A DNA stretch of 56,311 nt from positions 1-56,311 of the IMG/VR virus record IMGVR_UViG_3300013763_000001; one strand, 5' to 3'. A program made the position numbers and the translations under genes. The stretch's first letter is position 1, and each line of letters begins with the position of its first letter. The stretch comes from a virus. This document shows positions 1-56,311 of the stretch, one piece after another. The notes beneath the pieces are model-generated. The model was not told where the DNA came from, made no database searches, and saw nothing but the letters and a program-made list of their open reading frames with translations.

Positions 1-112
1 GCGCTGGCCCAGGCGCTGGCCCAGGCGCTGTCCCAGGCGCTGGCCCAGGCGCTGGCCCAGGCGCTGGCCCAGGCGCTGGCCCAGGCGCTGGCCCAGGCGC
101 TGGCCCAGGCGG
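1..112. repeat. 12-bp tandem repeat, left-end block
   Basis: Nine units of GCGCTGGCCCAG (one has T for G at position 7) start at base 1. They encode the AWAS/AWDS repeat of the junction-spanning gene on the minus strand. The same unit fills the right end of the window, so the ends are one repeat array cut in two. Confidence 0.95.
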
Positions 113-449
113 ATTCGAGGATTGGTGTCGCGGCTTGCGCGTCCCGCCAGGTCTCGAATTTGCATGCTGCTATCGCATCGGCGGTCGCTGTATCACCAGC
201 AGTAAGAAACAGCGACACGACATGGGGCTGCCGCTGCCGGAGCGTGTAAAGGATGAAGTCACGTCTGCCTTGCGCTGTGAGCAGGCGCAGCGCCGCCCAG
301 AGCACATCCACGCTCGCCGCTCGCAGGGCTTTTCCTGCCTCGGCGGTCAACGGCACCCCATCGGGGTACACCGCTGCGACCTTCTCGTAGTCTCTCAGAC
401 AGGGCTGCCATCGCTTGAGTCGAGCGAGTGATAAGACGGGCGCGCTCAT
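1..449 (-). CDS. Ala/Trp/Ser-repeat phage protein, N-terminal part (gene spans the contig join)
   Basis: The start is ATG at 449, overlapping the stop of the upstream HTH gene (ATGA). About 110 residues of ordinary sequence (beginning MSAPVLSLARLKRW) are followed by tetrapeptide repeats of the form SAWA or SAWD that run off the left edge. Joined directly to 56311-56125 the frame stays open and ends with TGA, giving 211 aa. Many phages encode proteins of unknown function with Ala-rich tetrapeptide tails of this kind, which is family knowledge from memory. No catalytic motif is visible. The number of repeats at the join may be wrong because short-read assembly tends to collapse them. Confidence 0.8.
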   Translation of the reverse strand, partial: MSAPVLSLARLKRWQPCLRDYEKVAAVYPDGVPLTAEAGKALRAASVDVLWAALRLLTAQGRRDFILYTLRQRQPHVVSLFLTAGDTATADAIAACKFETWRDAQAATPILESAWASAWASAWASAWASAWASAWASAWDSAWASAWAS

Positions 450-688
450 CTCGCACCGCCGATCCGTCGCGTCGTCTGGTGATGTTCGCGGTAAGACTTC
501 AGCGCGTGTGGCGTGATGCGATAGTGGCGGATGCTTCCGGCGCCAACCGTGAACGCTGGGATTTCACCGGCAAGCACCAGCCGCCGTATCGTGCGCGGCG
601 ACACGCCCAGCTCGGCCGCCGCCTGCCCGGTGGACATTGGGCGGGGCGGGCTGTTGCCTGGTGGTGGATCGTGTGGTACGCTTTGCAT
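446..688 (-). CDS. Excisionase-like HTH protein (MerR/HTH_17 type)
   Basis: An 80-aa protein with a helix-turn-helix near residues 20-45 (TGQAAAELGVSPRTIRRLV) and a wing carrying basic residues, typical of small phage Xis/HTH_17 DNA-binding proteins. The ATG at 688 follows GAGAGGAAAGAAC, a good ribosome binding site, and an 11-bp hairpin lies directly upstream. It overlaps the next gene by ATGA, so the two are probably translationally coupled. Regulatory DNA binding is inferred from the fold. The target is unknown. Confidence 0.75.
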   Translation of the reverse strand: MQSVPHDPPPGNSPPRPMSTGQAAAELGVSPRTIRRLVLAGEIPAFTVGAGSIRHYRITPHALKSYREHHQTTRRIGGAR

Positions 689-701
689 GTTCTTTCCTCT
701 C

Positions 702-730
702 GGCTGTGGTCGTTTCCGGCGACCACAGCC
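702..730 (-). promoter_or_regulatory. Perfect 11-bp hairpin before the HTH gene
   Basis: GGCTGTGGTCG at 702-712 and CGACCACAGCC at 720-730 form a perfect 11-bp stem with a 7-nt loop in the leader between the gene ending at 781 and the ATG at 688. No U-tract follows on either strand, so it looks more like an RNA processing or translational control element, or an operator, than an intrinsic terminator. Confidence 0.55.
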
Positions 731-780
731 CCTTGCGTTTACGGTTCCGGCGACTTCACCGCGCGCCGGACGTCGCGGTC

Positions 781-1026
781 CTACTCCGGCGCCTCGGTAA
801 AGTCGAGGTAGTAGGTCTTCCCCGGCTTGAAGAACGTTGCCGCCGGACGGTCGGCCGGGTAGATACCCATCTGCACGTACCCGTAGGGCGTCGCCGCTGT
901 GAAGTCGGCGTTCTCGCCGGTCTCAGAGTGGACGGCGGTCAGGATCACTTCGGAGTTGCTGTACTGCTCCTTGATGCCCTGGCACACGACCTTTGCCCGG
1001 ACGCTGGTTATGGTTTCTGCTGGCAT
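781..1026 (-). CDS. Small phage protein ending in a YYLDFT-type motif, unknown function
   Basis: An 81-aa acidic protein beginning MPAETITSVRAKVV and ending KPGKTYYLDFTEAPE. The pattern of an RAKV start, a middle resembling HSETGENADF and a C-terminal KPGKxYYLDF matches a small family common in phage early regions, recalled from general knowledge and with no known function. The start was chosen at 1026, next to GGGAGTAACAG, rather than at an upstream ATG inside the gap. It is part of the leftward early operon. Confidence 0.65.
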   Translation of the reverse strand: MPAETITSVRAKVVCQGIKEQYSNSEVILTAVHSETGENADFTAATPYGYVQMGIYPADRPAATFFKPGKTYYLDFTEAPE

Positions 1027-1152
1027 TCTGTTACTCCCAAAGCAGGCCACTTGCCTGCCTCACTTCCTCCATTGCCTCCACAATCACGGATCGGGGAGGC
1101 GTTCGCGTCTGGCCCGCCAGGAGCCGGTAGAGCCGGTATTGCGACCGCTCAA

Positions 1153-1428
1153 TCAGCGTCCTGGCAAGCGTGGTGGTGGGCCGGTGGCAACCTCAGCCGG
1201 GGCTTCTGTTCGGCTTGAGGCCGCGCCGTTGTTCTCGTAGAAAAGGAGATCCCTGGGAGCGTTCAGGCCCATGCAGATACGGGCAATAAATCCCGGCGTG
1301 ATCGGCTTCTTGCCGCGCCGAACCATGCTGATGTACTCCTCGGAGAAGCCCGTGAGCCGAGCGATTTCCTTTTGGGTCATCACCCCGGTTTCCACGTAGC
1401 GCTCGAAGAGCCGCGTCCTGATCGCCAC
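1153..1428 (-). CDS. XRE-family transcriptional regulator
   Basis: A 91-aa protein with a classic HTH_XRE at residues 18-45 (TQKEIARLTGFSEEYISMVR followed by a basic wing) and a Pro/Ala-rich tail. It is divergent from the HTH gene at 1522, an arrangement like a repressor/Cro switch. Its promoter (1471-1499) overlaps a 14-bp palindrome, so autoregulation is likely. The role as lysogeny or early-late switch regulator is inferred. No integrase was found in the window. Confidence 0.8.
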   Translation of the reverse strand: MAIRTRLFERYVETGVMTQKEIARLTGFSEEYISMVRRGKKPITPGFIARICMGLNAPRDLLFYENNGAASSRTEAPAEVATGPPPRLPGR

Positions 1429-1458
1429 TTGCCGTTCTCCCTGGCCCTCGCGGTGATT

Positions 1459-1499
1459 CTCTCACATGAGAGTGTACCACGGCAGCTAACAAAGTTCAA
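1459..1499 (-). promoter_or_regulatory. Promoter of the XRE gene with overlapping palindromic operator
   Basis: On the minus strand TTGAAC (1499-1494), a 17-bp spacer and TACACT (1476-1471) form a good sigma70-type promoter. The palindrome CTCTCACATGAGAG (1459-1472) begins within the -10 box and is the obvious candidate operator for the XRE protein it precedes. Confidence 0.65.
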
Positions 1500-1521
1500 T
1501 AGGTAGCCGTATCATTCGTGC

Positions 1522-2151
1522 GTGATGAATTCAGCAACGAATCGCTACCCTGAACTGCAAGAATTGTTGGAACGCATCGTCAGCGGCGAGGGCGGTGTCA
1601 TGAAGGCCGACGCTGCGGCGGGCCTCCGTCCAGCGACGTTTTCGCGCTGGACGAACAATAAACATCAACGCCCTGACGCAGCACTTTTGGGTAAGCTCGC
1701 CGCCTCGTTGGGTGAGAAATACCGGTTCACGGAGCACGATGTGCTCTTGTGGGCGGGCTATCTTCTGGCCCAGGATGGGGCCGGTTCGCCCTCGGTCCGG
1801 CTCCAACTCCGAAGCAGCGTAATACTGCCCGGTGATAGCGGGTGGAAAGATGATGCCTGTGGGTACCGGACGGTCGTACCAGACGAAATAGGCGTGGTCT
1901 GTGACAAGCGGGCGGTCCGCCACGGCAACCGTGCCGACGCGCCCATCGTCGCTGCCGTCCAGGATGTGGTGATTGCTCCGACATTCCGCAGAGCGCCGTA
2001 CTCGCACACGTTGTGCAAGTTGCGGCGTCCAGGGCTGCCAGAGGTCGGCATCGTCAGTCGTTGCCATCACTCGCCGCCTTCCTGGCGGCGTCGCCGCAGC
2101 ACGACCCACGGTTGCCAGGTACCTACCTGCGTTACCGTGCTCGGGCGGTGA
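1522..2151 (+). CDS. XRE-like regulator; C-terminal half doubtful
   Basis: The first 85 residues look like a real DNA-binding protein, with a helix-turn-helix around residues 28-50 (KADAAAGLRPATFSRWTNNK) followed by helices. After about residue 90 the reading frame is antisense to the SH3-like protein on the minus strand and reads as non-protein sequence. The start is GTG at 1522, exactly 6 nt after a TATCAT -10 box, so the mRNA is probably leaderless. The true protein may be shorter because of a frameshift or decayed stop, or it may genuinely run antisense through its neighbour. Confidence 0.5.
   Translation: MMNSATNRYPELQELLERIVSGEGGVMKADAAAGLRPATFSRWTNNKHQRPDAALLGKLAASLGEKYRFTEHDVLLWAGYLLAQDGAGSPSVRLQLRSSVILPGDSGWKDDACGYRTVVPDEIGVVCDKRAVRHGNRADAPIVAAVQDVVIAPTFRRAPYSHTLCKLRRPGLPEVGIVSRCHHSPPSWRRRRSTTHGCQVPTCVTVLGR
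1531..2067 (-). CDS. SH3-like small phage protein, possibly extended or frameshifted
   Basis: The start is ATG at 2067, overlapping the upstream stop (ATGA). Residues 1-90 look genuine, with segments such as GRVGTVAV, HAYFVWYDRPVP and YYAASELEPD, a beta-barrel pattern ending in the (Y)xASELEP motif seen in small phage proteins. The reading frame has no stop until 1531, and its last ~85 residues are antisense to the HTH-coding part of the convergent gene and look non-genuine. Only the 2067 to about 1795 portion is well supported. Confidence 0.5.
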   Translation of the reverse strand: MATTDDADLWQPWTPQLAQRVRVRRSAECRSNHHILDGSDDGRVGTVAVADRPLVTDHAYFVWYDRPVPTGIIFPPAITGQYYAASELEPDRGRTGPILGQKIARPQEHIVLREPVFLTQRGGELTQKCCVRALMFIVRPARKRRWTEARRSVGLHDTALAADDAFQQFLQFRVAIRC

Positions 2152-2282
2152 GGCATTGAGACTAGCTCCCATCCGTCGCTATCTAACTCGTTGAGTTGGA
2201 TAGCGACCATAGAAGGGGTATGGGAAGCGTGTAGCTGTATCACGCTGTACTCGTAGCCGGCGGCGCGGTTACGCTGTGCCAT
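2067..2282 (-). CDS. DUF4177-like small protein
   Basis: A 71-aa protein with the DUF4177 pattern: YEYSVIQL near the N-terminus, LNELDSDGWELVSM in the centre and a final hydrophobic strand WVVLRRRR. The family is small, widespread and of unknown function. It overlaps the HTH gene upstream by 14 nt and the next gene by ATGA, so it is a member of the same leftward transcript. Confidence 0.7.
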   Translation of the reverse strand: MAQRNRAAGYEYSVIQLHASHTPSMVAIQLNELDSDGWELVSMPHRPSTVTQVGTWQPWVVLRRRRQEGGE

Positions 2283-2487
2283 CGTCAGCTCCCCTCACCT
2301 TGCGTGGCCGGCCACGCGCCGGCTTTCCCTGTTCCGCCAGTGCTGCAACCTCTGCCCGACTTACAAGCATGCTCCGTGGCCCGACGCGCGTTGCTGTGAG
2401 CACGCCACGCCGTACCAGCGCGTAGACGTTGCTCCGGCGGTAGCCGAGTAGGCGAGCTGCCTCAGTCATTGTCACCATCTGATCCAT
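2269..2487 (-). CDS. Excisionase-like HTH protein with AT-hook-like tail
   Basis: A 72-aa protein with an HTH_17 domain at residues 6-50 (TMTEAARLLGYRRSNVYALV, then RAEVAAL) and a C-terminal GRPRK motif like an AT-hook. It is the first gene of the leftward transcript. The ATG at 2487 lies 6 nt after the TATACT -10 box, implying leaderless translation. It probably acts on the divergent promoter region next to it. Confidence 0.75.
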   Translation of the reverse strand: MDQMVTMTEAARLLGYRRSNVYALVRRGVLTATRVGPRSMLVSRAEVAALAEQGKPARGRPRKVRGADDGTA

Positions 2488-2493
2488 AGCGCC

Positions 2494-2521
2494 AGTATAC
2501 CGTAAATCGAACGAATGTACA
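2494..2521 (-). promoter_or_regulatory. Leftward promoter of the early/global minus-strand transcript
   Basis: On the minus strand TGTACA (2521-2516), a 16-bp spacer and TATACT (2499-2494) precede the ATG at 2487 by 6 nt. It is back to back with the rightward promoter at 2551, making 2488-2630 the divergent control region. Confidence 0.55.
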
Positions 2522-2550
2522 GAGATTCGCCAAAATGACGTCCCAACCTA

Positions 2551-2579
2551 TTGACAATAGTGTAAATATGTCCTAATAT
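2551..2579 (+). promoter_or_regulatory. Strong rightward sigma70-type promoter
   Basis: A perfect -35 TTGACA (2551-2556), a 17-bp spacer and TAATAT (2574-2579) in an AT-rich stretch. It drives the plus-strand operon 2586-4061. An ATG lies 6 nt past the -10. Confidence 0.8.
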
Positions 2580-2585
2580 ATAGGT

Positions 2586-2624
2586 ATGGACGGATTGACC
2601 CCGCCCATACAGAGTGGAGTATAG
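2586..2624 (+). CDS. Putative 12-aa leaderless leader peptide
   Basis: ATG at 2586 is 6 nt downstream of the -10 box and opens a 12-codon frame (MDGLTPPIQSGV) that stops at 2624, 5 nt before the ATG of the SWIM protein. The arrangement parallels the leader peptide before the replication initiator (49533-49501). Expression is inferred from spacing alone. Confidence 0.35.
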   Translation: MDGLTPPIQSGV

Positions 2625-2629
2625 ACGAG

Positions 2630-2977
2630 ATGACCATCAAGATTGCAGCGACCTACACCCCGGCTTGGCAGCGCGCGGTAGCCCGTGCCGACGTGAACGC
2701 CAAAGCCGGCCGTGTGGCCCGGCGCATCGGCGAGCGCACCTACCGTGTCATGAGCAGTCAGTCCGGCGACCAGTCCTACACCTGCTACGTGGGCAGCATC
2801 GTCAACCTGGACGTGCAATGCACCTGCCCGGCTGGCGTGTCAGGGTTGGTGTGCTGGCACAAAGCGGCATCCCTGTCGGCCGCTATCGCCCGGTGCAAGG
2901 CAGTCGCCGCTGCTCCGGCCCGCGTCTACGTGGACGCCGAAGCCGAGCGGCTGGCACGTGCGTCGTTCGCACGGTAG
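2630..2977 (+). CDS. SWIM zinc-finger protein
   Basis: A 115-aa protein. The C-terminal half has a SWIM-type zinc motif (CTCPAGVSGLVCWH: CxC, then CxH, near residues 64-77) after a beta-rich segment (TYRVMSSQSGDQSYTCYV). SWIM domains bind DNA or proteins. In phages such short proteins are found in early regions without assigned function. It is the first full-size gene of the rightward operon, with GGAG ten bases before the ATG. Confidence 0.75.
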   Translation: MTIKIAATYTPAWQRAVARADVNAKAGRVARRIGERTYRVMSSQSGDQSYTCYVGSIVNLDVQCTCPAGVSGLVCWHKAASLSAAIARCKAVAAAPARVYVDAEAERLARASFAR

Positions 2978-2989
2978 AGCATCAAGAGC

Positions 2990-3012
2990 GCCGGGGTCTG
3001 AACAGCCCCGGC
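2990..3012 (+). promoter_or_regulatory. Small hairpin between SWIM gene and next gene
   Basis: GCCGGGG (2990-2996) pairs with CCCCGGC (3006-3012), immediately before the GAGAGGC ribosome binding site of the next gene. It lacks a U-tract. It could protect the mRNA or modulate translation. Confidence 0.35.
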
Positions 3013-3024
3013 AGAGAGGCAAGC

Positions 3025-3225
3025 ATGATGACTCCGACGAAACGCGACCAGGCGCGGTACGTTTGGTACCGCAGCTTCATGGTTATCAGGCATAACGAGG
3101 ATATCTACCAGATTGACGGCCTGCCGACGACGTGGAGCAGCCTAGGGGCCGCTCAGGCCTATGTGGACATACTACGGCGCACGATGGCACTAGCAATGAC
3201 CCCGGCTGAGAGGCAAGAGCAATGA
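3025..3225 (+). CDS. Small hypothetical protein (66 aa)
   Basis: Begins MMTPTKRDQARYVWYRSF and ends MTPAERQEQ. It has an amphipathic beta-alpha pattern, IYQIDGLPTTWSSLGAAQAYVDIL. The start at 3025 follows GAGAGGCAAGC. The stop overlaps the next ATG (ATGA). Not recognised. Confidence 0.6.
   Translation: MMTPTKRDQARYVWYRSFMVIRHNEDIYQIDGLPTTWSSLGAAQAYVDILRRTMALAMTPAERQEQ
3201..3224 (+). repeat. 24-bp translation-initiation repeat, copy 1 (other copies 3420-3443, 3007-3027)
   Basis: A 24-bp string made of CCCGGCTGAGAGGC followed by AAGAGCAATG occurs identically at 3201-3224 and 3420-3443, each time carrying GAGAGG and an ATG that starts a frame. A shorter, degenerate copy (CCCGGCAGAGAGGC, then AAGCATG) is at 3007-3027. 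Confidence 0.8.
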
Positions 3226-3428
3226 ACAAAGTCCAGTCTGAGACGCATACCTGGTGCGTCCTCAAGGCGGCAGGGGGCGTCTGGCACGCGGTCATTCTGC
3301 CCGTCCACGATGCCGCCAGCGAGCGTCAGCGCGGGATGCCGGATGTCGCCGCGAGCAAGACGGGGTGCGGTCTCGCCGTCAGCGCCGGCGTTTTAGTAGC
3401 GAGTGAACGCCGGGGGCAACCCGGCTGA
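3222..3428 (+). CDS. Small hypothetical protein (68 aa)
   Basis: Starts at the ATG embedded in the first 24-bp repeat, overlapping the previous stop. The first part, THTWCVLKAAGGVWHAVILPV, reads like a beta-sheet domain. The second half is low in hydrophobics. No family recognised. The stop at 3428 lies inside the second 24-bp repeat. Confidence 0.5.
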   Translation: MNKVQSETHTWCVLKAAGGVWHAVILPVHDAASERQRGMPDVAASKTGCGLAVSAGVLVASERRGQPG

Positions 3429-3440
3429 GAGGCAAGAGCA

Positions 3441-3488
3441 ATGGCAGAGAAGATTATCGAGTGGACGGAAGGCCGAAATGGCAGTTGA
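3441..3488 (+). CDS. Mini-ORF (15 aa) coupled to next gene
   Basis: ATG at 3441 is the start supplied by the second copy of the 24-bp repeat. The frame MAEKIIEWTEGRNGS ends at 3488, 10 nt inside the following gene (ATG 3478). It is either a truncated gene remnant (MAEKIIEWT looks like a real protein start) or a coupling peptide. Confidence 0.35.
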   Translation: MAEKIIEWTEGRNGS

Positions 3489-3738
3489 CGATGCCGAAGG
3501 CGACACTACAACAGCCCTGCGGGACGCGCTCATAGCGCTGGTGGAAGCGAGCGCGGCGATGGAAAGCGTCACCTACCAGGATTTCGCTACAAAATACCGC
3601 GTGTACGCCGCCTACCGCGAGGCCGTCACGGTAGCCAGGGAGTTGATCGGGCGGACGGAAGATGCCGATTTGCTGGCGCTGCTGGCCAGCGACGAACGCG
3701 ACCAGGCCGGGTTGCCCGTTGAGGAGGAGCAATCGTGA
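3478..3738 (+). CDS. Small acidic helical protein (86 aa)
   Basis: Begins MAVDDAEGDTTTALRDALIA and is mostly helical, ending in the acidic LPVEEEQS. The start at 3478 is preceded by GGAAGG. It overlaps the DUF3560-like gene by GTGA. Function unknown. Confidence 0.6.
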   Translation: MAVDDAEGDTTTALRDALIALVEASAAMESVTYQDFATKYRVYAAYREAVTVARELIGRTEDADLLALLASDERDQAGLPVEEEQS

Positions 3739-4061
3739 CCGACACCGATGCCGAACACCAGACCGCCGTAGACGAGTACGAGCAGGCACGCGCCGATCGC
3801 GTCGACCGCTACCGCACCTACGGCAGCAACGCCGCCGCGCGGTCGGCCGCTGCGATGGAGCGCGAACACGCCATCGCCGGGATGATACCCGCAGGCCAGC
3901 CGCTACTCATCGCGCATGGCTCAGAAGGCCGCCATCGCCGCGACATGCACCGCATCGACAGCCTGATCCGCAAGGCCGGCGTCTCGGCAGCCGAGGCCGT
4001 CGCAGCCATCACTGCCGAAAAGGCGGCGGCAGTCAAGGCGGTATGGGCGCGGCCCTGGTAG
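3735..4061 (+). CDS. DUF3560-like protein
   Basis: A 108-aa protein with a GTG start coupled to the upstream stop. The core RADRVDRYRTYGSNAA, then AGMIPAGQPLLIAHGSEGRH, and RIDSLIRKAG matches the DUF3560 signature (helical repeat, then IPxGQPILxGHHSExRH). The family is found in plasmids and phages near replication or partition functions and is uncharacterised. Here it is the last gene transcribed from the 2551 promoter. Confidence 0.7.
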   Translation: MTDTDAEHQTAVDEYEQARADRVDRYRTYGSNAAARSAAAMEREHAIAGMIPAGQPLLIAHGSEGRHRRDMHRIDSLIRKAGVSAAEAVAAITAEKAAAVKAVWARPW

Positions 4062-4073
4062 CGTAGGTCCGTT

Positions 4074-4102
4074 TGACACCAGGGATTCCATCGGTTATAC
4101 TC
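4074..4102 (+). promoter_or_regulatory. Second strong rightward promoter
   Basis: TTGACA (4074-4079), a 17-bp spacer and TATACT (4097-4102). An ATG-TAA start-stop pair (4107-4112) follows immediately, then AAGGGGGA before the ATG at 4124. It drives the two genes 4124-4872 independently of the upstream operon. Confidence 0.8.
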
Positions 4103-4123
4103 TAGATGTAAGGGGGACAATGG

Positions 4124-4438
4124 ATGAGCCGCTACTTTCACGTCGCGCCAGCAGATTATCATATCGGGGATGATCTGCTTTGCCGCGACGAGTTGGAAGC
4201 GGAGGGCCGCTTGCCGGTGTGGAAGTTTGATGGCGAACCGTTCGACACCGATGTCGTCTGCCTCTTTTCGACGCACGCTGAAGCGGTTGAGTTCGTGCGC
4301 GATTTTCTCAGCGACGGCATCGTTCTGGCCGTTAATCTCCATGATGCCGAAGCGTGGGGGCTACGCCTCACGCGCGTTGACGAAGGCTTTACCGCAGCCT
4401 TCGGGCGCATCCCGGCGCATCTCGTCACGGTAGCATAA
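4124..4438 (+). CDS. Unknown phage protein (YFHVAPADY type)
   Basis: A 104-aa protein starting MSRYFHVAPADYHIGDDLL, with a centre VVCLFSTHAEAVEFVRDF and ending GRIPAHLVTVA. The HVAP-x(6)-GDDLL start and CLF/EA helix recall small phage proteins with an ADP-ribosyltransferase-like N-terminal strand, but I cannot assign a fold. A strong Shine-Dalgarno site (GGGGGA) and its own promoter suggest high early expression, so host takeover is a possible role. Confidence 0.65.
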   Translation: MSRYFHVAPADYHIGDDLLCRDELEAEGRLPVWKFDGEPFDTDVVCLFSTHAEAVEFVRDFLSDGIVLAVNLHDAEAWGLRLTRVDEGFTAAFGRIPAHLVTVA

Positions 4439-4872
4439 TGCCGTACAGGGACCGCGCCGCCAGGCTCGCCTACGCCGATCGTTACCACGCCGCGCACCGC
4501 CCAGCCCCGCAGCCCGCGCCGCAACGCGACGGCTCCCTGCCCCCTCGCGGCATCCTTGCTGTGGACGACGATGGTTCCCGCGTCCAGTGCCACGAGTGCG
4601 GGCGCTGGTTCGGCGGCTTGCCGGCGCACATTCGCACGCACGGCCTGGATGCCGACCGCTACAAAGAGCGGTACGACTTGGCGCGCGGACTCTCATTGTG
4701 GTCGCCACAGTACCAGGAGCGCCAGCGTCAGGCAGCGTTGGCGCGCAACCTTGGCGACGTTGGCCGCGCCGCGCTGGAAGAGATCGGGCCGTCCCCCCGG
4801 CCAGCAGGGATCACGGACCGACTCAGTTCGCGCCTTCGCTACAGCGCGGCAAAACGTAAGCCGCCGTGCTGA
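4438..4872 (+). CDS. Ros/MucR-like C2H2 zinc-finger protein
   Basis: A 144-aa protein. Residues 48-93 hold VQCHECGRWFGGLPAHIRTH (CxxC, then HxxxH) followed by GLDADRYKERYDLARGLSL, the pattern of the Ros/MucR zinc-finger DNA-binding domain with its downstream RYGL-type helix. Ros/MucR proteins repress transcription in alphaproteobacteria. Phage copies occur near terminase or HNH genes. ATG overlaps the upstream TAA (TAATG). Convergent with the late operon. Confidence 0.7.
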   Translation: MPYRDRAARLAYADRYHAAHRPAPQPAPQRDGSLPPRGILAVDDDGSRVQCHECGRWFGGLPAHIRTHGLDADRYKERYDLARGLSLWSPQYQERQRQAALARNLGDVGRAALEEIGPSPRPAGITDRLSSRLRYSAAKRKPPC

Positions 4873-5041
4873 TCACCCTCGACGAGTCCGGCATCCCGCA
4901 GTAGTCAGAGACGCCAAAGCACCCCACCGGCAATACGTCGGCACCGATCGCCGCCATCGCCGTGCCCAGCGCATACCCCCGGCGCTGAGTTGCTGGCCGG
5001 TGAAGTCGGGCGGCGTGGCGGTGTTGTCGTCTCTGGCGTAG

Positions 5042-5377
5042 TTAGTAATCGCAGTTGATTTGCTGCATGGCCATCATCCGCTCACCAACCGTGGCCGCCG
5101 GCGTCGGGCCATAGCTGAAGGTCAGCCAGTATTTCGCCTGTGGCGTCAAGGCGCTACCGGTAACGACTTGGACGAGCTTGGTGCCGCTGATCGTCGCCGC
5201 GCCGGAAAGTGCACCGGTCACGACGATCCCGGTGAGTTGCGTCGTCAACACGGACGTGATTCCGGTCGGACTGATGGCCTGGCCGGAGTCGAGTTGCGCT
5301 GCCACGTCGGTAAAGACGGCGGCGACCATCTTGGTGCCGACACTCGCTATGGTGTCGCTGACGTAGGGTACTGCCAT
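5042..5377 (-). CDS. Small beta-sandwich virion-associated protein
   Basis: A 111-aa protein with strands such as GALSGAATISGTKLVQVV and AKYWLTFSYG. The layout (short N-terminal helix, VSG-like strand, then Y-x-L-T-F) resembles small Ig-like phage proteins that accompany fibre or decoration genes. It is the last gene of the leftward late transcript. The 170 bp separating it from the convergent MucR-like gene hold no gene that I can support. Confidence 0.5.
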   Translation of the reverse strand: MAVPYVSDTIASVGTKMVAAVFTDVAAQLDSGQAISPTGITSVLTTQLTGIVVTGALSGAATISGTKLVQVVTGSALTPQAKYWLTFSYGPTPAATVGERMMAMQQINCDY

Positions 5378-5379
5378 GA

Positions 5380-6831
5380 TTACCTTCCTGTCGCCTTACC
5401 GCCGAGGACATTGGCGCCGACCTTGCCACCCAGGACACTCGCCGCCGTTCGTCCGCCGAGGACATTGGCGCCGACCTTGCCACCGACCCAGGGTATGCCG
5501 GTGGTTGCCGTCTGGAGCACGAACCGGAAGCCGGCATCGCGGTACCCCAGCGCCGCCAGCTGTAGGCGGAGACCGGCATCGCGGTAGGCAAGGACGGCGA
5601 GCGCAAAGCGGAATCGCGCGTCATGCCAGGCTTGCCCAGCCAGCCGGAAGCGCAGCGCCGCATCGCGTGTGCTCGCCGCTGCCAACCGAACGCGCATCTG
5701 CGTGTCACGGTAGGTCGCCGCTGAGGCCAGCCGGAAGCGGCTGGTTGTATCGCGGTAGCCGGTCGCCATGAGCCGGAAGCGCAGCGCAACGTTCCGGTAG
5801 GCGGAGCCTGGCACATTCAGGACGAACCGCAGGCCGCTGTCCCGGTAGGCGGTTGCTCGCAGCCGGAAGCGCAGTGCCGTATCGCGGTACGCCTGGGCAG
5901 CAAGCCGGAAGCGGAGCGCGGCATCGCGCCAGGCGGCTCCCTGCAACCGGAAGCGGAGCGCTACATCCCGGAACGCCGGAGCGGATACTAGGCGGAACCG
6001 GAGCGCACTATCGCGCCAGGCTGTTGCCTGAAGTCTGAAGCGTGCAGCCGCGTCCCGAAACGTGACCGGCGAGACCAGGCGAAAGCGAAGTGCGGCGTCC
6101 TTATACGCCTGCGCAAGGAGGCGGAACCGTAGCGCCGCGTCCCGGTAGACGGTCGCCGATACGAGCCGGAAGCGCAGCGCCGCATCTTTGTACGCCGTCG
6201 CGCCAGAAGCTGCCTTGTAGCTGGCGCTGACGGCGGCGTAATCCGTCGCGGGGAATGTCCAAGAGGAAATCTCTGACGTTCCACCGGCCAGGAGCTTATA
6301 CGTGTAGCCGGATGACTCAATACCTGTCCCCGAGCCGGTAAAGTCCTGGGTCCAAGTCGTCGATGCCAGCGTTGGAGCGGTAGCGGTATTCCAGTCGATG
6401 TTGAGGATGGCTATGGCAAGACCGGCGCTAGCGCCAGTGGCAAGCGTGCCAGCGTTACCGGACGTGGCCGACGCAGCGGTATTGCTCGCGGTCACATCCA
6501 GCGGCGTGGTCGTCGCTGTGCCGCTCCATTCGTTGAATACCGCCGTCTGGAAAGTCGGGCCCGCTGCCGATTGCATACTCGTCACGCCGGAGGGTGCGAC
6601 CAGGGAGAAGATGTCGGCAAACTCATTGTCAGTGCCAACCGTCGCGTTGATATCCCGGTTGAACGTCCCAGCGCCACCGGTGGAAGTAACGCCGGTAGCA
6701 GCAACCCCGGTGCTATACGACGCAACCCGGTACGTCAGGAGATTGTTCGCTGCCGGACTATGTGTCCAACTAAGGGCGAGACTGCTGTTTGTATGCAGGA
6801 GTCCAGAGTTGGCGACGTTGACGACGGCCAT
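5380..6831 (-). CDS. Fibre-like protein: lectin-like N-domain plus sixteen RDAALRFRL repeats
   Basis: A 483-aa protein. Residues 1-207 form a beta-rich, Ser/Thr/Ala-rich domain with a concanavalin-like look (AGLAIAILNIDW, then DYAAVSASYKA). Residues 213-441 are sixteen repeats of about 14 residues with consensus A-Y-R-D-A-A-L-R-F-R-L plus a variable linker. Residues 449-478 are three copies of a VGxxVLGGK motif. It is probably an extended host-binding or virion surface protein at the end of the late operon. The repeats alternate charged and hydrophobic residues as in beta-strands. Confidence 0.6.
   Translation of the reverse strand: MAVVNVANSGLLHTNSSLALSWTHSPAANNLLTYRVASYSTGVAATGVTSTGGAGTFNRDINATVGTDNEFADIFSLVAPSGVTSMQSAAGPTFQTAVFNEWSGTATTTPLDVTASNTAASATSGNAGTLATGASAGLAIAILNIDWNTATAPTLASTTWTQDFTGSGTGIESSGYTYKLLAGGTSEISSWTFPATDYAAVSASYKAASGATAYKDAALRFRLVSATVYRDAALRFRLLAQAYKDAALRFRLVSPVTFRDAAARFRLQATAWRDSALRFRLVSAPAFRDVALRFRLQGAAWRDAALRFRLAAQAYRDTALRFRLRATAYRDSGLRFVLNVPGSAYRNVALRFRLMATGYRDTTSRFRLASAATYRDTQMRVRLAAASTRDAALRFRLAGQAWHDARFRFALAVLAYRDAGLRLQLAALGYRDAGFRFVLQTATTGIPWVGGKVGANVLGGRTAASVLGGKVGANVLGGKATGR
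5398..5487 (-). repeat. Three Gly-rich VLGGK repeats at C-terminus of fibre-like protein
   Basis: The encoded segment reads GGKVGANVLGGRTAASVLGG and then a third copy, GKVGANVLGGK. On the DNA the unit includes GAGGACATTGGCGCCGACC, which is repeated twice. Confidence 0.8.
5509..6192 (-). repeat. Sixteen degenerate ~42-nt coding repeats (YRDAALRFRL)
   Basis: The repeats have diverged at the DNA level (different codons) but keep the protein pattern [YFW]-[RK]-D-x3-R-[FV]-x-L. This means they are maintained by selection on the protein rather than created by recent slippage. Confidence 0.85.
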
Positions 6832-6832
6832 G

Positions 6833-7276
6833 CTAGCCCACCGTCTCCAGCACGGTCAGGCCGAATGAAATCGGCCCCCCGGCAACGGTCATATAGGCGC
6901 GGTAGGCCGTCGGATAGCCGCCTACCGTCGAATCGTAGGGAATACCCAGTCCCACACTCGGCGTCATAATCGGCAGTCCCGTATGCCGGTCAGTCCCCCA
7001 ACTGCCGGTCGGTTCCCCAGTGACGTCCCCCTCGGTGGACTGCGGGAACGTTGCGCCACCGTCCCAGGACCACTGGATGCCGAAGGTGATTGACATACTC
7101 GTGCTGCTAAACGGTTGTGCGAAACCGGTGAACGGCGCGGTGATAATTCCAGTCGTGCAGTCGACCGCAACGGTCGCATAATCGAACCCTGCCGGGACGG
7201 CGCTGGCCGGCGTGGTCCGTGTGCCGTTGTGCTGGTTGGCTATCGGCACAGTGGCGACGGTGGATGTAGTACTCAT
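6833..7276 (-). CDS. Late structural/fibre protein, beta-rich (147 aa)
   Basis: A Thr/Gly-rich protein beginning MSTTSTVATVPIANQHNG, with SMSITFGIQWSWDGGATFP and AYRAYMTVAGGPISFGLTV, consistent with a beta-sandwich virion protein that contacts its neighbour at 5380. No specific family recognised. Confidence 0.5.
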   Translation of the reverse strand: MSTTSTVATVPIANQHNGTRTTPASAVPAGFDYATVAVDCTTGIITAPFTGFAQPFSSTSMSITFGIQWSWDGGATFPQSTEGDVTGEPTGSWGTDRHTGLPIMTPSVGLGIPYDSTVGGYPTAYRAYMTVAGGPISFGLTVLETVG

Positions 7277-7314
7277 GTCACAATTCTCCCTTTACGATGG
7301 AAGTCGCCGGCGGT

Positions 7315-7764
7315 TCACGGCGCGGCGATGCCGAGATGATCCACCGCGAGCGGGCCGAGGTGCTCCCATTTGCAGTCGTAGGCGTTGTCCACAAACGTCC
7401 TCAACGTGTCGGTGCGATAGTCCCAGCAGGCGAAGGACGTTTCGCCGTTGAGACCGTAGAGGTAGCCAATCAGATGCGCCAAGGTATGGCGCCCCATTGA
7501 CGTTGAGGCGACGGCCAGCTTCAGTTGCACGAACCGGCCGGTATTGTCGTGACTGGTGCCGAGCTCCGCTACCTGGCCGTTGGGGCAGACTAGCCGGAGC
7601 TTCTGACGGCCCTTGCGCGGCAGTTCCGTCCAGTCGCGGCGGTATTCCTCAATGACGGTCCCATCGTGGAACTTCATCACCCAGAACGAGCGGCCGGACA
7701 GGCGTGCGTAGGCAACCGGATCACCGGACACGGCGAAACGGATGGGGTCAAGAATGCCGAGCAA
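7315..7764 (-). CDS. Late protein of unknown function (149 aa)
   Basis: Starts MLGILDPIRFAVSGDP and contains VMKFHDGTVIEEYRRDWTEL and KLRLVCPNGQVAELG, and a C-terminal aromatic helix region. The globular composition differs from the Thr/Ala-rich fibre genes on either side. It lies between fibre-like genes, and the plus-strand HNH gene with its leader is inserted upstream of it. Not recognised. Confidence 0.5.
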   Translation of the reverse strand: MLGILDPIRFAVSGDPVAYARLSGRSFWVMKFHDGTVIEEYRRDWTELPRKGRQKLRLVCPNGQVAELGTSHDNTGRFVQLKLAVASTSMGRHTLAHLIGYLYGLNGETSFACWDYRTDTLRTFVDNAYDCKWEHLGPLAVDHLGIAAP

Positions 7765-7811
7765 GGGAAGTCCTTTCAGGCGCTACCAGGGGGAAAGCAA
7801 GCGCGGCGTGC

Positions 7812-7888
7812 TATACTGAAGGGTCAAATTGGAGTGCTCCCGCACTGCGCTAACAGCCGGGAGCCGTCACCGAAGATTGGAGCCTTCG
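7812..7888 (+). promoter_or_regulatory. Guest-gene leader cassette 1 (promoter, hairpin, TTGGAG RBS)
   Basis: Extended -10 TGC-TATACT (7812-7817), then GAAGGGTCAAATTGG. A 7-bp stem follows, GCTCCCG (7836-7842) with CGGGAGC (7858-7864), and TTGGAG lies 6-7 nt before ATG 7889. The same order of elements occurs at 14543 and 20703. Confidence 0.7.
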
Positions 7889-8548
7889 ATGCCTGTTCAG
7901 TGTACCTGTCTCTCCTGCGGCGCGTCATTCCCAGTGTTCCCGCATGAAATTCGCCGTGGTCGTGGGCAGTACTGTTCCCGCTCGTGCAAGGCCGAAGGGC
8001 AACGTGGCCCGCGTACCGACCTGATTGAGCGCTTCTGGGCAAAGGTAGATACGTCCGGCGGCCCGGATGCGTGCTGGCCCTGGACAGCTTCACGCCATAG
8101 TTACGGGTACGGTCAAATTGGGCTGCCTGGTGGGGGAATCGTTCGTGCTCACCGTTTGGCCTGGGAAATTGCGAACGGCCCGATACCTGAAGGCAAAGGC
8201 ATCCTCCACTCTTGCGACAACCCACCTTGCTGCAATGCACGCCATTTGCGTCCGGGCACAGACTTGGACAATGCCGCTGACGCCAAAGCGCATGGAAGGC
8301 CACGTGGACGCCGCCGACTGTTGCAAAGAAAGCCGAAAGCACCGCCGAAGATTCCTAATCGGAGCGGTACTCACAACGGACGCGCGAAACTCTCGGAAGC
8401 AGCAGTTCACGACATCATTGCCCACTGCCCCCGCCGAAATGCCGCATACGCCGCCTTTGGGGCAAAATATGGCGTCTCGTTGACCGCAGTCGCATTTGTG
8501 GTGCGCGAGCAGACATGGAAGCATATCCCGCGCACTACAGAAACCTAG
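7889..8548 (+). CDS. HNH homing endonuclease 1 (HNH_3 type with zinc finger)
   Basis: A 219-aa protein. Residues 3-45 form a zinc finger (CTCLSCGAS and YCSRSCK). The HNH core includes CWPWTASRHSYGYGQ, AHRLAWEIANG, then LHSCDNPPCCNARHL and GTDLDN, as in free-standing phage HNH_3 endonucleases. A C-terminal HTH-like DNA-binding segment (KLSEAAVHDI, then WKHIP) follows. It stands alone on the plus strand among minus-strand late genes. Its stop shares the tetranucleotide CTAG with the stop of the convergent gene. Start 7889 was chosen for TTGGAG. Confidence 0.9.
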   Translation: MPVQCTCLSCGASFPVFPHEIRRGRGQYCSRSCKAEGQRGPRTDLIERFWAKVDTSGGPDACWPWTASRHSYGYGQIGLPGGGIVRAHRLAWEIANGPIPEGKGILHSCDNPPCCNARHLRPGTDLDNAADAKAHGRPRGRRRLLQRKPKAPPKIPNRSGTHNGRAKLSEAAVHDIIAHCPRRNAAYAAFGAKYGVSLTAVAFVVREQTWKHIPRTTET

Positions 8549-9276
8549 GCAAAAGTGTACTTCACCGAAACATCATTGGCGTAAGTACCCGTACTTTGGT
8601 TCGGGCCGGTGAACAGAGCGATCATAATATTTATGTTATCGGCTGTGGTTGCGGCTGGGGTAGCAGGGAACTGTAACCAGTCGTTATCTCCCTGTAAACC
8701 TTGGAAATTGGTTGCCCAGTTGGCTCCGGCAGTCGGCGTCACGGCGCCGGTCGTACCGTCCGTCACCACCGGTGCATTGGTCGGAGCAGCGGCAGGAGCG
8801 CCGGCAGTGACCACACGGCCGAACATATTGGCCTTGAGGTAGGAGCGTGCGGTAGCGCCGGTGTCGGTGGTGTTCCCACCCAGCAGCGAGTTATCGCCGC
8901 GCGTGACGGCAGCGTGCGCGTTGGTCGGGTAGGCGGTGAGAATGGGTGCGCTAGCGAAGCTGCCGACGGCATCGTAGTTGATGCGCGCCTGGAGGTAACT
9001 CGCGTTGGTGAACGCGGCCGGGGTCGTACTCGTGGTGCCGAGCACACCCAGCGAGGTCGTGTCTGCGCTGAACACGTAGAGGTAGGGCACCGCAGCGGTT
9101 GCGGCCGGCCGTGTCATGTACGGCCAGGATGCTGAGGCGGTGGCACCGGCGGTGTTGACATCCAGGAAGCGCAACTCCTGGCCGGTGCCAGCACCCCAGG
9201 CAGGGACGTTACTCCAAACGGGCGTCGCCTGGGTGCCGGTGTTGGCTTGGATCTGGAGCGTCGAAAAATCGGCCAA
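8545..9276 (-). CDS. Late structural protein, Thr/Ala-rich (243 aa)
   Basis: Begins MADFSTLQIQANTGTQATPV. The composition is Ala/Thr/Asn-rich with beta-strand periodicity and ends in DVSVKYTFA. Probably a virion surface or fibre component of the tail-lysis region. Its stop overlaps that of the HNH guest gene by 4 nt (CTAG). No catalytic motif seen. Confidence 0.55.
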   Translation of the reverse strand: MADFSTLQIQANTGTQATPVWSNVPAWGAGTGQELRFLDVNTAGATASASWPYMTRPAATAAVPYLYVFSADTTSLGVLGTTSTTPAAFTNASYLQARINYDAVGSFASAPILTAYPTNAHAAVTRGDNSLLGGNTTDTGATARSYLKANMFGRVVTAGAPAAAPTNAPVVTDGTTGAVTPTAGANWATNFQGLQGDNDWLQFPATPAATTADNINIMIALFTGPNQSTGTYANDVSVKYTFA

Positions 9277-9310
9277 TGGGGTGCCTTTCCGCTATGGTGC
9301 AAGGGGTCAG

Positions 9311-9334
9311 CGCGCGGCTCGAGCGAGCCGCGCG
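9311..9334. repeat. GC-rich inverted repeat upstream of the structural gene
   Basis: The strand GCGCGGCTCG (9312-9321) pairs with CGAGCCGCGC (9324-9333), with a 2-nt centre. It lies in the 117-nt spacer between the holin-like gene (ends at 9394) and the gene starting at 9276. There is no U-tract on either side, so it may block readthrough, be an RNA processing site or act as an operator. Confidence 0.5.
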
Positions 9335-9393
9335 AAACGAGCGAAGGGACGCCGCCTGGTCAGTGCCGAAGGCGACGTGCCAGGTGGTAGCGA

Positions 9394-9903
9394 CTACGGA
9401 AGTTTTCCAGCCGCCGCTTCACCGCCGCTCACCGGGGTGATGTCGATGATCCGGGCGTCGGGGGCGGCAGGCGTGGGGGCGATTTGCAGTGTGACGACGT
9501 GCTGGGTGGGGGGTGCTGGCTGAATGACAACCGGGGCAGGCTTGACGTTGGTGCTGTCGTCTCGGATGGTTTGCGCCATCGCGATTGGCACCGGGAGGCC
9601 GCTCACGGTGCCAGGTGGCGTGGCACTGCCGGTCAACAGGTGATAAATTCCTATTGCACTGGCGCCGGACAACGCACCGGAGCCGACCAACAAGAGCCAA
9701 GAATTGCCGGTGGCCGGCCACGGTCCCCCAATGAGCGTATCGACCGCCATCAACGCCACACCGAGCAAGAGCGCGAGCGCACGAACGAGCGTGTCATGGT
9801 TGGGGGCAGTCGGCTGGACCCACACCTCCAACAGTGGTTTGAATAGAGTTTGGATGAGTACCGCCACGAGTGCGGCGACGGTGCCATCGACGACAAAGTT
9901 CAT
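9394..9903 (-). CDS. Holin-like membrane protein with long cytoplasmic tail
   Basis: A 169-aa protein. Hydrophobic segments lie at about residues 5-25 (DGTVAALVAVLIQTLF), 40-58 (LVRALALLLGVALMAVDTL) and 69-90 (LLLVGSGALSGASAIGIYHL), followed by a Pro/Thr-rich 75-residue tail. The position near the lysin gene supports a holin or lysis-membrane role. Assignment is by topology and context only. It overlaps the PLD-like gene by 4 nt. Confidence 0.5.
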   Translation of the reverse strand: MNFVVDGTVAALVAVLIQTLFKPLLEVWVQPTAPNHDTLVRALALLLGVALMAVDTLIGGPWPATGNSWLLLVGSGALSGASAIGIYHLLTGSATPPGTVSGLPVPIAMAQTIRDDSTNVKPAPVVIQPAPPTQHVVTLQIAPTPAAPDARIIDITPVSGGEAAAGKLP

Positions 9904-10526
9904 TGCGCGGGTACTCCTTCTGCTACCTGGGGGACGGCGGCCTGCATGACCGCTGCTTGTGCTTCCGGCGTGCTGGCCGGGGTTGGGATGGCGATGGGAG
10001 GATGAGTAGGTACTGGCTGGAGTTCCGGCTTACAGTGATTGTGTTCCCAGTCCCAGTTGAATTTGTCCAGAGCCTGCTGTACCTCGCCGGGATCATTGGT
10101 GTAGATGAAGATATTGTCCTGGAGTTGTGCGCTGTCGCTCAGGTTATAGCTTCCTGTGGCAAGTGCCGACGTGTCGGACAGCGCCCCGTCAGCGCCGTCG
10201 ATGATCGTGTTCTTAAGGTGGTCTAACTGACCATGTTCGCTACTGCCAATCTTGACCTGGATGCGACCGTTGACAGCGCCAGCATCAACCAGGATTTGAA
10301 CAGCGTGCTTGTCTGCGGGACCGCCGTATTGGCGAACGTCGTTGAACACTCGAACCAGGACGCCTCGATTCGCCGCCGTCACGATATTCGTGACGAACAC
10401 GAGATCGGTCAGGCCGAACATCTCACAATCGAGACTGTGCTGAGCCGTCAGAGGCAGCGCATCAACGACGCTCTTTACGTCGTCACCGGGTGAGTAAAGT
10501 GTGTGCCTGAAGCGGATGACGCTCAC
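9900..10526 (-). CDS. Phospholipase D-like nuclease (HKD motif)
   Basis: A 208-aa protein with one complete HKD signature, H103-x-K105-x4-D110 (DHLKNTIID), followed by GSYN at 125-128 and an SxxxQLQDN segment, as in the single-motif PLD nucleases (Nuc/BfiI-like) that act as dimers. N-terminal strands DLVFVTNIV and GVLVRVFND complete the fold. The C-terminal 45 residues are Pro/Ala-rich. Likely a nuclease, possibly attacking host DNA late in infection. It is coupled to the genes on both sides. Confidence 0.7.
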   Translation of the reverse strand: MSVIRFRHTLYSPGDDVKSVVDALPLTAQHSLDCEMFGLTDLVFVTNIVTAANRGVLVRVFNDVRQYGGPADKHAVQILVDAGAVNGRIQVKIGSSEHGQLDHLKNTIIDGADGALSDTSALATGSYNLSDSAQLQDNIFIYTNDPGEVQQALDKFNWDWEHNHCKPELQPVPTHPPIAIPTPASTPEAQAAVMQAAVPQVAEGVPAQ

Positions 10527-10918
10527 TTGATTATCCTAGCGAGTTGTGCCACTTCCGTCACGACATCCTCACCCCTTCCGACGCGCCGCGTGATGCACAT
10601 TTTCTTGGTCGCAGCAAACAACAGTACGAACTCTGTAGAGACGATGGCCGTTAGGTTGCCGTGTGCTGCGCTGAATTCGGCCACGAGATCACCCTGATAC
10701 GTACTATCCAGGTACGGCTCACCAGGCAGTACGGCGGCTGTCGTGGCAAAGAAGTCGGTCCCTGCCGCTGCAATTTCTCGCGTGAGGTAGCACCCGTCGG
10801 TCTCAGTGAGGTCAGGTGGCAAGATCGAGTCTCGGATACGGCGCTGTATAATCGGCAGCCAACTAACGGTCTCAGCCGGAGTCGCCGTCAGCGTTGCGCC
10901 CTGCGGTTGGTCAGTCAC
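10523..10918 (-). CDS. Unknown protein paired with the PLD-like nuclease
   Basis: A 131-aa protein with a GTG start overlapping the upstream stop (GTGA). Helical N-terminal half. The C-terminal half has strands EFSAAHGNLTAIV, EFVLLFAATKK and a basic helix. The stop overlaps the PLD gene start (ATGA). The tight pairing suggests a partner, chaperone or inhibitor of the nuclease, which is inference from operon structure only. Confidence 0.55.
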   Translation of the reverse strand: MTDQPQGATLTATPAETVSWLPIIQRRIRDSILPPDLTETDGCYLTREIAAAGTDFFATTAAVLPGEPYLDSTYQGDLVAEFSAAHGNLTAIVSTEFVLLFAATKKMCITRRVGRGEDVVTEVAQLARIIK

Positions 10919-11025
10919 GGTCGCCGTCCGGCCAGTCCGACAATCTCACGGATTGCCCACACCACCAGGTAGATGAACAGAAGCAGTTCGTCGGCATGCA
11001 GGAGCCAGTTCCAATCGAGTGACAT
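10915..11025 (-). CDS. 36-aa single-span membrane protein
   Basis: ATG at 11025 after GGGAC. The sequence MSLDWNWLLHADELLLFIYL continues to a basic end, AGRRP. One transmembrane helix spans residues 14-30. It overlaps the GTG of the following gene. Its place in the lysis region suggests a pinholin, antiholin or small accessory factor, but nothing specific is recognisable. Confidence 0.55.
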   Translation of the reverse strand: MSLDWNWLLHADELLLFIYLVVWAIREIVGLAGRRP

Positions 11026-11046
11026 TGAGAGTCCCTTTCGTTGCGA

Positions 11047-11628
11047 CTATGCGATGCCGAGTAGTTGCTCCACCCGGCGTCGAGTGTTCGGTGCGAGCAC
11101 CTTCTTGTCCTTGCCTTTGAGATACCAGGCGCGGGCGTCCGACTTCCTGCCTTGAATCGCCCGGCCAGCGCCCCGCCAGTCCGCTACCATCTCCCGGATG
11201 TATCGCTCCGGCATCTCTAGCACCTTGGTCTCGCCGCTGTCCTCTTTCAGAATGTAGAATTGGTAGTGGTGTGGATTCCTGTGGATGTGCAGCAGCCAGG
11301 CCTTGTCGAAGTCCGCTTCCACCCGCTCTTTCGTCCACCGGAAAAAGACGCGCTCCGAGATGTGGTTGCGGATGTCGCCGTGGTAGTTGCTCTCCAGGAG
11401 CGCCCGCGTCAGGTAGCCGCCACGGCTGCCCTTGCCGTCCTTGCCACCGTAGAAGTTGCGGGCATAGGGAATGAATTCACTGGGTCGGAACTTGCTCAGG
11501 TCATGGACGATGCCAGCGAAGGGGATGCCGAGTCGACAACAGGCGATGAAGACGTACCACTTATGCCGAAAGACGTACCAGAGATATCGGAGATTCACGC
11601 CGTCCCCCATCCACAGCCGGCGAAGCAC
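11047..11628 (-). CDS. DUF5662 family protein
   Basis: A 193-aa protein. The segment LRYLWYVFRHKWYVFIACCR, then GIVHDLSKFRPSEFIPYARNF, is diagnostic of DUF5662 (RHK..V, HDxSKF and EFxPYAxxF), and a second histidine pair IHRNPHHYQF follows. The arrangement of His/Asp residues recalls HD-type metal hydrolases, though function is unknown. The annotated GTG start is 11628. GTG at 11598, with GGGGGA in front, is an alternative that begins closer to the conserved domain. Confidence 0.75.
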   Translation of the reverse strand: MLRRLWMGDGVNLRYLWYVFRHKWYVFIACCRLGIPFAGIVHDLSKFRPSEFIPYARNFYGGKDGKGSRGGYLTRALLESNYHGDIRNHISERVFFRWTKERVEADFDKAWLLHIHRNPHHYQFYILKEDSGETKVLEMPERYIREMVADWRGAGRAIQGRKSDARAWYLKGKDKKVLAPNTRRRVEQLLGIA

Positions 11629-11632
11629 CTAT

Positions 11633-13720
11633 TTACCAGCCACACTCCTTGAACACGGCATCACGGTCTTTGGCCTCAATCTGGTAGGTGATGCCATCGC
11701 CACCGTGCCATTCGAGGACTATGCCGTTATCAAGCGGTAGGCGAGCCAGATTGTTGATAGCCCATTCCGGTCGTATCGCCGGCGTCGGGTCCGTCAGCGC
11801 ATCCCGGCCGCTCTTGATCCAGCGGTCTACCATCCGCGCGTAGGCTTTGAACAGCGCGCCATCGGTGAGAGGCTGCACGCCCAGCGCGCTGAATCGCGCT
11901 ACGGCGGCCGCCTTCAACGTATCGTCCACGGTCACTACCTCCTTTGCTCGCTGTACAATCACCAGCCAGCCACCCAGGCTGTTGACGTTCACGTCTGCCG
12001 CGCTCCACAGGTCGTAAGCGCCGGTCCAGGGGTTGGCAAATGTGTAGAGCGGCGCTCGGGGCACCGCCGCCACGAAATGGCCGCCAGTCTTTGTTGCCAC
12101 GTCGCCGTAGCGCAGATAGGCCACCGGCCAGCCGGTAGCGAGCGCATCGGCAATGGCGCCGGCGGGATCCTGCGTCTGCACCTGCAAGCACGGTACGCCC
12201 CGACTGGCAAACCAGGCTTGCATCTGCATCGTTGTGGTGTAGCCCGTCCAGTCCGCATTGCCCGTCTCTTCCAGCTTGACTTGCCGGACGGTTTCATCCA
12301 CCGGCACGAGGCCGAGGTCGCGCGCGATCATGTCTGCCGTCGCGGGGCCGCAGTCGTTCGCGTCGTTATTGTCCGGCTGCGCGAGTTGATTGATGATCGG
12401 CCAGTCAGGCACGGTCCCCTCCTGCATCACCACGTCCTGAAACGCCTGCAACGGGAAGTTCGGCCCAGGGCAGACCCGGCCTACGTCAATCTGGTCATGG
12501 AGGATCAAGGCAAGCGTGCCGTGCCGCGTGACGATGTCCTTCACGAGCGCAAGGCTAGCCGCCAGTTGTGCCGGTGTGATTGGGCTGGTGTTGGTTACGT
12601 CGCGGACATGCTCAATACCAATCGTCCAGAGGTTCGGATTTGGGCCGCCGGCGTAGGCGCTGTTCGCCGTGACGACGCCAGCGTGCCAGGCGCTGTCTGC
12701 CTCCGAGACGGTTTGCGTCACCGTACCGTCGACGTCGACCACGTAATGCGCGCTGACCTGGCTGATCGTATTACTAAACCAGGAGACAGCGCCCGGTCCT
12801 GCCGTGCCGTGCAACACCAGCGCCTTGATTGTGTTGCCTTGCCGACCGGCCCAGAAGTTCGGTGACGGCACCCAGGTTGCCTTGCTATAGTCCGGCATCT
12901 TTACTCCTGCCTGCGCTCGCACATACGCCGCAAGGTCAGCGGCGATCGGCGTAATGTCAAACGCTGCCCAGTCCGGCGTCGGGTTGCTCGCAAAGACGCA
13001 CCGGCACAGGACCGCCGCGTCCGCCTGGTCGCCGGCGTCCAATGCCTGCAACGTCGTCAGGTAGTCGGCAGCGGCCCAGCCGCGCGCCTGCCAGCCACCC
13101 TGGCCGCTCGCCTCCGGCTGCACGTTATCAGCGCCGCTCTCCGTGATGACCACCTGGACGGCGATACCCTGCCGGGCCAGGTCAGCCACGATCAGTCGGT
13201 GCCGTTGCGCCGTATACGGCCACCAGGCCGGTACACGCGGATCTGTGCTGAGGATGCCGGTGTACTCGTCAAGCGCCAGGTCAATGCCGGTGAGACGTAG
13301 CAGCGGGTAGAGCGGTTCAAGTTCCGGGAAGTGTGGGTCATTACCAACTACGGTTATTTGGGTCGGGTTGCCCGTGGGCAGCGCCCCCACTAGGATCGTG
13401 CCGCCGTAGCCGCCGTTCCGCAGGCCGTAATACACTTCCGTCTGCCACACCGGATCAAGCGAGCGCCCGGACTCACAGCAGATTTGCAGGTGCGTGACGG
13501 CGCTGAGGTCGTGTGCGAGCAGGATGTTCGCCGCGTCCGTTGAACCGGCGGCATCGGTGGACGTGTCACGGAAGATGCGTACCGGGATGCCGGCCGACGC
13601 TGCAACGGCCAGGGGAGCGGTGCTATTCACGCTCTTCCAGGCGGACCACTGGCAGGACTGGATCAGCGCGGTATCGTCGCCGGGGCCGGGCAGGGATTGA
13701 CCACAGGACTTGGACGGCAT
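11633..13720 (-). CDS. Three-domain endolysin: hydrolase-like N-domain, amidase_2, C39-like peptidase
   Basis: A 695-aa protein. Residues about 40-270 resemble a glycosidase-type barrel (GIDLALDEYTG, then VVITESGADN with a candidate Glu). Residues about 298-420 are an N-acetylmuramoyl-L-alanine amidase_2 domain with zinc ligand candidates H304 (LVLHGTAG), H408 and C417, plus AWHAG at 345-349 and TIGIEHV. Residues about 450-585 are a C39-like papain-fold peptidase with C457 (NDCGPAT), H548 (GGHFVAA) and NPWTG. The last 100 residues may bind the wall. It degrades host peptidoglycan at lysis. Confidence 0.85.
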   Translation of the reverse strand: MPSKSCGQSLPGPGDDTALIQSCQWSAWKSVNSTAPLAVAASAGIPVRIFRDTSTDAAGSTDAANILLAHDLSAVTHLQICCESGRSLDPVWQTEVYYGLRNGGYGGTILVGALPTGNPTQITVVGNDPHFPELEPLYPLLRLTGIDLALDEYTGILSTDPRVPAWWPYTAQRHRLIVADLARQGIAVQVVITESGADNVQPEASGQGGWQARGWAAADYLTTLQALDAGDQADAAVLCRCVFASNPTPDWAAFDITPIAADLAAYVRAQAGVKMPDYSKATWVPSPNFWAGRQGNTIKALVLHGTAGPGAVSWFSNTISQVSAHYVVDVDGTVTQTVSEADSAWHAGVVTANSAYAGGPNPNLWTIGIEHVRDVTNTSPITPAQLAASLALVKDIVTRHGTLALILHDQIDVGRVCPGPNFPLQAFQDVVMQEGTVPDWPIINQLAQPDNNDANDCGPATADMIARDLGLVPVDETVRQVKLEETGNADWTGYTTTMQMQAWFASRGVPCLQVQTQDPAGAIADALATGWPVAYLRYGDVATKTGGHFVAAVPRAPLYTFANPWTGAYDLWSAADVNVNSLGGWLVIVQRAKEVVTVDDTLKAAAVARFSALGVQPLTDGALFKAYARMVDRWIKSGRDALTDPTPAIRPEWAINNLARLPLDNGIVLEWHGGDGITYQIEAKDRDAVFKECGW

Positions 13721-13911
13721 CAGGCTTGCCGCTCCGGTACGCCTTCAGCAACACAGAGTTCCCGATACTCCGTTAGCGACTCGTCATAATCCAGCAGCGC
13801 CGCGTCTTCTGTTGCGCCCCATCCGTACGTCAGGGTCACATCGTCACTGACGACGTAGCTTTCGTCATCATCCTGTTCTGTGGTCAATGGATAGGGGCGA
13901 AGAGGAGTCAT
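13720..13911 (-). CDS. Small acidic protein (63 aa)
   Basis: ATG 13911 overlaps the upstream stop (ATGA), which favours it over the GTG at 13920. Strongly acidic, with DDDESYVVSDDVTLTYGWG and then ATEDAALLDYDESL, like the AHHxxYE/antitoxin-type strand-helix proteins. Its end overlaps the lysin ATG by 1 nt. Unknown function. Confidence 0.55.
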   Translation of the reverse strand: MTPLRPYPLTTEQDDDESYVVSDDVTLTYGWGATEDAALLDYDESLTEYRELCVAEGVPERQA

Positions 13912-14033
13912 CGGTCCCACGGTCCCTTCGGGCGATGCCGGTCCATCACCGCAATCGCCAGCACGGTCAGGCAGATAATGAGCACGCAGAGGACGGCGGC
14001 GATGGCGAGCGAGTAGACGGCGGGAGTGCTCAC
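13908..14033 (-). CDS. 41-aa single-span membrane protein
   Basis: GTG at 14033 overlaps the upstream stop (GTGA), and the stop overlaps the next ATG. The peptide is a transmembrane helix (YSLAIAAVLCVLIICLTVLA) followed by MDRHRPKGPWDR. Possible lysis accessory protein, by context. Confidence 0.5.
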   Translation of the reverse strand: MSTPAVYSLAIAAVLCVLIICLTVLAIAVMDRHRPKGPWDR

Positions 14034-14296
14034 TCCTTCACCCGCGCATCACCGGAAGGCATCGTAGGGCGGATATTCCATTCTGCCATTCGCCCTCTTT
14101 TGTACTGTTCCCGCGCAAACTCCAGCCGCCGGCAGTTGGCCCCCAGACATTCCCGGTTTCGCAGCCCAGCCGCCCGAGCGCCATATCGCAAGCGCAACAG
14201 GCGGGGGATGCTGTGCATGCCTGGGAAGCACAGCATCGTCACCGTGCGACGTTCACCATCGGTGAGCAGTTTCACCAGTTCGGCAAGCTCCGGCAT
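14030..14296 (-). CDS. Basic helical protein (88 aa)
   Basis: Begins MPELAELVKLLTDGERRTV and is rich in Arg, with GLRNRECLGANCRRLEFARE. ATG at 14296 overlaps the upstream TGA (TGATG). Two Cys close together could bind metal. Not recognised. Confidence 0.5.
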   Translation of the reverse strand: MPELAELVKLLTDGERRTVTMLCFPGMHSIPRLLRLRYGARAAGLRNRECLGANCRRLEFAREQYKRGRMAEWNIRPTMPSGDARVKE

Positions 14297-14499
14297 CACC
14301 CGTCCCACCTCTCAACGTTGAGCACCGTCAGGTAGTCAGGAATAGTCGCCATCGGCGCTGCGTGGCTCCAGTAGTCGCCGCGCAGGAAGTAGTCCGGGAA
14401 GTAGTCCGGCAGGTCGTAGCGATATTTTGTCCAGGTCCCCCGCGACAGGCGGCGGTAGATGCGTAGGCATCCAAACAAGTTGTCTAGACCTTTCAACAT
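14296..14499 (-). CDS. Small hypothetical protein (67 aa)
   Basis: ATG at 14499 has GGGAG 5 nt upstream. The sequence includes LFGCLRIYRRLSRGTWTKYR and DLPDYFPDYFLRGDYW, unusually rich in Tyr and Arg. Coupled to the next gene by TGATG. Not recognised. Confidence 0.5.
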   Translation of the reverse strand: MLKGLDNLFGCLRIYRRLSRGTWTKYRYDLPDYFPDYFLRGDYWSHAAPMATIPDYLTVLNVERWDG

Positions 14500-14542
14500 A
14501 CACACTCCCATCCATAAGCAAGCGTAACCAGGGCAGAAGCGG

Positions 14543-14626
14543 TATAATAAATGGTCACTTAATGGTGGTGACGCCGCGAGCGTGCAAGGCTCCGGCGTCG
14601 TGGCTCAACGTAGCTTGGAGTACGTC
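14543..14626 (+). promoter_or_regulatory. Guest-gene leader cassette 2
   Basis: Consensus TATAAT (14543-14548), AAATGGTCACTTAATGG, stem GACGCCG (14570-14576) with CGGCGTC (14593-14599), then CAACGTAGCTTGGAGTACGTC directly before ATG 14627. Same architecture as the cassettes at 7812 and 20703. Confidence 0.75.
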
Positions 14627-15301
14627 ATGCAATCGCATTCTACCCTGCCACCACTCCCTCTGTACTGTCGATTCTGTGGAAGCACATTCCGGTATCATCG
14701 AGAGATATTCGCTAGCCTTATATATTGCTGCAGAGCATGCAAGGATTCTGATGCTCCGTATATGGCGCTCCGCCGATTTTGGCGTCACGTTGATCGGAGC
14801 AATCCCAATGGTTGCTGGATATGGAAAGGTGCGCTCAGAAGTAAAGGATACGGACACTGCACATTCGGCGACAGGACTATGGGTGCTCATAAAGTAGCGT
14901 ACCTAACGATGATTGGCCCTGTACCCAAGGGACTTTTCGTCATGCATACTTGCGACATTCCCCGCTGCTGCAATCCCGCACATCTTCGGCTGGGTACCTG
15001 TGCGGACAATAATGCAGACATGCGAGAAAAGAAACGTCACCGGTTCGGCGATCGTCACCCCATGCGTACCAATCCAGAATGTCGCGCTACAGGGGAAAGG
15101 AGCGGAATGCGTAAACATCCTGAGTTGGTACGGCGGGGCGAGGATGCAGCCGGAGCGAAATTGGAAGCTGCCGATATTGCTGTGATTAGATCACGATATG
15201 CCGCCGGAGAGATGCAAAAGGTACTCGCCGCACAGTTCAACATATCCTCAGCCCACGTCTCTGGAATCGTCAACCGCAAGTTCTGGAAACACCTACCATA
15301 G
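14627..15301 (+). CDS. HNH homing endonuclease 2 (HNH_3 type)
   Basis: A 224-aa protein. Zinc finger CRFCGST and YCCRACK near the N-terminus. HNH core CWIWKGALRSKGYGHC, AHKVAYLTMIGPVP, then MHTCDIPRCCNPAHLRLGT. The C-terminal DNA-binding part has KLEAADIAVIRSRYAAGE and ends FWKHLP. Plus-strand guest in a minus-strand operon. Its 3' end overlaps the small zinc-protein gene at 15293. Codon use is less GC-rich than its neighbours, pointing to recent arrival. Confidence 0.9.
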   Translation: MQSHSTLPPLPLYCRFCGSTFRYHREIFASLIYCCRACKDSDAPYMALRRFWRHVDRSNPNGCWIWKGALRSKGYGHCTFGDRTMGAHKVAYLTMIGPVPKGLFVMHTCDIPRCCNPAHLRLGTCADNNADMREKKRHRFGDRHPMRTNPECRATGERSGMRKHPELVRRGEDAAGAKLEAADIAVIRSRYAAGEMQKVLAAQFNISSAHVSGIVNRKFWKHLP

Positions 15302-15421
15302 AAGTTGGCACCCGCATGCCGCACAGAGATGCACATTGACCCTGCGCGGCGACATCACGGTCCAGTACGTATTGCTCATTTCCCGGCGGCAGCAGGAGCA
15401 GCGTGCGGTGTAGCCGGTCAC
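15293..15421 (-). CDS. 42-aa zinc-ribbon protein
   Basis: GTG 15421 overlaps the upstream stop (GTGA). Two cysteine clusters, CSCC near residue 8 and CAACGC near residue 33, are consistent with one zinc ribbon. The last codons lie inside the 3' end of the convergent HNH gene, so the guest insertion may have replaced the original C-terminus. Confidence 0.5.
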   Translation of the reverse strand: MTGYTARCSCCRREMSNTYWTVMSPRRVNVHLCAACGCQLLW

Positions 15422-15921
15422 TGCACGTCCAGCCTTGCCAGCGCCGGTATCGGGATGCCGTGACGGTTCAGTTCACGCCGAAGTACGATGTTTGCGGCAT
15501 CAAGGTTATCGACGCGCGCTTTCAGTACATCGTGGCGTGTCGTCACATTCGCAAGTTGATCTCTCAGGCTGTCATTTTCCACGTGCAGCGCCGTGTTTGC
15601 ACGCCGCAACGTATCCAGGTCGGTGCTGAGGTGGTTCAGTTCCTCACGCAGCACGCGCTGATCCGCCGTCAAGGCAGTCACTTCAGTTCGCAGGTTGCTG
15701 ACAATCCATTGCCAGTCGGCACTGATCTGGGCGCGGTCGACTTCGCTCGCGTCAATCTTTGCTGTTGCCGTCGCCTCGTCCAGCAGTCGCTTCCGCTCAA
15801 TGGCGTCGGTTTGCGCCTTCTTGCGAGCGGTGTACGCTGCCAGTCGGGGCCCGGCGATGATCGTCCCCACCACGGTGATAATCGCTGCAATCACCGGGTA
15901 GGCCGTGCCGATATTTTCCAT
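15418..15921 (-). CDS. Membrane-anchored coiled-coil protein (spanin-like topology)
   Basis: A 167-aa protein. One transmembrane segment at residues 8-28 (YPVIAAIITVVGTIIAGPRL), then a long heptad-rich coiled coil (ERKRLLDEATATAKID through LRRELNRHG). N-terminal anchor plus periplasmic coiled coil is the topology of i-spanins and of phage holin-accessory proteins. The function is inferred from topology and its place beside membrane genes. ATG 15921 was selected because upstream residues are antisense filler. Confidence 0.55.
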   Translation of the reverse strand: MENIGTAYPVIAAIITVVGTIIAGPRLAAYTARKKAQTDAIERKRLLDEATATAKIDASEVDRAQISADWQWIVSNLRTEVTALTADQRVLREELNHLSTDLDTLRRANTALHVENDSLRDQLANVTTRHDVLKARVDNLDAANIVLRRELNRHGIPIPALARLDVQ

Positions 15922-15928
15922 ACGGAGC

Positions 15929-16372
15929 CTACTTCCCGACAGGCGGCGCAACAACAACATCATTTGCGCCCTCACGGGCCAGGAGCCAGATCGCAGCGGC
16001 AAAGCAGCACAGGGACTGCGCCCATAACACGATGATGGCCGGCGCGACAATCGCCGTCGCCGCGCCGATGTACACCCACCAGGCGACTGCTACCGCGCGC
16101 GCGCTGTGATGCACCCAGGGGCGGCCGCTCATCCAGCCGAGCGGCGTCACCAGCATGGCAAATGTTGCCGGCCATATCCAGACGCCTTTGTACGTCAGCA
16201 CGATATCGACACTGGTGTGCGCGTACATGCCGTCCGGGGTAAATGCCAGGAACACCACCCAGCAGAGGACGAAGGCATAGACGAGCGCGTCCACCGGGCC
16301 GGTGTTGGCGCGCAGGAGCACACGGAGCGCACGGCTGAGGACAGCGCGCAAGAGCGTTCGTGGTTTGATCAC
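15929..16372 (-). CDS. Four-span membrane protein, holin candidate
   Basis: A 147-aa protein. A basic N-terminus (about 20 residues) precedes four predicted helices: ALVYAFVLCWVVFLAF, WPATFAMLVTPLGWM, AVAVAWWVYIGAATAIV and IIVLWAQSLCCFAAAIWLL. A short charged tail follows. It sits next to the spanin-like gene, so a holin role is plausible. The protein at 9394 is a competing candidate. Confidence 0.5.
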   Translation of the reverse strand: MIKPRTLLRAVLSRALRVLLRANTGPVDALVYAFVLCWVVFLAFTPDGMYAHTSVDIVLTYKGVWIWPATFAMLVTPLGWMSGRPWVHHSARAVAVAWWVYIGAATAIVAPAIIVLWAQSLCCFAAAIWLLAREGANDVVVAPPVGK

Positions 16373-16614
16373 GTTGTACCTCCTGTCACGACGGTGCTTC
16401 CCGCCGGCAACGTCACCAGCGTCGTCCCGGCGTCACCGACGACTGCGACAGCGACCGATGGCTCCGGCGGTGTGGTGGCGTGCACGGCGAACATCTCGTG
16501 CGTCGCGTCCAGTTGGATCGCGGCATGCGTCGGCGCCGTGGCGCTGCCTTCGGCCGCATCAATTGCGCGGTCGAGGAGCGAGCTGGTAGGTTGGAAAAGA
16601 AGCAATGTGAGCAT
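16369..16614 (-). CDS. Small hypothetical late protein (81 aa)
   Basis: Begins MLTLLLFQPTSSLLDRAID. The second half is Val/Thr-rich (SVAVAVVGDAGTTLVTLPAG), consistent with a small beta domain of the virion. It overlaps its neighbours by 1-4 nt. Not recognised. Confidence 0.5.
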   Translation of the reverse strand: MLTLLLFQPTSSLLDRAIDAAEGSATAPTHAAIQLDATHEMFAVHATTPPEPSVAVAVVGDAGTTLVTLPAGSTVVTGGTT

Positions 16615-16934
16615 CAGAGGGTGATAACATCCGTCCCTGAAGGCAACACGATAATGTCGCCGGTGGTCAGCCCCTCAGCGGCAGCGATGCTTTGCAAAAT
16701 AGCCTGCTGAATCGCCAGCGCGCTGGTGGTGTTCGGCTCCGTCACCGTGACGCTACCTGTCCCCTGTTGGAAGGGTGGCGCGGTCGGGGCGTCGGAGAAG
16801 CTCGGCAGCGTCCCATGCATCGTCACCCAGCAGACGCGGTAACTCGCCGTCTGCACGATGTTGGAGCCGACGAACGATGGGGATGGAACGGCGGTGATGC
16901 GACAACCATTTATCGGACCAACGCTACGTGGCAT
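16614..16934 (-). CDS. Late structural protein (106 aa)
   Basis: Beta-rich N-terminal half (PINGCRITAVPSPSFVGSN, then YRVCWVTMHGTL), a Thr-rich linker, then a helix (ALAIQQAILQSIAAAEG) and a final strand. Context and composition suggest a fibre or adhesion-complex component. Confidence 0.5.
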   Translation of the reverse strand: MPRSVGPINGCRITAVPSPSFVGSNIVQTASYRVCWVTMHGTLPSFSDAPTAPPFQQGTGSVTVTEPNTTSALAIQQAILQSIAAAEGLTTGDIIVLPSGTDVITL

Positions 16935-16944
16935 TGCTTACTCC

Positions 16945-17829
16945 CTAACTTGCGTACCAGGTCTCTTGTGACGTGCCCGTCACGTCCCCTGCCCCAAGGC
17001 CGTTTCCCTTGGTGACAACAGCAATGGCCGCCGTGTCTACCTCGGTGGACGTGCCGTTGAACTCCAGCGGCGCAAGGCCGCTGATGCTCAGCGTGGCGGA
17101 CCAGGTTTGGGCACTCGCACCAGTCTTGATGACCGTCGCCTCGACGCGATAGGCCAGGCCGCTGGCGGTACCGGTGTAGATCGCCATCTGCGTGCTGCCG
17201 AAATACGCCACGATCGTCTTGCTGTTGGCATTGGCAGCCAGAGTGCCACAGGACTTGATGCGGATCGCCTTCCCCGCCACATCCAACCCATTTGCCGGGA
17301 AGGCGTAGGTGAACAGGGTCGTCAGCACGCCGGCGGTGTTGCCGACCGGCGCGTACTGGATGTTGGCGACACCAATGCCGGAACAGAACTGTCCTGCACC
17401 ACCCATGATGATGTTCAGTTGCCCGTTTGCATTTAGGTTCGCGGCACTGATATTGCCACCGCTCAAGACGTTTCCGTACTTGTCTATAGTGAAGCTACTG
17501 ACCGTAAAGCCGCCGCCCGCCCCGTTCTGCACCAGCGTCAGCGCCGGGTTGGCGTCGTTGGCGGTGAGCCGGCGTATGACGCCTTGCCAGGAGCCGTTCA
17601 TGTACGCCCACAACTGGCCGGTGGTGCTGTCCAACACCAGCGGCGCATACCCGGTTGCCGCTGTCGGCACGCCGGTCGGTACGCCGGCCATCACCGGGAT
17701 GTACACGTAGCCGGTCGTGGCTGACGTTGCCGGCGACGGCGCACCCAGCGCCTTGCCGGGCAGCGTGGCCGCTGTGGATGGGTCCTCAGTGTGCTGCACA
17801 CCGTCTACCGGGCTGATATAGAGCGCCAT
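16945..17829 (-). CDS. Tail fibre / adhesion protein (294 aa)
   Basis: Starts MALYISPVDGVQHTEDP at 17829. The middle contains FTIDKYGNVLSGGNISAANL, a repeat-rich trimeric fibre motif common in phage fibre shafts, and the C-terminal half is beta-rich with no recognised enzyme motif. Located between the SGNH esterase and small late genes. Receptor-binding or virion decoration is likely. Confidence 0.6.
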   Translation of the reverse strand: MALYISPVDGVQHTEDPSTAATLPGKALGAPSPATSATTGYVYIPVMAGVPTGVPTAATGYAPLVLDSTTGQLWAYMNGSWQGVIRRLTANDANPALTLVQNGAGGGFTVSSFTIDKYGNVLSGGNISAANLNANGQLNIIMGGAGQFCSGIGVANIQYAPVGNTAGVLTTLFTYAFPANGLDVAGKAIRIKSCGTLAANANSKTIVAYFGSTQMAIYTGTASGLAYRVEATVIKTGASAQTWSATLSISGLAPLEFNGTSTEVDTAAIAVVTKGNGLGAGDVTGTSQETWYAS

Positions 17830-17837
17830 CGTCTCCC

Positions 17838-19010
17838 CTACAGGATGGTTTCGAGCAGCGCGGCGATGTCCGCGTGGCCGGCGTTCGTCGGATGGTTCGC
17901 CTTGGTGATGTCGATCAGGCCGTTTGTAGACGGGTACATCCCCCACTTCTGGGAAAAATCCGCCACCCCGCAGCCGCGCAAGGCCGCCACGTCATAGACG
18001 GCCTTGCAGTACAGCGACCATGCCTGCCCTGTTGCCTCATTGCCGCCAGCGTCGCTGCTCACACCATCGCCCAGCGAATGGATCACGAACAGCACGCTGC
18101 ACTGCCCCTGGCCGCGCTGGAATGCCCGTACCATCCGGTCTAGCCCTGCCTGGTACTGCTCCAGCGGCTTGCCGTTGCCGACATCATTGAGGCCGAAGCT
18201 GATGATGGCGAGTGATGGCTGCGTGGGGAAGCCAAAGCCGGTTGGCGTGCCGGAGGCCGTCCATCCCTGCCAGAGGATGATCCGGTCGGCAGGCTGCCCG
18301 GCAGTGCCGACGTGATTCGCTACCTGATCGCCACCGACCGCGCAGTTGGCGAATGCCAGCCCGGGCCCGCCGCTCGTCTTGATCGTCTGCACGCCCTGCA
18401 CGCACAGGACGTTGCCGGCAGACTGCGCGGTGAAATGGATGGTATGGGCAGTGTTGGCAAGGCCGGCCAGCCCTGCCGTCGTCAGTTTGAGTTGCCCGCT
18501 GCCGGCGCAGGTAATGGTCTGGGCAGCACCGCCGTCAACGTTGTAACTGAAGGTGCCGATCGCATAGTCATAGTAGATAATGGCGAGCGTCGTACAGGCA
18601 TAGGGTGTGGTGAAGGTCAGCAGGTCACTCACGGTTGCCGCCGCCGGCCACGTCGATGTCCAGGTCAGCCCCCAGAGCTGCCACAGTTGATTGGCCGCCG
18701 CGCCGGAGTTAATCACCCACGGCGCCGTTCCGGCCCAGGTGTTTGTGTAGCCGAAAAAGGCGCAGTTTGTCGTCGGCCAATAGTCGGCGTAGAGGCCGTA
18801 GCCACGCGCCAGGATGTTCGCGCGCAACAGCCCCCACCAGCCGAGGTTGAGATAGTCGGTCGCAACCATGCCCTCGGTGAAAGAGTCTCCGAGCGCGGTC
18901 ATCCAGTAGGTGCTGCTGCCACTCGCCGCTTTGGCGTTGCGCCAGGCGGTGTCCCAGCTGCCAGGCAGCGACAGGTTGGCGTAGCTCGGCGGCGGTGTGA
19001 AGAGTGGCAT
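17838..19010 (-). CDS. SGNH/GDSL hydrolase of the adhesion apparatus
   Basis: A 390-aa protein. Block I ALGDSFTEG (Ser nucleophile, near residue 43), a block II Gly in NCAVGGDQ, block III SFGLNDVG (Gly-x-Asn), and block V NHPTNAGH with the catalytic His near the C-terminus. A beta-rich insert of about 130 residues lies between blocks I and II. Phage SGNH enzymes deacetylate surface polysaccharide during adsorption. That role is inferred from family and context. ATG 19010 abuts the upstream gene. Confidence 0.85.
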   Translation of the reverse strand: MPLFTPPPSYANLSLPGSWDTAWRNAKAASGSSTYWMTALGDSFTEGMVATDYLNLGWWGLLRANILARGYGLYADYWPTTNCAFFGYTNTWAGTAPWVINSGAAANQLWQLWGLTWTSTWPAAATVSDLLTFTTPYACTTLAIIYYDYAIGTFSYNVDGGAAQTITCAGSGQLKLTTAGLAGLANTAHTIHFTAQSAGNVLCVQGVQTIKTSGGPGLAFANCAVGGDQVANHVGTAGQPADRIILWQGWTASGTPTGFGFPTQPSLAIISFGLNDVGNGKPLEQYQAGLDRMVRAFQRGQGQCSVLFVIHSLGDGVSSDAGGNEATGQAWSLYCKAVYDVAALRGCGVADFSQKWGMYPSTNGLIDITKANHPTNAGHADIAALLETIL

Positions 19011-19747
19011 TATTGGAACGCCTTCAGGACGATGCCGCCAGCAGTTGCTCCGTCCACGCTGCTCGCTAGCGTCGAGTAGAGATGCACGTCGGTCCCCTCC
19101 CACCAGAATTCCAGGTAACTGCCCACGCCACCGCTCGCAGGCGGCAGGCAGAGACTGCCCGGTGATGCCGGCGTGCCAAACTCAACGTAGAGCGCAACCG
19201 TGGTGTTGTTCTGGAGGATGAACCGGTGCGCAGTGGACGCGAATCGGTAGAGCGTGTCGGCGCTGGCGGTCAGCGCCGCCGGAAAGCCCACGCCTGCTCC
19301 GACAGCAACAGAGCCAAGGGAGGACGGCACCCGATTATTGATGAAAGTCAGCGCATTACCGGCAGTGTCCGTCGGCGCGGTCTTCAGGGTCTTGTTAGCA
19401 TCGACGCGCAGTCGGTCCCAGGACGTGCCGTTGAAACCGAACAGGTAGCCGAGGGTGATGAGACCTTGCGCGGTCGCACCCTGACCGTCAGTACTCGCCT
19501 GTGTGCCGTTGACGGCGCCGCCGCCCGCCCAGATTGCGGTTTTGAGGTTGCCGCTCCCATCCACGTTGAGCGGGTTCCCGGCGGCATCCAGTGGCATCGT
19601 CGCCAAGGCTGCTGTCGCCGCGCTGCCGGGCCCGTTCGTCGCGCCGTTGCGGCCTTGCCACAGCGCCCAGCGGCCGTTCGCGGTATCCCACAATCCCAGG
19701 TACGGGTTATTTGCCCCGTCCTGCGGCAGGTTAACGCTCAGCGCCAT
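19010..19747 (-). CDS. Tail fibre-like structural protein (245 aa)
   Basis: Begins MALSVNLPQDGANNPYLGLW. A middle region TLGYLFGFNGTSWDRLRVDA followed by KTLKTAPTDTAGNAL has the short-strand texture of carbohydrate-contact domains in phage and prophage surface proteins. The C-terminal 90 residues look like a beta-sandwich. Probably a host-contact protein. Confidence 0.55.
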   Translation of the reverse strand: MALSVNLPQDGANNPYLGLWDTANGRWALWQGRNGATNGPGSAATAALATMPLDAAGNPLNVDGSGNLKTAIWAGGGAVNGTQASTDGQGATAQGLITLGYLFGFNGTSWDRLRVDANKTLKTAPTDTAGNALTFINNRVPSSLGSVAVGAGVGFPAALTASADTLYRFASTAHRFILQNNTTVALYVEFGTPASPGSLCLPPASGGVGSYLEFWWEGTDVHLYSTLASSVDGATAGGIVLKAFQ

Positions 19748-19970
19748 GTGTCGCATCCTCCGGGACAGACGGCGCTACCGTCTGATCGTGCGCTTCCTTT
19801 GCTGCCAGCAGCGCATCGTGCGTACTGGATCGCAAGATCGCCTGTGGTTCTGGTCGCCCGAAGATGATCATCTCAGCACCGGCCAGGACGGGGGCCAGTC
19901 CCTCACTCGCCAGCGCCAGCACGTTGGCTGCCGTCCAGTCGCGGCGCAAGAGCACGTAGGTCTCGGTCAT
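19731..19970 (-). CDS. Small protein (79 aa) in fibre region
   Basis: Begins MTETYVLLRRDWTAANVLAL and includes LAGAEMIIFGRPEP. The C-terminus is acidic. It overlaps the genes on both sides, as is usual in this operon. It may be a fibre chaperone or assembly factor by position. Not recognised. Confidence 0.5.
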   Translation of the reverse strand: MTETYVLLRRDWTAANVLALASEGLAPVLAGAEMIIFGRPEPQAILRSSTHDALLAAKEAHDQTVAPSVPEDATHGAER

Positions 19971-20188
19971 GCGGTCCTCCGGCAGCGTAGCCCGGGCACG
20001 TCGGAATGGTGCGGGAACGCCACTTTAGACGCGAACCTGCCGGGTAGCGGTGTGTCCAGCAACACCGTCACGTGTGCCGCCGACACCTCGGTAATCTTCC
20101 CTGTCGCGGTGCGCTCGCCGTCGTGCTCCACCCAGCCGCAATGCACAGCGTCGCCCACGGCAGGATCATCGTCAGTGACCGGATGCAT
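19967..20188 (-). CDS. Small beta-barrel-like protein (73 aa)
   Basis: ATG at 20188 gives MHPVTDDDPAVGDAVHCGWV, then GKITEVSAAHVTVLLD, a short SH3/KOW-like pattern. Upstream sequence in frame is antisense to the fibre gene and is excluded. Function unknown. Confidence 0.5.
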   Translation of the reverse strand: MHPVTDDDPAVGDAVHCGWVEHDGERTATGKITEVSAAHVTVLLDTPLPGRFASKVAFPHHSDVPGLRCRRTA

Positions 20189-20190
20189 GA

Positions 20191-20673
20191 CTAGGCTCCT
20201 TGCGCCATAATCGAAAAGTTCGTCATCGTCTGTGTGCCCGGATCGGTGTTCTCGAAAATGAACGTCGTCGCTGTGGTGCTGATAGCGGTCGGCTGCCACG
20301 TTGCGTTCGGATGGATTGCGCCGCCGTTCATGCAGCTCCCAGAGACGGCCGGGAGACTGGCGAAGGACCGCGCAAACGTCAGGGTGTAGCTCACCGTGCC
20401 CGAGCTGGCGACACTCACGCTGCCTTGCGCCGGGTACACCTCGGCGTGGGTCGCCGCTGCCGTGCCTTCAACGCACCGGTTGCCATTGGCCGTCACATTG
20501 CCGGTTGCCGCCATGACGCCGGCCACGCCGCCAGTCAGCGTGGTTGCGCCGGTCACGGCCAGCGTCCCGGCCAGCGCTACCGGGTTGTTGACCGCAGCGG
20601 TAAGTGTGTTCACAATTTGATTAACGTCAGCGGCCAGGATTCCCCCGCCGCTCGCTACCTGATAAAGCGCCAT
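20191..20673 (-). CDS. Tail fibre/tip protein (160 aa)
   Basis: Starts MALYQVASGGGILAADVNQI, the typical start of fibre modules. A GT/AT repeat-like linker (LAGTLAVTGATTLTGGVAG) is the collagen-like shaft motif of phage fibres. The C-terminal beta domain ends in NFSIMAQGA. The HNH guest 3 is inserted immediately upstream. Confidence 0.6.
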   Translation of the reverse strand: MALYQVASGGGILAADVNQIVNTLTAAVNNPVALAGTLAVTGATTLTGGVAGVMAATGNVTANGNRCVEGTAAATHAEVYPAQGSVSVASSGTVSYTLTFARSFASLPAVSGSCMNGGAIHPNATWQPTAISTTATTFIFENTDPGTQTMTNFSIMAQGA

Positions 20674-20702
20674 GCGGTCCCTCTCAGCCGATAGTCAGAT
20701 GG

Positions 20703-20784
20703 TAAAATGAAGGCAGTTAATTGGTGTGGACCGGCGACGCTACCAACGTCCCGGTCCCGGCACAAACGTGATTGGAGCACGCTC
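20703..20784 (+). promoter_or_regulatory. Guest-gene leader cassette 3
   Basis: TGG-TAAAAT (extended -10, 20703-20708), GAAGGCAGTTAATTGG, stem GACCGG (20729-20734) with CCGGTC (20751-20756), an inner GACG/CGTC stem, then CAAACGTGATTGGAGC before ATG 20785. The final element is nearly identical to the leader of the moron at 27263. Confidence 0.75.
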
Positions 20785-21438
20785 ATGCGGAGCAATTCTA
20801 CCCCGTCGCCCAGAATGCGCCCATCGTTCGAGCGCATCTCGTGTACCTGCAATGCTTGCAACAAAGTATTTACGATTCACCCATCAGCAGCACGGAGAGG
20901 AGGAGGCGTGTACTGTTCCAGCAATTGCTATCACACAGGCCGCTATGAACATACCGCCGCTGAACGCTTCTGGGCACGTATTGACAAGACAGGAGAATGT
21001 TGGCTGTGGACGGGTAAAGCGCACTTGTCGTTTGGTTATGGACATCTGAGTTTTCACGGACGTACTACGTCCTCCCATCGAGTCGCTTGGGAACTAACAT
21101 ATGGTCCTATCCCAGACGGAATGACGGTAATGCATTCCGTCTGTGACAATCCGCCGTGTTGTCGTCCAGACCATCTGAAGTTAGGTACGAATGCCGATAA
21201 CCTTAAGGAAATGTGGGCAAAGGGGAGAGGGCATACCCCAATGATGGACGGTAGCTTCATTCGGCTCATTGGCTCTCAACACCCTCTATCGAAACTCACT
21301 GAAAGTGATGTCTGCGAAATGCGCCGCCTCTATGATACTAAGTTATGTACGGTCGCTGAGTTGGCGCGTCGGTACCCCATCTCGTACATGGTTGCAAAGA
21401 GAATCGTGTTTCGTCTATCTTGGAAGCATCTTCCGTGA
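20785..21438 (+). CDS. HNH homing endonuclease 3 (HNH_3 type)
   Basis: A 217-aa protein. Zinc finger CTCNACNK and VYCSSNCYHTG at the N-terminus. HNH core CWLWTGKAHLSFGYGH, SHRVAWELTYGPIP, MHSVCDNPPCCRPDHLKLGT. The C-terminal HTH part has KLTESDVCEMRRLYDT and ends LSWKHLP. Plus-strand guest. The stop is separated by one base from the stop of the convergent gene. It is lower in GC than its neighbours. Confidence 0.9.
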   Translation: MRSNSTPSPRMRPSFERISCTCNACNKVFTIHPSAARRGGGVYCSSNCYHTGRYEHTAAERFWARIDKTGECWLWTGKAHLSFGYGHLSFHGRTTSSHRVAWELTYGPIPDGMTVMHSVCDNPPCCRPDHLKLGTNADNLKEMWAKGRGHTPMMDGSFIRLIGSQHPLSKLTESDVCEMRRLYDTKLCTVAELARRYPISYMVAKRIVFRLSWKHLP

Positions 21439-21439
21439 T

Positions 21440-21916
21440 CTACCCGATACTTATTTGGCATGCAAGAACAGCCGTCAGTAGGTTCGTCTTGACTTCGCTC
21501 ACGACCGTATGGCTCAGCAGGCTGCCGTTATTCACCGCGCTCGTTGCACCGAGGAACAGCCCCGCCTCTGTCCAGGTGCCGTTTGCCTGCGAGGTGCTGA
21601 AAAAGAAGGACATTGTCACGGCATTCGCCGCGCGGCTGTTTGTGCCCAGGAGCACCCTTGCCAGCTCCGTGCCGAGTTGCGTATCCGCCGCCGCCGGCGC
21701 AACCGCGCTCGTCCCCACCGCGCCATAGATGTTGGCCAGCGTCTGTGCAGGCGTTTCGACATTGAGCCATTGGGCGATATAGGCCTTGCCGTTGACACAA
21801 ATTGTGTTGCGATACTGGTGCTCGCTCACCAGTCGGCCGCTGCGTGCGTCAAACATGCGCGTCGTCCAGATACCGGTGACGCGGATGGTGTCCGCGACTG
21901 TGACTAGCCTATCCAT
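21440..21916 (-). CDS. Phage tail fibre-family protein (158 aa)
   Basis: ATG at 21916. The segment PAAADTQLGTELARVLL, followed by NAVTMSFFFSTSQANGTWTE and AGLF, matches the widespread phage tail protein family with [APT]-D-x2-LGxE and QANGTWxEAGLF motifs. Probably a baseplate or fibre-proximal component next to the hub. The assignment is by motif memory. Confidence 0.65.
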   Translation of the reverse strand: MDRLVTVADTIRVTGIWTTRMFDARSGRLVSEHQYRNTICVNGKAYIAQWLNVETPAQTLANIYGAVGTSAVAPAAADTQLGTELARVLLGTNSRAANAVTMSFFFSTSQANGTWTEAGLFLGATSAVNNGSLLSHTVVSEVKTNLLTAVLACQISIG

Positions 21917-22148
21917 ATTGCGCCAGCCCCCAGATGGCATCAGCGGCGTTGTACAGGTAGTTTGGCGGTGTTGCCCGCGCCGTGACGGTCACGCTGTCCG
22001 TGATCACCACGTCGTCACTGCCGGTGGCCGGCGACGGCACAAAGTCGCTCAGTTGCTCTGCCGGGTTGTCCGGGACATCATCGCCGGTCGTGCTCATGAG
22101 TAACTTGAGCAAGTCGGGCGCATCCAGGACCCTTAGCGGCGTTGCCAT
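21909..22148 (-). CDS. Small baseplate-region protein (79 aa)
   Basis: Begins MATPLRVLDAPDLLKLLMST and ends NAADAIWGLAQYG. It has an acidic central region with VVITDSVTVTARA strands. It overlaps the fibre-family gene by 8 nt and follows the hub gene by 11 nt. Not recognised. Confidence 0.5.
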   Translation of the reverse strand: MATPLRVLDAPDLLKLLMSTTGDDVPDNPAEQLSDFVPSPATGSDDVVITDSVTVTARATPPNYLYNAADAIWGLAQYG

Positions 22149-22159
22149 CTATCTTCCTC

Positions 22160-23536
22160 TCACGCGAATGCGGCGAGTCGCAGCGAGTGCCGGTAGCCGC
22201 CGCCTGGCTGGCCGGTGATGGTGCAATCGGTGACGATCATTTGCGTATTGATGCCGAGCTGCGTATTCACCAGCGTCACGAGTTGCCCCGCGCCTAGGCT
22301 GCCCCGGTACGTGCGGTCAACGTCCACCGTCGCCGTCGCCAGCGGGTGCGCAAACTGACTCAGCATGGATCCCGCCCGTTGCGCCGCCTCACCGATGCTC
22401 TTGACGGTCGTATCCGTGACGTACTCTTCCCAGGTCGATGCATACTTGGCGATAGATCCCGCGTCCTTGATGCGCTGGAGGATCGGGAAATCGTAGACGT
22501 AGGTCGCCACGATTACTGCCGCACTGGCCGGCGCCACAGCAAAGCGCAGCGTTACCGTCTGGCTCTGCTGATCCAGCGACACCAGGCAGGCCGAGCCGCC
22601 AAAGCCGCCGCCGTTGTCTAGCGCGACGGTCTGATAGACGCCGCCGATGGCGACTTTGGTCAGACTAGCCCCGCCGGTCGCCGTCGTGTCCGGCGGGTAG
22701 CCGCCGCTCAGCGCCGTCGTGTCCGGGCTGTAGTCAAACAGGAAGCTGGTCTGCTGCCCATTGCCGACCCACGTCTGCGCGTAGGGATTGCTGATCGACG
22801 TGCCGCCGCGAAACGTAATCGAGTTGGCGAACTGTGATGCGTCCGTCTCGTACTCGAACGTGTCGCGCGCATAGTTGGCGTAGCCGGTCGCTCCCCCGGC
22901 CTGCGCGAACACCTCCGGCACGGTCGGGCTACGGACAGGACGGCCAAAGGTCGGTACGAGGTCAGTCAGTACCACATCCGCCGCCGGCACATGGTTCTGG
23001 TCAAAAAAGTGTAGGTCGCCGGACGGGTCGACGTCCCACATCAGATAGGCCGTGGTGTTGCTCAGGCGTACCAGTTTGTCGAACGCCTTCGCCAGCGTCA
23101 GGTGCGGCGCGTTGAACGTCGGCAGCACCGGCAGATTGGCCTGGACGTTGACCGTCGTGATGGCATGGCCCGGTGGAAAGCTCGCTAGGAGGTCCTTCGC
23201 AATGACATCGACGCCTTGATTTTGGTACTTTTTGTTCGCCAGCACATGGCTCAGATAGTAGGTGTAGTCCTGGCACTGCATCCGCCAGCGATTGGTGCTC
23301 GGACCATCAGATACTCGCTGCCCCAGCCGCGTCGCCACGCCACCGAACTTCACGTTGCCGAGCTCGTCAGTAATCGTCACCGCCTGGAGCGGCGAGTAGG
23401 TGCGTAGCAGCGACGGATCCAGGATGTCGAAACTCGCCGTGTCGCCGCGCCGGGTCAATACCTCAGTGATCGTCAGCGTGGACACGTCCACTAACGCCGA
23501 CACGTCCACGCCGGCGACCTTGACGGTCAGGCCCAT
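22160..23536 (-). CDS. Tail hub / distal tail protein (458 aa)
   Basis: N-terminal MGLTVKVAGVDVSALVDVST, then SFDILDPSL and AVTITDELGNVKFGGVATRL, is the start typical of siphophage tail hub or receptor-binding platform proteins (gp27/phage late control D-like folds). A central beta domain contains SITFRGGTSISN. The C-terminus has LVTLVNTQLGINTQMIVTDC. It directly follows the tape measure gene with ATGA overlap, as expected for Dit/Tal-type proteins. Confidence 0.65.
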   Translation of the reverse strand: MGLTVKVAGVDVSALVDVSTLTITEVLTRRGDTASFDILDPSLLRTYSPLQAVTITDELGNVKFGGVATRLGQRVSDGPSTNRWRMQCQDYTYYLSHVLANKKYQNQGVDVIAKDLLASFPPGHAITTVNVQANLPVLPTFNAPHLTLAKAFDKLVRLSNTTAYLMWDVDPSGDLHFFDQNHVPAADVVLTDLVPTFGRPVRSPTVPEVFAQAGGATGYANYARDTFEYETDASQFANSITFRGGTSISNPYAQTWVGNGQQTSFLFDYSPDTTALSGGYPPDTTATGGASLTKVAIGGVYQTVALDNGGGFGGSACLVSLDQQSQTVTLRFAVAPASAAVIVATYVYDFPILQRIKDAGSIAKYASTWEEYVTDTTVKSIGEAAQRAGSMLSQFAHPLATATVDVDRTYRGSLGAGQLVTLVNTQLGINTQMIVTDCTITGQPGGGYRHSLRLAAFA

Positions 23537-26500
23537 CAGCGGATGAGGCTGATGCTGGCGCCGGTCTGGCGGACGATGACGCGACCGACCTTGCTTGCCA
23601 GCTCTTCGAGGTCGCGGTTGCTCAGCAGGTAGTTGCCGGTGATGTAGACGTTGACGGAGCCGGTTTTGCCGTCCGGTGAGACGTACTCACGTCCCTTCTC
23701 GCCAAAACTGTAACGCTGGCCGGATGCGCCGACGCCCATAATCGGCTCATTGATCCAACCGCCGTTGTAGAACGGCTGGACATAGCCGAGGTACGGCGCA
23801 TTGTTCGCCTGCTCATAGGCGCTCATGCTCATGGTGGTAACGCCCCACGGCGAATCTAAGGCGCTGGTGAACTGGCCGCCGCCGGCGTAGACGCCGACGT
23901 GCCCGTCTGCGCCATAGCCGAAATACACCAAATCGCCAACCTTATCCGGCATACCGGTCTGCTGGCCCTTGCCCCAGTTGCCCCAGGCGCCCCGCGCCGA
24001 GCCGCCCATATTGCCAACGCCGGAGACCCGTTCAGCGAATGCCTCACACCAGCCGTCATAGGACTGGTCGCCAGTCATGGCCTGCGCATTGGCAAGTATT
24101 TGCTGGCCGCGCGCGTCGTTGCTGCCGTCGTGCTGAGCAGGCCCACCGCCAGGCGCCGGGATACCACCGCCAGTGCCGCCGGCGTTGCCAGTCCCGTATT
24201 GCATGCCGGTCCCGCTCGCCGCCTGTGCAGCGTTGAGCGCAGTTTGCGCCGCCGCCTGGCCGTTGAGCGCACCGTTCATGGCGTCCAGAGCGCTCGTCAC
24301 GGCGTCAATCGCCGCCGTTTCGCTACCGCTCCAGGTATTGGCGTCATTCGCCATCTGTTGCAGTTGCTTTTGGTGCTCCCTCGCAACCGCATCAATGCCG
24401 TCCGTCTCATCTTTGTATGTAACATTCGCCGCAGCGGTCTGCTCCGTGTAGAGCTTGGCGCGCGCCGTCTCGCTCGCCGCGTACACGGCATCCTGCGCCG
24501 TCTTATCCGCCTGGAGTTTGGCAAGGTCCGCCGCCGCCTGTGCAGCATCAACGGAGCGCTTGTTATCCTCTGCCAGCTTGATCGCCGCGAGCTGCGCATC
24601 GTGCGCTCGTTTGGCGATGATGTCGTCACCGGCGATAATGGCGAGCGCTTGCTTATGGTTGAAGGTCGCCGTATCCTGCTTCTGCTGCTCGGTCACCTTG
24701 TATGCCGCGAGGTGCGCCGCCTGATCGTCCTTGTACGCCGCCAACTGCCCGCGCCACATCTCAATCTCAGCAGCGAACCAGGCATCGGAAGCGGCTTTCT
24801 TGTCGGCTTCCATCTCCTTGAACGCCGCAAGCTCGTCACCCATGCTCTGCTTCTGGGCGTTGGCCTGGTCCTGGATAGACGTCGCCTGACTCTGGAGCGC
24901 CGCCTCCTGCCGGTTGAGTTGGTCCTGTGCCATCATGTCGGCAAGGTTCTGGTCAATGCCGGAGAGCTTGGTCGCTATCGCCTCAGCGCCGGTGACGTTG
25001 CCGGCATCAAGCAAGTCGTGATACTGCCGCAGCAGCGCCTCCGCCGGCTTGCCTTCCTTGCCGCCAACCTGCTGCTCCTGCTTGCGGTAGTCGTACTCGC
25101 GTCGCAGCGCGTCTTCCTGGCCTTTGATCGCCGCCAGTTGCGCCTTGGTCGTCGCATCCAGGATGCGCACGTCCATGGTGTACTGGTTCTGCCGCGCCTG
25201 GATCTCCTCGGCGATGGTATTGTCGAACGCCTGCTTTTCGTTCTGAAGGTTCTGGATTGTGGCGTTGGTCGCGTCCGTTGCCGCCTCTACCCGCTGCCGC
25301 TCAGCGTTGGTCGCGTCCGTCACTTCCTGGTTGATATGGTCCGTGACGATGCTGTAGTAGGTATCAGCAGCGACCTTCTGTGCAGCGTAGCCGGCGACCA
25401 CGTCGTTGTAGCGGCTATTCTCCGACGCGGTAGCCGTCGCCGCCTCAATCTGGAGTTCTTTGTCATTGGCGACCTGCTGTTCCCGGCGCGCCTTGATCTC
25501 AGCATCCATAGCGTCGTTGTAGTTTTTGACTTCATCCGCCAACGCCATCTTGCTGGCGTCCGCGTTTGCCTGGATAGTTGCCAGCGCCGCGCTGTGCGAC
25601 TGCTCGGCCATGACCTTATCGGCAGCGGTCGCGGTTGCGAGTTGGTCAGTAACGGTGGAGATCGCGTCATGCCAGGCATCGACATTGGCCTTGGCAGTAT
25701 CCTTGACTAATTGCTTGATTGCCTCCGCCCGCGCCTTATCCTGCGCCGCGATCGCCTCGGCCTGCGTCGCCATAGATGCGCTCTGCTCATTGGCGGAGGC
25801 CATCGCGCCGGAGAGGCCGTCAGTGATTGCCATTTCCTCGGCTCTGGCAGCGCCGGCCGTAGCGTACATTTGGAGTTCTAGATTGTGCTGGACGCTCACA
25901 AGATTATCAGTAGATGTATCAACGCCTTCGAGTGCCGTGCCAATAGCGCCAGTCGAGATCACCCAATTTCGGAAAAATGCGGTCATCTGGAAGATTTTGT
26001 CGTTGAGCGCCTGAAATTCCTGGATGGTGCCGACGATGTCCGACAGCAACGCACCAAAGGCGTCGTTTAGCGGTCCGCCGAAGGCGATCGCCAGCGCTAA
26101 CGCCATGGCCTTGAGTTGGTCCATCTCGCCGGCAGTCGTCTGGAGATAGCGGTTGTAGTCATCCTGTCGTTTGGCAGCCGAGGCCGTGGCGTCATCAACC
26201 TGGCCGAGGATGGCCGTATAGTCGGTCAAACCGTTACCGGCCAGGATGGCAAGTCCGCGCCCACCTCGAAGCGAGTCGCCCAGGAGCATATTCTCAGCAA
26301 ATGCCGCCTCAGACGACATGCCCATTTTGTTCTCAGCATCGGTCAGATCAGCATAGATACCGGTCAGCCCCTTCGACGCGAGACCGGCGGAAGTAAAGTC
26401 CCCAACTAGGTCAACGCCGGTCAACTGCGAAACGCGCTTGAGCTCCGTTTCCACCTTCGGCGTGACTGTCGTCAGTCGAAGAAATTGGTCGGCCATCTGG

Positions 26501-27192
26501 GTATTGGCATCGGCAGCATCCATGCCGTGTTTGGTCAGAGCGATGTAAGCGGCGCTCACCTGGTCAAGAGGCACCTTGTAGTTGGCAGCCATCGCCAGAG
26601 CGTTGCCGCTGTTGGCAGTGAATTGTTCCAGGGTGAGGTCGCCGGCAGCAGCGGCAGTGTGGAGCATGTCCATCGCGGCGGCCGCTTCACTGCCGGACAT
26701 AGCGAACTCATGCAGCACGCGGGCAAGTGTTTGCGCATAACTCGCAACGCTGCCGCCTGTCGATGCCGCGCTCTCTTGTGCGACGTTGAGTACGTTTACC
26801 GCAGTCGTGGTGTCGTTCATAATATTCGACACGTGAACATATCCGGCACCTAAGTCAGATAAGCTCATGCCGGACTGCTGGCTCATCTGCAAGATGGCAT
26901 CGCCCATGGCCACCGTCTCTTTAGTTGTCAGCGTTGTGTTGGCCTCTGCGCGGCTAAGTTGCGTTTGGAAGTCCGCCGCTGCCTTTGTTGCGACGATCAG
27001 TGCAGCGCCGGCCGCCGCCGCGCCAGCAGCCAGGGCCATCATCGCTGGCCCCATGGCGGCAAGTGCCTTAGCCGCCTTTCCTGCCTCACCACCTAGGCCG
27101 TTGAGGTCATTGGCGATGGCGCTAATCACGTCGCTTGCCGCGTTCTCAGCGCCGAATTGCAATTTCAGGAGCAACGCCATCGTTTCGTTCAT
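23536..27192 (-). CDS. Tape measure protein with C-terminal CHAP-like hydrolase
   Basis: A 1218-aa protein. Residues 1-330 form the TP901-type phage tape measure core, with hydrophobic helices at 45-75. Hydrophobic membrane-like stretches continue to 400. Residues 480-960 are charged coiled coil rich in Ala, Gln and Lys. Residues about 1025-1130 form a CHAP-like peptidase with Cys1049 (DGWCEAFAE) and His1098 (GHVGVYAGG). The protein sets tail length and the enzyme domain probably opens peptidoglycan during DNA injection. Coupled to the hub gene. ATG 27192. Confidence 0.9.
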   Translation of the reverse strand: MNETMALLLKLQFGAENAASDVISAIANDLNGLGGEAGKAAKALAAMGPAMMALAAGAAAAGAALIVATKAAADFQTQLSRAEANTTLTTKETVAMGDAILQMSQQSGMSLSDLGAGYVHVSNIMNDTTTAVNVLNVAQESAASTGGSVASYAQTLARVLHEFAMSGSEAAAAMDMLHTAAAAGDLTLEQFTANSGNALAMAANYKVPLDQVSAAYIALTKHGMDAADANTQMADQFLRLTTVTPKVETELKRVSQLTGVDLVGDFTSAGLASKGLTGIYADLTDAENKMGMSSEAAFAENMLLGDSLRGGRGLAILAGNGLTDYTAILGQVDDATASAAKRQDDYNRYLQTTAGEMDQLKAMALALAIAFGGPLNDAFGALLSDIVGTIQEFQALNDKIFQMTAFFRNWVISTGAIGTALEGVDTSTDNLVSVQHNLELQMYATAGAARAEEMAITDGLSGAMASANEQSASMATQAEAIAAQDKARAEAIKQLVKDTAKANVDAWHDAISTVTDQLATATAADKVMAEQSHSAALATIQANADASKMALADEVKNYNDAMDAEIKARREQQVANDKELQIEAATATASENSRYNDVVAGYAAQKVAADTYYSIVTDHINQEVTDATNAERQRVEAATDATNATIQNLQNEKQAFDNTIAEEIQARQNQYTMDVRILDATTKAQLAAIKGQEDALRREYDYRKQEQQVGGKEGKPAEALLRQYHDLLDAGNVTGAEAIATKLSGIDQNLADMMAQDQLNRQEAALQSQATSIQDQANAQKQSMGDELAAFKEMEADKKAASDAWFAAEIEMWRGQLAAYKDDQAAHLAAYKVTEQQKQDTATFNHKQALAIIAGDDIIAKRAHDAQLAAIKLAEDNKRSVDAAQAAADLAKLQADKTAQDAVYAASETARAKLYTEQTAAANVTYKDETDGIDAVAREHQKQLQQMANDANTWSGSETAAIDAVTSALDAMNGALNGQAAAQTALNAAQAASGTGMQYGTGNAGGTGGGIPAPGGGPAQHDGSNDARGQQILANAQAMTGDQSYDGWCEAFAERVSGVGNMGGSARGAWGNWGKGQQTGMPDKVGDLVYFGYGADGHVGVYAGGGQFTSALDSPWGVTTMSMSAYEQANNAPYLGYVQPFYNGGWINEPIMGVGASGQRYSFGEKGREYVSPDGKTGSVNVYITGNYLLSNRDLEELASKVGRVIVRQTGASISLIR

Positions 27193-27262
27193 CGCTACTC
27201 CTTCCCGACGCTGTGTGCTAGGCTGTCGCCATCAAATGATCAAACGTTGATTGGAGAGCGTC

Positions 27263-27676
27263 ATGCGCCCGCCGCGATGGTTCGTGGTATTTATTCTTGG
27301 TGTTGCTGGTCTTTTGCTGGCCGTCGTGTTCAGTTCGCATCCTAGCCAGGATGTCCCGCAAGGGGCAGCGCCAACCAAAGCGCCGCCTGCTTACTCGCTA
27401 GCAGTAATCCAGAACGGCGGCTACGTCGGCCCTGACGATCTGCTCGTGCGCCAGTTTCAGCGCCAACTTGACCTTCTCAGCAGTAAATGCAACGACGCTG
27501 AAAGCACCATCGCGGATCAAGTCGTGACAACACACGACATCCTCAAGAAGCGTGGCATCGTTGAAAGCTACCTGGCTGTTCTCACTGACGTTGATCGCGT
27601 CGTGCCCGCTGGTACGTCCATGACGTGCGCTCAGGACTTCGCAGCCTGGGCGACTATCCGTATCGACACACCCTAG
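27263..27676 (+). CDS. Membrane-anchored moron protein (137 aa)
   Basis: ATG 27263 follows CAAACGTTGATTGGAGAGC, almost the same initiation element as the HNH guests. An N-terminal anchor or signal (WFVVFILGVAGLLLAVVFSS) is followed by a Pro-rich linker and a roughly 85-residue soluble domain with two Cys (KCNDAE and TCAQDF) that could form a disulfide outside the membrane. Its stop shares CTAG with the convergent chaperone. Superinfection exclusion or lysogenic conversion is a reasonable guess, but no homologue was recognised. Confidence 0.7.
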   Translation: MRPPRWFVVFILGVAGLLLAVVFSSHPSQDVPQGAAPTKAPPAYSLAVIQNGGYVGPDDLLVRQFQRQLDLLSSKCNDAESTIADQVVTTHDILKKRGIVESYLAVLTDVDRVVPAGTSMTCAQDFAAWATIRIDTP

Positions 27677-28292
27677 CCCCGATTCGCCGCCATCCACTCA
27701 CGGCCCTCGGATTCAGCGTTGAGGATCATCACCAGTAGTTCCTGGGCGATGATCGGCAACCGCGCCCAGCCTTCGAGCGCCTGCCAGCCGAACCGGTCCG
27801 CCATTCGGAATTCCGTCAGCATCGGGATAGGCTCGTCACAGACGTTGCCGGCCGGGTCCGTCATCGGGTCGCCCTTGCCGGCGAAGATCAGGCCGAGACG
27901 GTACTGATACTCTGCCCTTTTGGGGCCGGGATCTCCGTGCGTGCGTTGACTGCCAACAGCAGCCGGTCGTAGTCCGCTGCGCTGCCCTCCGTCTGAAGCA
28001 TCTGCATGGTCTCAGTCGTAATCGGCAGCACCTTGCCGTCGTCATCGTCCAGCGTCCACTCACAGACGCACCGCGCCAGCAGTTCACGATTGAAGGCGTC
28101 GCCGTCGAACGGGATGTCGGCCTCTGGGTCAATGCGCCGCAGTTTGACCGCCGCCGCCACGCCATCCTTGCCCCCCTGGGCAATCTCGCGCGCCTGGTCG
28201 CGTTCGTCCGGGCGCAACGCCCGTACCTTGGCGACGTAACCGCCGGACAGCGCCACCTCAACCGGCACGCGCAACTTGCTCAGATAGCCCAT
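27673..28292 (-). CDS. Tail assembly chaperone, -1 frameshift fusion (G-GT type)
   Basis: The upstream frame (28292-27888) carries a canonical slippery heptamer C CCA AAA at 27924-27918. After a -1 slip, reading continues RAEYQYRLGLIFAGKGDPMT and on to the stop at 27673, giving about 206 aa. The EYxYRxGLIFAG segment just past the slip is typical of the second frame of phage tail chaperones (lambda GT type). It binds the tape measure protein during tail assembly. A minor product is expected, by analogy with lambda. Confidence 0.85.
27888..28292 (-). CDS. Tail assembly chaperone, unshifted product (G type)
   Basis: A 134-aa protein starting MGYLSKLRVPVEVALSGGYV, with VKLRRIDPEADIPFDGDAF and CVCEWTLDDDDG. 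It stops 10 codons after the slippery site. The place between tail tube and tape measure is the universal position for this gene in siphophages. Confidence 0.85.
   Translation of the reverse strand: MGYLSKLRVPVEVALSGGYVAKVRALRPDERDQAREIAQGGKDGVAAAVKLRRIDPEADIPFDGDAFNRELLARCVCEWTLDDDDGKVLPITTETMQMLQTEGSAADYDRLLLAVNARTEIPAPKGQSISTVSA
27918..27924 (-). promoter_or_regulatory. Programmed -1 ribosomal frameshift site CCCAAAA
   Basis: Read in frame as C CCA AAA, followed by GGG. It satisfies X XXY YYZ exactly, lies near the end of the G-type chaperone and joins two frames that together make a family-typical protein. Confidence 0.85.
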
Positions 28293-28335
28293 GTCGTTGT
28301 CTCTCTCATCAGGAGCGACACACGCCGCCCCACGT

Positions 28336-29568
28336 CTAAATGAACGGCAACCAGGTTCCGTTCGTCACTGTGACGGCGACGCTATGCCCGGTCACGTCGT
28401 CAAGCGGAGCGTCGAAGGTTGCGTCGTACAGCAGCAGATCGCCAAGCTTCAAGGGCATGGAAAGTTTGGTCATGATGATCTTCGGCAGGGTGAACACAAT
28501 ACTATTCGCCGCTTGCGCGAGCGTCAGCACTGCCGCACCCACCGTCCCGGCTACCATCGCGTTGTACCGCGTCATATCCTGGACGATGTTCGCGAACTTG
28601 CCGCTGATCTTGCGCTTCACCGGCGGTACCATCGCCGGAAGATTCGTGCCGTTGAACGTGTAGAACTCCTTCGCCATCTGATCGATGTCGAGGCTGAAGC
28701 TCTGCACGCTCGTATCGTTCGCGCCGAACAGCGACAGCGCGTAGTTGGCGAGCGCCAGCGGAGACGACGTGCCGTAGGTCGGGACGCTGGCGGTGATCTG
28801 CGCCTCCGGGCCAACGGCGGACACGTCGTAGCCCATCTTGGCAGCGCCCTTGGTGTCAAGGCTCAACGAGGCCTTGCTCACGGTCGTCCCGGCATATTGC
28901 AGGCTCGTGAGCCCGTTCAAGTTCTTTTCCATGGTCACGGTTTTGTAGCTGCTTGCTCCGGGCTGATCGGGCAGCAGATTGTGCGTAAACACCACGGTCG
29001 CCGCCGGGATGCGCGCCACCACACCGGCGGTCGTGTACGTATTGCGGAGCGTCTCACCGGTCTGCAACGCCAGGACGTAGGGTCCGGCGCCGGTCACGCT
29101 GAGCACCTTATGCACCTCGGAGAGGTTGACCGTACTCGGCGCCCCCGTTGCCTGCTGAATCTGGAGATAATCGCCGGCGGCAATCGGCGTGGCAGTCTGC
29201 GTGGTGATCGTCACGGCGCTGGAGCCGGCCGCCAGTCCCGCGCCGGATGCGCCAATGGCAACAAGCACCCCGGCAGCAGTCGAACTCTGATAGGTGTCGC
29301 TGCCGATCGCCGCCGCCAGCAGCGGCAAGCCCTGATCGACGTACAGCGGCACATCGACCTTGCCCTTGATCGCCTGCTCGGCGATCACCGGGACATAGGA
29401 CGTGTCGCGGCTATTCCGTAGCAAATCCTCGAACACGACGCCCGGCGTGTGCTCGATGGACTCGTCCAGCAGTTGCAGGTAGCTGCTGGCTGGCACCGGT
29501 GTGCCGATCACCGCCTCCGGCGCCACGCCGATGAAGCCCTTGCCGAAATACTGATTGAGGGCAGGCAT
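28336..29568 (-). CDS. Major tail tube protein (410 aa)
   Basis: Begins MPALNQYFGKGFIGVAPEAV, an opening frequent in siphophage tail tube proteins, followed by a beta-barrel with an Ig-like insertion (residues about 100-185). The C-terminal SKASLSLDTKG and KRKISGKFANI recall the tube fold. It lies just upstream of the chaperones and downstream of the tail terminator, the canonical place. Assignment is by texture and order. Confidence 0.75.
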   Translation of the reverse strand: MPALNQYFGKGFIGVAPEAVIGTPVPASSYLQLLDESIEHTPGVVFEDLLRNSRDTSYVPVIAEQAIKGKVDVPLYVDQGLPLLAAAIGSDTYQSSTAAGVLVAIGASGAGLAAGSSAVTITTQTATPIAAGDYLQIQQATGAPSTVNLSEVHKVLSVTGAGPYVLALQTGETLRNTYTTAGVVARIPAATVVFTHNLLPDQPGASSYKTVTMEKNLNGLTSLQYAGTTVSKASLSLDTKGAAKMGYDVSAVGPEAQITASVPTYGTSSPLALANYALSLFGANDTSVQSFSLDIDQMAKEFYTFNGTNLPAMVPPVKRKISGKFANIVQDMTRYNAMVAGTVGAAVLTLAQAANSIVFTLPKIIMTKLSMPLKLGDLLLYDATFDAPLDDVTGHSVAVTVTNGTWLPFI

Positions 29569-29790
29569 TTATTCGCTCGCTTTCTGCGCGCTCAGCGCCG
29601 AATCGTTGGTGGGCGGCGCTGGCGGTGGGACTTCCTCCGCCACGTGCGCGGCAGTCACGACTTCCACGCCGGGCAAGGTCAGCAACGAGGCGACGTGCTC
29701 TTCGCCAACGCTCCGCACTTCACCCGGCTGCCAGGCAGGCAATCCTGGGGTATAGATCGTCTCCGTACCGGTATGGATGAGGTCGGGCAT
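29569..29790 (-). CDS. Small protein before tail tube gene (73 aa)
   Basis: ATG at 29790 with AGGAG upstream. The sequence has GTETIYTPGLPAWQPGEVRS and ends PPPAPPTNDSALSAQKASE. Proteins of this size and strand-helix-proline layout often precede tube genes in siphophages as minor virion or head-tail proteins. The 106 nt upstream (29791-29896) contain only a doubtful TTG frame. Confidence 0.5.
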   Translation of the reverse strand: MPDLIHTGTETIYTPGLPAWQPGEVRSVGEEHVASLLTLPGVEVVTAAHVAEEVPPPAPPTNDSALSAQKASE

Positions 29791-29896
29791 ATCGGATACT
29801 CCTGTCCTGATTGTCTGCTCGTGACCGCAGGCGGAAGTGCGCCGCCTTGACCGCTGGAAGAGAACGAAACAACGGCTGACGACTCGCCCCGGTCGG

Positions 29897-30337
29897 TCAA
29901 AACGAAATTGCCAGGTCGCGGACTTCGACTTCTACCAGCGCTTGCAGCACCGGGAAACCCAGCGTCTCATCGTGAATGGGTGTCCCGACGGTGGTCTTCA
30001 TCGTCAGTCCGGCGTAGAGCCAGACGCCGGTGACTTCTCGATTGGCGCGGATCGTCGTCTTGATCGTTTCCAGCACGACGCGCGCATCGGTCATGATCTG
30101 CTCCAGCGTGCGCGTGGTCGCCTCCCAGCGGTCGAAATAATCCAGGTGGATCATGTGTGTTTCCTGAGAGGAGCGGAACGACAGCAGCGTTTCCATGGTG
30201 TCCGGCGCGGTGATCGTCATGGCCGGGAAGCTGCCCGACGTGAAATCCACGCCATCCTCCACTACGACCGTCGCTAGCGCCGTACCGCTGCTCTGGATCA
30301 ACGTCTGCATCTGGTTCATCACGGTCGTTGCACTCAT
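29897..30337 (-). CDS. Tail terminator/completion protein (146 aa)
   Basis: Begins MSATTVMNQMQTLIQSSGTA. Strands with the helix TLEQIMTDARVVLETIKTTI follow, and the C-terminus is strand-rich (LQALVEVEVRDLAISF), the shape of tail completion (lambda U-like) proteins. Gene order between gp10-like and tube genes supports it. Overlaps the gp10-like gene by ATGA. Confidence 0.65.
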   Translation of the reverse strand: MSATTVMNQMQTLIQSSGTALATVVVEDGVDFTSGSFPAMTITAPDTMETLLSFRSSQETHMIHLDYFDRWEATTRTLEQIMTDARVVLETIKTTIRANREVTGVWLYAGLTMKTTVGTPIHDETLGFPVLQALVEVEVRDLAISF

Positions 30338-30807
30338 GGGACTGCCACCGCCCGGCGCAGTTCGGCCCAGGCGAGCGCGTTCAGCAGCGGCTTGGCGCGT
30401 TCTACCGTGCGCGTGAGGAAGTCGTTGGGCTTCGTGCCGGGGTGATGCACCACCTTGGCAAACACTCTGCCGCCGGCAACGTCGAACGCCAGCGCCCCAC
30501 CGCTCCGCGCCACAATGAGATGCGGCCGCGTGCCGAGCAGGACATACTGTGCATACGGCGCTTCCGTGGTGAATTCCACCGTCACGTGCAGGCCGGTGCC
30601 AGAGAGATGCGCCGTCGTGGTACTGCGCAGGTTGCCGGTTTTGGACGGCTCCTCCGAGCGGAGGATCGGCAAGACCACCGTTTCCGCGCTCTTGCCCAGC
30701 CGCAACGCGCCAATCGTCCGCCAGGCCGCGATGCCGCTGTCGATACCGAGGATGCGGGAGCGCGCAGCGGCAATACTGCCGCCGTCATCGAGCTTGAGGG
30801 TAATCAC
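30334..30807 (-). CDS. HK97 gp10-like head-tail/minor tail protein
   Basis: A 157-aa protein with the gp10 signature: long N-terminal helix, SKTGNLRSTTTAHLSG (TGxLRxS), PYAQYVLLGTRPHLI (YAxYVxxGTxPH) and a terminal ER-helix. It joins head to tail or completes the tail in HK97-type siphophages. Confidence 0.85.
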   Translation of the reverse strand: MITLKLDDGGSIAAARSRILGIDSGIAAWRTIGALRLGKSAETVVLPILRSEEPSKTGNLRSTTTAHLSGTGLHVTVEFTTEAPYAQYVLLGTRPHLIVARSGGALAFDVAGGRVFAKVVHHPGTKPNDFLTRTVERAKPLLNALAWAELRRAVAVP

Positions 30808-31133
30808 TCGGCCATACCCTTCAGCATCGCGCTCTTGTAGGCCATCAGCAGCCCTTGATGCAGTTCGACGTGCTGGACGGTGTAGATCATCGGCTTGGTG
30901 CGCGTCTGTGGCGTGTAGCCGGTGATCTGGTCGAGGTCGCGGAGGTCAACCGTGGCATCCACGATCAGCCGCAGTGTGTCAGCCGCCGCCACACCGCGTA
31001 GCGCGAACTGCTCGGCCAGGTCTTGGATGTACGCCGGCACGCTCGCCTGCACCACGGACTCGGTACTCTGCTTGGTGGTAGCGTTGTATGACGCCCGGTT
31101 GATGCTGATCGTGGCGTTGTGGAACAGCAGCAT
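30804..31133 (-). CDS. Head closure / stopper protein (109 aa)
   Basis: A beta-barrel-like protein: MLLFHNATISINRASYN, then VDATVDLRDLDQITGYTP and MIYTVQHVELHQG. These strands and the position between the connector and gp10-like genes match SPP1 gp16-type head-tail joining proteins. Overlaps gp10 by 4 nt. Confidence 0.65.
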   Translation of the reverse strand: MLLFHNATISINRASYNATTKQSTESVVQASVPAYIQDLAEQFALRGVAAADTLRLIVDATVDLRDLDQITGYTPQTRTKPMIYTVQHVELHQGLLMAYKSAMLKGMAE

Positions 31134-32075
31134 CTAGGCGAACCCCGGCCCGCCGCGCATGAACGGTTCCAGCATGTCGGTAATCTCCGGGGGGATGGCA
31201 AGTGGATGCGGGTTCTGGCGCGTCGGCCAGCGCAGCATCTGCTCACCGAGACGTATTTCGTTGAGTGCGCCGATCTGCGCCTGCTCCCCTGCCATGACCA
31301 GGCAGAGGCTGGCGCACGCTTCCTTGAGCGCATCCGGGTAGGCGTTGCCGAGGTAGCCATACGTATAGCGGATCGCCATCGGCACCCGACGCGGAAACGT
31401 CGTCGTGTAGTTGATGCTCTGAATGAGCAGCGGCGTGTAGTTGATCATGCTGCCTTCGGCGGCGTTGACCACCAGGCCCGCCGCCCACACCGGCAAGCTG
31501 AGCATGCCCGGCGTGAGGATGGTGATAAAGTCGATGGTGTTGACAGCCACACGAGCGCCGGCGCTATGCGCGTAGGTAAACGGTCGCAGCAACGTCAGCG
31601 TTCCGCTGATCGCCGGAGAGGCGTCCGCTACGACACCGGCTGGCGCAATCTCGTTGCCCGGCTCGCCCAGGCTGTCGCCCCATTGCAAAAACTGACCGGG
31701 TAGGAAGTTGGCGATGTTGGTGACGTGGCAGGAGGCGGCGCCGGCGGCTACGCCCGCCGTGATCGTCGTGTCACAGACGATACTGCTGCCGATTCCAGCC
31801 GCCGCCGGCGGCGTTGTCTGGTAGGTTGACAGTTGCGCCAGCGGGTAGCGCAGCAGCCGCAAGATGTTGGTGCCGTTGCCGGTGCGCTCTTCCGTGACAT
31901 TGGTCAGGCTGAACGTTTGCCGGCAGTAGGCGTCGATCTTGCGGCTGGCGCGGGTAATCAAGTCGGTCAGTTGCGCCGTGCTGTACTGCGTGAAGTCCAC
32001 ACCCAGCGCGCCAAACGACCCGATGAACTGCGACGCCATCCCAATGAGATCCCACGGCTGAAGATACGCTGCCAT
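31134..32075 (-). CDS. Head-tail connector with inserted beta domain (313 aa)
   Basis: The N-terminal LTDLITRASRKIDAYCRQTF is the helix typical of gp6/gp15-like connectors. A 100-residue beta insertion (ITAGVAAGAASCHVTNIANF onwards) lies before the C-terminal helix bundle (YPDALKEACASLCLVMAGEQ). Connectors form a ring under the portal. The size, about twice that of a minimal connector, comes from the insert. Confidence 0.75.
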   Translation of the reverse strand: MAAYLQPWDLIGMASQFIGSFGALGVDFTQYSTAQLTDLITRASRKIDAYCRQTFSLTNVTEERTGNGTNILRLLRYPLAQLSTYQTTPPAAAGIGSSIVCDTTITAGVAAGAASCHVTNIANFLPGQFLQWGDSLGEPGNEIAPAGVVADASPAISGTLTLLRPFTYAHSAGARVAVNTIDFITILTPGMLSLPVWAAGLVVNAAEGSMINYTPLLIQSINYTTTFPRRVPMAIRYTYGYLGNAYPDALKEACASLCLVMAGEQAQIGALNEIRLGEQMLRWPTRQNPHPLAIPPEITDMLEPFMRGGPGFA

Positions 32076-32078
32076 CGG

Positions 32079-32432
32079 CTAGGAGTAGGCGACGGTGGCC
32101 TGCCCACCCTGCACGCTCACAGCCGCCCACAGACCGTTGACAAACGGCACGCCCTCGGCCAGCGTCGCCACCCACACGTCAACTGCCTGCGCCGCCGGCA
32201 CTTGCAAGACAATGCGACCGCTGGCAGCGGTCGCATTGTCGTAAAAGGTGAGCACTCCGGCCAGCGCCGTGGTGAGCATCGTGCCGAACAAGCGCCCGAC
32301 GCCCACCTTGACCGCTTGCCCGGTGACGGTGATCGGGTTGGCGGTCGCCGCGAGTGCGTGCGCGCCGGTCAGTGGGTTGCCGATACCGATAGGTATGGTC
32401 TTGTCATCCAGCAGTTGGACTGTCTGGCTCAT
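32079..32432 (-). CDS. Small virion protein, decoration-like (117 aa)
   Basis: Begins MSQTVQLLDDKTIPIGIGNP. The middle is Ala/Gly/Val-rich with strands (ASGRIVLQVPAAQAVDVWVA). It could be a capsid decoration or head completion protein by position between the capsid and connector genes. No distinctive motif. Confidence 0.5.
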   Translation of the reverse strand: MSQTVQLLDDKTIPIGIGNPLTGAHALAATANPITVTGQAVKVGVGRLFGTMLTTALAGVLTFYDNATAASGRIVLQVPAAQAVDVWVATLAEGVPFVNGLWAAVSVQGGQATVAYS

Positions 32433-32433
32433 G

Positions 32434-32913
32434 CTAGACCACCGGCCCGGTCGCCGTGATGCCCACCTCGGCGCAGGCGAGAAGGATCGGCAGGGCCGCG
32501 CCGGTGCCGCTGGTCACGCTCTGTAGCGTGATGATGTCCCCCGGCTGCAATACTACCGGAACCTGGGTAGCGCTAATGGTGAACAACGCCAACTCGGTCT
32601 GTACCGCCAGCGCAGCGCTGGTGGCATAGGTCGTGCCAAGGTTGGCAAGGAAGGCGCCGGCCCGCCACTGGCGAAAGCGCAATGTCTGCAGGTTGGTCGC
32701 CACGGCGGCAATCGCCACAGCGGCGACGATGGACAGGCGAATGACCGTCGCCGATGTCGCCTGACTAGGCACCTTGTAGATCGGCACCTCGTAGGCGGCA
32801 GCAGCGGCGGCGGCGGCGGCGGACTCCTGATAGCACAGCGGCGTGCCGAGGTCCGCCTCAATCTCCCCCAGAGTATCGCTCTGGGCCCGGTCAAACACTC
32901 CGGCAGTTGGCAT
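32434..32913 (-). CDS. Virion protein with poly-alanine tract (159 aa)
   Basis: Starts MPTAGVFDRAQSDTLGEIEA. A run of nine alanines (residues 32-40, encoded by a GCN-repeat at about 32793-32820) is followed by a hydrophobic helix and beta-strands. Possibly a head decoration or fibre-like accessory protein. The alanine run may vary in length by slippage. Confidence 0.5.
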   Translation of the reverse strand: MPTAGVFDRAQSDTLGEIEADLGTPLCYQESAAAAAAAAAYEVPIYKVPSQATSATVIRLSIVAAVAIAAVATNLQTLRFRQWRAGAFLANLGTTYATSAALAVQTELALFTISATQVPVVLQPGDIITLQSVTSGTGAALPILLACAEVGITATGPVV

Positions 32914-32915
32914 GG

Positions 32916-33230
32916 TTACGCTCCATTCTGCCGGTATGGCCGGCGTTGCGGCTTACGCCGCTTCTCTACTGGCAACAGGACATTGGACCGGCGAGTACGT
33001 GACGGCAGCGCATCATCATCGGCATCCGCTGCGACCGGTAGCCGCTTGACGAACACGGCGCGCCCACGCTCGTCGGCGGCGATCCCTTGCAAGAAGGTGA
33101 TCTCGTCGGGGTCGCTCGTCGTGTACTCGCCGGCTGAAAAGATGATGCGATACTCCCGGCCAGTCGCACGGTCGAAGCCATGCGCCATATAGCCGGGGTA
33201 AGGGCTGCCGAAGATAGCCTCGGTCGTCAT
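32916..33230 (-). CDS. Small protein downstream of the capsid gene (104 aa)
   Basis: ATG 33230 gives MTTEAIFGSPYPGYMAHGFD, then YRIIFSAGEYTTSDPDEITFL and a basic C-terminus (RRPYRQNGA). The AGxYTTxDxxExxFL pattern recalls small phage proteins encoded next to the capsid gene, which may help head assembly. In-frame sequence upstream is antisense to the HNH guest. Confidence 0.55.
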   Translation of the reverse strand: MTTEAIFGSPYPGYMAHGFDRATGREYRIIFSAGEYTTSDPDEITFLQGIAADERGRAVFVKRLPVAADADDDALPSRTRRSNVLLPVEKRRKPQRRPYRQNGA

Positions 33231-33251
33231 AATAGCGTAATGTCCATACGC

Positions 33252-33257
33252 TATACT
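33252..33257 (+). promoter_or_regulatory. -10 box of the zinc-ribbon HNH guest
   Basis: TATACT lies 38 nt before the TTG start at 33290, with no clear -35. The leader contains GGAGG 7 nt before the TTG. It lacks the hairpin and TTGGAG of the other guest leaders. Confidence 0.5.
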
Positions 33258-33289
33258 CCTTTCACGAACGTGTGTATGGAGGATGCATC

Positions 33290-33937
33290 TTGGAAGAGAC
33301 AAAGCGCTGTCCCAGTTGCGGGGAGACGAAGCCCCGTACGTTCGAGTTCTTCTATCACAACAGCAGGACTGTCAGCGGTTTTACTGTGTACTGCCGGAAA
33401 TGTACGAACGCGAAGTATGCGCTGATCCGCTATGCCGTGACTGAGCGTAGCAAGGAGAAGGTGCGAGATGGCACCGTCACCGAGAAACGCTGTCCAACCT
33501 GCGGCGAGACGAAGGCGCTAGACGCTTTCTACGGACATCGGGGCAACACCTACGGGAAAACAGCCCTCTGCAAAATATGCCTGGACGCGAAGCAAAAGGC
33601 GCGAGCGATGGCCCGCAAGGAAGCTGGGCTGCCGCACGTTCAGTCCGAGCGTCGGCGCGCCTTCCGCATGCGCGTCCTGTGCCACTACAGCGGCGGCGAG
33701 ACGCCGTTCTGCGCCTGCTGCCACACCACCTACCTGCCCCACCTGACGATGGACCATATCAACGGTGGCGGCGCTGAGGATAGAAAAACCAAGTCGAGTT
33801 CCACACTCTACCAGCGCATCTGCGAAGCAGGGTTCCCTCCTGAGTTCCAAATACTTTGTTGGAGTTGCAATATGGCAAAGTTCCAACTTGGTGCGTGTGG
33901 ATGCCAGGAAGTGAGGGTTACGACTGCCTTGCGCTAG
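33290..33937 (+). CDS. HNH endonuclease 4 with two zinc ribbons (endonuclease VII-like)
   Basis: A 215-aa protein. Two N-terminal ribbons: CPSCGETK with YCRKC, and CPTCGETK with LCKICLDAK. The HNH core is CACCHTTYLPHLTMDHINGG, then ILCWSCNMAK. TTG 33290 was chosen because GGAGG lies 7 nt upstream. GTG 33272 is in frame but has no RBS. Plus-strand guest between the capsid gene and its downstream neighbour. Its stop shares CTAG with the capsid gene stop. Likely a homing or branched-DNA nuclease. Confidence 0.8.
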   Translation: MEETKRCPSCGETKPRTFEFFYHNSRTVSGFTVYCRKCTNAKYALIRYAVTERSKEKVRDGTVTEKRCPTCGETKALDAFYGHRGNTYGKTALCKICLDAKQKARAMARKEAGLPHVQSERRRAFRMRVLCHYSGGETPFCACCHTTYLPHLTMDHINGGGAEDRKTKSSSTLYQRICEAGFPPEFQILCWSCNMAKFQLGACGCQEVRVTTALR

Positions 33938-35004
33938 TAGGCAAGCCCGTAGACGACCCCAAACGCCTTTTGTACCCTTAGCTCAAGGGACATTTCTGAC
34001 GTTATCATCCGCTCGATCTGCGTTTGGACCCTTGCAAGCGGCTCCGTGCCGAGCTTGATGAGCGTCGCGCGCTTCAACAGCTTGGTGTTGAGCAGGACCA
34101 TGACGCCTGCGGGCAGCTTCGGCTCCCAGGCGATGGCGACCTTGCTGAAGCCGGTGTTGTAGTAGCTGGTGTTCGATCCCGCCGTGAGGTCGCCGTTCTG
34201 CGGCGTCATAATCGTCGGGTGCCAGGTGTTGATGACCTCCAACTGACTGGCGTTGACCAGCAGCAGGTCGGGCATGTACGGCGTCAACTGATTGGCCATG
34301 TTCTTGGCCAGGTCGCGCAGCATCTGCTCTACCAGCGCCGTGCCGGTGTAAGGAGCGGCCGCGGCATTGATCAGCTGCCCGCCACCGTAGCCGGTCTGCG
34401 CGCCAAAGCCGGCCAGGACGCCAGCGCCGAGGATCTCCAAGATGCCGTTGAACTGGCTGGTGATGGCCGTACCGCTGGCGGGTGACGGCGAGGCCGGGAC
34501 CGGCGCGTTGGTGTTGTTGGCGCTGTTGCCGTTGACCAGGCACCACTCAATCTCGTTGAGGACTTCTTCCATCTTGAGCGTGGTGTCGAGGTCCAGCGCA
34601 TCCTGGATGTTTCGCTCGAGCTCGCCATCGGCCAGGCGCCAGGAACCGGCGCCGGTGAACAGCGCGGCTTCAGTATCGGTCACGGCGGCGGTCTTGCCGA
34701 AGCGGCCGACGGTATTGCTGATCTGCGTCGGCGCCTGGAAGTCGGCGACCGGCTTGCCGCCTTCGGCATAACCGGCGGTGCTACCGGTCGCAGCAATCAA
34801 GCCTTGCTCGTCCCAGACGTGCGTCTTTGCGCGCATCGGCACTTCGCCGATGGCCGGCACCGGCGCGCCGCCCCGGATGTTCTGCGCCTGGAGCAACGGC
34901 CGGATCGGGCCATCCACGACGCTAATCAGGCCGGAGAGGTCTTGCCGGATATAGTTCGCGGCCTGGACGCTATCCATTGCCTTGCGGACTTCGACCATGG
35001 TCAT
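33934..35004 (-). CDS. Major capsid protein (SU10-type HK97 fold)
   Basis: A 356-aa protein. N-terminal arm followed by VWDEQGLIAATGSTAGYAEG and TQISNTVGRFGKTAAVTDTE, the N-terminal features of the SU10/DUF5309-like capsid family. The P-domain has NMANQLTPYMPDLLLVNASQ and the C-terminus ends VQKAFGVVYGLAY. It follows the scaffold-protease gene as expected. The stop is shared with the convergent HNH guest through CTAG. Confidence 0.85.
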   Translation of the reverse strand: MTMVEVRKAMDSVQAANYIRQDLSGLISVVDGPIRPLLQAQNIRGGAPVPAIGEVPMRAKTHVWDEQGLIAATGSTAGYAEGGKPVADFQAPTQISNTVGRFGKTAAVTDTEAALFTGAGSWRLADGELERNIQDALDLDTTLKMEEVLNEIEWCLVNGNSANNTNAPVPASPSPASGTAITSQFNGILEILGAGVLAGFGAQTGYGGGQLINAAAAPYTGTALVEQMLRDLAKNMANQLTPYMPDLLLVNASQLEVINTWHPTIMTPQNGDLTAGSNTSYYNTGFSKVAIAWEPKLPAGVMVLLNTKLLKRATLIKLGTEPLARVQTQIERMITSEMSLELRVQKAFGVVYGLAY

Positions 35005-35080
35005 GTCACTACCCTACTTTCTTTGACAGGCGGGTCTGCTGACCCAACGTGCAACGGGCCAGCGCCCGCGTGCAAAGGTG

Positions 35081-35782
35081 CTAAACGGTGGCGCTGTTGC
35101 GGTGCGTCAGGTACTTCACGGCGTCGGCAAAGCTCATCTTCGCCGCCTTGGCATTCGCTTCGGCGTCGGTCTCGGTCGCCACGTTGCCGCTTCCCGGAGC
35201 AATCTCGCCGGTGACGTTTGGCGTGCGGCTCACGGCTGCCTGCGCGATGCCGAGGTCGGACAGGGCCTTGCTGATCGGCTTGAGGCCGGCAGCGATACCA
35301 GCCGCCACGCGCTCATCCACGATCTTCGCAAGGTCTTCGGCGCTGATCGTCTTGTTCGCGACGTCCTCTTGCGCCTTGGCCACGGTCTCAGCGGCAGTCG
35401 TCGCCGTCGCTTCCGCCTTGCCGTTGCTGGCGATCAGCAGGTCAATGCGGCTGACCAGTGCGGCGATATTGGTACTGAGTTCCTCGTTCACGGTTGCCTC
35501 CTGTGCCTTGGTGACGGCTGCGCCGCCAGTTGCCGAGTCCTGATGGCCCGGCATATCGTGATAGTGATCACTGCCACCATCGTGCGTGTGCTCGTGCGCG
35601 TGGCTATAGCTGCCACCTTTGCCGTTGCTGTGGCTGTGCATGTGCTGGTGGATGCCATTCATCGCGCCGTGACTGCCGTCATCCGCAACGACTTGCGTCG
35701 CTACCTGCGCCTTCTCGATCGGCAACCCCAGGCCGGCCTTGAGCGACTGCCAGAAGCTGCGTTGCGCCGTATCTTGGTCCAT
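35081..35782 (-). CDS. Nested scaffold protein from internal start
   Basis: An in-frame ATG at 35782 in the protease gene has a perfect AGGAGG 8 nt upstream (35796-35791), which would give a 233-aa protein equal to the C-terminal part of the protease. It contains a His-rich stretch (HQHMHSHSNGKG, then SHAHEHTHDGG), a long helix and a coiled-coil tail. Lambda C/Nu3 and many other phages make scaffold this way. The internal RBS is direct sequence evidence. Confidence 0.75.
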   Translation of the reverse strand: MDQDTAQRSFWQSLKAGLGLPIEKAQVATQVVADDGSHGAMNGIHQHMHSHSNGKGGSYSHAHEHTHDGGSDHYHDMPGHQDSATGGAAVTKAQEATVNEELSTNIAALVSRIDLLIASNGKAEATATTAAETVAKAQEDVANKTISAEDLAKIVDERVAAGIAAGLKPISKALSDLGIAQAAVSRTPNVTGEIAPGSGNVATETDAEANAKAAKMSFADAVKYLTHRNSATV

Positions 35783-36304
35783 AGTCTCATCCTCCTGCGC
35801 CTTGACGATGCTGATAATCGCGCCGTTGTTCACTGGCCGGTAGCCACGGCGTACCAGGGAGATGCCGGTGATGGTGAGCGGCGACAGGATGCGCGGCGGC
35901 GGCTGAGTGAGGTCCTTGTTCGCCATACCGTCGATGCTGAAGCCGACGTACTCGCCATCGGCAGCCGCCTTCGCCACCGCAATGTCGTTTGGCTTGTAAG
36001 CAATGTGCCACTTGCCGCCGCTAATATGCGACTCCACCAGCCGCCCCGGTAGCTCCACCTGTCCGAAGACCGGCTGTGAGCCCGGCTTGGTAAAGCCGTG
36101 CGTATCATAGAACGGTTGTTGTGGCAAGGACAAGAAGGCGTGTGCGGCAAGACGTAGGTCACGCTCCGGCACGACGTCGCCTTCATCGTCCATCACACCG
36201 GCGACACTGGCGACACCTTCGATGATGCCTTCCAGTGCGGAGGCTTTGGCGATCGGGACGTAGCAGCCAACTACCGCCTGGTTTGGCTCAAGCGTTAACT
36301 GCAT
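35081..36304 (-). CDS. Prohead protease-scaffold fusion (XkdF/ClpP-like protease)
   Basis: A 407-aa protein. Residues 1-160 have VAGVMDDEGDVVPERDL, AHAFLSLPQQPFYDTHGF, YVGFSIDGMA and LSPLTITGISLVRRGY, the pattern of XkdF-type or herpes-protease-like prohead proteases (catalytic His in the DTHG region, Ser in GFSIDG). Residues 175-407 are the scaffold with a His-rich segment and coiled coil. The start at 36304 overlaps the upstream gene by 17 nt. It is expected to cut scaffold and capsid arms during maturation. Confidence 0.8.
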   Translation of the reverse strand: MQLTLEPNQAVVGCYVPIAKASALEGIIEGVASVAGVMDDEGDVVPERDLRLAAHAFLSLPQQPFYDTHGFTKPGSQPVFGQVELPGRLVESHISGGKWHIAYKPNDIAVAKAAADGEYVGFSIDGMANKDLTQPPPRILSPLTITGISLVRRGYRPVNNGAIISIVKAQEDETMDQDTAQRSFWQSLKAGLGLPIEKAQVATQVVADDGSHGAMNGIHQHMHSHSNGKGGSYSHAHEHTHDGGSDHYHDMPGHQDSATGGAAVTKAQEATVNEELSTNIAALVSRIDLLIASNGKAEATATTAAETVAKAQEDVANKTISAEDLAKIVDERVAAGIAAGLKPISKALSDLGIAQAAVSRTPNVTGEIAPGSGNVATETDAEANAKAAKMSFADAVKYLTHRNSATV

Positions 36305-36668
36305 CCCATGCCTCCTTGTGCTCGGTGATGGCGTCCGGCTGGTACTGCGCCCGAGCGCCGATGAGGTCACGCCGCCCGCCTTGCTGCTCTTTCGCTCGCT
36401 TGGCAATGATGCGGCACAGTTCGGACAGCCCCTCGTGCCGTGACTCGCCGGTACGCGCCAGGATCACGGCCAGCGCGCGCACGCCCACCGGCACCAGCGC
36501 GCGTGTCCCGGCAATGTCCCAGCACTCGACATAGACCAGGCCGTTGTCAACAGAGAGTCGCGCGGCGGCCAGATCAACCCGATGCGTCAAGGCGCGGATG
36601 AACGGCTCAATGACGAGGCCCGCGTGGCGCATGCGCTGGTCTTCGGAAAGGGATAGCGTGACTTGCAT
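36288..36668 (-). CDS. Small helical protein in the head region (126 aa)
   Basis: ATG 36668 overlaps the upstream stop. The sequence begins MQVTLSLSEDQRMRHAGLVI and contains DLAAARLSVDNGLVYVECWD and LSELCRIIAKRAKEQ. It may help head assembly by position. Not recognised. Confidence 0.5.
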   Translation of the reverse strand: MQVTLSLSEDQRMRHAGLVIEPFIRALTHRVDLAAARLSVDNGLVYVECWDIAGTRALVPVGVRALAVILARTGESRHEGLSELCRIIAKRAKEQQGGRRDLIGARAQYQPDAITEHKEAWDAVNA

Positions 36669-37294
36669 CACTCTCCCCTCCAGGGAGCCGCTATCTTGGT
36701 CGTGTGCAAGCCCCAGCGATCGTGGCAATTTGGATGGGGTATATCCCCCACCAAGCTATCGTTGATGTCGTAGGGGTTGCCGCTGGCGATTGACTGGCAC
36801 AGTTTGCAGGCCAAACTACCGCCAAATACGGCCGTGCCGCTCGCCTGGCTCTGTGCGATGAACTCGCGTTGCGCCGCGCCGGCTCCATGCGCCACCTCGG
36901 TCAGCGCCAACTGCGGCACCTTCCAGGCGTCGCGCTCCACCGACCACTGCGCGATTTCTTCCGGCGTTGCGCCGCCGTCTTTGCTGTCGAGAAACTCCAG
37001 CAGGTCATGCTCCCAGGTGGTGCCTACCTGCATCGCCACCCGTTCGGCGTGCTGGCGAATATCGGCCACGACCGCCGGGTTGCTGATCCGCACATAGCCA
37101 GGATCAATGCCGGCGGTCGCCAGTTCGTACATCACGGCCTGCTGGTACGTTTGCAGGCCAGTCTGAAAGAGGATATCGGCCAGGCTGTTGCCACCCGTGG
37201 CGCTTTCCTCAGCGTTGAGCCGCGCTATCGCCTGCCGTACCTGGACGCGGAAACGACCAGACGGGAGCGTGGCGAGCGCGGCGGCGGTGGGCAT
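36668..37294 (-). CDS. MuF-like minor head protein (208 aa)
   Basis: A helical N-terminal two-thirds and a C-terminal module ACKLCQSIASGNPYDI with GDIPHPNCHDRWG. The CxxC followed by PHPNCxDRW is the hallmark of the SPP1 gp7/MuF domain, a virion protein attached to the portal. Gene order (portal, then MuF, then protease) agrees. Confidence 0.8.
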   Translation of the reverse strand: MPTAAALATLPSGRFRVQVRQAIARLNAEESATGGNSLADILFQTGLQTYQQAVMYELATAGIDPGYVRISNPAVVADIRQHAERVAMQVGTTWEHDLLEFLDSKDGGATPEEIAQWSVERDAWKVPQLALTEVAHGAGAAQREFIAQSQASGTAVFGGSLACKLCQSIASGNPYDINDSLVGDIPHPNCHDRWGLHTTKIAAPWRGE

Positions 37295-37305
37295 TTACCG
37301 CACTC

Positions 37306-37491
37306 CTACCGGATTTCCAAAGGTGTGTGAATTTCGGTGATAATCCGCCTGGTTGCCCGGTTGACAGTATTTACGTACTGCTCAACGGCACAGAGGCGGC
37401 AAGGCAGGTTCTTACGTACCGCCGTGTAGACCGTGCCGCACTCGGGGCAGGCGTAGAGGTCTGCCCCAGCGGCGATGCGAATCAGGTCCAT
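37306..37491 (-). CDS. Small zinc-ribbon protein (61 aa)
   Basis: Begins MDLIRIAAGADLYACPECGT. CPEC with CRLC form one zinc ribbon, followed by a basic helix (NTVNRATRRIITEI). It may fold onto a head protein. Located between the MuF-like gene and another zinc-binding protein. Confidence 0.6.
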   Translation of the reverse strand: MDLIRIAAGADLYACPECGTVYTAVRKNLPCRLCAVEQYVNTVNRATRRIITEIHTPLEIR

Positions 37492-37494
37492 CGC

Positions 37495-38067
37495 TTACCG
37501 CTTCGCAGCCGGCTTGGCCTGCGGCGGCAACGGCTCACTGCTCACCGACTCGCGTACCTGCGAACGGTAGGCGTCGGCACGGTCGCCGGCGGCGTCGGCC
37601 AGGTCGTTCTGGCGGCGCTTCTCGCCCTTGTCGTCAGCGTTGGCGGCGCGTTCCTTCGCGCTCGCTTCCTCCAGGTCGGCTGGCCCGCCTTGCAACGGTC
37701 GCTTCTCCGCCTCGGTCGCAAACTGTCCCGGCGCGTTCAGGTCGGCAGGCGACACGGCGGCCACCGGCGAATCTTCGAAGATGCTGGGCCGGATGCCGGT
37801 CACGCGGTGAATCTGGTGCGCGTTGAGGTTGCCGGGAATGTGCTCCGGCAAGAGGTCCTTTACGTCCAGGACGCGACTCGGCAGGATGCGGATGACCGGT
37901 ACGCTGCAATTGCCGCAACGCTCATCTAGGCCAGCCGTCTGGTACGGCGCGCTGCCGTCACTATGCACGACGTGCTCCGGCTTGATCCCCGCGCCGTCTG
38001 CCGGCGCGTCCTTCAGGAAAAAGGCAATATGGTTGCAGTGCTCACACTGGTAGGCTTTGACGCTCAT
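37495..38067 (-). CDS. Zinc-ribbon head-region protein (190 aa)
   Basis: MSVKAYQCEHCNHIAFFLKD starts the N-terminal ribbon (CEHC, then RCGNCSVPVIRI). Residues 120-190 are charged helical, with LEEASAKERAANADDKGEKR. The RBS AAAGGAGTC lies upstream of ATG 38067, right at the end of the TnpB element, so the insertion left translation intact. Function unknown, between portal and MuF-like genes. Confidence 0.65.
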   Translation of the reverse strand: MSVKAYQCEHCNHIAFFLKDAPADGAGIKPEHVVHSDGSAPYQTAGLDERCGNCSVPVIRILPSRVLDVKDLLPEHIPGNLNAHQIHRVTGIRPSIFEDSPVAAVSPADLNAPGQFATEAEKRPLQGGPADLEEASAKERAANADDKGEKRRQNDLADAAGDRADAYRSQVRESVSSEPLPPQAKPAAKR

Positions 38068-38125
38068 GCTATGACTCCTTTAAGATTCGGATGATTCCCC
38101 GCCCCGTTTGTGTTATACTGAGCAT

Positions 38126-39268
38126 ATGCACAAATCCTTTCGATATCGCCTGTACCCAACGAAGGCACAGGCTCGCGTGATGCAGCAAACGCTGGACGAG
38201 TGCCGCTGGTTGTACAACCACCTCCTGGAACAGCGCAAGACATCCTGGGAGGAACGGCAGGAGTCGATCTCGCTGTATCAGCAACTTGGCACGATCCCGT
38301 CGCTCAAGCTGGAGCGCCAGTCCCTGGCATCTGTCCACAGCCAGGTCTTGCAGAATGTCGGGGTGCGATTGGACCTCGCCTTCCAGGCATTCTTCCGGCG
38401 CGTCAAGGCGGGTGAGGAGCCGGGCTATCCCCGATTCCGGGGGGCTGGTTGGTACGATGGCTTCACCTACCCGCAGGAAGGACGCAAGGGCGGCACGTGG
38501 CTGGAGACGCTCCCAAACGGGAAGCAGGCCATCCGGCTTGCCAAGATCGGCGCGATCAAGATGGTCTACCATCGCCCCGTGGAAGGGCACATCAAGACCA
38601 CCTGCGTCAAGCGTTGTAGTACCGGCAAGTGGTACGTTACCTTTAGTTGCGAAGTCGAGGACGCGCCCCTGCCGGAACGCACCGAGCAGGTCGGCATCGA
38701 CGTTGGCCTGAAGACGTTCGCCACTCTCAGTGACGGGTCCACGATCGACAGTCCGCGTTTCTTCCGGGCTGAGGAAAAGGCGCTCAAGCGGGTGTCCCGA
38801 CAGCACGCCAAGCTTGCCAAGGGCACTCCTGAACGCCGGAAGCACCGCAAGGCCGTGGCCCGCGTGCATGAGCGGGTCAGCTTCCGTCGCCATAACTTCG
38901 TGCATCAGGAGTCGCGTCGAATCGTGGACGGCCACCAGGTTATCGCGGTAGAGGACCTGGCCGTCAACCGTCTGCTGCACAACCACTGTCTATCGAAGAG
39001 CATCAGCGATGCGGCATGGGGTATGTTCGCGTCGATACTGTCTGGCAAGGCCGCAAGTGCCGGTCGGCAGTACATCGCCGTCAATCCAGCGTACACTAGC
39101 CAGGACTGTAGCCGCTGCCACCATCGGCAAAAGATGCTGCTGTCCGACCGGGTGTACCGCTGCCCGTGCTGTGGTTTGGTCATTGGCCGGGACCACAATG
39201 CGGCCTTGAATATTTTGGGCTTGGGACAACAAGCCCTGGGACTCGTCCCGAGAAGCCCCTGTCTTTAG
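38126..39268 (+). CDS. tnpB: TnpB RNA-guided endonuclease
   Basis: A 380-aa protein with an N-terminal HTH (MHKSFRYRLYPTKAQ, then ECRWLYNHLLEQRK), a central OrfB_IS605 domain, RuvC residues D192 (GIDVGLKTFA), E276 (AVEDLAV) and D356 (GRDHNAALNIL), and a four-Cys zinc knuckle between them (CSRCHH and CPCCG). All catalytic residues are present, so it should be active. TnpB uses an RNA from the element's right end to cut DNA lacking the element. ATG 38126 follows a TATACT-containing promoter. Confidence 0.93.
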   Translation: MHKSFRYRLYPTKAQARVMQQTLDECRWLYNHLLEQRKTSWEERQESISLYQQLGTIPSLKLERQSLASVHSQVLQNVGVRLDLAFQAFFRRVKAGEEPGYPRFRGAGWYDGFTYPQEGRKGGTWLETLPNGKQAIRLAKIGAIKMVYHRPVEGHIKTTCVKRCSTGKWYVTFSCEVEDAPLPERTEQVGIDVGLKTFATLSDGSTIDSPRFFRAEEKALKRVSRQHAKLAKGTPERRKHRKAVARVHERVSFRRHNFVHQESRRIVDGHQVIAVEDLAVNRLLHNHCLSKSISDAAWGMFASILSGKAASAGRQYIAVNPAYTSQDCSRCHHRQKMLLSDRVYRCPCCGLVIGRDHNAALNILGLGQQALGLVPRSPCL

Positions 39269-39284
39269 ACAGGGGAGTTGTCAC
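39150..39284 (+). ncRNA. Putative omega RNA (reRNA) of TnpB
   Basis: By analogy with ISDra2, the guide RNA scaffold overlaps the 3' end of tnpB and the right-end hairpin. The guide would be the flanking DNA beginning at about 39285, which is the 3' end of the portal gene. The 5' limit is a guess. Only the hairpin at 39256-39275 is directly visible. Confidence 0.4.
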
Positions 39285-40882
39285 GACTCCTTGCTGTCTG
39301 CGTTCGGGCCACGATTGGCACCGATCTCACGCGCCAGATGCGCGCTCTTGTTGCCGAGGTTCTCGGCCAGGCGTGACGCGGTGTCCTTGACAATCTGCCG
39401 GAACCACTCCGGCGTCTCGTCCTCAGCCTTCTTCACCGGCGTGTTGCTGCTCGCTACCGGCGCTGGCACGACTGGCATCCCCGGTGCGGTTGGCGTTGCA
39501 CTACCAGCAACCGGCGGTTGTCGCAATCCTGCAGGCGGCTGTTTCGTGCCGTTGATGTCCTCCGGGTCCTGAATCTCCGCGCTCATCGCACCTTTCGCCG
39601 TCAGCAGGACGCTATCGGGATCACCTGGCTTGCCGACCACCCACAACTGCCGTCCGCCCATGTACAGCGGCTCATCCATGCCATCGACTGGCGGAAGATT
39701 GAGCACCTTCAACGCTTGATTGCCGGACGCGCCGACGTGCGTCATCAGTTCAGCAGCTTGCAGGCGATCCAGGCGTATCTTCGTCGTGTTGGGAGCAAGG
39801 ATGGTGATGTCACTGTTCGCAAGCGCGCCGAGCATCACCACGCGGTTGAAGTCCTCGAAGACGGCTTTCTGCTCCGGCGCGATGACGTTCTCGTCAAACA
39901 TCACCTGGTCTTGCTCTTTACCGTTGCCGCCCAGCGAGCCGCTAAACGCCGTAATCAGCGAGAGCGGCACGCTGAAGACCGCCGACACTTCCTCTCGGTT
40001 CCACGTGCGCAACGCGACGAATTCCATATCCTTGTGCAGGCTGGCGCCGTCGCGTACCATGGCGATCTGGCCGTTGAGAAAGAGCGGCGAGTGTGACTGC
40101 GCGGGGTCCGTGAAGTTCTGGAGCAGGTACTCGCGTTCGCGCTCCAGCTTGATCGGGTCCATGTCGTCTTTGATGGCGTACACGTCGCCGGCCTTGACGC
40201 CGTTGCGAAAGAACCCGGTGTTGTACTTCAGCGCCGCCATGTCGTTGGCGAGCGTCGCGTCCAGCGATTCCAGCGGCGCGAGGCCGCCGCCGTTCGGCCC
40301 GCTGTCGTTGAGCGTGCTGTGCCAGATGTCCGCCGCCGGTATCGGCGTGCTGGTGCTCGTCCAACGCCCGTTCGGAAACAGGTCGTACACCTTCACCGGG
40401 CCGCTTGGCTCTGGCCGTGCAACGATGGTGCGAAAGTCGATGCGATGGAGGGCGGCAAGCGTGCCGTCTGGCGCGCGCTGAATCCGCACGTAGCTGTTGC
40501 CGTTGATCTGGCGGTCACGATAGATCGTCCGCAGCAGCCGGTCGAACGATTGCGTCGGGTTGATCTGCGCCAGCCACGTCCGCACCGCCGTGATGCCGGT
40601 CTCGTCTTCCGACTCACTCTTGATGCCGTACTCGTCAGCGGTCGCCGCCTGTGCGATGTAGTCCACGCAGGTGCGTACCCAGGGGCCTTTGGCGTAGAGG
40701 TGATACTGGTAGGCGGCGTCCTCCAGGTGTTCACGCTGCCAGGCGATCGCATCCTGGCTACGTCCGCCGCCAAGGTCGGAGCCGCCCAGGATCACCAGAC
40801 CGTTGCCGTAGGTTTCGAGCTGCCCGGGGTCGCCAATCCCCTTGGCTACCCGCGACGTTGCGCCACGCGCTGTGCTTGCCAT
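39281..40882 (-). CDS. Portal protein (HK97 type)
   Basis: A 533-aa protein. Residues 50-380 carry portal features: YAKGPWVRTCVDYIAQA, DRQINGNSYVRIQR, GLAPLESLDATLANDM and YNTGFFRNGVK, then SVPLSLITAFSGSLGGNGKE. The C-terminal 100 residues are Pro-rich and charged. It forms the packaging vertex. It overlaps terL by 37 nt. The TnpB element provides the last base of the Ser codon and the TGA stop, restoring the end ES-stop. Confidence 0.9.
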   Translation of the reverse strand: MASTARGATSRVAKGIGDPGQLETYGNGLVILGGSDLGGGRSQDAIAWQREHLEDAAYQYHLYAKGPWVRTCVDYIAQAATADEYGIKSESEDETGITAVRTWLAQINPTQSFDRLLRTIYRDRQINGNSYVRIQRAPDGTLAALHRIDFRTIVARPEPSGPVKVYDLFPNGRWTSTSTPIPAADIWHSTLNDSGPNGGGLAPLESLDATLANDMAALKYNTGFFRNGVKAGDVYAIKDDMDPIKLEREREYLLQNFTDPAQSHSPLFLNGQIAMVRDGASLHKDMEFVALRTWNREEVSAVFSVPLSLITAFSGSLGGNGKEQDQVMFDENVIAPEQKAVFEDFNRVVMLGALANSDITILAPNTTKIRLDRLQAAELMTHVGASGNQALKVLNLPPVDGMDEPLYMGGRQLWVVGKPGDPDSVLLTAKGAMSAEIQDPEDINGTKQPPAGLRQPPVAGSATPTAPGMPVVPAPVASSNTPVKKAEDETPEWFRQIVKDTASRLAENLGNKSAHLAREIGANRGPNADSKES

Positions 40883-42264
40883 CCGCCAGCGCCTCCTGCA
40901 AATCGCGCACCCGCGTCGAGACGGGTTACTTCAAGGTCCGGTCGCGTCCGGTATAACTGCTCAATTGCGCCAGCGACGGCGTCAACGGCGTCATCGTGCG
41001 CGCCGCCTGGGAAGCTTTCCGCCTCGTCCAGGAACGCGCTGATCCAGGATCCGCGCACTAGGAGGACGTTTCCGGCTTCGGCAGCGCTACTCACCGGGTT
41101 AGCGCGTATCTCCTTGCTCCCGGTAGAGCGGTTGCCATAAAACGCATAGCCCGGCAGAACATGGCGGCGATAGTGGTCAATCGTGTTGACGCCACTACTG
41201 CCCGGTTCCTGCTCCATCCAGATCGGGATGGCGTAGGTGTCTAGCGCCGCCGTCTGCGCTACCAGCGCCTCGACTGCCTGCGGTGTGCCGCGCATCCGCC
41301 GTATGTCACGGATGTAGTAGCGGCCGTCGTGCATACTCACGAGCGCGCCGACAGTCCAATCAGGATCAGCACCCTTGCGCGCCTCGGTTGCCGCAAGGTC
41401 CCAGAAGCGCACCGAACGTGCCGCTGCCGGCGCCTGATCCACGATCGGGAACCACTGCCGCTGGAACTTGGTGCCGGGTGGACGCGCGAACCAGTCGCCG
41501 GCCAGGAGTTGCGCAAGCGTATACGGATCAAGTTTGGACAGCGACCGGATGTACTCGTCACGATCCAGATGCGGATTGTCGTCCAGGGTCGAAGGAATGA
41601 ACGCGCGTTCCGGGTCGTGCTCCACCATGAAGCGCTGCATCACCCAGGCGTGCCCCGGCCCTCCGGGGTTGGTTGCCGCCCGCATGCGCGTCGGCACCGG
41701 CAACGTCTTCAATCGACGGAGACGACTGAACAAATAACGGTACTGCGATTCGCTGAACTGCGTGAGTTCGTCGAAACAAATTGTTTGAAACGCTGCACCC
41801 TGGTATCGCAGCTTATCGTCTTCGTGCTCCAGGTAGCCAAAGGTCAAGGTGGCCCGACTGGGGAACGTCCACGTCTTCGTCGTCTCGTTCCAGTGCGCCG
41901 CCGTGCCGCTCAGCCACTCCTTGCTGCGCGCCATGATCGCCTCAGGCAAGGAAAGATCAGCATATGTCCGGCGAAGAATCAACGCGGCGTAGCCGGGTAT
42001 ATCGACATATTGCAGTGCCGCCATGAGCAGCGCCTGACTCTTACCGCCGCCCGCCGCGCCGCCAAACAGCGCCTCGTCTTGATGCAGCGTCAGGAATCGC
42101 GCCTGTTTTGGCGTCGGGTTAGACGGTATCCACGGATTGGCGAAGATCGTCTGTTCCAGCAGCAGTTTCGATTGCTGGAACCGTTCCTCCTGAATCGTCA
42201 GTGAAGAGCCGGCGGTAGGCGTCAAAGTCGAAGACGGCAACGGCGCCAACGATAGGCTCGCCAT
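40846..42264 (-). CDS. terL: Terminase large subunit
   Basis: A 472-aa protein. Walker A GGAAGGGKS at 68-76, Walker B TICFDE at 161-166, coupling motif ATNPGG near 197-202, and the RuvC-like nuclease with D289 (RFWDLAATE) and D424/D425 (GAHDDAVDA). It is the motor that packages DNA and makes the cuts. The start overlaps terS by 146 nt, unusually long. A later start would remove only the N-terminal linker. Confidence 0.95.
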   Translation of the reverse strand: MASLSLAPLPSSTLTPTAGSSLTIQEERFQQSKLLLEQTIFANPWIPSNPTPKQARFLTLHQDEALFGGAAGGGKSQALLMAALQYVDIPGYAALILRRTYADLSLPEAIMARSKEWLSGTAAHWNETTKTWTFPSRATLTFGYLEHEDDKLRYQGAAFQTICFDELTQFSESQYRYLFSRLRRLKTLPVPTRMRAATNPGGPGHAWVMQRFMVEHDPERAFIPSTLDDNPHLDRDEYIRSLSKLDPYTLAQLLAGDWFARPPGTKFQRQWFPIVDQAPAAARSVRFWDLAATEARKGADPDWTVGALVSMHDGRYYIRDIRRMRGTPQAVEALVAQTAALDTYAIPIWMEQEPGSSGVNTIDHYRRHVLPGYAFYGNRSTGSKEIRANPVSSAAEAGNVLLVRGSWISAFLDEAESFPGGAHDDAVDAVAGAIEQLYRTRPDLEVTRLDAGARFAGGAGGWQAQRVAQRRG

Positions 42265-42610
42265 CCTTGCCTGTCACCTCCACGCGGTCAGCCCACAGCT
42301 TGTGATACTTGCCGAGGAGTTCCAGCGCCTTGACCTTGCTCCCCAACTCGCGCGCCCTGGCCAGGACGTGCCACTCAACACGGGCAACCTCGGCCAGTTC
42401 ACTCAGCACCTCATACTGGCTCATCGCACGCGCCTGGAGTTCGGCGTCGATCCGCGCGCGGATACTAGCTTTCGCTAAGGTCTGGCTACCCTGCACGTTC
42501 GGCTGCTTGTAACCCGCGCTCCGGGCCGCTCCGGTCGCGTTGCCGTGGGCAGAACCAAGGTACGCCGCAATGAACTGCTCCTGCTTGGAGGTCAGTCGTC
42601 CATCTGGCAT
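42119..42610 (-). CDS. terS: Terminase small subunit
   Basis: A 163-aa protein starting MPDGRLTSKQEQFIAAYLGS. The N-terminal HTH (GNATGAARSAGYKQPNVQGS) recognises packaging DNA. A helical oligomerisation region and an acidic tail follow. The segment KQEQFIAAYL-x-GNATxAARxAGY is diagnostic of terminase_2-type TerS. Confidence 0.9.
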   Translation of the reverse strand: MPDGRLTSKQEQFIAAYLGSAHGNATGAARSAGYKQPNVQGSQTLAKASIRARIDAELQARAMSQYEVLSELAEVARVEWHVLARARELGSKVKALELLGKYHKLWADRVEVTGKDGEPIVGAVAVFDFDAYRRLFTDDSGGTVPAIETAAGTDDLRQSVDTV

Positions 42611-42813
42611 CACACTGTCCTGCGCTCCGGTCCTACCGGCCGTACCCGCATCACCCGTTCGCATTCCTCATCCGGCGCCACATCCCACCAGCGGTAGGCC
42701 GGCGGCTCGACTGGCATCTGCCGTGCGGCTCGTGCGACCGCCTCCGGCGCAATGGCGGCCAGGGTAGCGAGGGATGCCGTACTCACGATGTCGCAGAGAC
42801 GGTAGAGGGTCAT
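42610..42813 (-). CDS. Small protein before terS (67 aa)
   Basis: ATG 42813 overlaps the upstream 26-aa gene (ATGA). Begins MTLYRLCDIVSTASLATLAA and ends in an Arg-rich segment. It has an amphipathic helix, then ARQMPVEPPAYRWWD. Unknown, perhaps a packaging accessory by position. Confidence 0.5.
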   Translation of the reverse strand: MTLYRLCDIVSTASLATLAAIAPEAVARAARQMPVEPPAYRWWDVAPDEECERVMRVRPVGPERRTV

Positions 42814-42890
42814 TGCGCCGTCCTCACCGCTGCTACCGCGAACGCTACACAACAGGTGATCAGCAGCAAGCTACCGAGGAAGGTCAGCAC
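42810..42890 (-). CDS. 26-aa single-span membrane peptide
   Basis: GTG 42890 is preceded by AGGAG. The peptide MLTFLGSLLLITCCVAFAVA with a short tail VRTAQ is almost entirely one membrane helix. It is coupled to the next gene. A function cannot be assigned. Confidence 0.45.
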   Translation of the reverse strand: MLTFLGSLLLITCCVAFAVAAVRTAQ

Positions 42891-42900
42891 GGGACGCTCC

Positions 42901-42928
42901 TGTATACGCGAAAGGAGAAAGCGAGCAA
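42901..42928 (-). promoter_or_regulatory. Possible late promoter upstream of the terminase genes
   Basis: Minus strand TTGCTC (42928-42923), a 16-bp spacer and TATACA (42906-42901). It lies in the 169-nt gap (42891-43059) between the ArpU-like regulator and the terminase operon, where a late promoter or packaging site is expected. No cos-like repeat was seen. Confidence 0.35.
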
Positions 42929-43059
42929 CGGCGTCGGGAGGAAGGGTGACGCACGGGAAGAACGATAGGTAGCGATTTGGCGATGGCATTGCCCGCTTGC
43001 GCTTATCCTACCCGCTGCCGTTGCGCTTCCTGCGGCATTTGCGGTCGTTGCGGTCACGA

Positions 43060-43602
43060 TTAAGCGACCTCCTGCTCTTGCCAGCGTTCGGCGTAGAGCC
43101 AGGACGCGATGACGCGCACGGACGTATGCGCGTAGGCACTGACCGTCTCCCGACCGATGTGCAACTTCTCCGCCGCCGCGACGGAAGTCCGTCGCTGCAC
43201 AAGGATCAGGTCGTAGGCTCCGGCCAGATGCGTCGGCAGTTGGATGGCGAGCTTGCGGAAGACGGCGGTGTCGATGGACTGACGCTCGCCGACCCATACC
43301 TCTATCGCGCGTGGTCCGTCAATGTTGATGCACGCCTGGGTACCGGTCGGGTCGCTGATGCCGTGCGGCGGACGGCGCGCGATCTGCCCGACGCTCACGT
43401 CGTCCGGGACGTGATCAGGATGGTAGTAATGCTTGATCGGTCGGAACGTCGGCATCTGGTAGGGGTAGCCGCTCTGGTAGAAGCCGGCGAAGTAGAGATG
43501 CAGTTCGGACAGCACGATGCGCTGTTGCTCCGGCGTCAGGGGCTTTGGGGGTGCTTCAACCAAGATACTGCCTCCCTGCTGCTGCGATAGACCGTCAATC
43601 AC
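43060..43602 (-). CDS. ArpU/sigma-like late transcription regulator
   Basis: A 180-aa protein with a GTG start coupled to the upstream stop. The C-terminal 60 residues carry a sigma-region-4-like HTH (RRTSVAAAEKLHIGRETVSA, then YAHTSVRVIASWLY), as in phage ArpU/RinA/Q-type regulators. N-terminal part unknown. The position just before the terminase genes is where late activators lie, so control of late transcription is inferred. Confidence 0.6.
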   Translation of the reverse strand: MIDGLSQQQGGSILVEAPPKPLTPEQQRIVLSELHLYFAGFYQSGYPYQMPTFRPIKHYYHPDHVPDDVSVGQIARRPPHGISDPTGTQACINIDGPRAIEVWVGERQSIDTAVFRKLAIQLPTHLAGAYDLILVQRRTSVAAAEKLHIGRETVSAYAHTSVRVIASWLYAERWQEQEVA

Positions 43603-43715
43603 TGCTTTCGCTCCCTCCCCCGGTCGTCGTACCCCAGGATGTACCCCGCCACGAAGACGCCGCACGACAACCAGGCGATGCCGGCCAGGAGCAGGATGGC
43701 GTGGTCGATGGTCAT
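43599..43715 (-). CDS. 38-aa single-span membrane protein
   Basis: ATG 43715 overlaps the upstream stop. The peptide is one helix (AILLLAGIAWLSCGVFVAGY) followed by a basic tail YDDRGRERKQ. Early or middle operon context. Unknown function. Confidence 0.5.
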   Translation of the reverse strand: MTIDHAILLLAGIAWLSCGVFVAGYILGYDDRGRERKQ

Positions 43716-44239
43716 GGTGATGGCACCTCCGGCGGGAAGATGCGCTCCCAGGCTTTCTGTCGTTTGGCCTCTAACTCCTGATTCCGCAGGATGCCGCCAT
43801 CCTCCGCCACTTCGGTCTTCACCGGCCACCGGCTGAGATAACGCACCGGGGCGGCGTACCATTCCAGCGCCGACTGCTGGCGGCGCAACGCTCGCTTATC
43901 TCGGTCATGGGCGTCGTGCGATTCCGTGACCGCTACCGCCAAATTGTCCTCACGCTCACGCGCCTTGGCGAACGCCTCTCGCAACCGCTCCACCTCCGCC
44001 AGCGCAGCCGGCAGCGCGTCGGCATCGGCAACGGCGGCGAGTATCTCAGCCGCGCTCGAAGAGGTGTACCGAATCCGCTCGTCACGCGGGCAACGCCAGC
44101 GCAGCGTGCCGTCGTTGAGGTCAATCCTGGTGTTGACCATCTCGCCGCCGCACTGCCGGCAGGAGGGGTGCATCTCCAGGTCGTACCGCTGTCGCAACGC
44201 TTGCCGCTGCTCTACCGTCGTCTGCTGCTCAGTGCTCAC
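43712..44239 (-). CDS. Zinc-ribbon and coiled-coil protein (175 aa)
   Basis: Zinc ribbon CRQCGGEM near residue 27 with a following C-P-R. Then a coiled coil from about residue 60 to 120 (AALAEVERLREAFAKARERE) and a helical end. Could bridge nucleic acid and protein, but no family was recognised. Confidence 0.55.
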   Translation of the reverse strand: MSTEQQTTVEQRQALRQRYDLEMHPSCRQCGGEMVNTRIDLNDGTLRWRCPRDERIRYTSSSAAEILAAVADADALPAALAEVERLREAFAKAREREDNLAVAVTESHDAHDRDKRALRRQQSALEWYAAPVRYLSRWPVKTEVAEDGGILRNQELEAKRQKAWERIFPPEVPSP

Positions 44240-44495
44240 CGGTCGCCCCTTTCTCTATCGCCTTCTTTTGCTCGGTTGCAAATCCCGCTTCCAGACGCCG
44301 GCAGTACGCCAGGATGGGCGTTCGCCGGGGTAACTTGCTGTAGCCGACTATTGCGGAATGGATGATCATTGCAGCGACCTGGGTGTATGGGCGCTGCTCG
44401 TCCTCAGCAATGAAGTTGAGATTGTCAACGTCCTCCGGCGTCATGCGGAGAAAGAACGATTTACTGCGGGCGTCAGACACCGCGTTTGACATCAC
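44229..44495 (-). CDS. Ribbon-helix-helix-like protein (88 aa)
   Basis: Begins MMSNAVSDARSKSFFLRMTP. The strand KSFFLRMT plus helix PEDVDNLNFIAEDEQRPYTQ and VAAMIIHSAIV fits the Arc/CopG ribbon-helix-helix fold. Likely DNA-binding. Overlaps both neighbours, so it is part of the same transcript. Confidence 0.6.
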   Translation of the reverse strand: MMSNAVSDARSKSFFLRMTPEDVDNLNFIAEDEQRPYTQVAAMIIHSAIVGYSKLPRRTPILAYCRRLEAGFATEQKKAIEKGATGEH

Positions 44496-44716
44496 TCGCT
44501 CCCTTCCCCGCGCTGCCCCGGCGCTGGCGTCAGCATGTAGCTCACGATCATCTGGATATGCGCCAGCGGGTAAGACTCTTCCTGCACAGCGTCGCTAATC
44601 TGCCGCAGGGAAAGTTCCAACGCCATCACGCGCTGGCGTTCGCGGGCAAGGGCAGCCGCTTGGTTATCCAGGCGTTCGTACAGTAGCGCGCCGTAGTTGG
44701 CCGGTTGCTCGCTCAT
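44492..44716 (-). CDS. Small helical protein (74 aa)
   Basis: Begins MSEQPANYGALLYERLDNQA with an amphipathic helix ALARERQRVMALELSLRQIS. The C-terminus ends PAPGQRGEGSE. Not recognised. Coupled by ATGA to both neighbouring genes. Confidence 0.5.
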   Translation of the reverse strand: MSEQPANYGALLYERLDNQAAALARERQRVMALELSLRQISDAVQEESYPLAHIQMIVSYMLTPAPGQRGEGSE

Positions 44717-45123
44717 TGCGTCACCAACTTTCCCTGCTTTTCCAGCAACAGCAACGCACCGAAGATGCGCAGCACGCTCCCCTCATCCAAGAGCGGCGAC
44801 ACCGTTCCCGGCTCGTACTCCCAGAATTCGACCGGCTTGTGCAGGCTCCGCGCGTACGCCAGTTCACCCGCAGTCGATGTTCCGACATAGCCACCGACAT
44901 TGAGGATGAGGACCGTATTCGCAAGGTCAATCTTTCGCAGGTGCAATTCGTCCATCCGCGCCTTGTCGCCGTCCGTCAAGCCAAGCGCATCGTCGCTCTT
45001 GAAGTCGCAGCCGATAGACAGGACAATCCTTCCGGCGAGCGTCTCCCGCAGATTTGCCGCGCGAAACGCCTCTCCAAAGCGGGTGCTCCCGCAGAGGCAG
45101 ACGATTGTCGGCTGCTCGGTCAT
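44713..45123 (-). CDS. Nucleoside 2-deoxyribosyltransferase-like (SLOG-type) protein
   Basis: A 136-aa protein with the Rossmann-like pattern IVCLCGSTRFGEAFRAANL, then DELHLRKIDLANTVLILNVG and GTSTAGELAYARSLHKPV. The CGSTRF start, the ID-L-A-N-x-VLIxN strand and a Glu in the GELxYA helix match the nucleoside deoxyribosyltransferase superfamily. Phages use such enzymes in nucleotide metabolism, or they sense nucleotides. The exact substrate is unclear. Confidence 0.65.
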   Translation of the reverse strand: MTEQPTIVCLCGSTRFGEAFRAANLRETLAGRIVLSIGCDFKSDDALGLTDGDKARMDELHLRKIDLANTVLILNVGGYVGTSTAGELAYARSLHKPVEFWEYEPGTVSPLLDEGSVLRIFGALLLLEKQGKLVTQ

Positions 45124-45344
45124 ACCGTTCCTCCCTTCGCGCACTTCGGGCACAGCCACAGGCCGTCCCGCATCTCCCAGCCGTCATACCGCAACTCGCG
45201 GACGGCCTCACGCTGGGTTGACGCGGCCCAGGTCGTGATCTGGCCGCACCCCTGGCAATGGCCCGCGTAGCTCACGGTCCGCACCAAGCGCGCCGCTCGC
45301 ATCGTGACGCGCTCCGGCTTGTCTCCCGTTTCCTGCTCGGTCAC
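45120..45344 (-). CDS. Zinc-ribbon protein (74 aa)
   Basis: Two Cys pairs, CQGCGQ and CPKC near the C-terminus, in a ribbon with WAASTQREAVRELRYDGWEM. It is a nucleic-acid or protein-binding module of unknown role. ATGA overlaps at both ends. Confidence 0.6.
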   Translation of the reverse strand: MTEQETGDKPERVTMRAARLVRTVSYAGHCQGCGQITTWAASTQREAVRELRYDGWEMRDGLWLCPKCAKGGTV

Positions 45345-46441
45345 TTCCCGACCCCTCCCTTTGCTCCCACGCTCGCCTCAGTCCGCCACCAGGCGATGCC
45401 CACCGCACGGCACGCCGCACTTTCCTGCCGTCGCCCGTATCTGGTGTCTTGCGCCGGCCAGGTGCGGATCGGTCGCACCCAGGCGATCCCTTCGGCGATC
45501 AGGGCGGCACTGCGTATCGTCCTCGTCGGCGGCTTGCGCGCTCGCGGCTGGTAAGCATCCAGGTCGCTTTGGCGGTACTTCCACACGCCCTCCGCCGCGC
45601 CGCCCTGATCGTGTGCCCGGATGCCGCCGATACGACCCTCACGCCGGAAACGCTCCAGCGTGTTTAGATGGATGCCGACCTTCGCCGCCGCCTCAGCATT
45701 GCTGTAGATCGGGTCGGCACGCCATGCCGCGTCGGCGATGCGGTGGTAGTAGCCGCTCGGATCGTGCACCCGGGCCCGGTCGTACTCATGCGGGCAGGCC
45801 CGCAGAAACCGGATCAGCGCCGGCTCACTCACTACTCGGACCTTCCCCGCGCCCTGCAAGAACGGCGCATGGGTCGCTTTCAGCCAGCCGTTGGCGATCC
45901 ACTGCCGGATGACCTTGTGGTCGTCGACACCCATCAGTCGGGCGATGCCCCGGCCGGTCCAGCCGTCGATGTTGTCACGCCGGCAGCGGCCCAACGCTCG
46001 TTGCGCCCGAATTTTGCAGGCGTTCACCGTGCGCCCCAGCCGCTTCGCCACCGTTGCATCCGGTAGGCGTCCCCACCACTGGGACAAACGTTCCGTATCG
46101 GCGTCAGTCCAGTCCGGCGTCTTTCTGGCGGCGATCCCCAGTTGGTGGGCCTTGGCCGTGATCTGCCAGCGCGGCCGACCTGTCACGGCCACCAGCGCGT
46201 CAATCGCCGCGCTGTCGCCGCTGGCATAGTGCGCTCGCAGCAACGCCAGTTCACGATCGGTCCAGACGACCGGCTTGACCAGGCCCAACTGCCTGGCCCG
46301 CCCGACGATCTGGTGTGCCGACCGGCCCAGCGCCTTGCCGATCTGGCGGTTGGTGAGCTTGCCGAAGTTGGCCGCAATGTAACGGTCGATGACCTCAGGG
46401 CTGAAACGATACGCCGCCTCACGCGCGATGTCAGCGCCCAT
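45341..46441 (-). CDS. Multi-HTH/SANT-like DNA-binding protein (366 aa)
   Basis: ATG 46441. Repeated helical units: SPEVIDRYIAANFGKLTNRQ with IGKALGRSAHQIVGRARQLG (homeodomain-like), a second unit with WTDRELALLRAHYASGDSAA, and a third WTDADTERLSQWWGRLPDAT. These are followed by HTH segments such as GIARLMGVDDHKVIRQWIAN and SNAEAAAKVGIHLNTLERFR. Likely a phage transcription or DNA-organising factor. The HNH guest ends 10 bases inside its start. Confidence 0.65.
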   Translation of the reverse strand: MGADIAREAAYRFSPEVIDRYIAANFGKLTNRQIGKALGRSAHQIVGRARQLGLVKPVVWTDRELALLRAHYASGDSAAIDALVAVTGRPRWQITAKAHQLGIAARKTPDWTDADTERLSQWWGRLPDATVAKRLGRTVNACKIRAQRALGRCRRDNIDGWTGRGIARLMGVDDHKVIRQWIANGWLKATHAPFLQGAGKVRVVSEPALIRFLRACPHEYDRARVHDPSGYYHRIADAAWRADPIYSNAEAAAKVGIHLNTLERFRREGRIGGIRAHDQGGAAEGVWKYRQSDLDAYQPRARKPPTRTIRSAALIAEGIAWVRPIRTWPAQDTRYGRRQESAACRAVGIAWWRTEASVGAKGGVGK

Positions 46442-47087
46442 CTTCGTTCTCTTGCTGTCGCGGGACGTGCTTCCAAGCCTGGCCGGATAGCACCGCCTGT
46501 ACCGTTTGCGGAGCCACGCCGAAACGCCGCCCCAACGCGACCCCGCTCCAGCCCTCGCTGGCGGAAAGGCGCAGGATTTCCCGTACAGCCCCGTCATTGA
46601 GTTTGCTCATGCCAATGGACGTGCCGCGCGGTTGGGCCTCGGGGTGACGTTGCGCGCCGTTCCGACCTTTTGCAAGCATATCTGCCGTGTTCTGCTGCGC
46701 AGTTCCCAGCCAAAGGTGAGCAGGATTGACGCAGGAAGGGTTGTCTCCGTCCGGGCAATCATGGAGCACCCAAAGACCATCGGGGATAGCGCCGTTGGTG
46801 AGCTCCCACGCGACGCGATGGGTGAGCAGGTGGCGTCTCCCGTCGCTGGTTTGCCCATAGCCGCTCGGGTCTTTTCCCCCCGTCCATAACCAGCAGGAAT
46901 CGACGCCACCCGATCTATCAACGCGGGGCCAAAATCTTTCGGAAAGCGGGACACGTTTCGCGGCGAAATAGCACGGCTGCCCGCAGTATTTCCCCAACCC
47001 CCGACTTACGGCATCCTTGCGGGTAATGAACTGCTTCCCGCACTGCGCACATGCGCGCTCAACGAGCGTTCTCTTGTACCTGTCCAA
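46431..47087 (-). CDS. HNH homing endonuclease 5 (HNH_3 type)
   Basis: A 218-aa protein. Zinc finger CAQCGKQF and YCGQPCYFA, HNH core CWLWTGGKDPSGYGQ, THRVAWELTNGAIP, then LHDCPDGDNPSCVNPAHL. C-terminal HTH part KLNDGAVREILRLSASEGWS and ending AWKHVP. The TTG start at 47087 follows GAGAGG. An in-frame ATT 6 nt after the -10 or a GTG would give a longer, leaderless form. It is in the same orientation as its neighbours, unlike the other HNH guests. Confidence 0.8.
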   Translation of the reverse strand: MDRYKRTLVERACAQCGKQFITRKDAVSRGLGKYCGQPCYFAAKRVPLSERFWPRVDRSGGVDSCWLWTGGKDPSGYGQTSDGRRHLLTHRVAWELTNGAIPDGLWVLHDCPDGDNPSCVNPAHLWLGTAQQNTADMLAKGRNGAQRHPEAQPRGTSIGMSKLNDGAVREILRLSASEGWSGVALGRRFGVAPQTVQAVLSGQAWKHVPRQQENEDGR

Positions 47088-47107
47088 TCTCGCCCTCTCA
47101 TGAGACA

Positions 47108-47137
47108 CCACAATGGTATCATTATAGCACCATAGTG
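47108..47137. promoter_or_regulatory. Divergent promoter with imperfect palindromic operator
   Basis: CCACAATGGT (47108-47117) and ACCATAGTGG (47128-47137) form a 9/10 inverted repeat. Between them, on the minus strand, is the extended -10 TGC-TATAAT (TATAAT at 47126-47121) of the HNH gene. The Arc-like gene at 47154 is the obvious regulator. The 14-mer ATGGTGCTATAATG also occurs at the LAGLIDADG promoter (50607-50620). Confidence 0.6.
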
Positions 47138-47153
47138 GCGAAAGGGCATTGAG

Positions 47154-47318
47154 ATGGTGTATCCTGGCGGAATGGCAGAGTTGGTGGTCCGGTTGATGCT
47201 GCGATTGCCGCGCGATTTGCACGACGCGATCTACGCAATGGCGCACGCCGAACAGCGGAGCCTCAATGGGCAGATCATTTACCTGCTCAGGCGGGCGATA
47301 GAGGGGCACACGATCTAG
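47154..47318 (+). CDS. Arc-like ribbon-helix-helix repressor (54 aa)
   Basis: Plus-strand frame MVYPGGMAELVVRLMLRLPR, then DLHDAIYAMAHAEQRSLNGQ and IIYLLRRAIEGHTI. The layout (strand of alternating hydrophobics, LPxxLHxxI, short turn, RSLNGQIIxLL) is the Arc/MetJ fold. ATG 47154 has AAAGGG upstream. ATG 47172 would give 48 aa. It is divergent from the HNH gene over the palindrome at 47108-47137, its probable operator. Confidence 0.75.
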   Translation: MVYPGGMAELVVRLMLRLPRDLHDAIYAMAHAEQRSLNGQIIYLLRRAIEGHTI

Positions 47319-47377
47319 CGCGGCGTCCTGGTTTGGCGTCCAGGACGCCGGAGCGGTGGTCGGCGTTGGTTGCGCGC

Positions 47378-47587
47378 TCATCGTTGCCCCACCCCTCCCT
47401 TCTCTCCCCACGCCCGCAGGATCAACCACCGCAGGCGATCGTACGCTTGCAGCCGTTCCAGCCCCCGCACGGCGATGTCGCGGCTGTGCGCCACCGGCTG
47501 CCCCCGCCGGTATTCCGCCCGCCCGTAGGTGTCCACGGCGGCCAGGATGGCGGCGGCGGTCGGCACCTCAATGGGCAGGGTGGTCAT
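47378..47587 (-). CDS. Small protein after the helicase loader (69 aa)
   Basis: Begins MTTLPIEVPTAAAILAAVDT and is mostly helical with an Arg-rich middle (LERLQAYDRLRWLILRAWGE). ATGA overlap with the loader. Not recognised. Perhaps a replication accessory. Confidence 0.5.
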   Translation of the reverse strand: MTTLPIEVPTAAAILAAVDTYGRAEYRRGQPVAHSRDIAVRGLERLQAYDRLRWLILRAWGEKGGVGQR

Positions 47588-48630
47588 CGCACGGCCCCAT
47601 TGGCGTGCCTGGACGTGATGCCTGCCAATGCCGACGTGTAGCGAAGGTTTCGCCCGCCTACCTCTACGTCCCAGGTCTGGTAGATCACCCGCTCCGTGAC
47701 GCGCTCGCCCAGATGCGCCCGCAACGCCACCATGTCGAGGTTGCTGGTGAACACGGTTTCCCGCTCGCCGCGCATCCGCCCGTCCAGAATCTGGAAGAGC
47801 TTTTCGAGCACCCAGGCAGTTGGCCGTTCTACCCCTACATCGTCCAACACCAGCAGGTCGACGTCTCGGAGCTTGCGCAGTAGGGTATCGGTATCGTCGC
47901 TCGCCTCGCCTGCCGACCGTTCAAAGGTGCGCCGGATACGGTCGAGCAGGTCCGGCAACGTGTAATACACGCCCGCCTGACCTTGATGCAGACGCGCCCG
48001 AAGGATGCTCACCCCTAGCCCGGTTTTGCCGGTTCCTAGCGGACCAAAGAGGTAGAGATTACGCATCGGTGGGTCCATGCGTCCCAGGTCGCCGCGTGCG
48101 AAAGCGGCTGCTATCCGCAGCGCCTCCACCTTCTCTACCTCTCCGCCGATGCACGCTCGGTAACTGTCGAGATCCCACGTTTCGCTATTGCGTGGCAGTT
48201 GCGCGTCCGCAAGGAGTGACTGAAACGCCACGCGGCGCCGCGCGTTCTCATAGCCTTCCGTCCCCTGGCACGTCGGGCACGGCAGCATAGCCCGCGGTCG
48301 CTCATGCTGCGCATCTGTCGGCGACTCCGCAACAACCCAGCCGTGCGCCCCTTCCGCTACGTCGAAATGACAAGTAGGGCAGTGGCGCAACTCACCCCGC
48401 GTCGGCCGGTGGCACAACGGGCACCAGTTCTTCGAGGATGTGCCGGTTGGCGGCCTTGAATCGCTGCTGGTGCTCTCGCCATCCGCGCGCGTTGGCGGAC
48501 TCGGGTGGCGGCGACGCAGTTCCTCGAGGAGCGCCGCGAATCCCTGAGTCTGGCCGATCTGTATCAGGCCGCTGGTTTGTTGCCGGTGCGGCCCCCGCCG
48601 CCGCAAGACCGGCCCCCCGTTGTGGTCCAT
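47584..48630 (-). CDS. DnaC-like helicase loader (AAA+ ATPase)
   Basis: A 348-aa protein. Two zinc-binding motifs (CPLCHRPT to HCPTCHF near residues 70-88, and CPTCQG near 118). ATPase with Walker A FGPLGTGKTG at 195-204, Walker B LLVLDDVG at 259-266, and SNLDMVAL as sensor 1 region. Related to DnaC/DnaI/IstB ATPases. ATG 48630 has GGGAGG 9 nt upstream, so the gene overlaps the initiator by 239 nt. It should load the host replicative helicase at the phage origin. Confidence 0.85.
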   Translation of the reverse strand: MDHNGGPVLRRRGPHRQQTSGLIQIGQTQGFAALLEELRRRHPSPPTRADGESTSSDSRPPTGTSSKNWCPLCHRPTRGELRHCPTCHFDVAEGAHGWVVAESPTDAQHERPRAMLPCPTCQGTEGYENARRRVAFQSLLADAQLPRNSETWDLDSYRACIGGEVEKVEALRIAAAFARGDLGRMDPPMRNLYLFGPLGTGKTGLGVSILRARLHQGQAGVYYTLPDLLDRIRRTFERSAGEASDDTDTLLRKLRDVDLLVLDDVGVERPTAWVLEKLFQILDGRMRGERETVFTSNLDMVALRAHLGERVTERVIYQTWDVEVGGRNLRYTSALAGITSRHANGAVR

Positions 48631-49504
48631 GCTCTGCTTCCTCCCTCGGTTCTTTTTTGCACCAGTTGCGATAGGCCGAAACGCTCGCCGGACGGTGATG
48701 ATTCCGCAGCCACCAGTCCGCGCACACTGCCGCCACACTCGCGTGGTGGACGTGCGGGAACTCGTCGAGGATTGCGCCGAGGGCGCGTACCTCTGAGGCC
48801 GTACCGAGGAGACCCAACGCCGTCAGAATCACTTGCACCCCTGGCGATGCCGCCGCCGTTTCCGGCTGCAGGATGCGAGACCCTGCCGCATCACCGCCTG
48901 CTCGTGTCGAGGACGTTGCCATGCGCGCACGCGCATGCTGCTGCTGAATTACTGGTTCATGGTTCTGGTTAACTGGTTCTGGTTCTACCTTAATGTGCAT
49001 GTCGTTTTTTGCCGGATTCGGACGGCAACCGTTGCCGGATTCGGTGGCAGAATTTGCCGGATTCGGTTCCTGAGCACCCTTGAATCCGGCAACCGTTGCC
49101 GGATTCAAGCGGCAGAATTTGCCGGATTCTGCCGCTGTTCCGTTCGGGTAGAGCCGGTATCGGTTGCGTGCGGTGCCGCCCTGGGTGTGACGGACGAACC
49201 CGGCGTGCTCGAGCTCGGCAACGTAGGTACGCACCGATCGCTCACTGCATGACGCCTGCGCGGCGATGACGCCGTGCGCGGGGAAACACTCCTCGTTTTT
49301 TCCAAGGTGGCGCTGGAGCACCGCGTAGACCAGCTTTGCCCCCGTTGACAGGCGAGTGTCGAGCACCGTGCCAGGCAACCGGGCATGCGCCGCGCCGCCG
49401 GCAATCTCAGCCGCTGTCGGCTCATGCGCATCGTAGCCGTCGGTTGTCTCACTCACGAGGCGCAGGTATCCGCGTACCGTCTGTATCTCAGGCTCTGCAC
49501 TCAC
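48392..49504 (-). CDS. Replication initiator with winged-helix domain (lambda O-like)
   Basis: A 370-aa protein with a GTG start following AGGAG. Residues 45-115 form a winged helix like phage replication proteins (LSTGAKLVYAVLQRHLGKNE, then VIAAQASCSERSVRTYVAEL). Residues 126-165 are encoded by the iteron array, giving repeats such as NPANSATESG. The C-terminal half has a helical region and a low-complexity tail. The adjacent loader gene supports a lambda O/DnaA-like role in origin binding. Confidence 0.8.
   Translation of the reverse strand: MSAEPEIQTVRGYLRLVSETTDGYDAHEPTAAEIAGGAAHARLPGTVLDTRLSTGAKLVYAVLQRHLGKNEECFPAHGVIAAQASCSERSVRTYVAELEHAGFVRHTQGGTARNRYRLYPNGTAAESGKFCRLNPATVAGFKGAQEPNPANSATESGNGCRPNPAKNDMHIKVEPEPVNQNHEPVIQQQHARARMATSSTRAGGDAAGSRILQPETAAASPGVQVILTALGLLGTASEVRALGAILDEFPHVHHASVAAVCADWWLRNHHRPASVSAYRNWCKKEPREEAEHGPQRGAGLAAAGAAPATNQRPDTDRPDSGIRGAPRGTASPPPESANARGWREHQQRFKAANRHILEELVPVVPPADAG
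48940..49009. other. AT-rich stretch next to the iterons (candidate DNA unwinding element)
   Basis: About 70 bp with clearly less GC than the surroundings, containing TGGTTCTGGTTAACTGGTTC and a T-run at 49005-49010. It lies on the downstream side of the iterons in the gene's direction, as in lambda ori. Confidence 0.55.
49010..49129. repeat. Iteron origin inside the initiator gene
   Basis: TGCCGGATTC occurs at 49010-49019, 49033-49042, 49055-49064, 49097-49106 and 49120-49129. One inverted copy is at 49082-49091. Spacings are 22-23 bp or about twice that. Two composite copies of about 41 bp (GGCAACCGTTGCCGGATTC followed by GGCAGAATTTGCCGGATTC) lie at 49024-49064 and 49088-49129. The six sites and nearby AT-rich DNA are the layout of a phage replication origin. 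Confidence 0.8.
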
Positions 49505-49533
49505 GCTCGCTCCTGTTCATAACGGTACGGCAC
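49501..49533 (-). CDS. Putative 10-aa leader peptide of the initiator
   Basis: GTG 49533 lies 6 nt after the -10 TATAAT and opens MPYRYEQERA, whose TGA (49503-49501) overlaps the initiator GTG (49504) as GTGA. It includes the initiator's RBS (CAGGAG). It parallels the 2586 leader peptide. Confidence 0.35.
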   Translation of the reverse strand: MPYRYEQERA

Positions 49534-49539
49534 TACGGG

Positions 49540-49569
49540 ATTATAACATTCTAGTATTGTAGTATGCAA
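49540..49569 (-). promoter_or_regulatory. Promoter of the replication operon
   Basis: Minus strand TTGCAT (49569-49564), an 18-bp spacer and a consensus TATAAT (49545-49540), inside an AT-rich divergent region shared with the plus-strand HTH gene. Confidence 0.7.
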
Positions 49570-49620
49570 GTCCGGTGATACGGTAGACTTGCGAATATGG
49601 AAGCAAGAGAGGATGGACTG

Positions 49621-49815
49621 ATGAGCGCCAAGGAGATCGCCGCACGTTTCGATATGCCGGTGAGCACTGTGTACTGGTTGGCGGACGCCGGCCAGATACC
49701 CTACGTCGATGCCCGCAAGCCGTACCACAGCCGGCGCCGGCTGTTGTTTGATCCGGCAAAGGTCAGCGCCGCGTTGGAACACCGCCTGCTCACCGGCCAG
49801 CCGCAGGGCGAGTAG
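49621..49815 (+). CDS. Excisionase-like HTH protein, plus strand (64 aa)
   Basis: HTH_17/MerR-type domain: MSAKEIAARFDMPVSTVYWL and then RRRLLFDPAKVSAALEHRLL. ATG 49621 has AGAGG upstream. ATG 49597 in frame would be nearly leaderless after a weak TAGACT box. Divergent from the replication initiator, whose promoter it may control. The stop is 2 nt from the stop of the convergent nuclease gene. Confidence 0.7.
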   Translation: MSAKEIAARFDMPVSTVYWLADAGQIPYVDARKPYHSRRRLLFDPAKVSAALEHRLLTGQPQGE

Positions 49816-49817
49816 GG

Positions 49818-50210
49818 TCACGCCGTCACCCCCGCCGGCGGCCACGCGAGCTCGAGCCGCGTCCCATCGCTCAGCAGTCGCCACACGCGCCACGTTGCCG
49901 GGTTGTCTGGGGTGAGCCAGCAAAGTAGGTACTTGATCCCCGGCGGATGGGGCAGCGCCAGGAAGCGCGCGCGCCAGATGGGGGCCGGCGGCCACGGTTC
50001 CCGCGCCGTGGCCTTGATTTGACAGAAGAGCACGTCGCCGGCGGTGAGGCCGATGCAATCGAAGCAAGCAAAGATGTCGGTATTCCAGCGCGCACTCGTG
50101 CCTGCGTTTACGCGCCAGGCAACGGCGCCTAGGCGGGTTAGCTCGTTGCACCATTGCTCCTCAGCGGCAGCGCCGGTCTGCACGTTATAGCGCTGTTGGA
50201 GCGCGCTCAC
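49818..50210 (-). CDS. PD-(D/E)XK nuclease-like protein (Holliday-resolvase/VRR-like)
   Basis: A 130-aa protein. EEQWCNELTRLGAVAWRVNA, then SARWNTDIFACFDCIGL, then DVLFCQIKATAR provide E, D and QxK in the order E-x(n)-(T)D-x(n)-QxK seen in archaeal-type Holliday junction resolvases and VRR-NUC nucleases. GTG start coupled to the upstream gene. It could resolve recombination or packaging intermediates. Assigned from motif order only. Confidence 0.6.
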   Translation of the reverse strand: MSALQQRYNVQTGAAAEEQWCNELTRLGAVAWRVNAGTSARWNTDIFACFDCIGLTAGDVLFCQIKATAREPWPPAPIWRARFLALPHPPGIKYLLCWLTPDNPATWRVWRLLSDGTRLELAWPPAGVTA

Positions 50211-50479
50211 AGGCGTACCACCTTGCGCCGCGTTGCCTGCTGTGACCTCCGCCGCTGCCGTTCCCGCGCTTCGGCGTCGCGCTCTCCGGCGCGCTGCCAG
50301 TCGGCGTAGTACGGTGCGCTCTCCGGCGCCGCCGCCTCAAAACAAGCGCCGCAGACGGGGCCAATCACCGTCTCTAGCCGGCGATGCCTGCCCGCGTCGC
50401 CGCACAGCACACAGGCGATGCGCTCCGGGTTGCGGTCGACCGGGACGACGCCAGCGCCGACAATGTAGAAGTCGGTCAT
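50207..50479 (-). CDS. Zinc-finger protein (90 aa)
   Basis: Begins MTDFYIVGAGVVPVDRNPER. CVLCGDAGRH with CGACFE form a ribbon. The C-terminus is Arg-rich (RERQRRRSQQATRRKVVRL), suggesting nucleic-acid binding. Its AGGAGG RBS is inside the remnant of the HNH gene upstream, and the ATG overlaps that remnant's stop. Confidence 0.6.
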   Translation of the reverse strand: MTDFYIVGAGVVPVDRNPERIACVLCGDAGRHRRLETVIGPVCGACFEAAAPESAPYYADWQRAGERDAEARERQRRRSQQATRRKVVRL

Positions 50480-50590
50480 AACGCCATCGCCTCCTGGCCC
50501 GCTGCCGTCCGCCGCTCCCGTTCCTTGCGCGCCCTGGTCGCCGTCGCGTTGCGCGCGTGTAGCGGCCCATCAAGGCCAAGGTGGGGAAAT
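50476..50590 (-). pseudogene. Detached C-terminal copy of an HNH gene
   Basis: This encodes HLGLDGPLHARNATATRARK followed by ERERRTAAGQEAMAL and a stop, closely matching the C-terminus of the intact HNH protein at 51419 (HLALDGPLHARNAAITRARK, then RQERQGAVGQ). It lacks its own start and HNH core. The LAGLIDADG gene lies exactly between the two copies. The remnant also carries the RBS of the next gene. Confidence 0.7.
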
Positions 50591-50613
50591 CGGCTATAAG
50601 GTGGTAATGGTGC

Positions 50614-50619
50614 TATAAT
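50614..50619 (+). promoter_or_regulatory. Extended -10 promoter of LAGLIDADG gene (leaderless)
   Basis: TGC-TATAAT, with ATG 50626 only 6 nt downstream, so transcription probably starts at or next to the A of the ATG. Confidence 0.65.
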
Positions 50620-50625
50620 GTTTCT

Positions 50626-51549
50626 ATGAAAACGATGGTGACGTACCAATGCGCCTACTGCGGCCAGCCATACCAACGGCAAAAGGGCAACCCGTCCGGA
50701 CGTTTCTGTGGTCAGCGGTGCGCTACGTTCATGAACCGTCCGAGCGCAGCATTGCTTATTCCCGATGGGGAACCAATGAGCAAGAGGACGCGCTTCCGCC
50801 GCCGTCGTGCTGCGGGTCTCACCCGACCAGACGGGTTCTACGCGTTCAATGAGGAATTCTTTTTCCGCTGGTCCGACGAACTCGCATGGGTGCTTGGACT
50901 GATCTGGAGTGATGGTTGCCTCTTCGGGAACACGGTCGAAATTTGCTCGAAGGATTCCCAGATCGTAGAACTGGTTGCCGCACTGATCGACCAACCAAAC
51001 GGAATTCGCCTGAAGAATGGCGGGGGAGCGCTGCGAGTCGTATTTACGTCGTGCGCGGTCGCTGCGTTCCTTCGGTCGTTGGGTCTGACGGAAGCGAAGA
51101 GTTTCACGGCACCTTGGCCCGAACTTCCTCCCCGCCTGGAAGGGCACTTTCTCAGGGGATTGCTCGACGGCGACGGATCGGTACTGTTGAACCAGCGTCG
51201 CCCAGGGCAGCAGGTACCAGACCTTTCGGTACAGTGGTGCGGGGCTGCGCCGCTTTTGTTGGCTGGAATCACTTCCTATCTCAGCGCGAACCAAATACGC
51301 TTTTCCGCCGGATGGCAAGAGCGGAACGGAAGGGCGCTTGGTCTCTGGAAGATCACAGTCCAGCAACAGGATTCGCTTCGGCGACTTTACGGGTTGATGT
51401 ATCCTCACCAAGACGTGCCTACCCTTTCTCGCAAGGCTGCGGGTTATTTGGTGTGGATGGAGACGCCGCGGGTGCGTCCAGGAAGGCCAAATCGAACGCC
51501 TTCTGCCCCACCGCCCCTTGCCGTTCCTGTCGTTTCCGGGCCCGCGTAA
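50626..51549 (+). CDS. LAGLIDADG homing endonuclease with N-terminal zinc finger
   Basis: A 307-aa protein. N-terminal zinc finger with C9, C12, C28 and C32. LAGLIDADG helices at 90-97 (LGLIWSDG) and 176-184 (LRGLLDGDG), each with the required acidic residue, so it is a two-motif monomeric enzyme. The last 40 residues overlap, antisense, the end of the HNH gene and are Pro-rich filler. It is inserted between two copies of an HNH C-terminus. Confidence 0.88.
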   Translation: MKTMVTYQCAYCGQPYQRQKGNPSGRFCGQRCATFMNRPSAALLIPDGEPMSKRTRFRRRRAAGLTRPDGFYAFNEEFFFRWSDELAWVLGLIWSDGCLFGNTVEICSKDSQIVELVAALIDQPNGIRLKNGGGALRVVFTSCAVAAFLRSLGLTEAKSFTAPWPELPPRLEGHFLRGLLDGDGSVLLNQRRPGQQVPDLSVQWCGAAPLLLAGITSYLSANQIRFSAGWQERNGRALGLWKITVQQQDSLRRLYGLMYPHQDVPTLSRKAAGYLVWMETPRVRPGRPNRTPSAPPPLAVPVVSGPA

Positions 51550-51883
51550 TCGCGGCGTTCCGTGCATGAAGGGGCCCATCGAGGGCCAGATGATGGAACT
51601 GGCATAATGCGGTCAGGTTGCTGTCCTCACTACTCCCCCCGTCGGCCAGGGCGACGATGTGATGCACCGTGAGCACCACGCGGATGATCTTGTGCTCCGG
51701 CTCGCAGCCGAGGCCGTCATAGCCACTGACGGCGTACCAGCCGCCGCGCCGATCGCGGTAGCCATATGCGCCGTGGGTCAGGCCGCAACGCTCGCAGCGC
51801 CAGTGCGCGCGCTCCTTTACGCGGTCGCTGATCTCGCGCCAATCAAGCGGGTAAAGCAAACGCAGTTGGGCGGAGATAGGCAC
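51419..51883 (-). CDS. Phage HNH endonuclease (free-standing, HNH core)
   Basis: A 154-aa protein. RVKERAHWRCERCGLTHGAY, then LTVHHIVALADGGSSEDSNL and TALCQFHHLALDG give the CxxC zinc site and H-H-N core of HNH nucleases. In many phages a similar gene sits in the replication region. The last 30 residues come from read-through into DNA antisense to the LAGLIDADG gene, so the C-terminus was changed by that insertion. Confidence 0.85.
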   Translation of the reverse strand: MPISAQLRLLYPLDWREISDRVKERAHWRCERCGLTHGAYGYRDRRGGWYAVSGYDGLGCEPEHKIIRVVLTVHHIVALADGGSSEDSNLTALCQFHHLALDGPLHARNAAITRARKRQERQGAVGQKAFDLAFLDAPAASPSTPNNPQPCEKG

Positions 51884-52180
51884 CTACACCGCCTCCTCTC
51901 GGTCGTACAGCCCCAGCATGGGCTGGCGTTCCGGCTGTGATTGCCGGCTCACGCGCTCCGTCGTGCGGCCCTTCATCCACAGGTCAGCGCCCAGCCCCAG
52001 AAAGTAGGCTGCGACCGTCTCGTGATCCGTAGCCAGGGCCCGCGCCGCCTGCCGGAACACCGCCGCTGCCAGGCCTTCTAGCGTGATCGACAGCACCAAC
52101 GGGTCGCCGTCAGATTCCATCAGCTCCCCCAGCCCCATCTCAACACCGTTATCGGCAACCATCTGCGTCCCCAGTTCCAT
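51884..52180 (-). CDS. Small helical protein (98 aa)
   Basis: ATG 52180, MELGTQMVADNGVEMGLGEL, then SITLEGLAAAVFRQAARALA and HETVAAYFLGLGADLW. It has two amphipathic helices and a basic, Gln-rich C-terminus. Overlaps the 3D-domain gene by 61 nt. Upstream in-frame sequence is antisense filler. Not recognised. Confidence 0.5.
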   Translation of the reverse strand: MELGTQMVADNGVEMGLGELMESDGDPLVLSITLEGLAAAVFRQAARALATDHETVAAYFLGLGADLWMKGRTTERVSRQSQPERQPMLGLYDREEAV

Positions 52181-52464
52181 GCCGCCCCGCAATCCCCAGG
52201 CATGCTTAAATCCAGGTCGAATAAGCCCGGAACACCACGATCCGTTACGAGCACGTCCCCATACGAACTGACGGCGACGATGCTGCCGAGCGGCAGCCAG
52301 GACGCCCCCGCCGCCGTGCCCCAGGCCGTCCACCGCCCGGAGGCCGTCCATCCCTGGTCACAGTAGGCGGATACGTTCGCCAGGTAGCCGCCGTGTGCCC
52401 CGGCAGGCGTTGCCGGCAGCAGGGCCAGGGCGAGCAGCAGCGCGGCGAGGGTGCGACGGGTCAT
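52120..52464 (-). CDS. Secreted 3D-domain (double-psi beta-barrel) protein
   Basis: A 114-aa protein. Signal peptide MTRRTLAALLLALALLPATP with AGA-type cleavage near residue 23. The mature part has YCDQGWTASGRWTAWGTAAG, PLGSIVAVSSYGDVLVTDRG and FDLDLS, then AWNWGRRWLPITVLRWG. The TASG, PLGS, VTDRG, DLDL, WGRR order is the 3D/RlpA-like barrel with Asp catalysts (D95-type), usually a lytic transglycosylase. It may remodel the cell wall early in infection. Confidence 0.75.
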   Translation of the reverse strand: MTRRTLAALLLALALLPATPAGAHGGYLANVSAYCDQGWTASGRWTAWGTAAGASWLPLGSIVAVSSYGDVLVTDRGVPGLFDLDLSMPGDCGAAWNWGRRWLPITVLRWGWGS

Positions 52465-53312
52465 ACCAGGGACCGTTCCGCATCAGCGATAGCCTGGAAT
52501 ATGGGTAGGCACTGTGCCGGAATGCATGCATTGCCCAGCGCGCGCAACTTTGCCGCTCGCTCCGGTATGCGCTCCGTCACGGTACGCGGCGCTTCCCAGG
52601 GCGCCTGGTCGTTGCCGGGGCGGGCAGGCCATCGGGGATGCTCAACCAGTCGTCGGGGAATCCCATGAGTTGCCCGACAAACGCCGGGTTGAGTCGGCCC
52701 GGCTGTACGTCGTGCATCGTCTCTGGCAATGTGATCCCATGCCCCTGATCCCGACGTATCGCCTGACTCTGCGTACCGCGCTGATCCCCGTCTCGCGCCT
52801 GCGGTGTCGGCCAGGTGTCCGACGATGAACACTCGTTCGCGTCGGTGTGGCGCCCCAACGTCGGAAGCGCGTAGGCTCGTCCATCCAACGCGATACCCGA
52901 TTCCGGCCAGGTCCGCGACAATGGCGCCGAACACCCGTCCATCGTCAATACTCCGTAGCCCGCTGACGTTCTCACCGACCACCCAGCGGGGTCGGCACTC
53001 TCCGACGATGCGAAGCATTTGAGGCCAGAGATGTCGGTCGTCTCCTGTACCAGCACGCCGACCAGCAACGCTAAAAGGCTGGCAGGGGAATCCCCCGGAT
53101 ACGATGTCGATAGGTCCGATACCGTCGTCTCGCAGTCGTTCGGCGGTAACGCTGTGGATGTCGTCATAGCAAGGCACTCCCGGCCAATGCGCCGCCAGCA
53201 CACGCCGGCAGAAGGCGTCACGCTCAACGAAGGCGACAGTAGGGAAGCCGGCCACCTCCGAAGCCAGGTCCATGCCACCGATCCCGGAAAATAGCGAAAG
53301 GTGGCGCATCAT
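52461..53312 (-). CDS. C5-cytosine DNA methyltransferase (Dcm-like)
   Basis: A 283-aa protein with all major motifs: I (LSLFSGIGGMDLA, 5-17), IV (GGFPCQPFSVAG, catalytic C77), VI (GENV, 113-116), VIII (RRERVF, 157-162) and X (LGNACIPAQ, 259-267). It methylates cytosine in phage DNA, plausibly against host restriction. The TRD region is short. The overlapping +1-type frame 52577-53278 on the same strand also encodes methyltransferase-like sequence (see findings). Confidence 0.93.
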   Translation of the reverse strand: MMRHLSLFSGIGGMDLASEVAGFPTVAFVERDAFCRRVLAAHWPGVPCYDDIHSVTAERLRDDGIGPIDIVSGGFPCQPFSVAGRRAGTGDDRHLWPQMLRIVGECRPRWVVGENVSGLRSIDDGRVFGAIVADLAGIGYRVGWTSLRASDVGAPHRRERVFIVGHLADTAGARRGSARYAESGDTSGSGAWDHIARDDARRTAGPTQPGVCRATHGIPRRLVEHPRWPARPGNDQAPWEAPRTVTERIPERAAKLRALGNACIPAQCLPIFQAIADAERSLV

Positions 53313-53749
53313 CCCTGCCCCTCCCGCGCCACTGCCGCAGCTTCTCTCACGCCGTCCCCGTCCAACACGAGCACGTGATAGCTCGCGGCGATCTGGGCTC
53401 TAAGCGTCTGCACCACCGGCTCCGGCGATTGCCTGAGCAGTCGCACCAGTTGCCGCACGGTGCAATCGCTCGAATAGGAAGGCGCGTACCCTGCCGCGAC
53501 TAGCCAGCGGTCAGTGTCGTACTGATCCAGGCCGAGCGCATCGGCCAGGTCGAGCAGGTGCATGGGGTCAGGCGGGTACGGCGCGCTGTCTTCCCACACG
53601 CCGATGGTTTTCTCGGCTTTCCGGCAGCCGCGCGCCAGTTCCCAGCGGCTCATCTCTGCCGACACACGGAAGGCGGTCAACAGACGCGCCCAGGGCGGTC
53701 GGAGTATCGGGGGCCGTGCTGGCGTCAGGGTATCGGGGACAGCGCTCAT
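53309..53749 (-). CDS. HTH-XRE-like regulator (146 aa)
   Basis: Residues 15-75: LLTAFRVSAEMSRWELARGC, then RKAEKTIGVWED and LLDLADALGLDQYDTDRWLV form an XRE-type four-helix DNA-binding domain. The C-terminal helical part (VRQLVRLLRQSPEPVVQTLR) resembles regulators with a C-terminal dimer helix. ATGA overlaps on both sides. Probably an early regulator. Confidence 0.65.
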   Translation of the reverse strand: MSAVPDTLTPARPPILRPPWARLLTAFRVSAEMSRWELARGCRKAEKTIGVWEDSAPYPPDPMHLLDLADALGLDQYDTDRWLVAAGYAPSYSSDCTVRQLVRLLRQSPEPVVQTLRAQIAASYHVLVLDGDGVREAAAVAREGQG

Positions 53750-54753
53750 GCGGATGCCGCCCCCAGCTCCTCAAACGCCGCGTCTGCCGCCGCCTCTGCC
53801 GCCGTGGCTGGAGCTGGCCCGCCCCCCGCCGCATGCGCGGTCGCCCACTGCCGCAGGTCCGCCGCGCCGCGCAGGGTCACGGCGGTCACATCTGCCAGGC
53901 CCAGCGCCGTCATGCGCTCGGCTACGGCTGCCCGCACTTCCTCATCCCGCCAGCCCGCCTGACGGAAGATGTTGGTCACGTCCTGACGAAACGCCTTGGT
54001 CTCCGTCGGCGTCAGGATGCGGTCGGCAGGGTTGGCCTGCGTTTTCACCGTGTCTGCCGCCTCCATGATGCGCGCCTGTGCTGGCGCCTGCTGTTGCGTG
54101 ACTACCGGCACATCCGCCTTGCGTTCGGCCAGCCAGATCGGCTTCTGGCCGCACTTAGCGGAGCAAAAGTAGGCGCTATACGGCCGGCCGTCGCGGGTGG
54201 TGCCGCTATGCAGGCTCATCGGCTCATCACAGGACGGACAAAGGCGGGTTTCCCCAACGTCCCCGCCAGGCTGCTGAGCGGTGCGCGCCGCCTGGCTGAC
54301 CGCCTCGCCGTTGCCGTTCTGACGGGCGGCATTGGCGGCGGCGTTCTCCTCCTTGTCATAGAGGCTGTTGCCGAAGGCGTTTCCGAAGGTGCGCAGCGCC
54401 CGCTTCAAGGCGTCAGTGACCGCTCCCTTGATGGCGGTCTCGTTGGCGTCAGGGGATACCTGATCGCTGTCGCGCGGGATAGCAGCGATGCCAACCCCCA
54501 CGTCCTCCCGCATCACCGGATCTCCACCGGCGTTGACCGTCACGAGCAGTGTGGCGATCCAGACACCTTGTTGGGACTCCAGCTTGGTGACGGTGTAGCC
54601 CCAGCCGTGGAACCCGAACACTTCGTTGGCGGCGTCAATGACGTCGTGCCCCTCCAGGTAGCGCAGTTCCAACCCCTGCTTGCGGCGGGTGTGGACGCGC
54701 GCCTCATCAATGCGCGCGGTGAGCAGCGCCTCTTGACTTTGACTAAAGGGCAT
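53746..54753 (-). CDS. Rad52/22-like single-strand annealing protein
   Basis: A 335-aa protein. MPFSQSQEALLTARIDEARV, then LRYLEGHDVIDAANEVFGFH and GWGYTVTKLE, and a TDALKRALRTFG helix are the conserved Rad52 N-terminal core (residues 1-155). A zinc ribbon CPSCDE with FCSAKCG follows, and then a helical C-terminal region. It anneals complementary DNA in phage recombination. ATG 54753 has GGGAGGG upstream. Adjacent small genes are coupled by ATGA. Confidence 0.85.
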   Translation of the reverse strand: MPFSQSQEALLTARIDEARVHTRRKQGLELRYLEGHDVIDAANEVFGFHGWGYTVTKLESQQGVWIATLLVTVNAGGDPVMREDVGVGIAAIPRDSDQVSPDANETAIKGAVTDALKRALRTFGNAFGNSLYDKEENAAANAARQNGNGEAVSQAARTAQQPGGDVGETRLCPSCDEPMSLHSGTTRDGRPYSAYFCSAKCGQKPIWLAERKADVPVVTQQQAPAQARIMEAADTVKTQANPADRILTPTETKAFRQDVTNIFRQAGWRDEEVRAAVAERMTALGLADVTAVTLRGAADLRQWATAHAAGGGPAPATAAEAAADAAFEELGAASA

Positions 54754-54859
54754 TTTGACCCTCCCAACGCTGAACCCCAAGCAGCTCCGGTGGCCGGTAG
54801 AAGCGCATTGCATGGCGATGTAGTTGGGGGACTGGTCGGATGCTCAACTGCGCGCTCAT
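54743..54859 (-). CDS. 38-aa small protein
   Basis: ATG 54859 overlaps the upstream stop (ATGA). The sequence MSAQLSIRPVPQLHRHAMRF ends WEGQNAL. It overlaps the start of the Rad52-like gene by 11 nt and contains that gene's RBS. It may be only a coupling peptide. Confidence 0.4.
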   Translation of the reverse strand: MSAQLSIRPVPQLHRHAMRFYRPPELLGVQRWEGQNAL

Positions 54860-55062
54860 GCCGGTACCGCCAGCCGCTCGCACTCCGCGCACGCCTGCTG
54901 CCCGCCAGGCACCGTCCCGACGTACCCAATCCACGTCCCGCCACCAGGGCGGGCGCCGCACAACGCGGGCGCAAACGCTGTAGGCAGTTCGCCGGCCATA
55001 TCGATTACATGCCAGATAGCAAGGCCGCGTGAGGTGGCGTAGCGATGGTCAACGCCGGTCAC
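54856..55062 (-). CDS. Small protein with two Cys pairs (68 aa)
   Basis: GTG start (55062) overlaps the upstream TGA. The sequence VTGVDHRYATSRGLAIWHVI contains, near its end, CGARPGGG and ACAEC, a plausible split zinc site. In the same dense early operon. Not recognised. Confidence 0.5.
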   Translation of the reverse strand: MTGVDHRYATSRGLAIWHVIDMAGELPTAFAPALCGARPGGGTWIGYVGTVPGGQQACAECERLAVPA

Positions 55063-55259
55063 GATGGCACCTCTACTATCTCGTAGGTCGCGCTGCACTC
55101 GGAGCATTGGTATGTAGTGGTTCGCTGGCTCATGCTCTGCCTGACTCGCACGTAAGCGGGTTTGTGCTTCCCGCACATAGGGAGCGCAACGCCGTTGCTA
55201 TCCGACGCTGGTTGCCACTTCTGTGAGGAGCGGAATAGGGATACGATGCCTTGCTTCAT
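55059..55259 (-). CDS. Zinc-finger small protein (66 aa)
   Basis: ATG 55259 overlaps the previous stop. MKQGIVSLFRSSQKWQPASD is followed by PMCGKHKPAYVRV and YQCSECSATYEIVEV. The CxxC pair plus a Cys/His pair give one zinc site. Phage early proteins of this size are common. Confidence 0.55.
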   Translation of the reverse strand: MKQGIVSLFRSSQKWQPASDSNGVALPMCGKHKPAYVRVRQSMSQRTTTYQCSECSATYEIVEVPS

Positions 55260-55513
55260 CCGTCGACCTCCCCTGCCAGCGCGCGTAGGCGGTCCCGTAC
55301 CCGGCGTAGCACGCTCGCCGGCTGCACGAACTCTGGGTGCGCCTCGGCTAGCTCGCACAGTCCGGCAAGGCCCAGTAGCCGGTCGGACAGATCGCCGGAC
55401 GTAACCCTGACAGCCCGCACCCGGTCCAGCCAGGCGAGTTGGTCATCCGTCAGCGGCCCCTCCTGGTCCAATACGAGCGAAGCCGAGTAGTCGCCGTGGC
55501 GTTGCGTGGTCAT
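55256..55513 (-). CDS. Small helical protein (85 aa)
   Basis: ATG 55513 (MTTQRHGDYSASLVLDQEGP). Helical segment LAWLDRVRAVRV and LAGLCELAEAHPEFVQPASV. ATGA overlaps at both ends. No family recognised. Confidence 0.5.
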   Translation of the reverse strand: MTTQRHGDYSASLVLDQEGPLTDDQLAWLDRVRAVRVTSGDLSDRLLGLAGLCELAEAHPEFVQPASVLRRVRDRLRALAGEVDG

Positions 55514-55803
55514 CGCACCGCCTCCCAAACCAAGTAGGCGATAAACGCCAGTGAAGCGATGACGCCAAACCACGCCGACCAATCGACGCGCCGCCACCAG
55601 GCCGCCAGCCGTTCCCGGCGACTGAACCGGAGCAACGTCGGCGGGTAGTGACCGTGCTGCGGTCGTACGTAGCGGTAGCGCACCGGCTGCGACACGACGT
55701 AGCCCGCGCGTGGGTCCGTCCCGTGAGCCTGCAGCCAGGCGGCGGTATCGGCATCGCAGAGCAGGTCAGTAAGGACCGAATCGTGAATGACGCGGTCATG
55801 CAT
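55510..55803 (-). CDS. C-terminally anchored membrane protein (97 aa)
   Basis: Begins MHDRVIHDSVLTDLLCDADT. An Arg/Tyr/Pro-rich middle precedes a single C-terminal helix (WFGVIASLAFIAYLVWEAV). Tail-anchored topology with a positive juxtamembrane region suggests a cytoplasmic domain held at the membrane. Overlaps its neighbours by 4-8 nt. Unknown function. Confidence 0.5.
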   Translation of the reverse strand: MHDRVIHDSVLTDLLCDADTAAWLQAHGTDPRAGYVVSQPVRYRYVRPQHGHYPPTLLRFSRRERLAAWWRRVDWSAWFGVIASLAFIAYLVWEAVR

Positions 55804-56128
55804 TGCGCCCCACCTCCAACCGCGCCAGAGCGAAGGCGACGTTATCCCATTCCTGTGCCCATTCCCGCATCCACGATTGCGCACGCGTGCGCTCCAACTG
55901 GCCCAGCCGCTGGCGCAACCGTCGCATGCGGTCGCGGCCGGCAAGGGGAGCATCCGCCTCCAACACGGCCAAGCGCGCAGCCAGGTCGGGCAGGTTGCGA
56001 CGCCGCCCGTAACCCCCCTTGTCCTGGGTGCCTGCCCATTCAAGGCAGCCGTTCGCTCCTTGCCTTGTGTGACGGGTAACTCCATCGGGCATACTTGGCA
56101 GGGCCTGACGGTCGGCGGTCGGCATCAT
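55796..56128 (-). CDS. Early protein with HNH_3-like N-terminal fragment (110 aa)
   Basis: ATG 56128 or 56125, overlapping the stop of the repeat gene. Residues 15-43 (GVTRHTRQGANGCLEWAGTQ, then DKGGYGRRR) look like the GCWEWTGA..GYGR start of HNH_3 nucleases, but the rest is a coiled-coil segment with no HNH core. Either the remnant of an invaded gene or a chance similarity. The coiled coil RMRRLRQRLGQLERTRA is clear. Confidence 0.5.
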   Translation of the reverse strand: MMPTADRQALPSMPDGVTRHTRQGANGCLEWAGTQDKGGYGRRRNLPDLAARLAVLEADAPLAGRDRMRRLRQRLGQLERTRAQSWMREWAQEWDNVAFALARLEVGRNA

Positions 56129-56311
56129 CGCCCTGCCCTTCTTTCCGCTGTGTTATGGCGGTCGGCGGACAACCGCACGGCAACCCATTCGATCTGCTCA
56201 TTTGTGGCGCTGTCCCTGGTGCTGGCCCTGGCGCTGTCCCAGGCGCTGGCCCAGGCGCTGTCCCAGGCGCTGGCCCAGGCGCTGGCCCAGGCGCTGGCCC
56301 AGGCGCCGGCC
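56125..56311 (-). CDS. Ala/Trp/Ser-repeat phage protein, C-terminal part (continues from position 1)
   Basis: The frame that enters at the right edge encodes AWAS and AWDS repeats that degrade into ARASTRDSATNEQIEW and ends at TGA (56127-56125), overlapping the next ATG. With 449-1 it forms one 211-aa protein. Protein unknown beyond the repeat. Confidence 0.8.
   Translation of the reverse strand, partial: AGAWASAWASAWASAWDSAWASAWDSARASTRDSATNEQIEWVAVRLSADRHNTAERRAGR
56207..56311. repeat. 12-bp tandem repeat, right-end block
   Basis: Eight or so units of GCGCTGGCCCAG and variants (GCGCTGTCCCAG, GTGCTGGCCCTG), ending in a partial GCGCCGGCC at the last base. Same array as at 1-112. Confidence 0.95.

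Follow-up and report, generated by a model that had tools for sequence, protein, structure and literature searches.

Conserved two-hairpin antisense RNAs predicted at the translation starts of three phage HNH genes and of other mobility genes

Three HNH genes, their leaders and a moron

The DNA analysed here, which we call the window, is an IMG/VR virus record of 56,311 bases with 63% G+C. Genes for the phage head and tail, for terminase and for replication lie on its minus strand. On the plus strand, the ORFs at 7889..8548, 14627..15301 and 20785..21438 (HNH genes 1, 2 and 3) encode proteins with an HNH_3 domain (Pfam PF13392; E 7e-13, 1.4e-11 and 4e-13, respectively), which are predicted to be homing endonucleases. 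Upstream of each gene a sense −10 was read on the plus strand, namely TATACT at 7812..7817, a consensus match with a putative function, TATAAT at 14543..14548 and TAAAAT at 20703..20708. A bulged hairpin, hereafter hairpin 1, follows at 7836..7864, 14570..14599 and 20728..20757, and TTGGAG directly precedes the ATG in all three cases. A preliminary description of this DNA had proposed such a leader order for the three HNH genes, with hairpins that differ in sequence and agree in position, and a membrane-type moron gene sharing its ribosome-binding half. The order stands for the HNH genes, and their hairpins have different stems at the same position, built to one common design: stem parts of 7 bp and 4 bp, a single bulged C between them on the 5′ side, and a loop of 6–7 nt. 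The (T)TAATTGG-like box of that description is present in this phage's leaders but not elsewhere: the TTAATTGG box is local to this phage, and other phages have A-rich DNA at that place.

The resemblance between the leaders exceeds chance. A sense covariance model (R1) was derived from six leaders found in other phages, leaving the window out, and when run over the whole window it ranked exactly these three leaders at the top with 29.2, 19.5 and 17.5 bits, the next match scoring 15.7 bits. Moreover, when 80 loci retrieved through similarity to the HNH proteins were scanned, several HNH genes of unrelated phages showed the same order of −10, bulged hairpin, Shine-Dalgarno sequence (SD) and start codon.

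The moron is an ORF of 137 amino acids at 27263-27676 on the plus strand, inside the minus-strand tail region, and it gave no Pfam or PHROG match. GATTGGAG is found three times in the window, each time ahead of one of these plus-strand genes, and the moron has it, together with adjoining bases, in common with the HNH leaders; the similarity is limited to the ribosome-binding part and may be due to descent or to chance. We looked at the moron for hairpin 1, for the ANNNTA motif past the start codon and for a match to the antisense model R2 (both described below), and found none of them. The moron is not a member of the antisense-RNA family. The preliminary observation was thus confirmed in part, for the three HNH genes; it had overlooked a second hairpin around the SD, an antisense −10 within each coding sequence and a fourth HNH homologue.

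Strand, structure and promoter of the RNA

A larger set of loci was collected by searching IMG/VR with two DNA patterns that describe only the hairpin. Among the matches listed, duplicates were removed, and only a short motif after the hairpin and an ORF start 19–38 nt downstream were required, which left at least 104 loci. Statistics on hairpin 1 are circular in this set, while all other features were left free. The sense-strand reading embodied in R1 was the one we followed first, and it was dropped after the evidence from strand folding and G-U pairs. The antisense fold was more stable than the sense fold in 91 of 94 loci, by 5.2 kcal/mol on average (p 7e-17), and the SD part alone was more stable as antisense in 86 of 94, the strand difference in random coding segments being 0.4. 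At HNH gene 2 of the window, when longer segments were folded, the two strands were equally stable. The pair that the patterns left as A/G versus C/T reads, on the sense strand, G..C 79 times, A..C 21 times, A..T 4 times and G..T not once. A..C can pair only as a G-U pair of the antisense strand, which favours that strand for the RNA. The element is therefore not mainly a 5′-UTR hairpin of the HNH mRNA, as the preliminary description had it; the constraint acts on an RNA of the other strand.

The predicted antisense RNA is 67–71 nt long, has its 5′ end at the start codon and folds into two hairpins. From 5′ to 3′, it consists of an SD hairpin of about 10 bp, in which the complement of AUG is paired with GUG and the SD complement is displayed in the loop, of a short linker, and of the bulged hairpin 1, which is the hairpin of the preliminary description. 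By structure and position, the RNA thus lies opposite the translation start of its target. In an alignment of 13 members, antisense pairing was kept in 95.6% of cells versus 81.7% after shuffling and 37–49% in slid controls, and there were 38 double changes versus 13 in shuffles, a level attained in 0 of 500 shuffles. The antisense covariance model R2 was derived from these 13 loci, none of which comes from this phage. Over the window, the three sites came first, all in antisense orientation: antisense RNA 1 at 7826..7892 with 42.0 bits (E 3.3e-7), antisense RNA 3 at 20718..20788 with 30.2 bits (E 9.7e-5) and antisense RNA 2 at 14560..14630 with 27.2 bits (E 4.0e-4), all on the minus strand, followed by a match of 13.3 bits (E 0.3); these E-values are rough because the calibration was short. 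Hairpin 1 is supported in all three RNAs by R1 and by the antisense fold, and in antisense RNA 1 by R2 as well. R2 is biased towards C-rich stems. In 547 kb of loci retrieved through HNH proteins alone, it gave nine matches with E < 1e-3, all nine in antisense orientation where an HNH or LAGLIDADG gene begins; L015 and L026:4103 coincide with the training sites L187 and L098, and the other seven are independent. In the hairpin-fetched loci, all 14 extra R2 copies that were examined sit where a long ORF begins, with the 5′ end of the RNA mostly 4 nt inside it. Rfam 15 gave no family at gathering score in the window, and only tRNAs in ten relatives.

When the coding sequences were aligned on the start codon, little was conserved. 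However, a TA occurs between +7 and +20 in 97 of 104 loci versus 22.5% in other sequence intervals, with offsets 11 and 14 predominating, and 95% of these 97 loci have an A four positions ahead of it. The resulting ANNNTA motif is found just inside the coding sequence in 94 of 104 loci, against a background of 6.8% in a 17-nt stretch. It is preserved whichever of the three reading frames it falls in, and is therefore constrained as a nucleotide sequence. On the opposite strand ANNNTA reads TANNNT, a −10. The window copies are TACACT at 7899..7904 within HNH gene 1, located by the ANNNTA motif, and TAGAAT at 14637..14642 and 20795..20800 within genes 2 and 3, all on the minus strand. A −10 motif for the antisense RNA is accordingly present in 94 of 104 loci and in three of three window copies, with GG ahead of it as ahead of the sense −10; no −35 was found among the 104 loci for either the sense or the antisense promoter.

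As for the other end of the RNA, the nine nucleotides following hairpin 1 contain 4.2 T on the antisense strand versus 0.96 on the sense strand. The DNA before hairpin 1 is A-rich, and the antisense RNA therefore has a U-rich tail after it. By reading, the window copies have 2–4 T in these nine positions; because they are so few, termination in this phage is doubtful, and the position at which the window RNAs would end is uncertain. A role of the hairpin as a terminator of the surrounding late operon was considered and rejected, the flanking genes running in the same direction in 24 loci and in the opposite direction in 22.

Distribution, cargo and exchange of the module

The module is found on more than 100 genes for homing endonucleases, transposases, recombinases and other proteins, mostly of phages, at one to six copies per phage record. 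Among 94 cargo proteins, any of which may match several families, we counted HNH_3 (32), HNH (9), HNH_5 (7), AP2 (4), endonuclease VII (3), NUMOD4 (3) and T5orf172 (3), together with one LAGLIDADG, one GIY-YIG, one DDE transposase and one integrase; TnpB and resolvase are among further examples. The target is thus a mobility enzyme both in the window, with HNH_3, and in other enzyme families elsewhere. Some cargo has no known mobility role, including small Streptomyces zinc-ribbon proteins and secreted proteins. The zinc-ribbon family (64–72 amino acids, Streptomyces-type, CSWH...CxPCR) regularly has the element, as at loci L156, L176, L191, L203, L205, L210 and L306. Two other loci, L304 and L217, one of them from an actinomycete genome, have related DDE_Tnp_1 transposases with the antisense element at their start.

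R2 matches were obtained in 11 of 148 genomes from the class of Brevibacterium casei. A full copy (E 2e-4) belongs to gene 16 of Microbacterium phage Footloose (MZ150789.1, L297), whose annotated start at 9392 appears to lie about 40 bases too late, because the element suggests a GTG near 9350 as the start codon. The other 14 of 15 named phage records had no R2 match at E 0.001 or better; a related element, which R2 misses, was recognised by eye at gene 23 of Arthrobacter phage Jinkies. The two cultured phages make the antisense hypothesis testable now.

Several comparisons bear on mobility. The genes at 5380-6831, 7315-7764 and 8545-9276 also form a block in another phage, with 43–69% protein identity, and the gap that holds HNH gene 1 in the window is occupied there by an HNH gene and a LAGLIDADG gene, each with its own RNA. 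In the same other phage, L279:8234-8344 and L279:11652-11762 are 100% identical over 111 bp, from just upstream of the sense −10 to about codon 10, after which they continue into different nucleases. This is direct evidence of module exchange between cargoes. The preliminary interpretation, in which gene and leader move as one unit or a single RNA element serves unrelated cargo, was partly supported, gaining from this exchange and from the recurrence of the module. It had also named leaderless HNH homologues as evidence that would count against it. Most HNH_3 homologues do lack the module, but the module is not thereby absent: it is separable from HNH genes. Inside one phage, a putative regulatory module is swapped among unrelated selfish genes. 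In two Brevibacterium prophages (L121 and L125), the upstream DNA and hairpin 1 are identical and the second hairpin and the cargo differ; the junction between the two hairpins is another exchange point. Further close relatives of the window phage were sought through the major capsid protein, the tape measure protein and the gene at 8545-9276, and none was found; BLASTN of one leader among phages gave no match. Leader-bearing HNH genes were opposite to both neighbours in 5 of 10 cases versus 20 of 75, which is not significant (p 0.15).

Proposed function and comparison with known systems

Free-standing homing endonucleases are common phage parasites, and to our knowledge their control is known mainly from T4-like phages, where it relies on self-folding of the mRNA. 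We consider it quite probable that all three HNH genes are provided with a small antisense RNA gene of their own, whose product represses translation in the manner of RNA-OUT. Transcription would start from the antisense −10, which is GGTANNNT read on the minus strand at about codons 4–6 of the nuclease gene, and would run from the complement of the start codon back through the SD to give an RNA of about 67–71 nt, ended in most relatives by the U-rich tail after the bulged stem. This RNA would pair with the nuclease mRNA across the SD and AUG, with a loop-loop contact coming first, and would thereby block translation, as RNA-OUT does with the IS10 transposase. The RNA could act in trans; therefore, a gene entering a naive cell could undergo a burst of translation and then be silenced. 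The computations support the structure, its strand, covariation and position, the conserved antisense −10, the range of cargo and the exchange among cargoes, while we infer the transcription, the termination in this phage, the repression and the timing effect; the module probably limits when selfish genes are expressed. Against this reading, YUNR, the usual kissing-loop motif, is present in only 64 of 117 hairpin 1 loops. Loops differ between the copies of one phage, and we rejected the idea of orthogonal loops among copies, as chance mostly gives such differences too. The wider proposal, of a portable antisense module for all classes of DNA-mobility enzymes, with a burst on naive entry, silence thereafter and copy-specific loops, is tentative and seems to us rather doubtful as a whole.

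Repression is preferred to activation because the RNA exactly covers the SD and AUG, which should block ribosomes. The opposite effect, in which the antisense RNA would open an inhibitory SD structure and so activate translation, has a precedent in the proposal made for ISPpu9 Asr9 (PMC8450116). The sense leader does form an SD hairpin, with at least 4.5 bp in 35 of 93 loci versus 8 in mispaired controls, but this hairpin is weak beside the antisense one, and we regard activation as unlikely. Structure in the 5′ UTR of the nuclease mRNA, acting as stabiliser, insulator or control of the ribosome-binding site and leaving the antisense signal as a by-product, would agree with the good sense −10s of the window, whose distance is fixed, with the TANNNT found upstream of hairpin 1 in 63 of 104 loci, and with the use of mRNA structure at the ribosome-binding site by T4 I-TevI and Aeh1 mobE (PMC3014915). 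It would leave the any-frame ANNNTA inside the coding sequence without a role, however, and stability, G-U pairs and the U-rich tail all point to the antisense strand, making this reading a little less likely still. The specific case of a T4-type hairpin sequestering the ribosome-binding site was rejected, the sense SD hairpin being the weaker in 86 of 94 loci.

It is also conceivable, and in our opinion very improbable, that the inverted repeats are bound as DNA by a regulator of the phage or host, or that they are the ends of a mobile DNA unit. GGTANNNT and ANNNTACC are placed symmetrically on either side of the leader, and the leader moves among cargoes; yet the stems vary while pairing is kept, with G-U on one strand only, a pattern expected of RNA rather than of DNA recognition. 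We also rejected IS605-type hairpin ends, attC-like sites and HEARO/omega RNA as identities, there being no Rfam match and one-strand G-U favouring RNA. The start-associated sequences (SAS/ESAS) of cluster K mycobacteriophages were rejected likewise, as their 13-bp GGGATAGGAGCCC (motif from PMC3203893) is not present at the three window starts.

The proposed repression by an antisense RNA has parallels in several systems. The transposases of IS10, IS30 and IS200 are inhibited by antisense RNAs (as summarised in PMC8450116), which, like IS10 RNA-OUT on RNA-IN, are short and overlie the 5′ part of a mobility gene, including its translation start. In contrast, the family described here has two hairpins and a bulged stem, has no Rfam match and is found on many unrelated enzyme families, mostly in phages. 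Asr9 of ISPpu9 in Pseudomonas putida is likewise an antisense RNA directed against the 5′ UTR of a transposase gene, and its promoter lies within the first tnp codons, but it is about 180 nt long, complementary to a 244-nt UTR, and it stimulates translation rather than repressing it (PMC8450116). The bulged hairpin recalls pMV158 RNAII and CopA-type RNAs, which are short countertranscripts that block translation initiation, the role proposed here by analogy. RNAII combines a bulge of 1 nt with a loop of 6 nt and a U-rich 3′ end, and it differs in being 48 nt long with one hairpin, a single-stranded 5′ tail and a replication-protein target (PMC4485353); bulges are needed in CopA (Hjalt and Wagner 1995, as cited in PMC4485353). 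T4 I-TevI and Aeh1 mobE share the restraint of phage homing endonuclease translation at the RNA level, but in these genes the mRNA folds on itself (PMC3014915), whereas in our element it is the opposite strand that has the conserved structure. SAS/ESAS resemble our element in being repeated at start sites, with short inverted arms enclosing the SD and, in about half of the cases, inverted repeats upstream; they differ by their fixed 13-bp sequence and their restriction to ordinary genes of one phage cluster, and their authors found little support for mRNA hairpins (PMC3203893). In the open-licence literature searched, we found neither an antisense RNA of phage homing endonucleases, whose existence is not thereby disproved, nor a paper describing the two-hairpin element.

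If the proposal is correct, HNH, LAGLIDADG, GIY-YIG, transposase and recombinase genes have a common control layer; under the wider proposal, one RNA design would regulate homing endonucleases, transposases and recombinases of phages alike. The design would also add a new family to RNA annotation, and it offers an easy way to mark such genes. The fourth HNH homologue of the window, at 46449-47063 on the minus strand, is 43% identical to gene 1 and has no leader. Immediately upstream of it, by eye, there is a divergent ORF for an Arc/RHH-like repressor.
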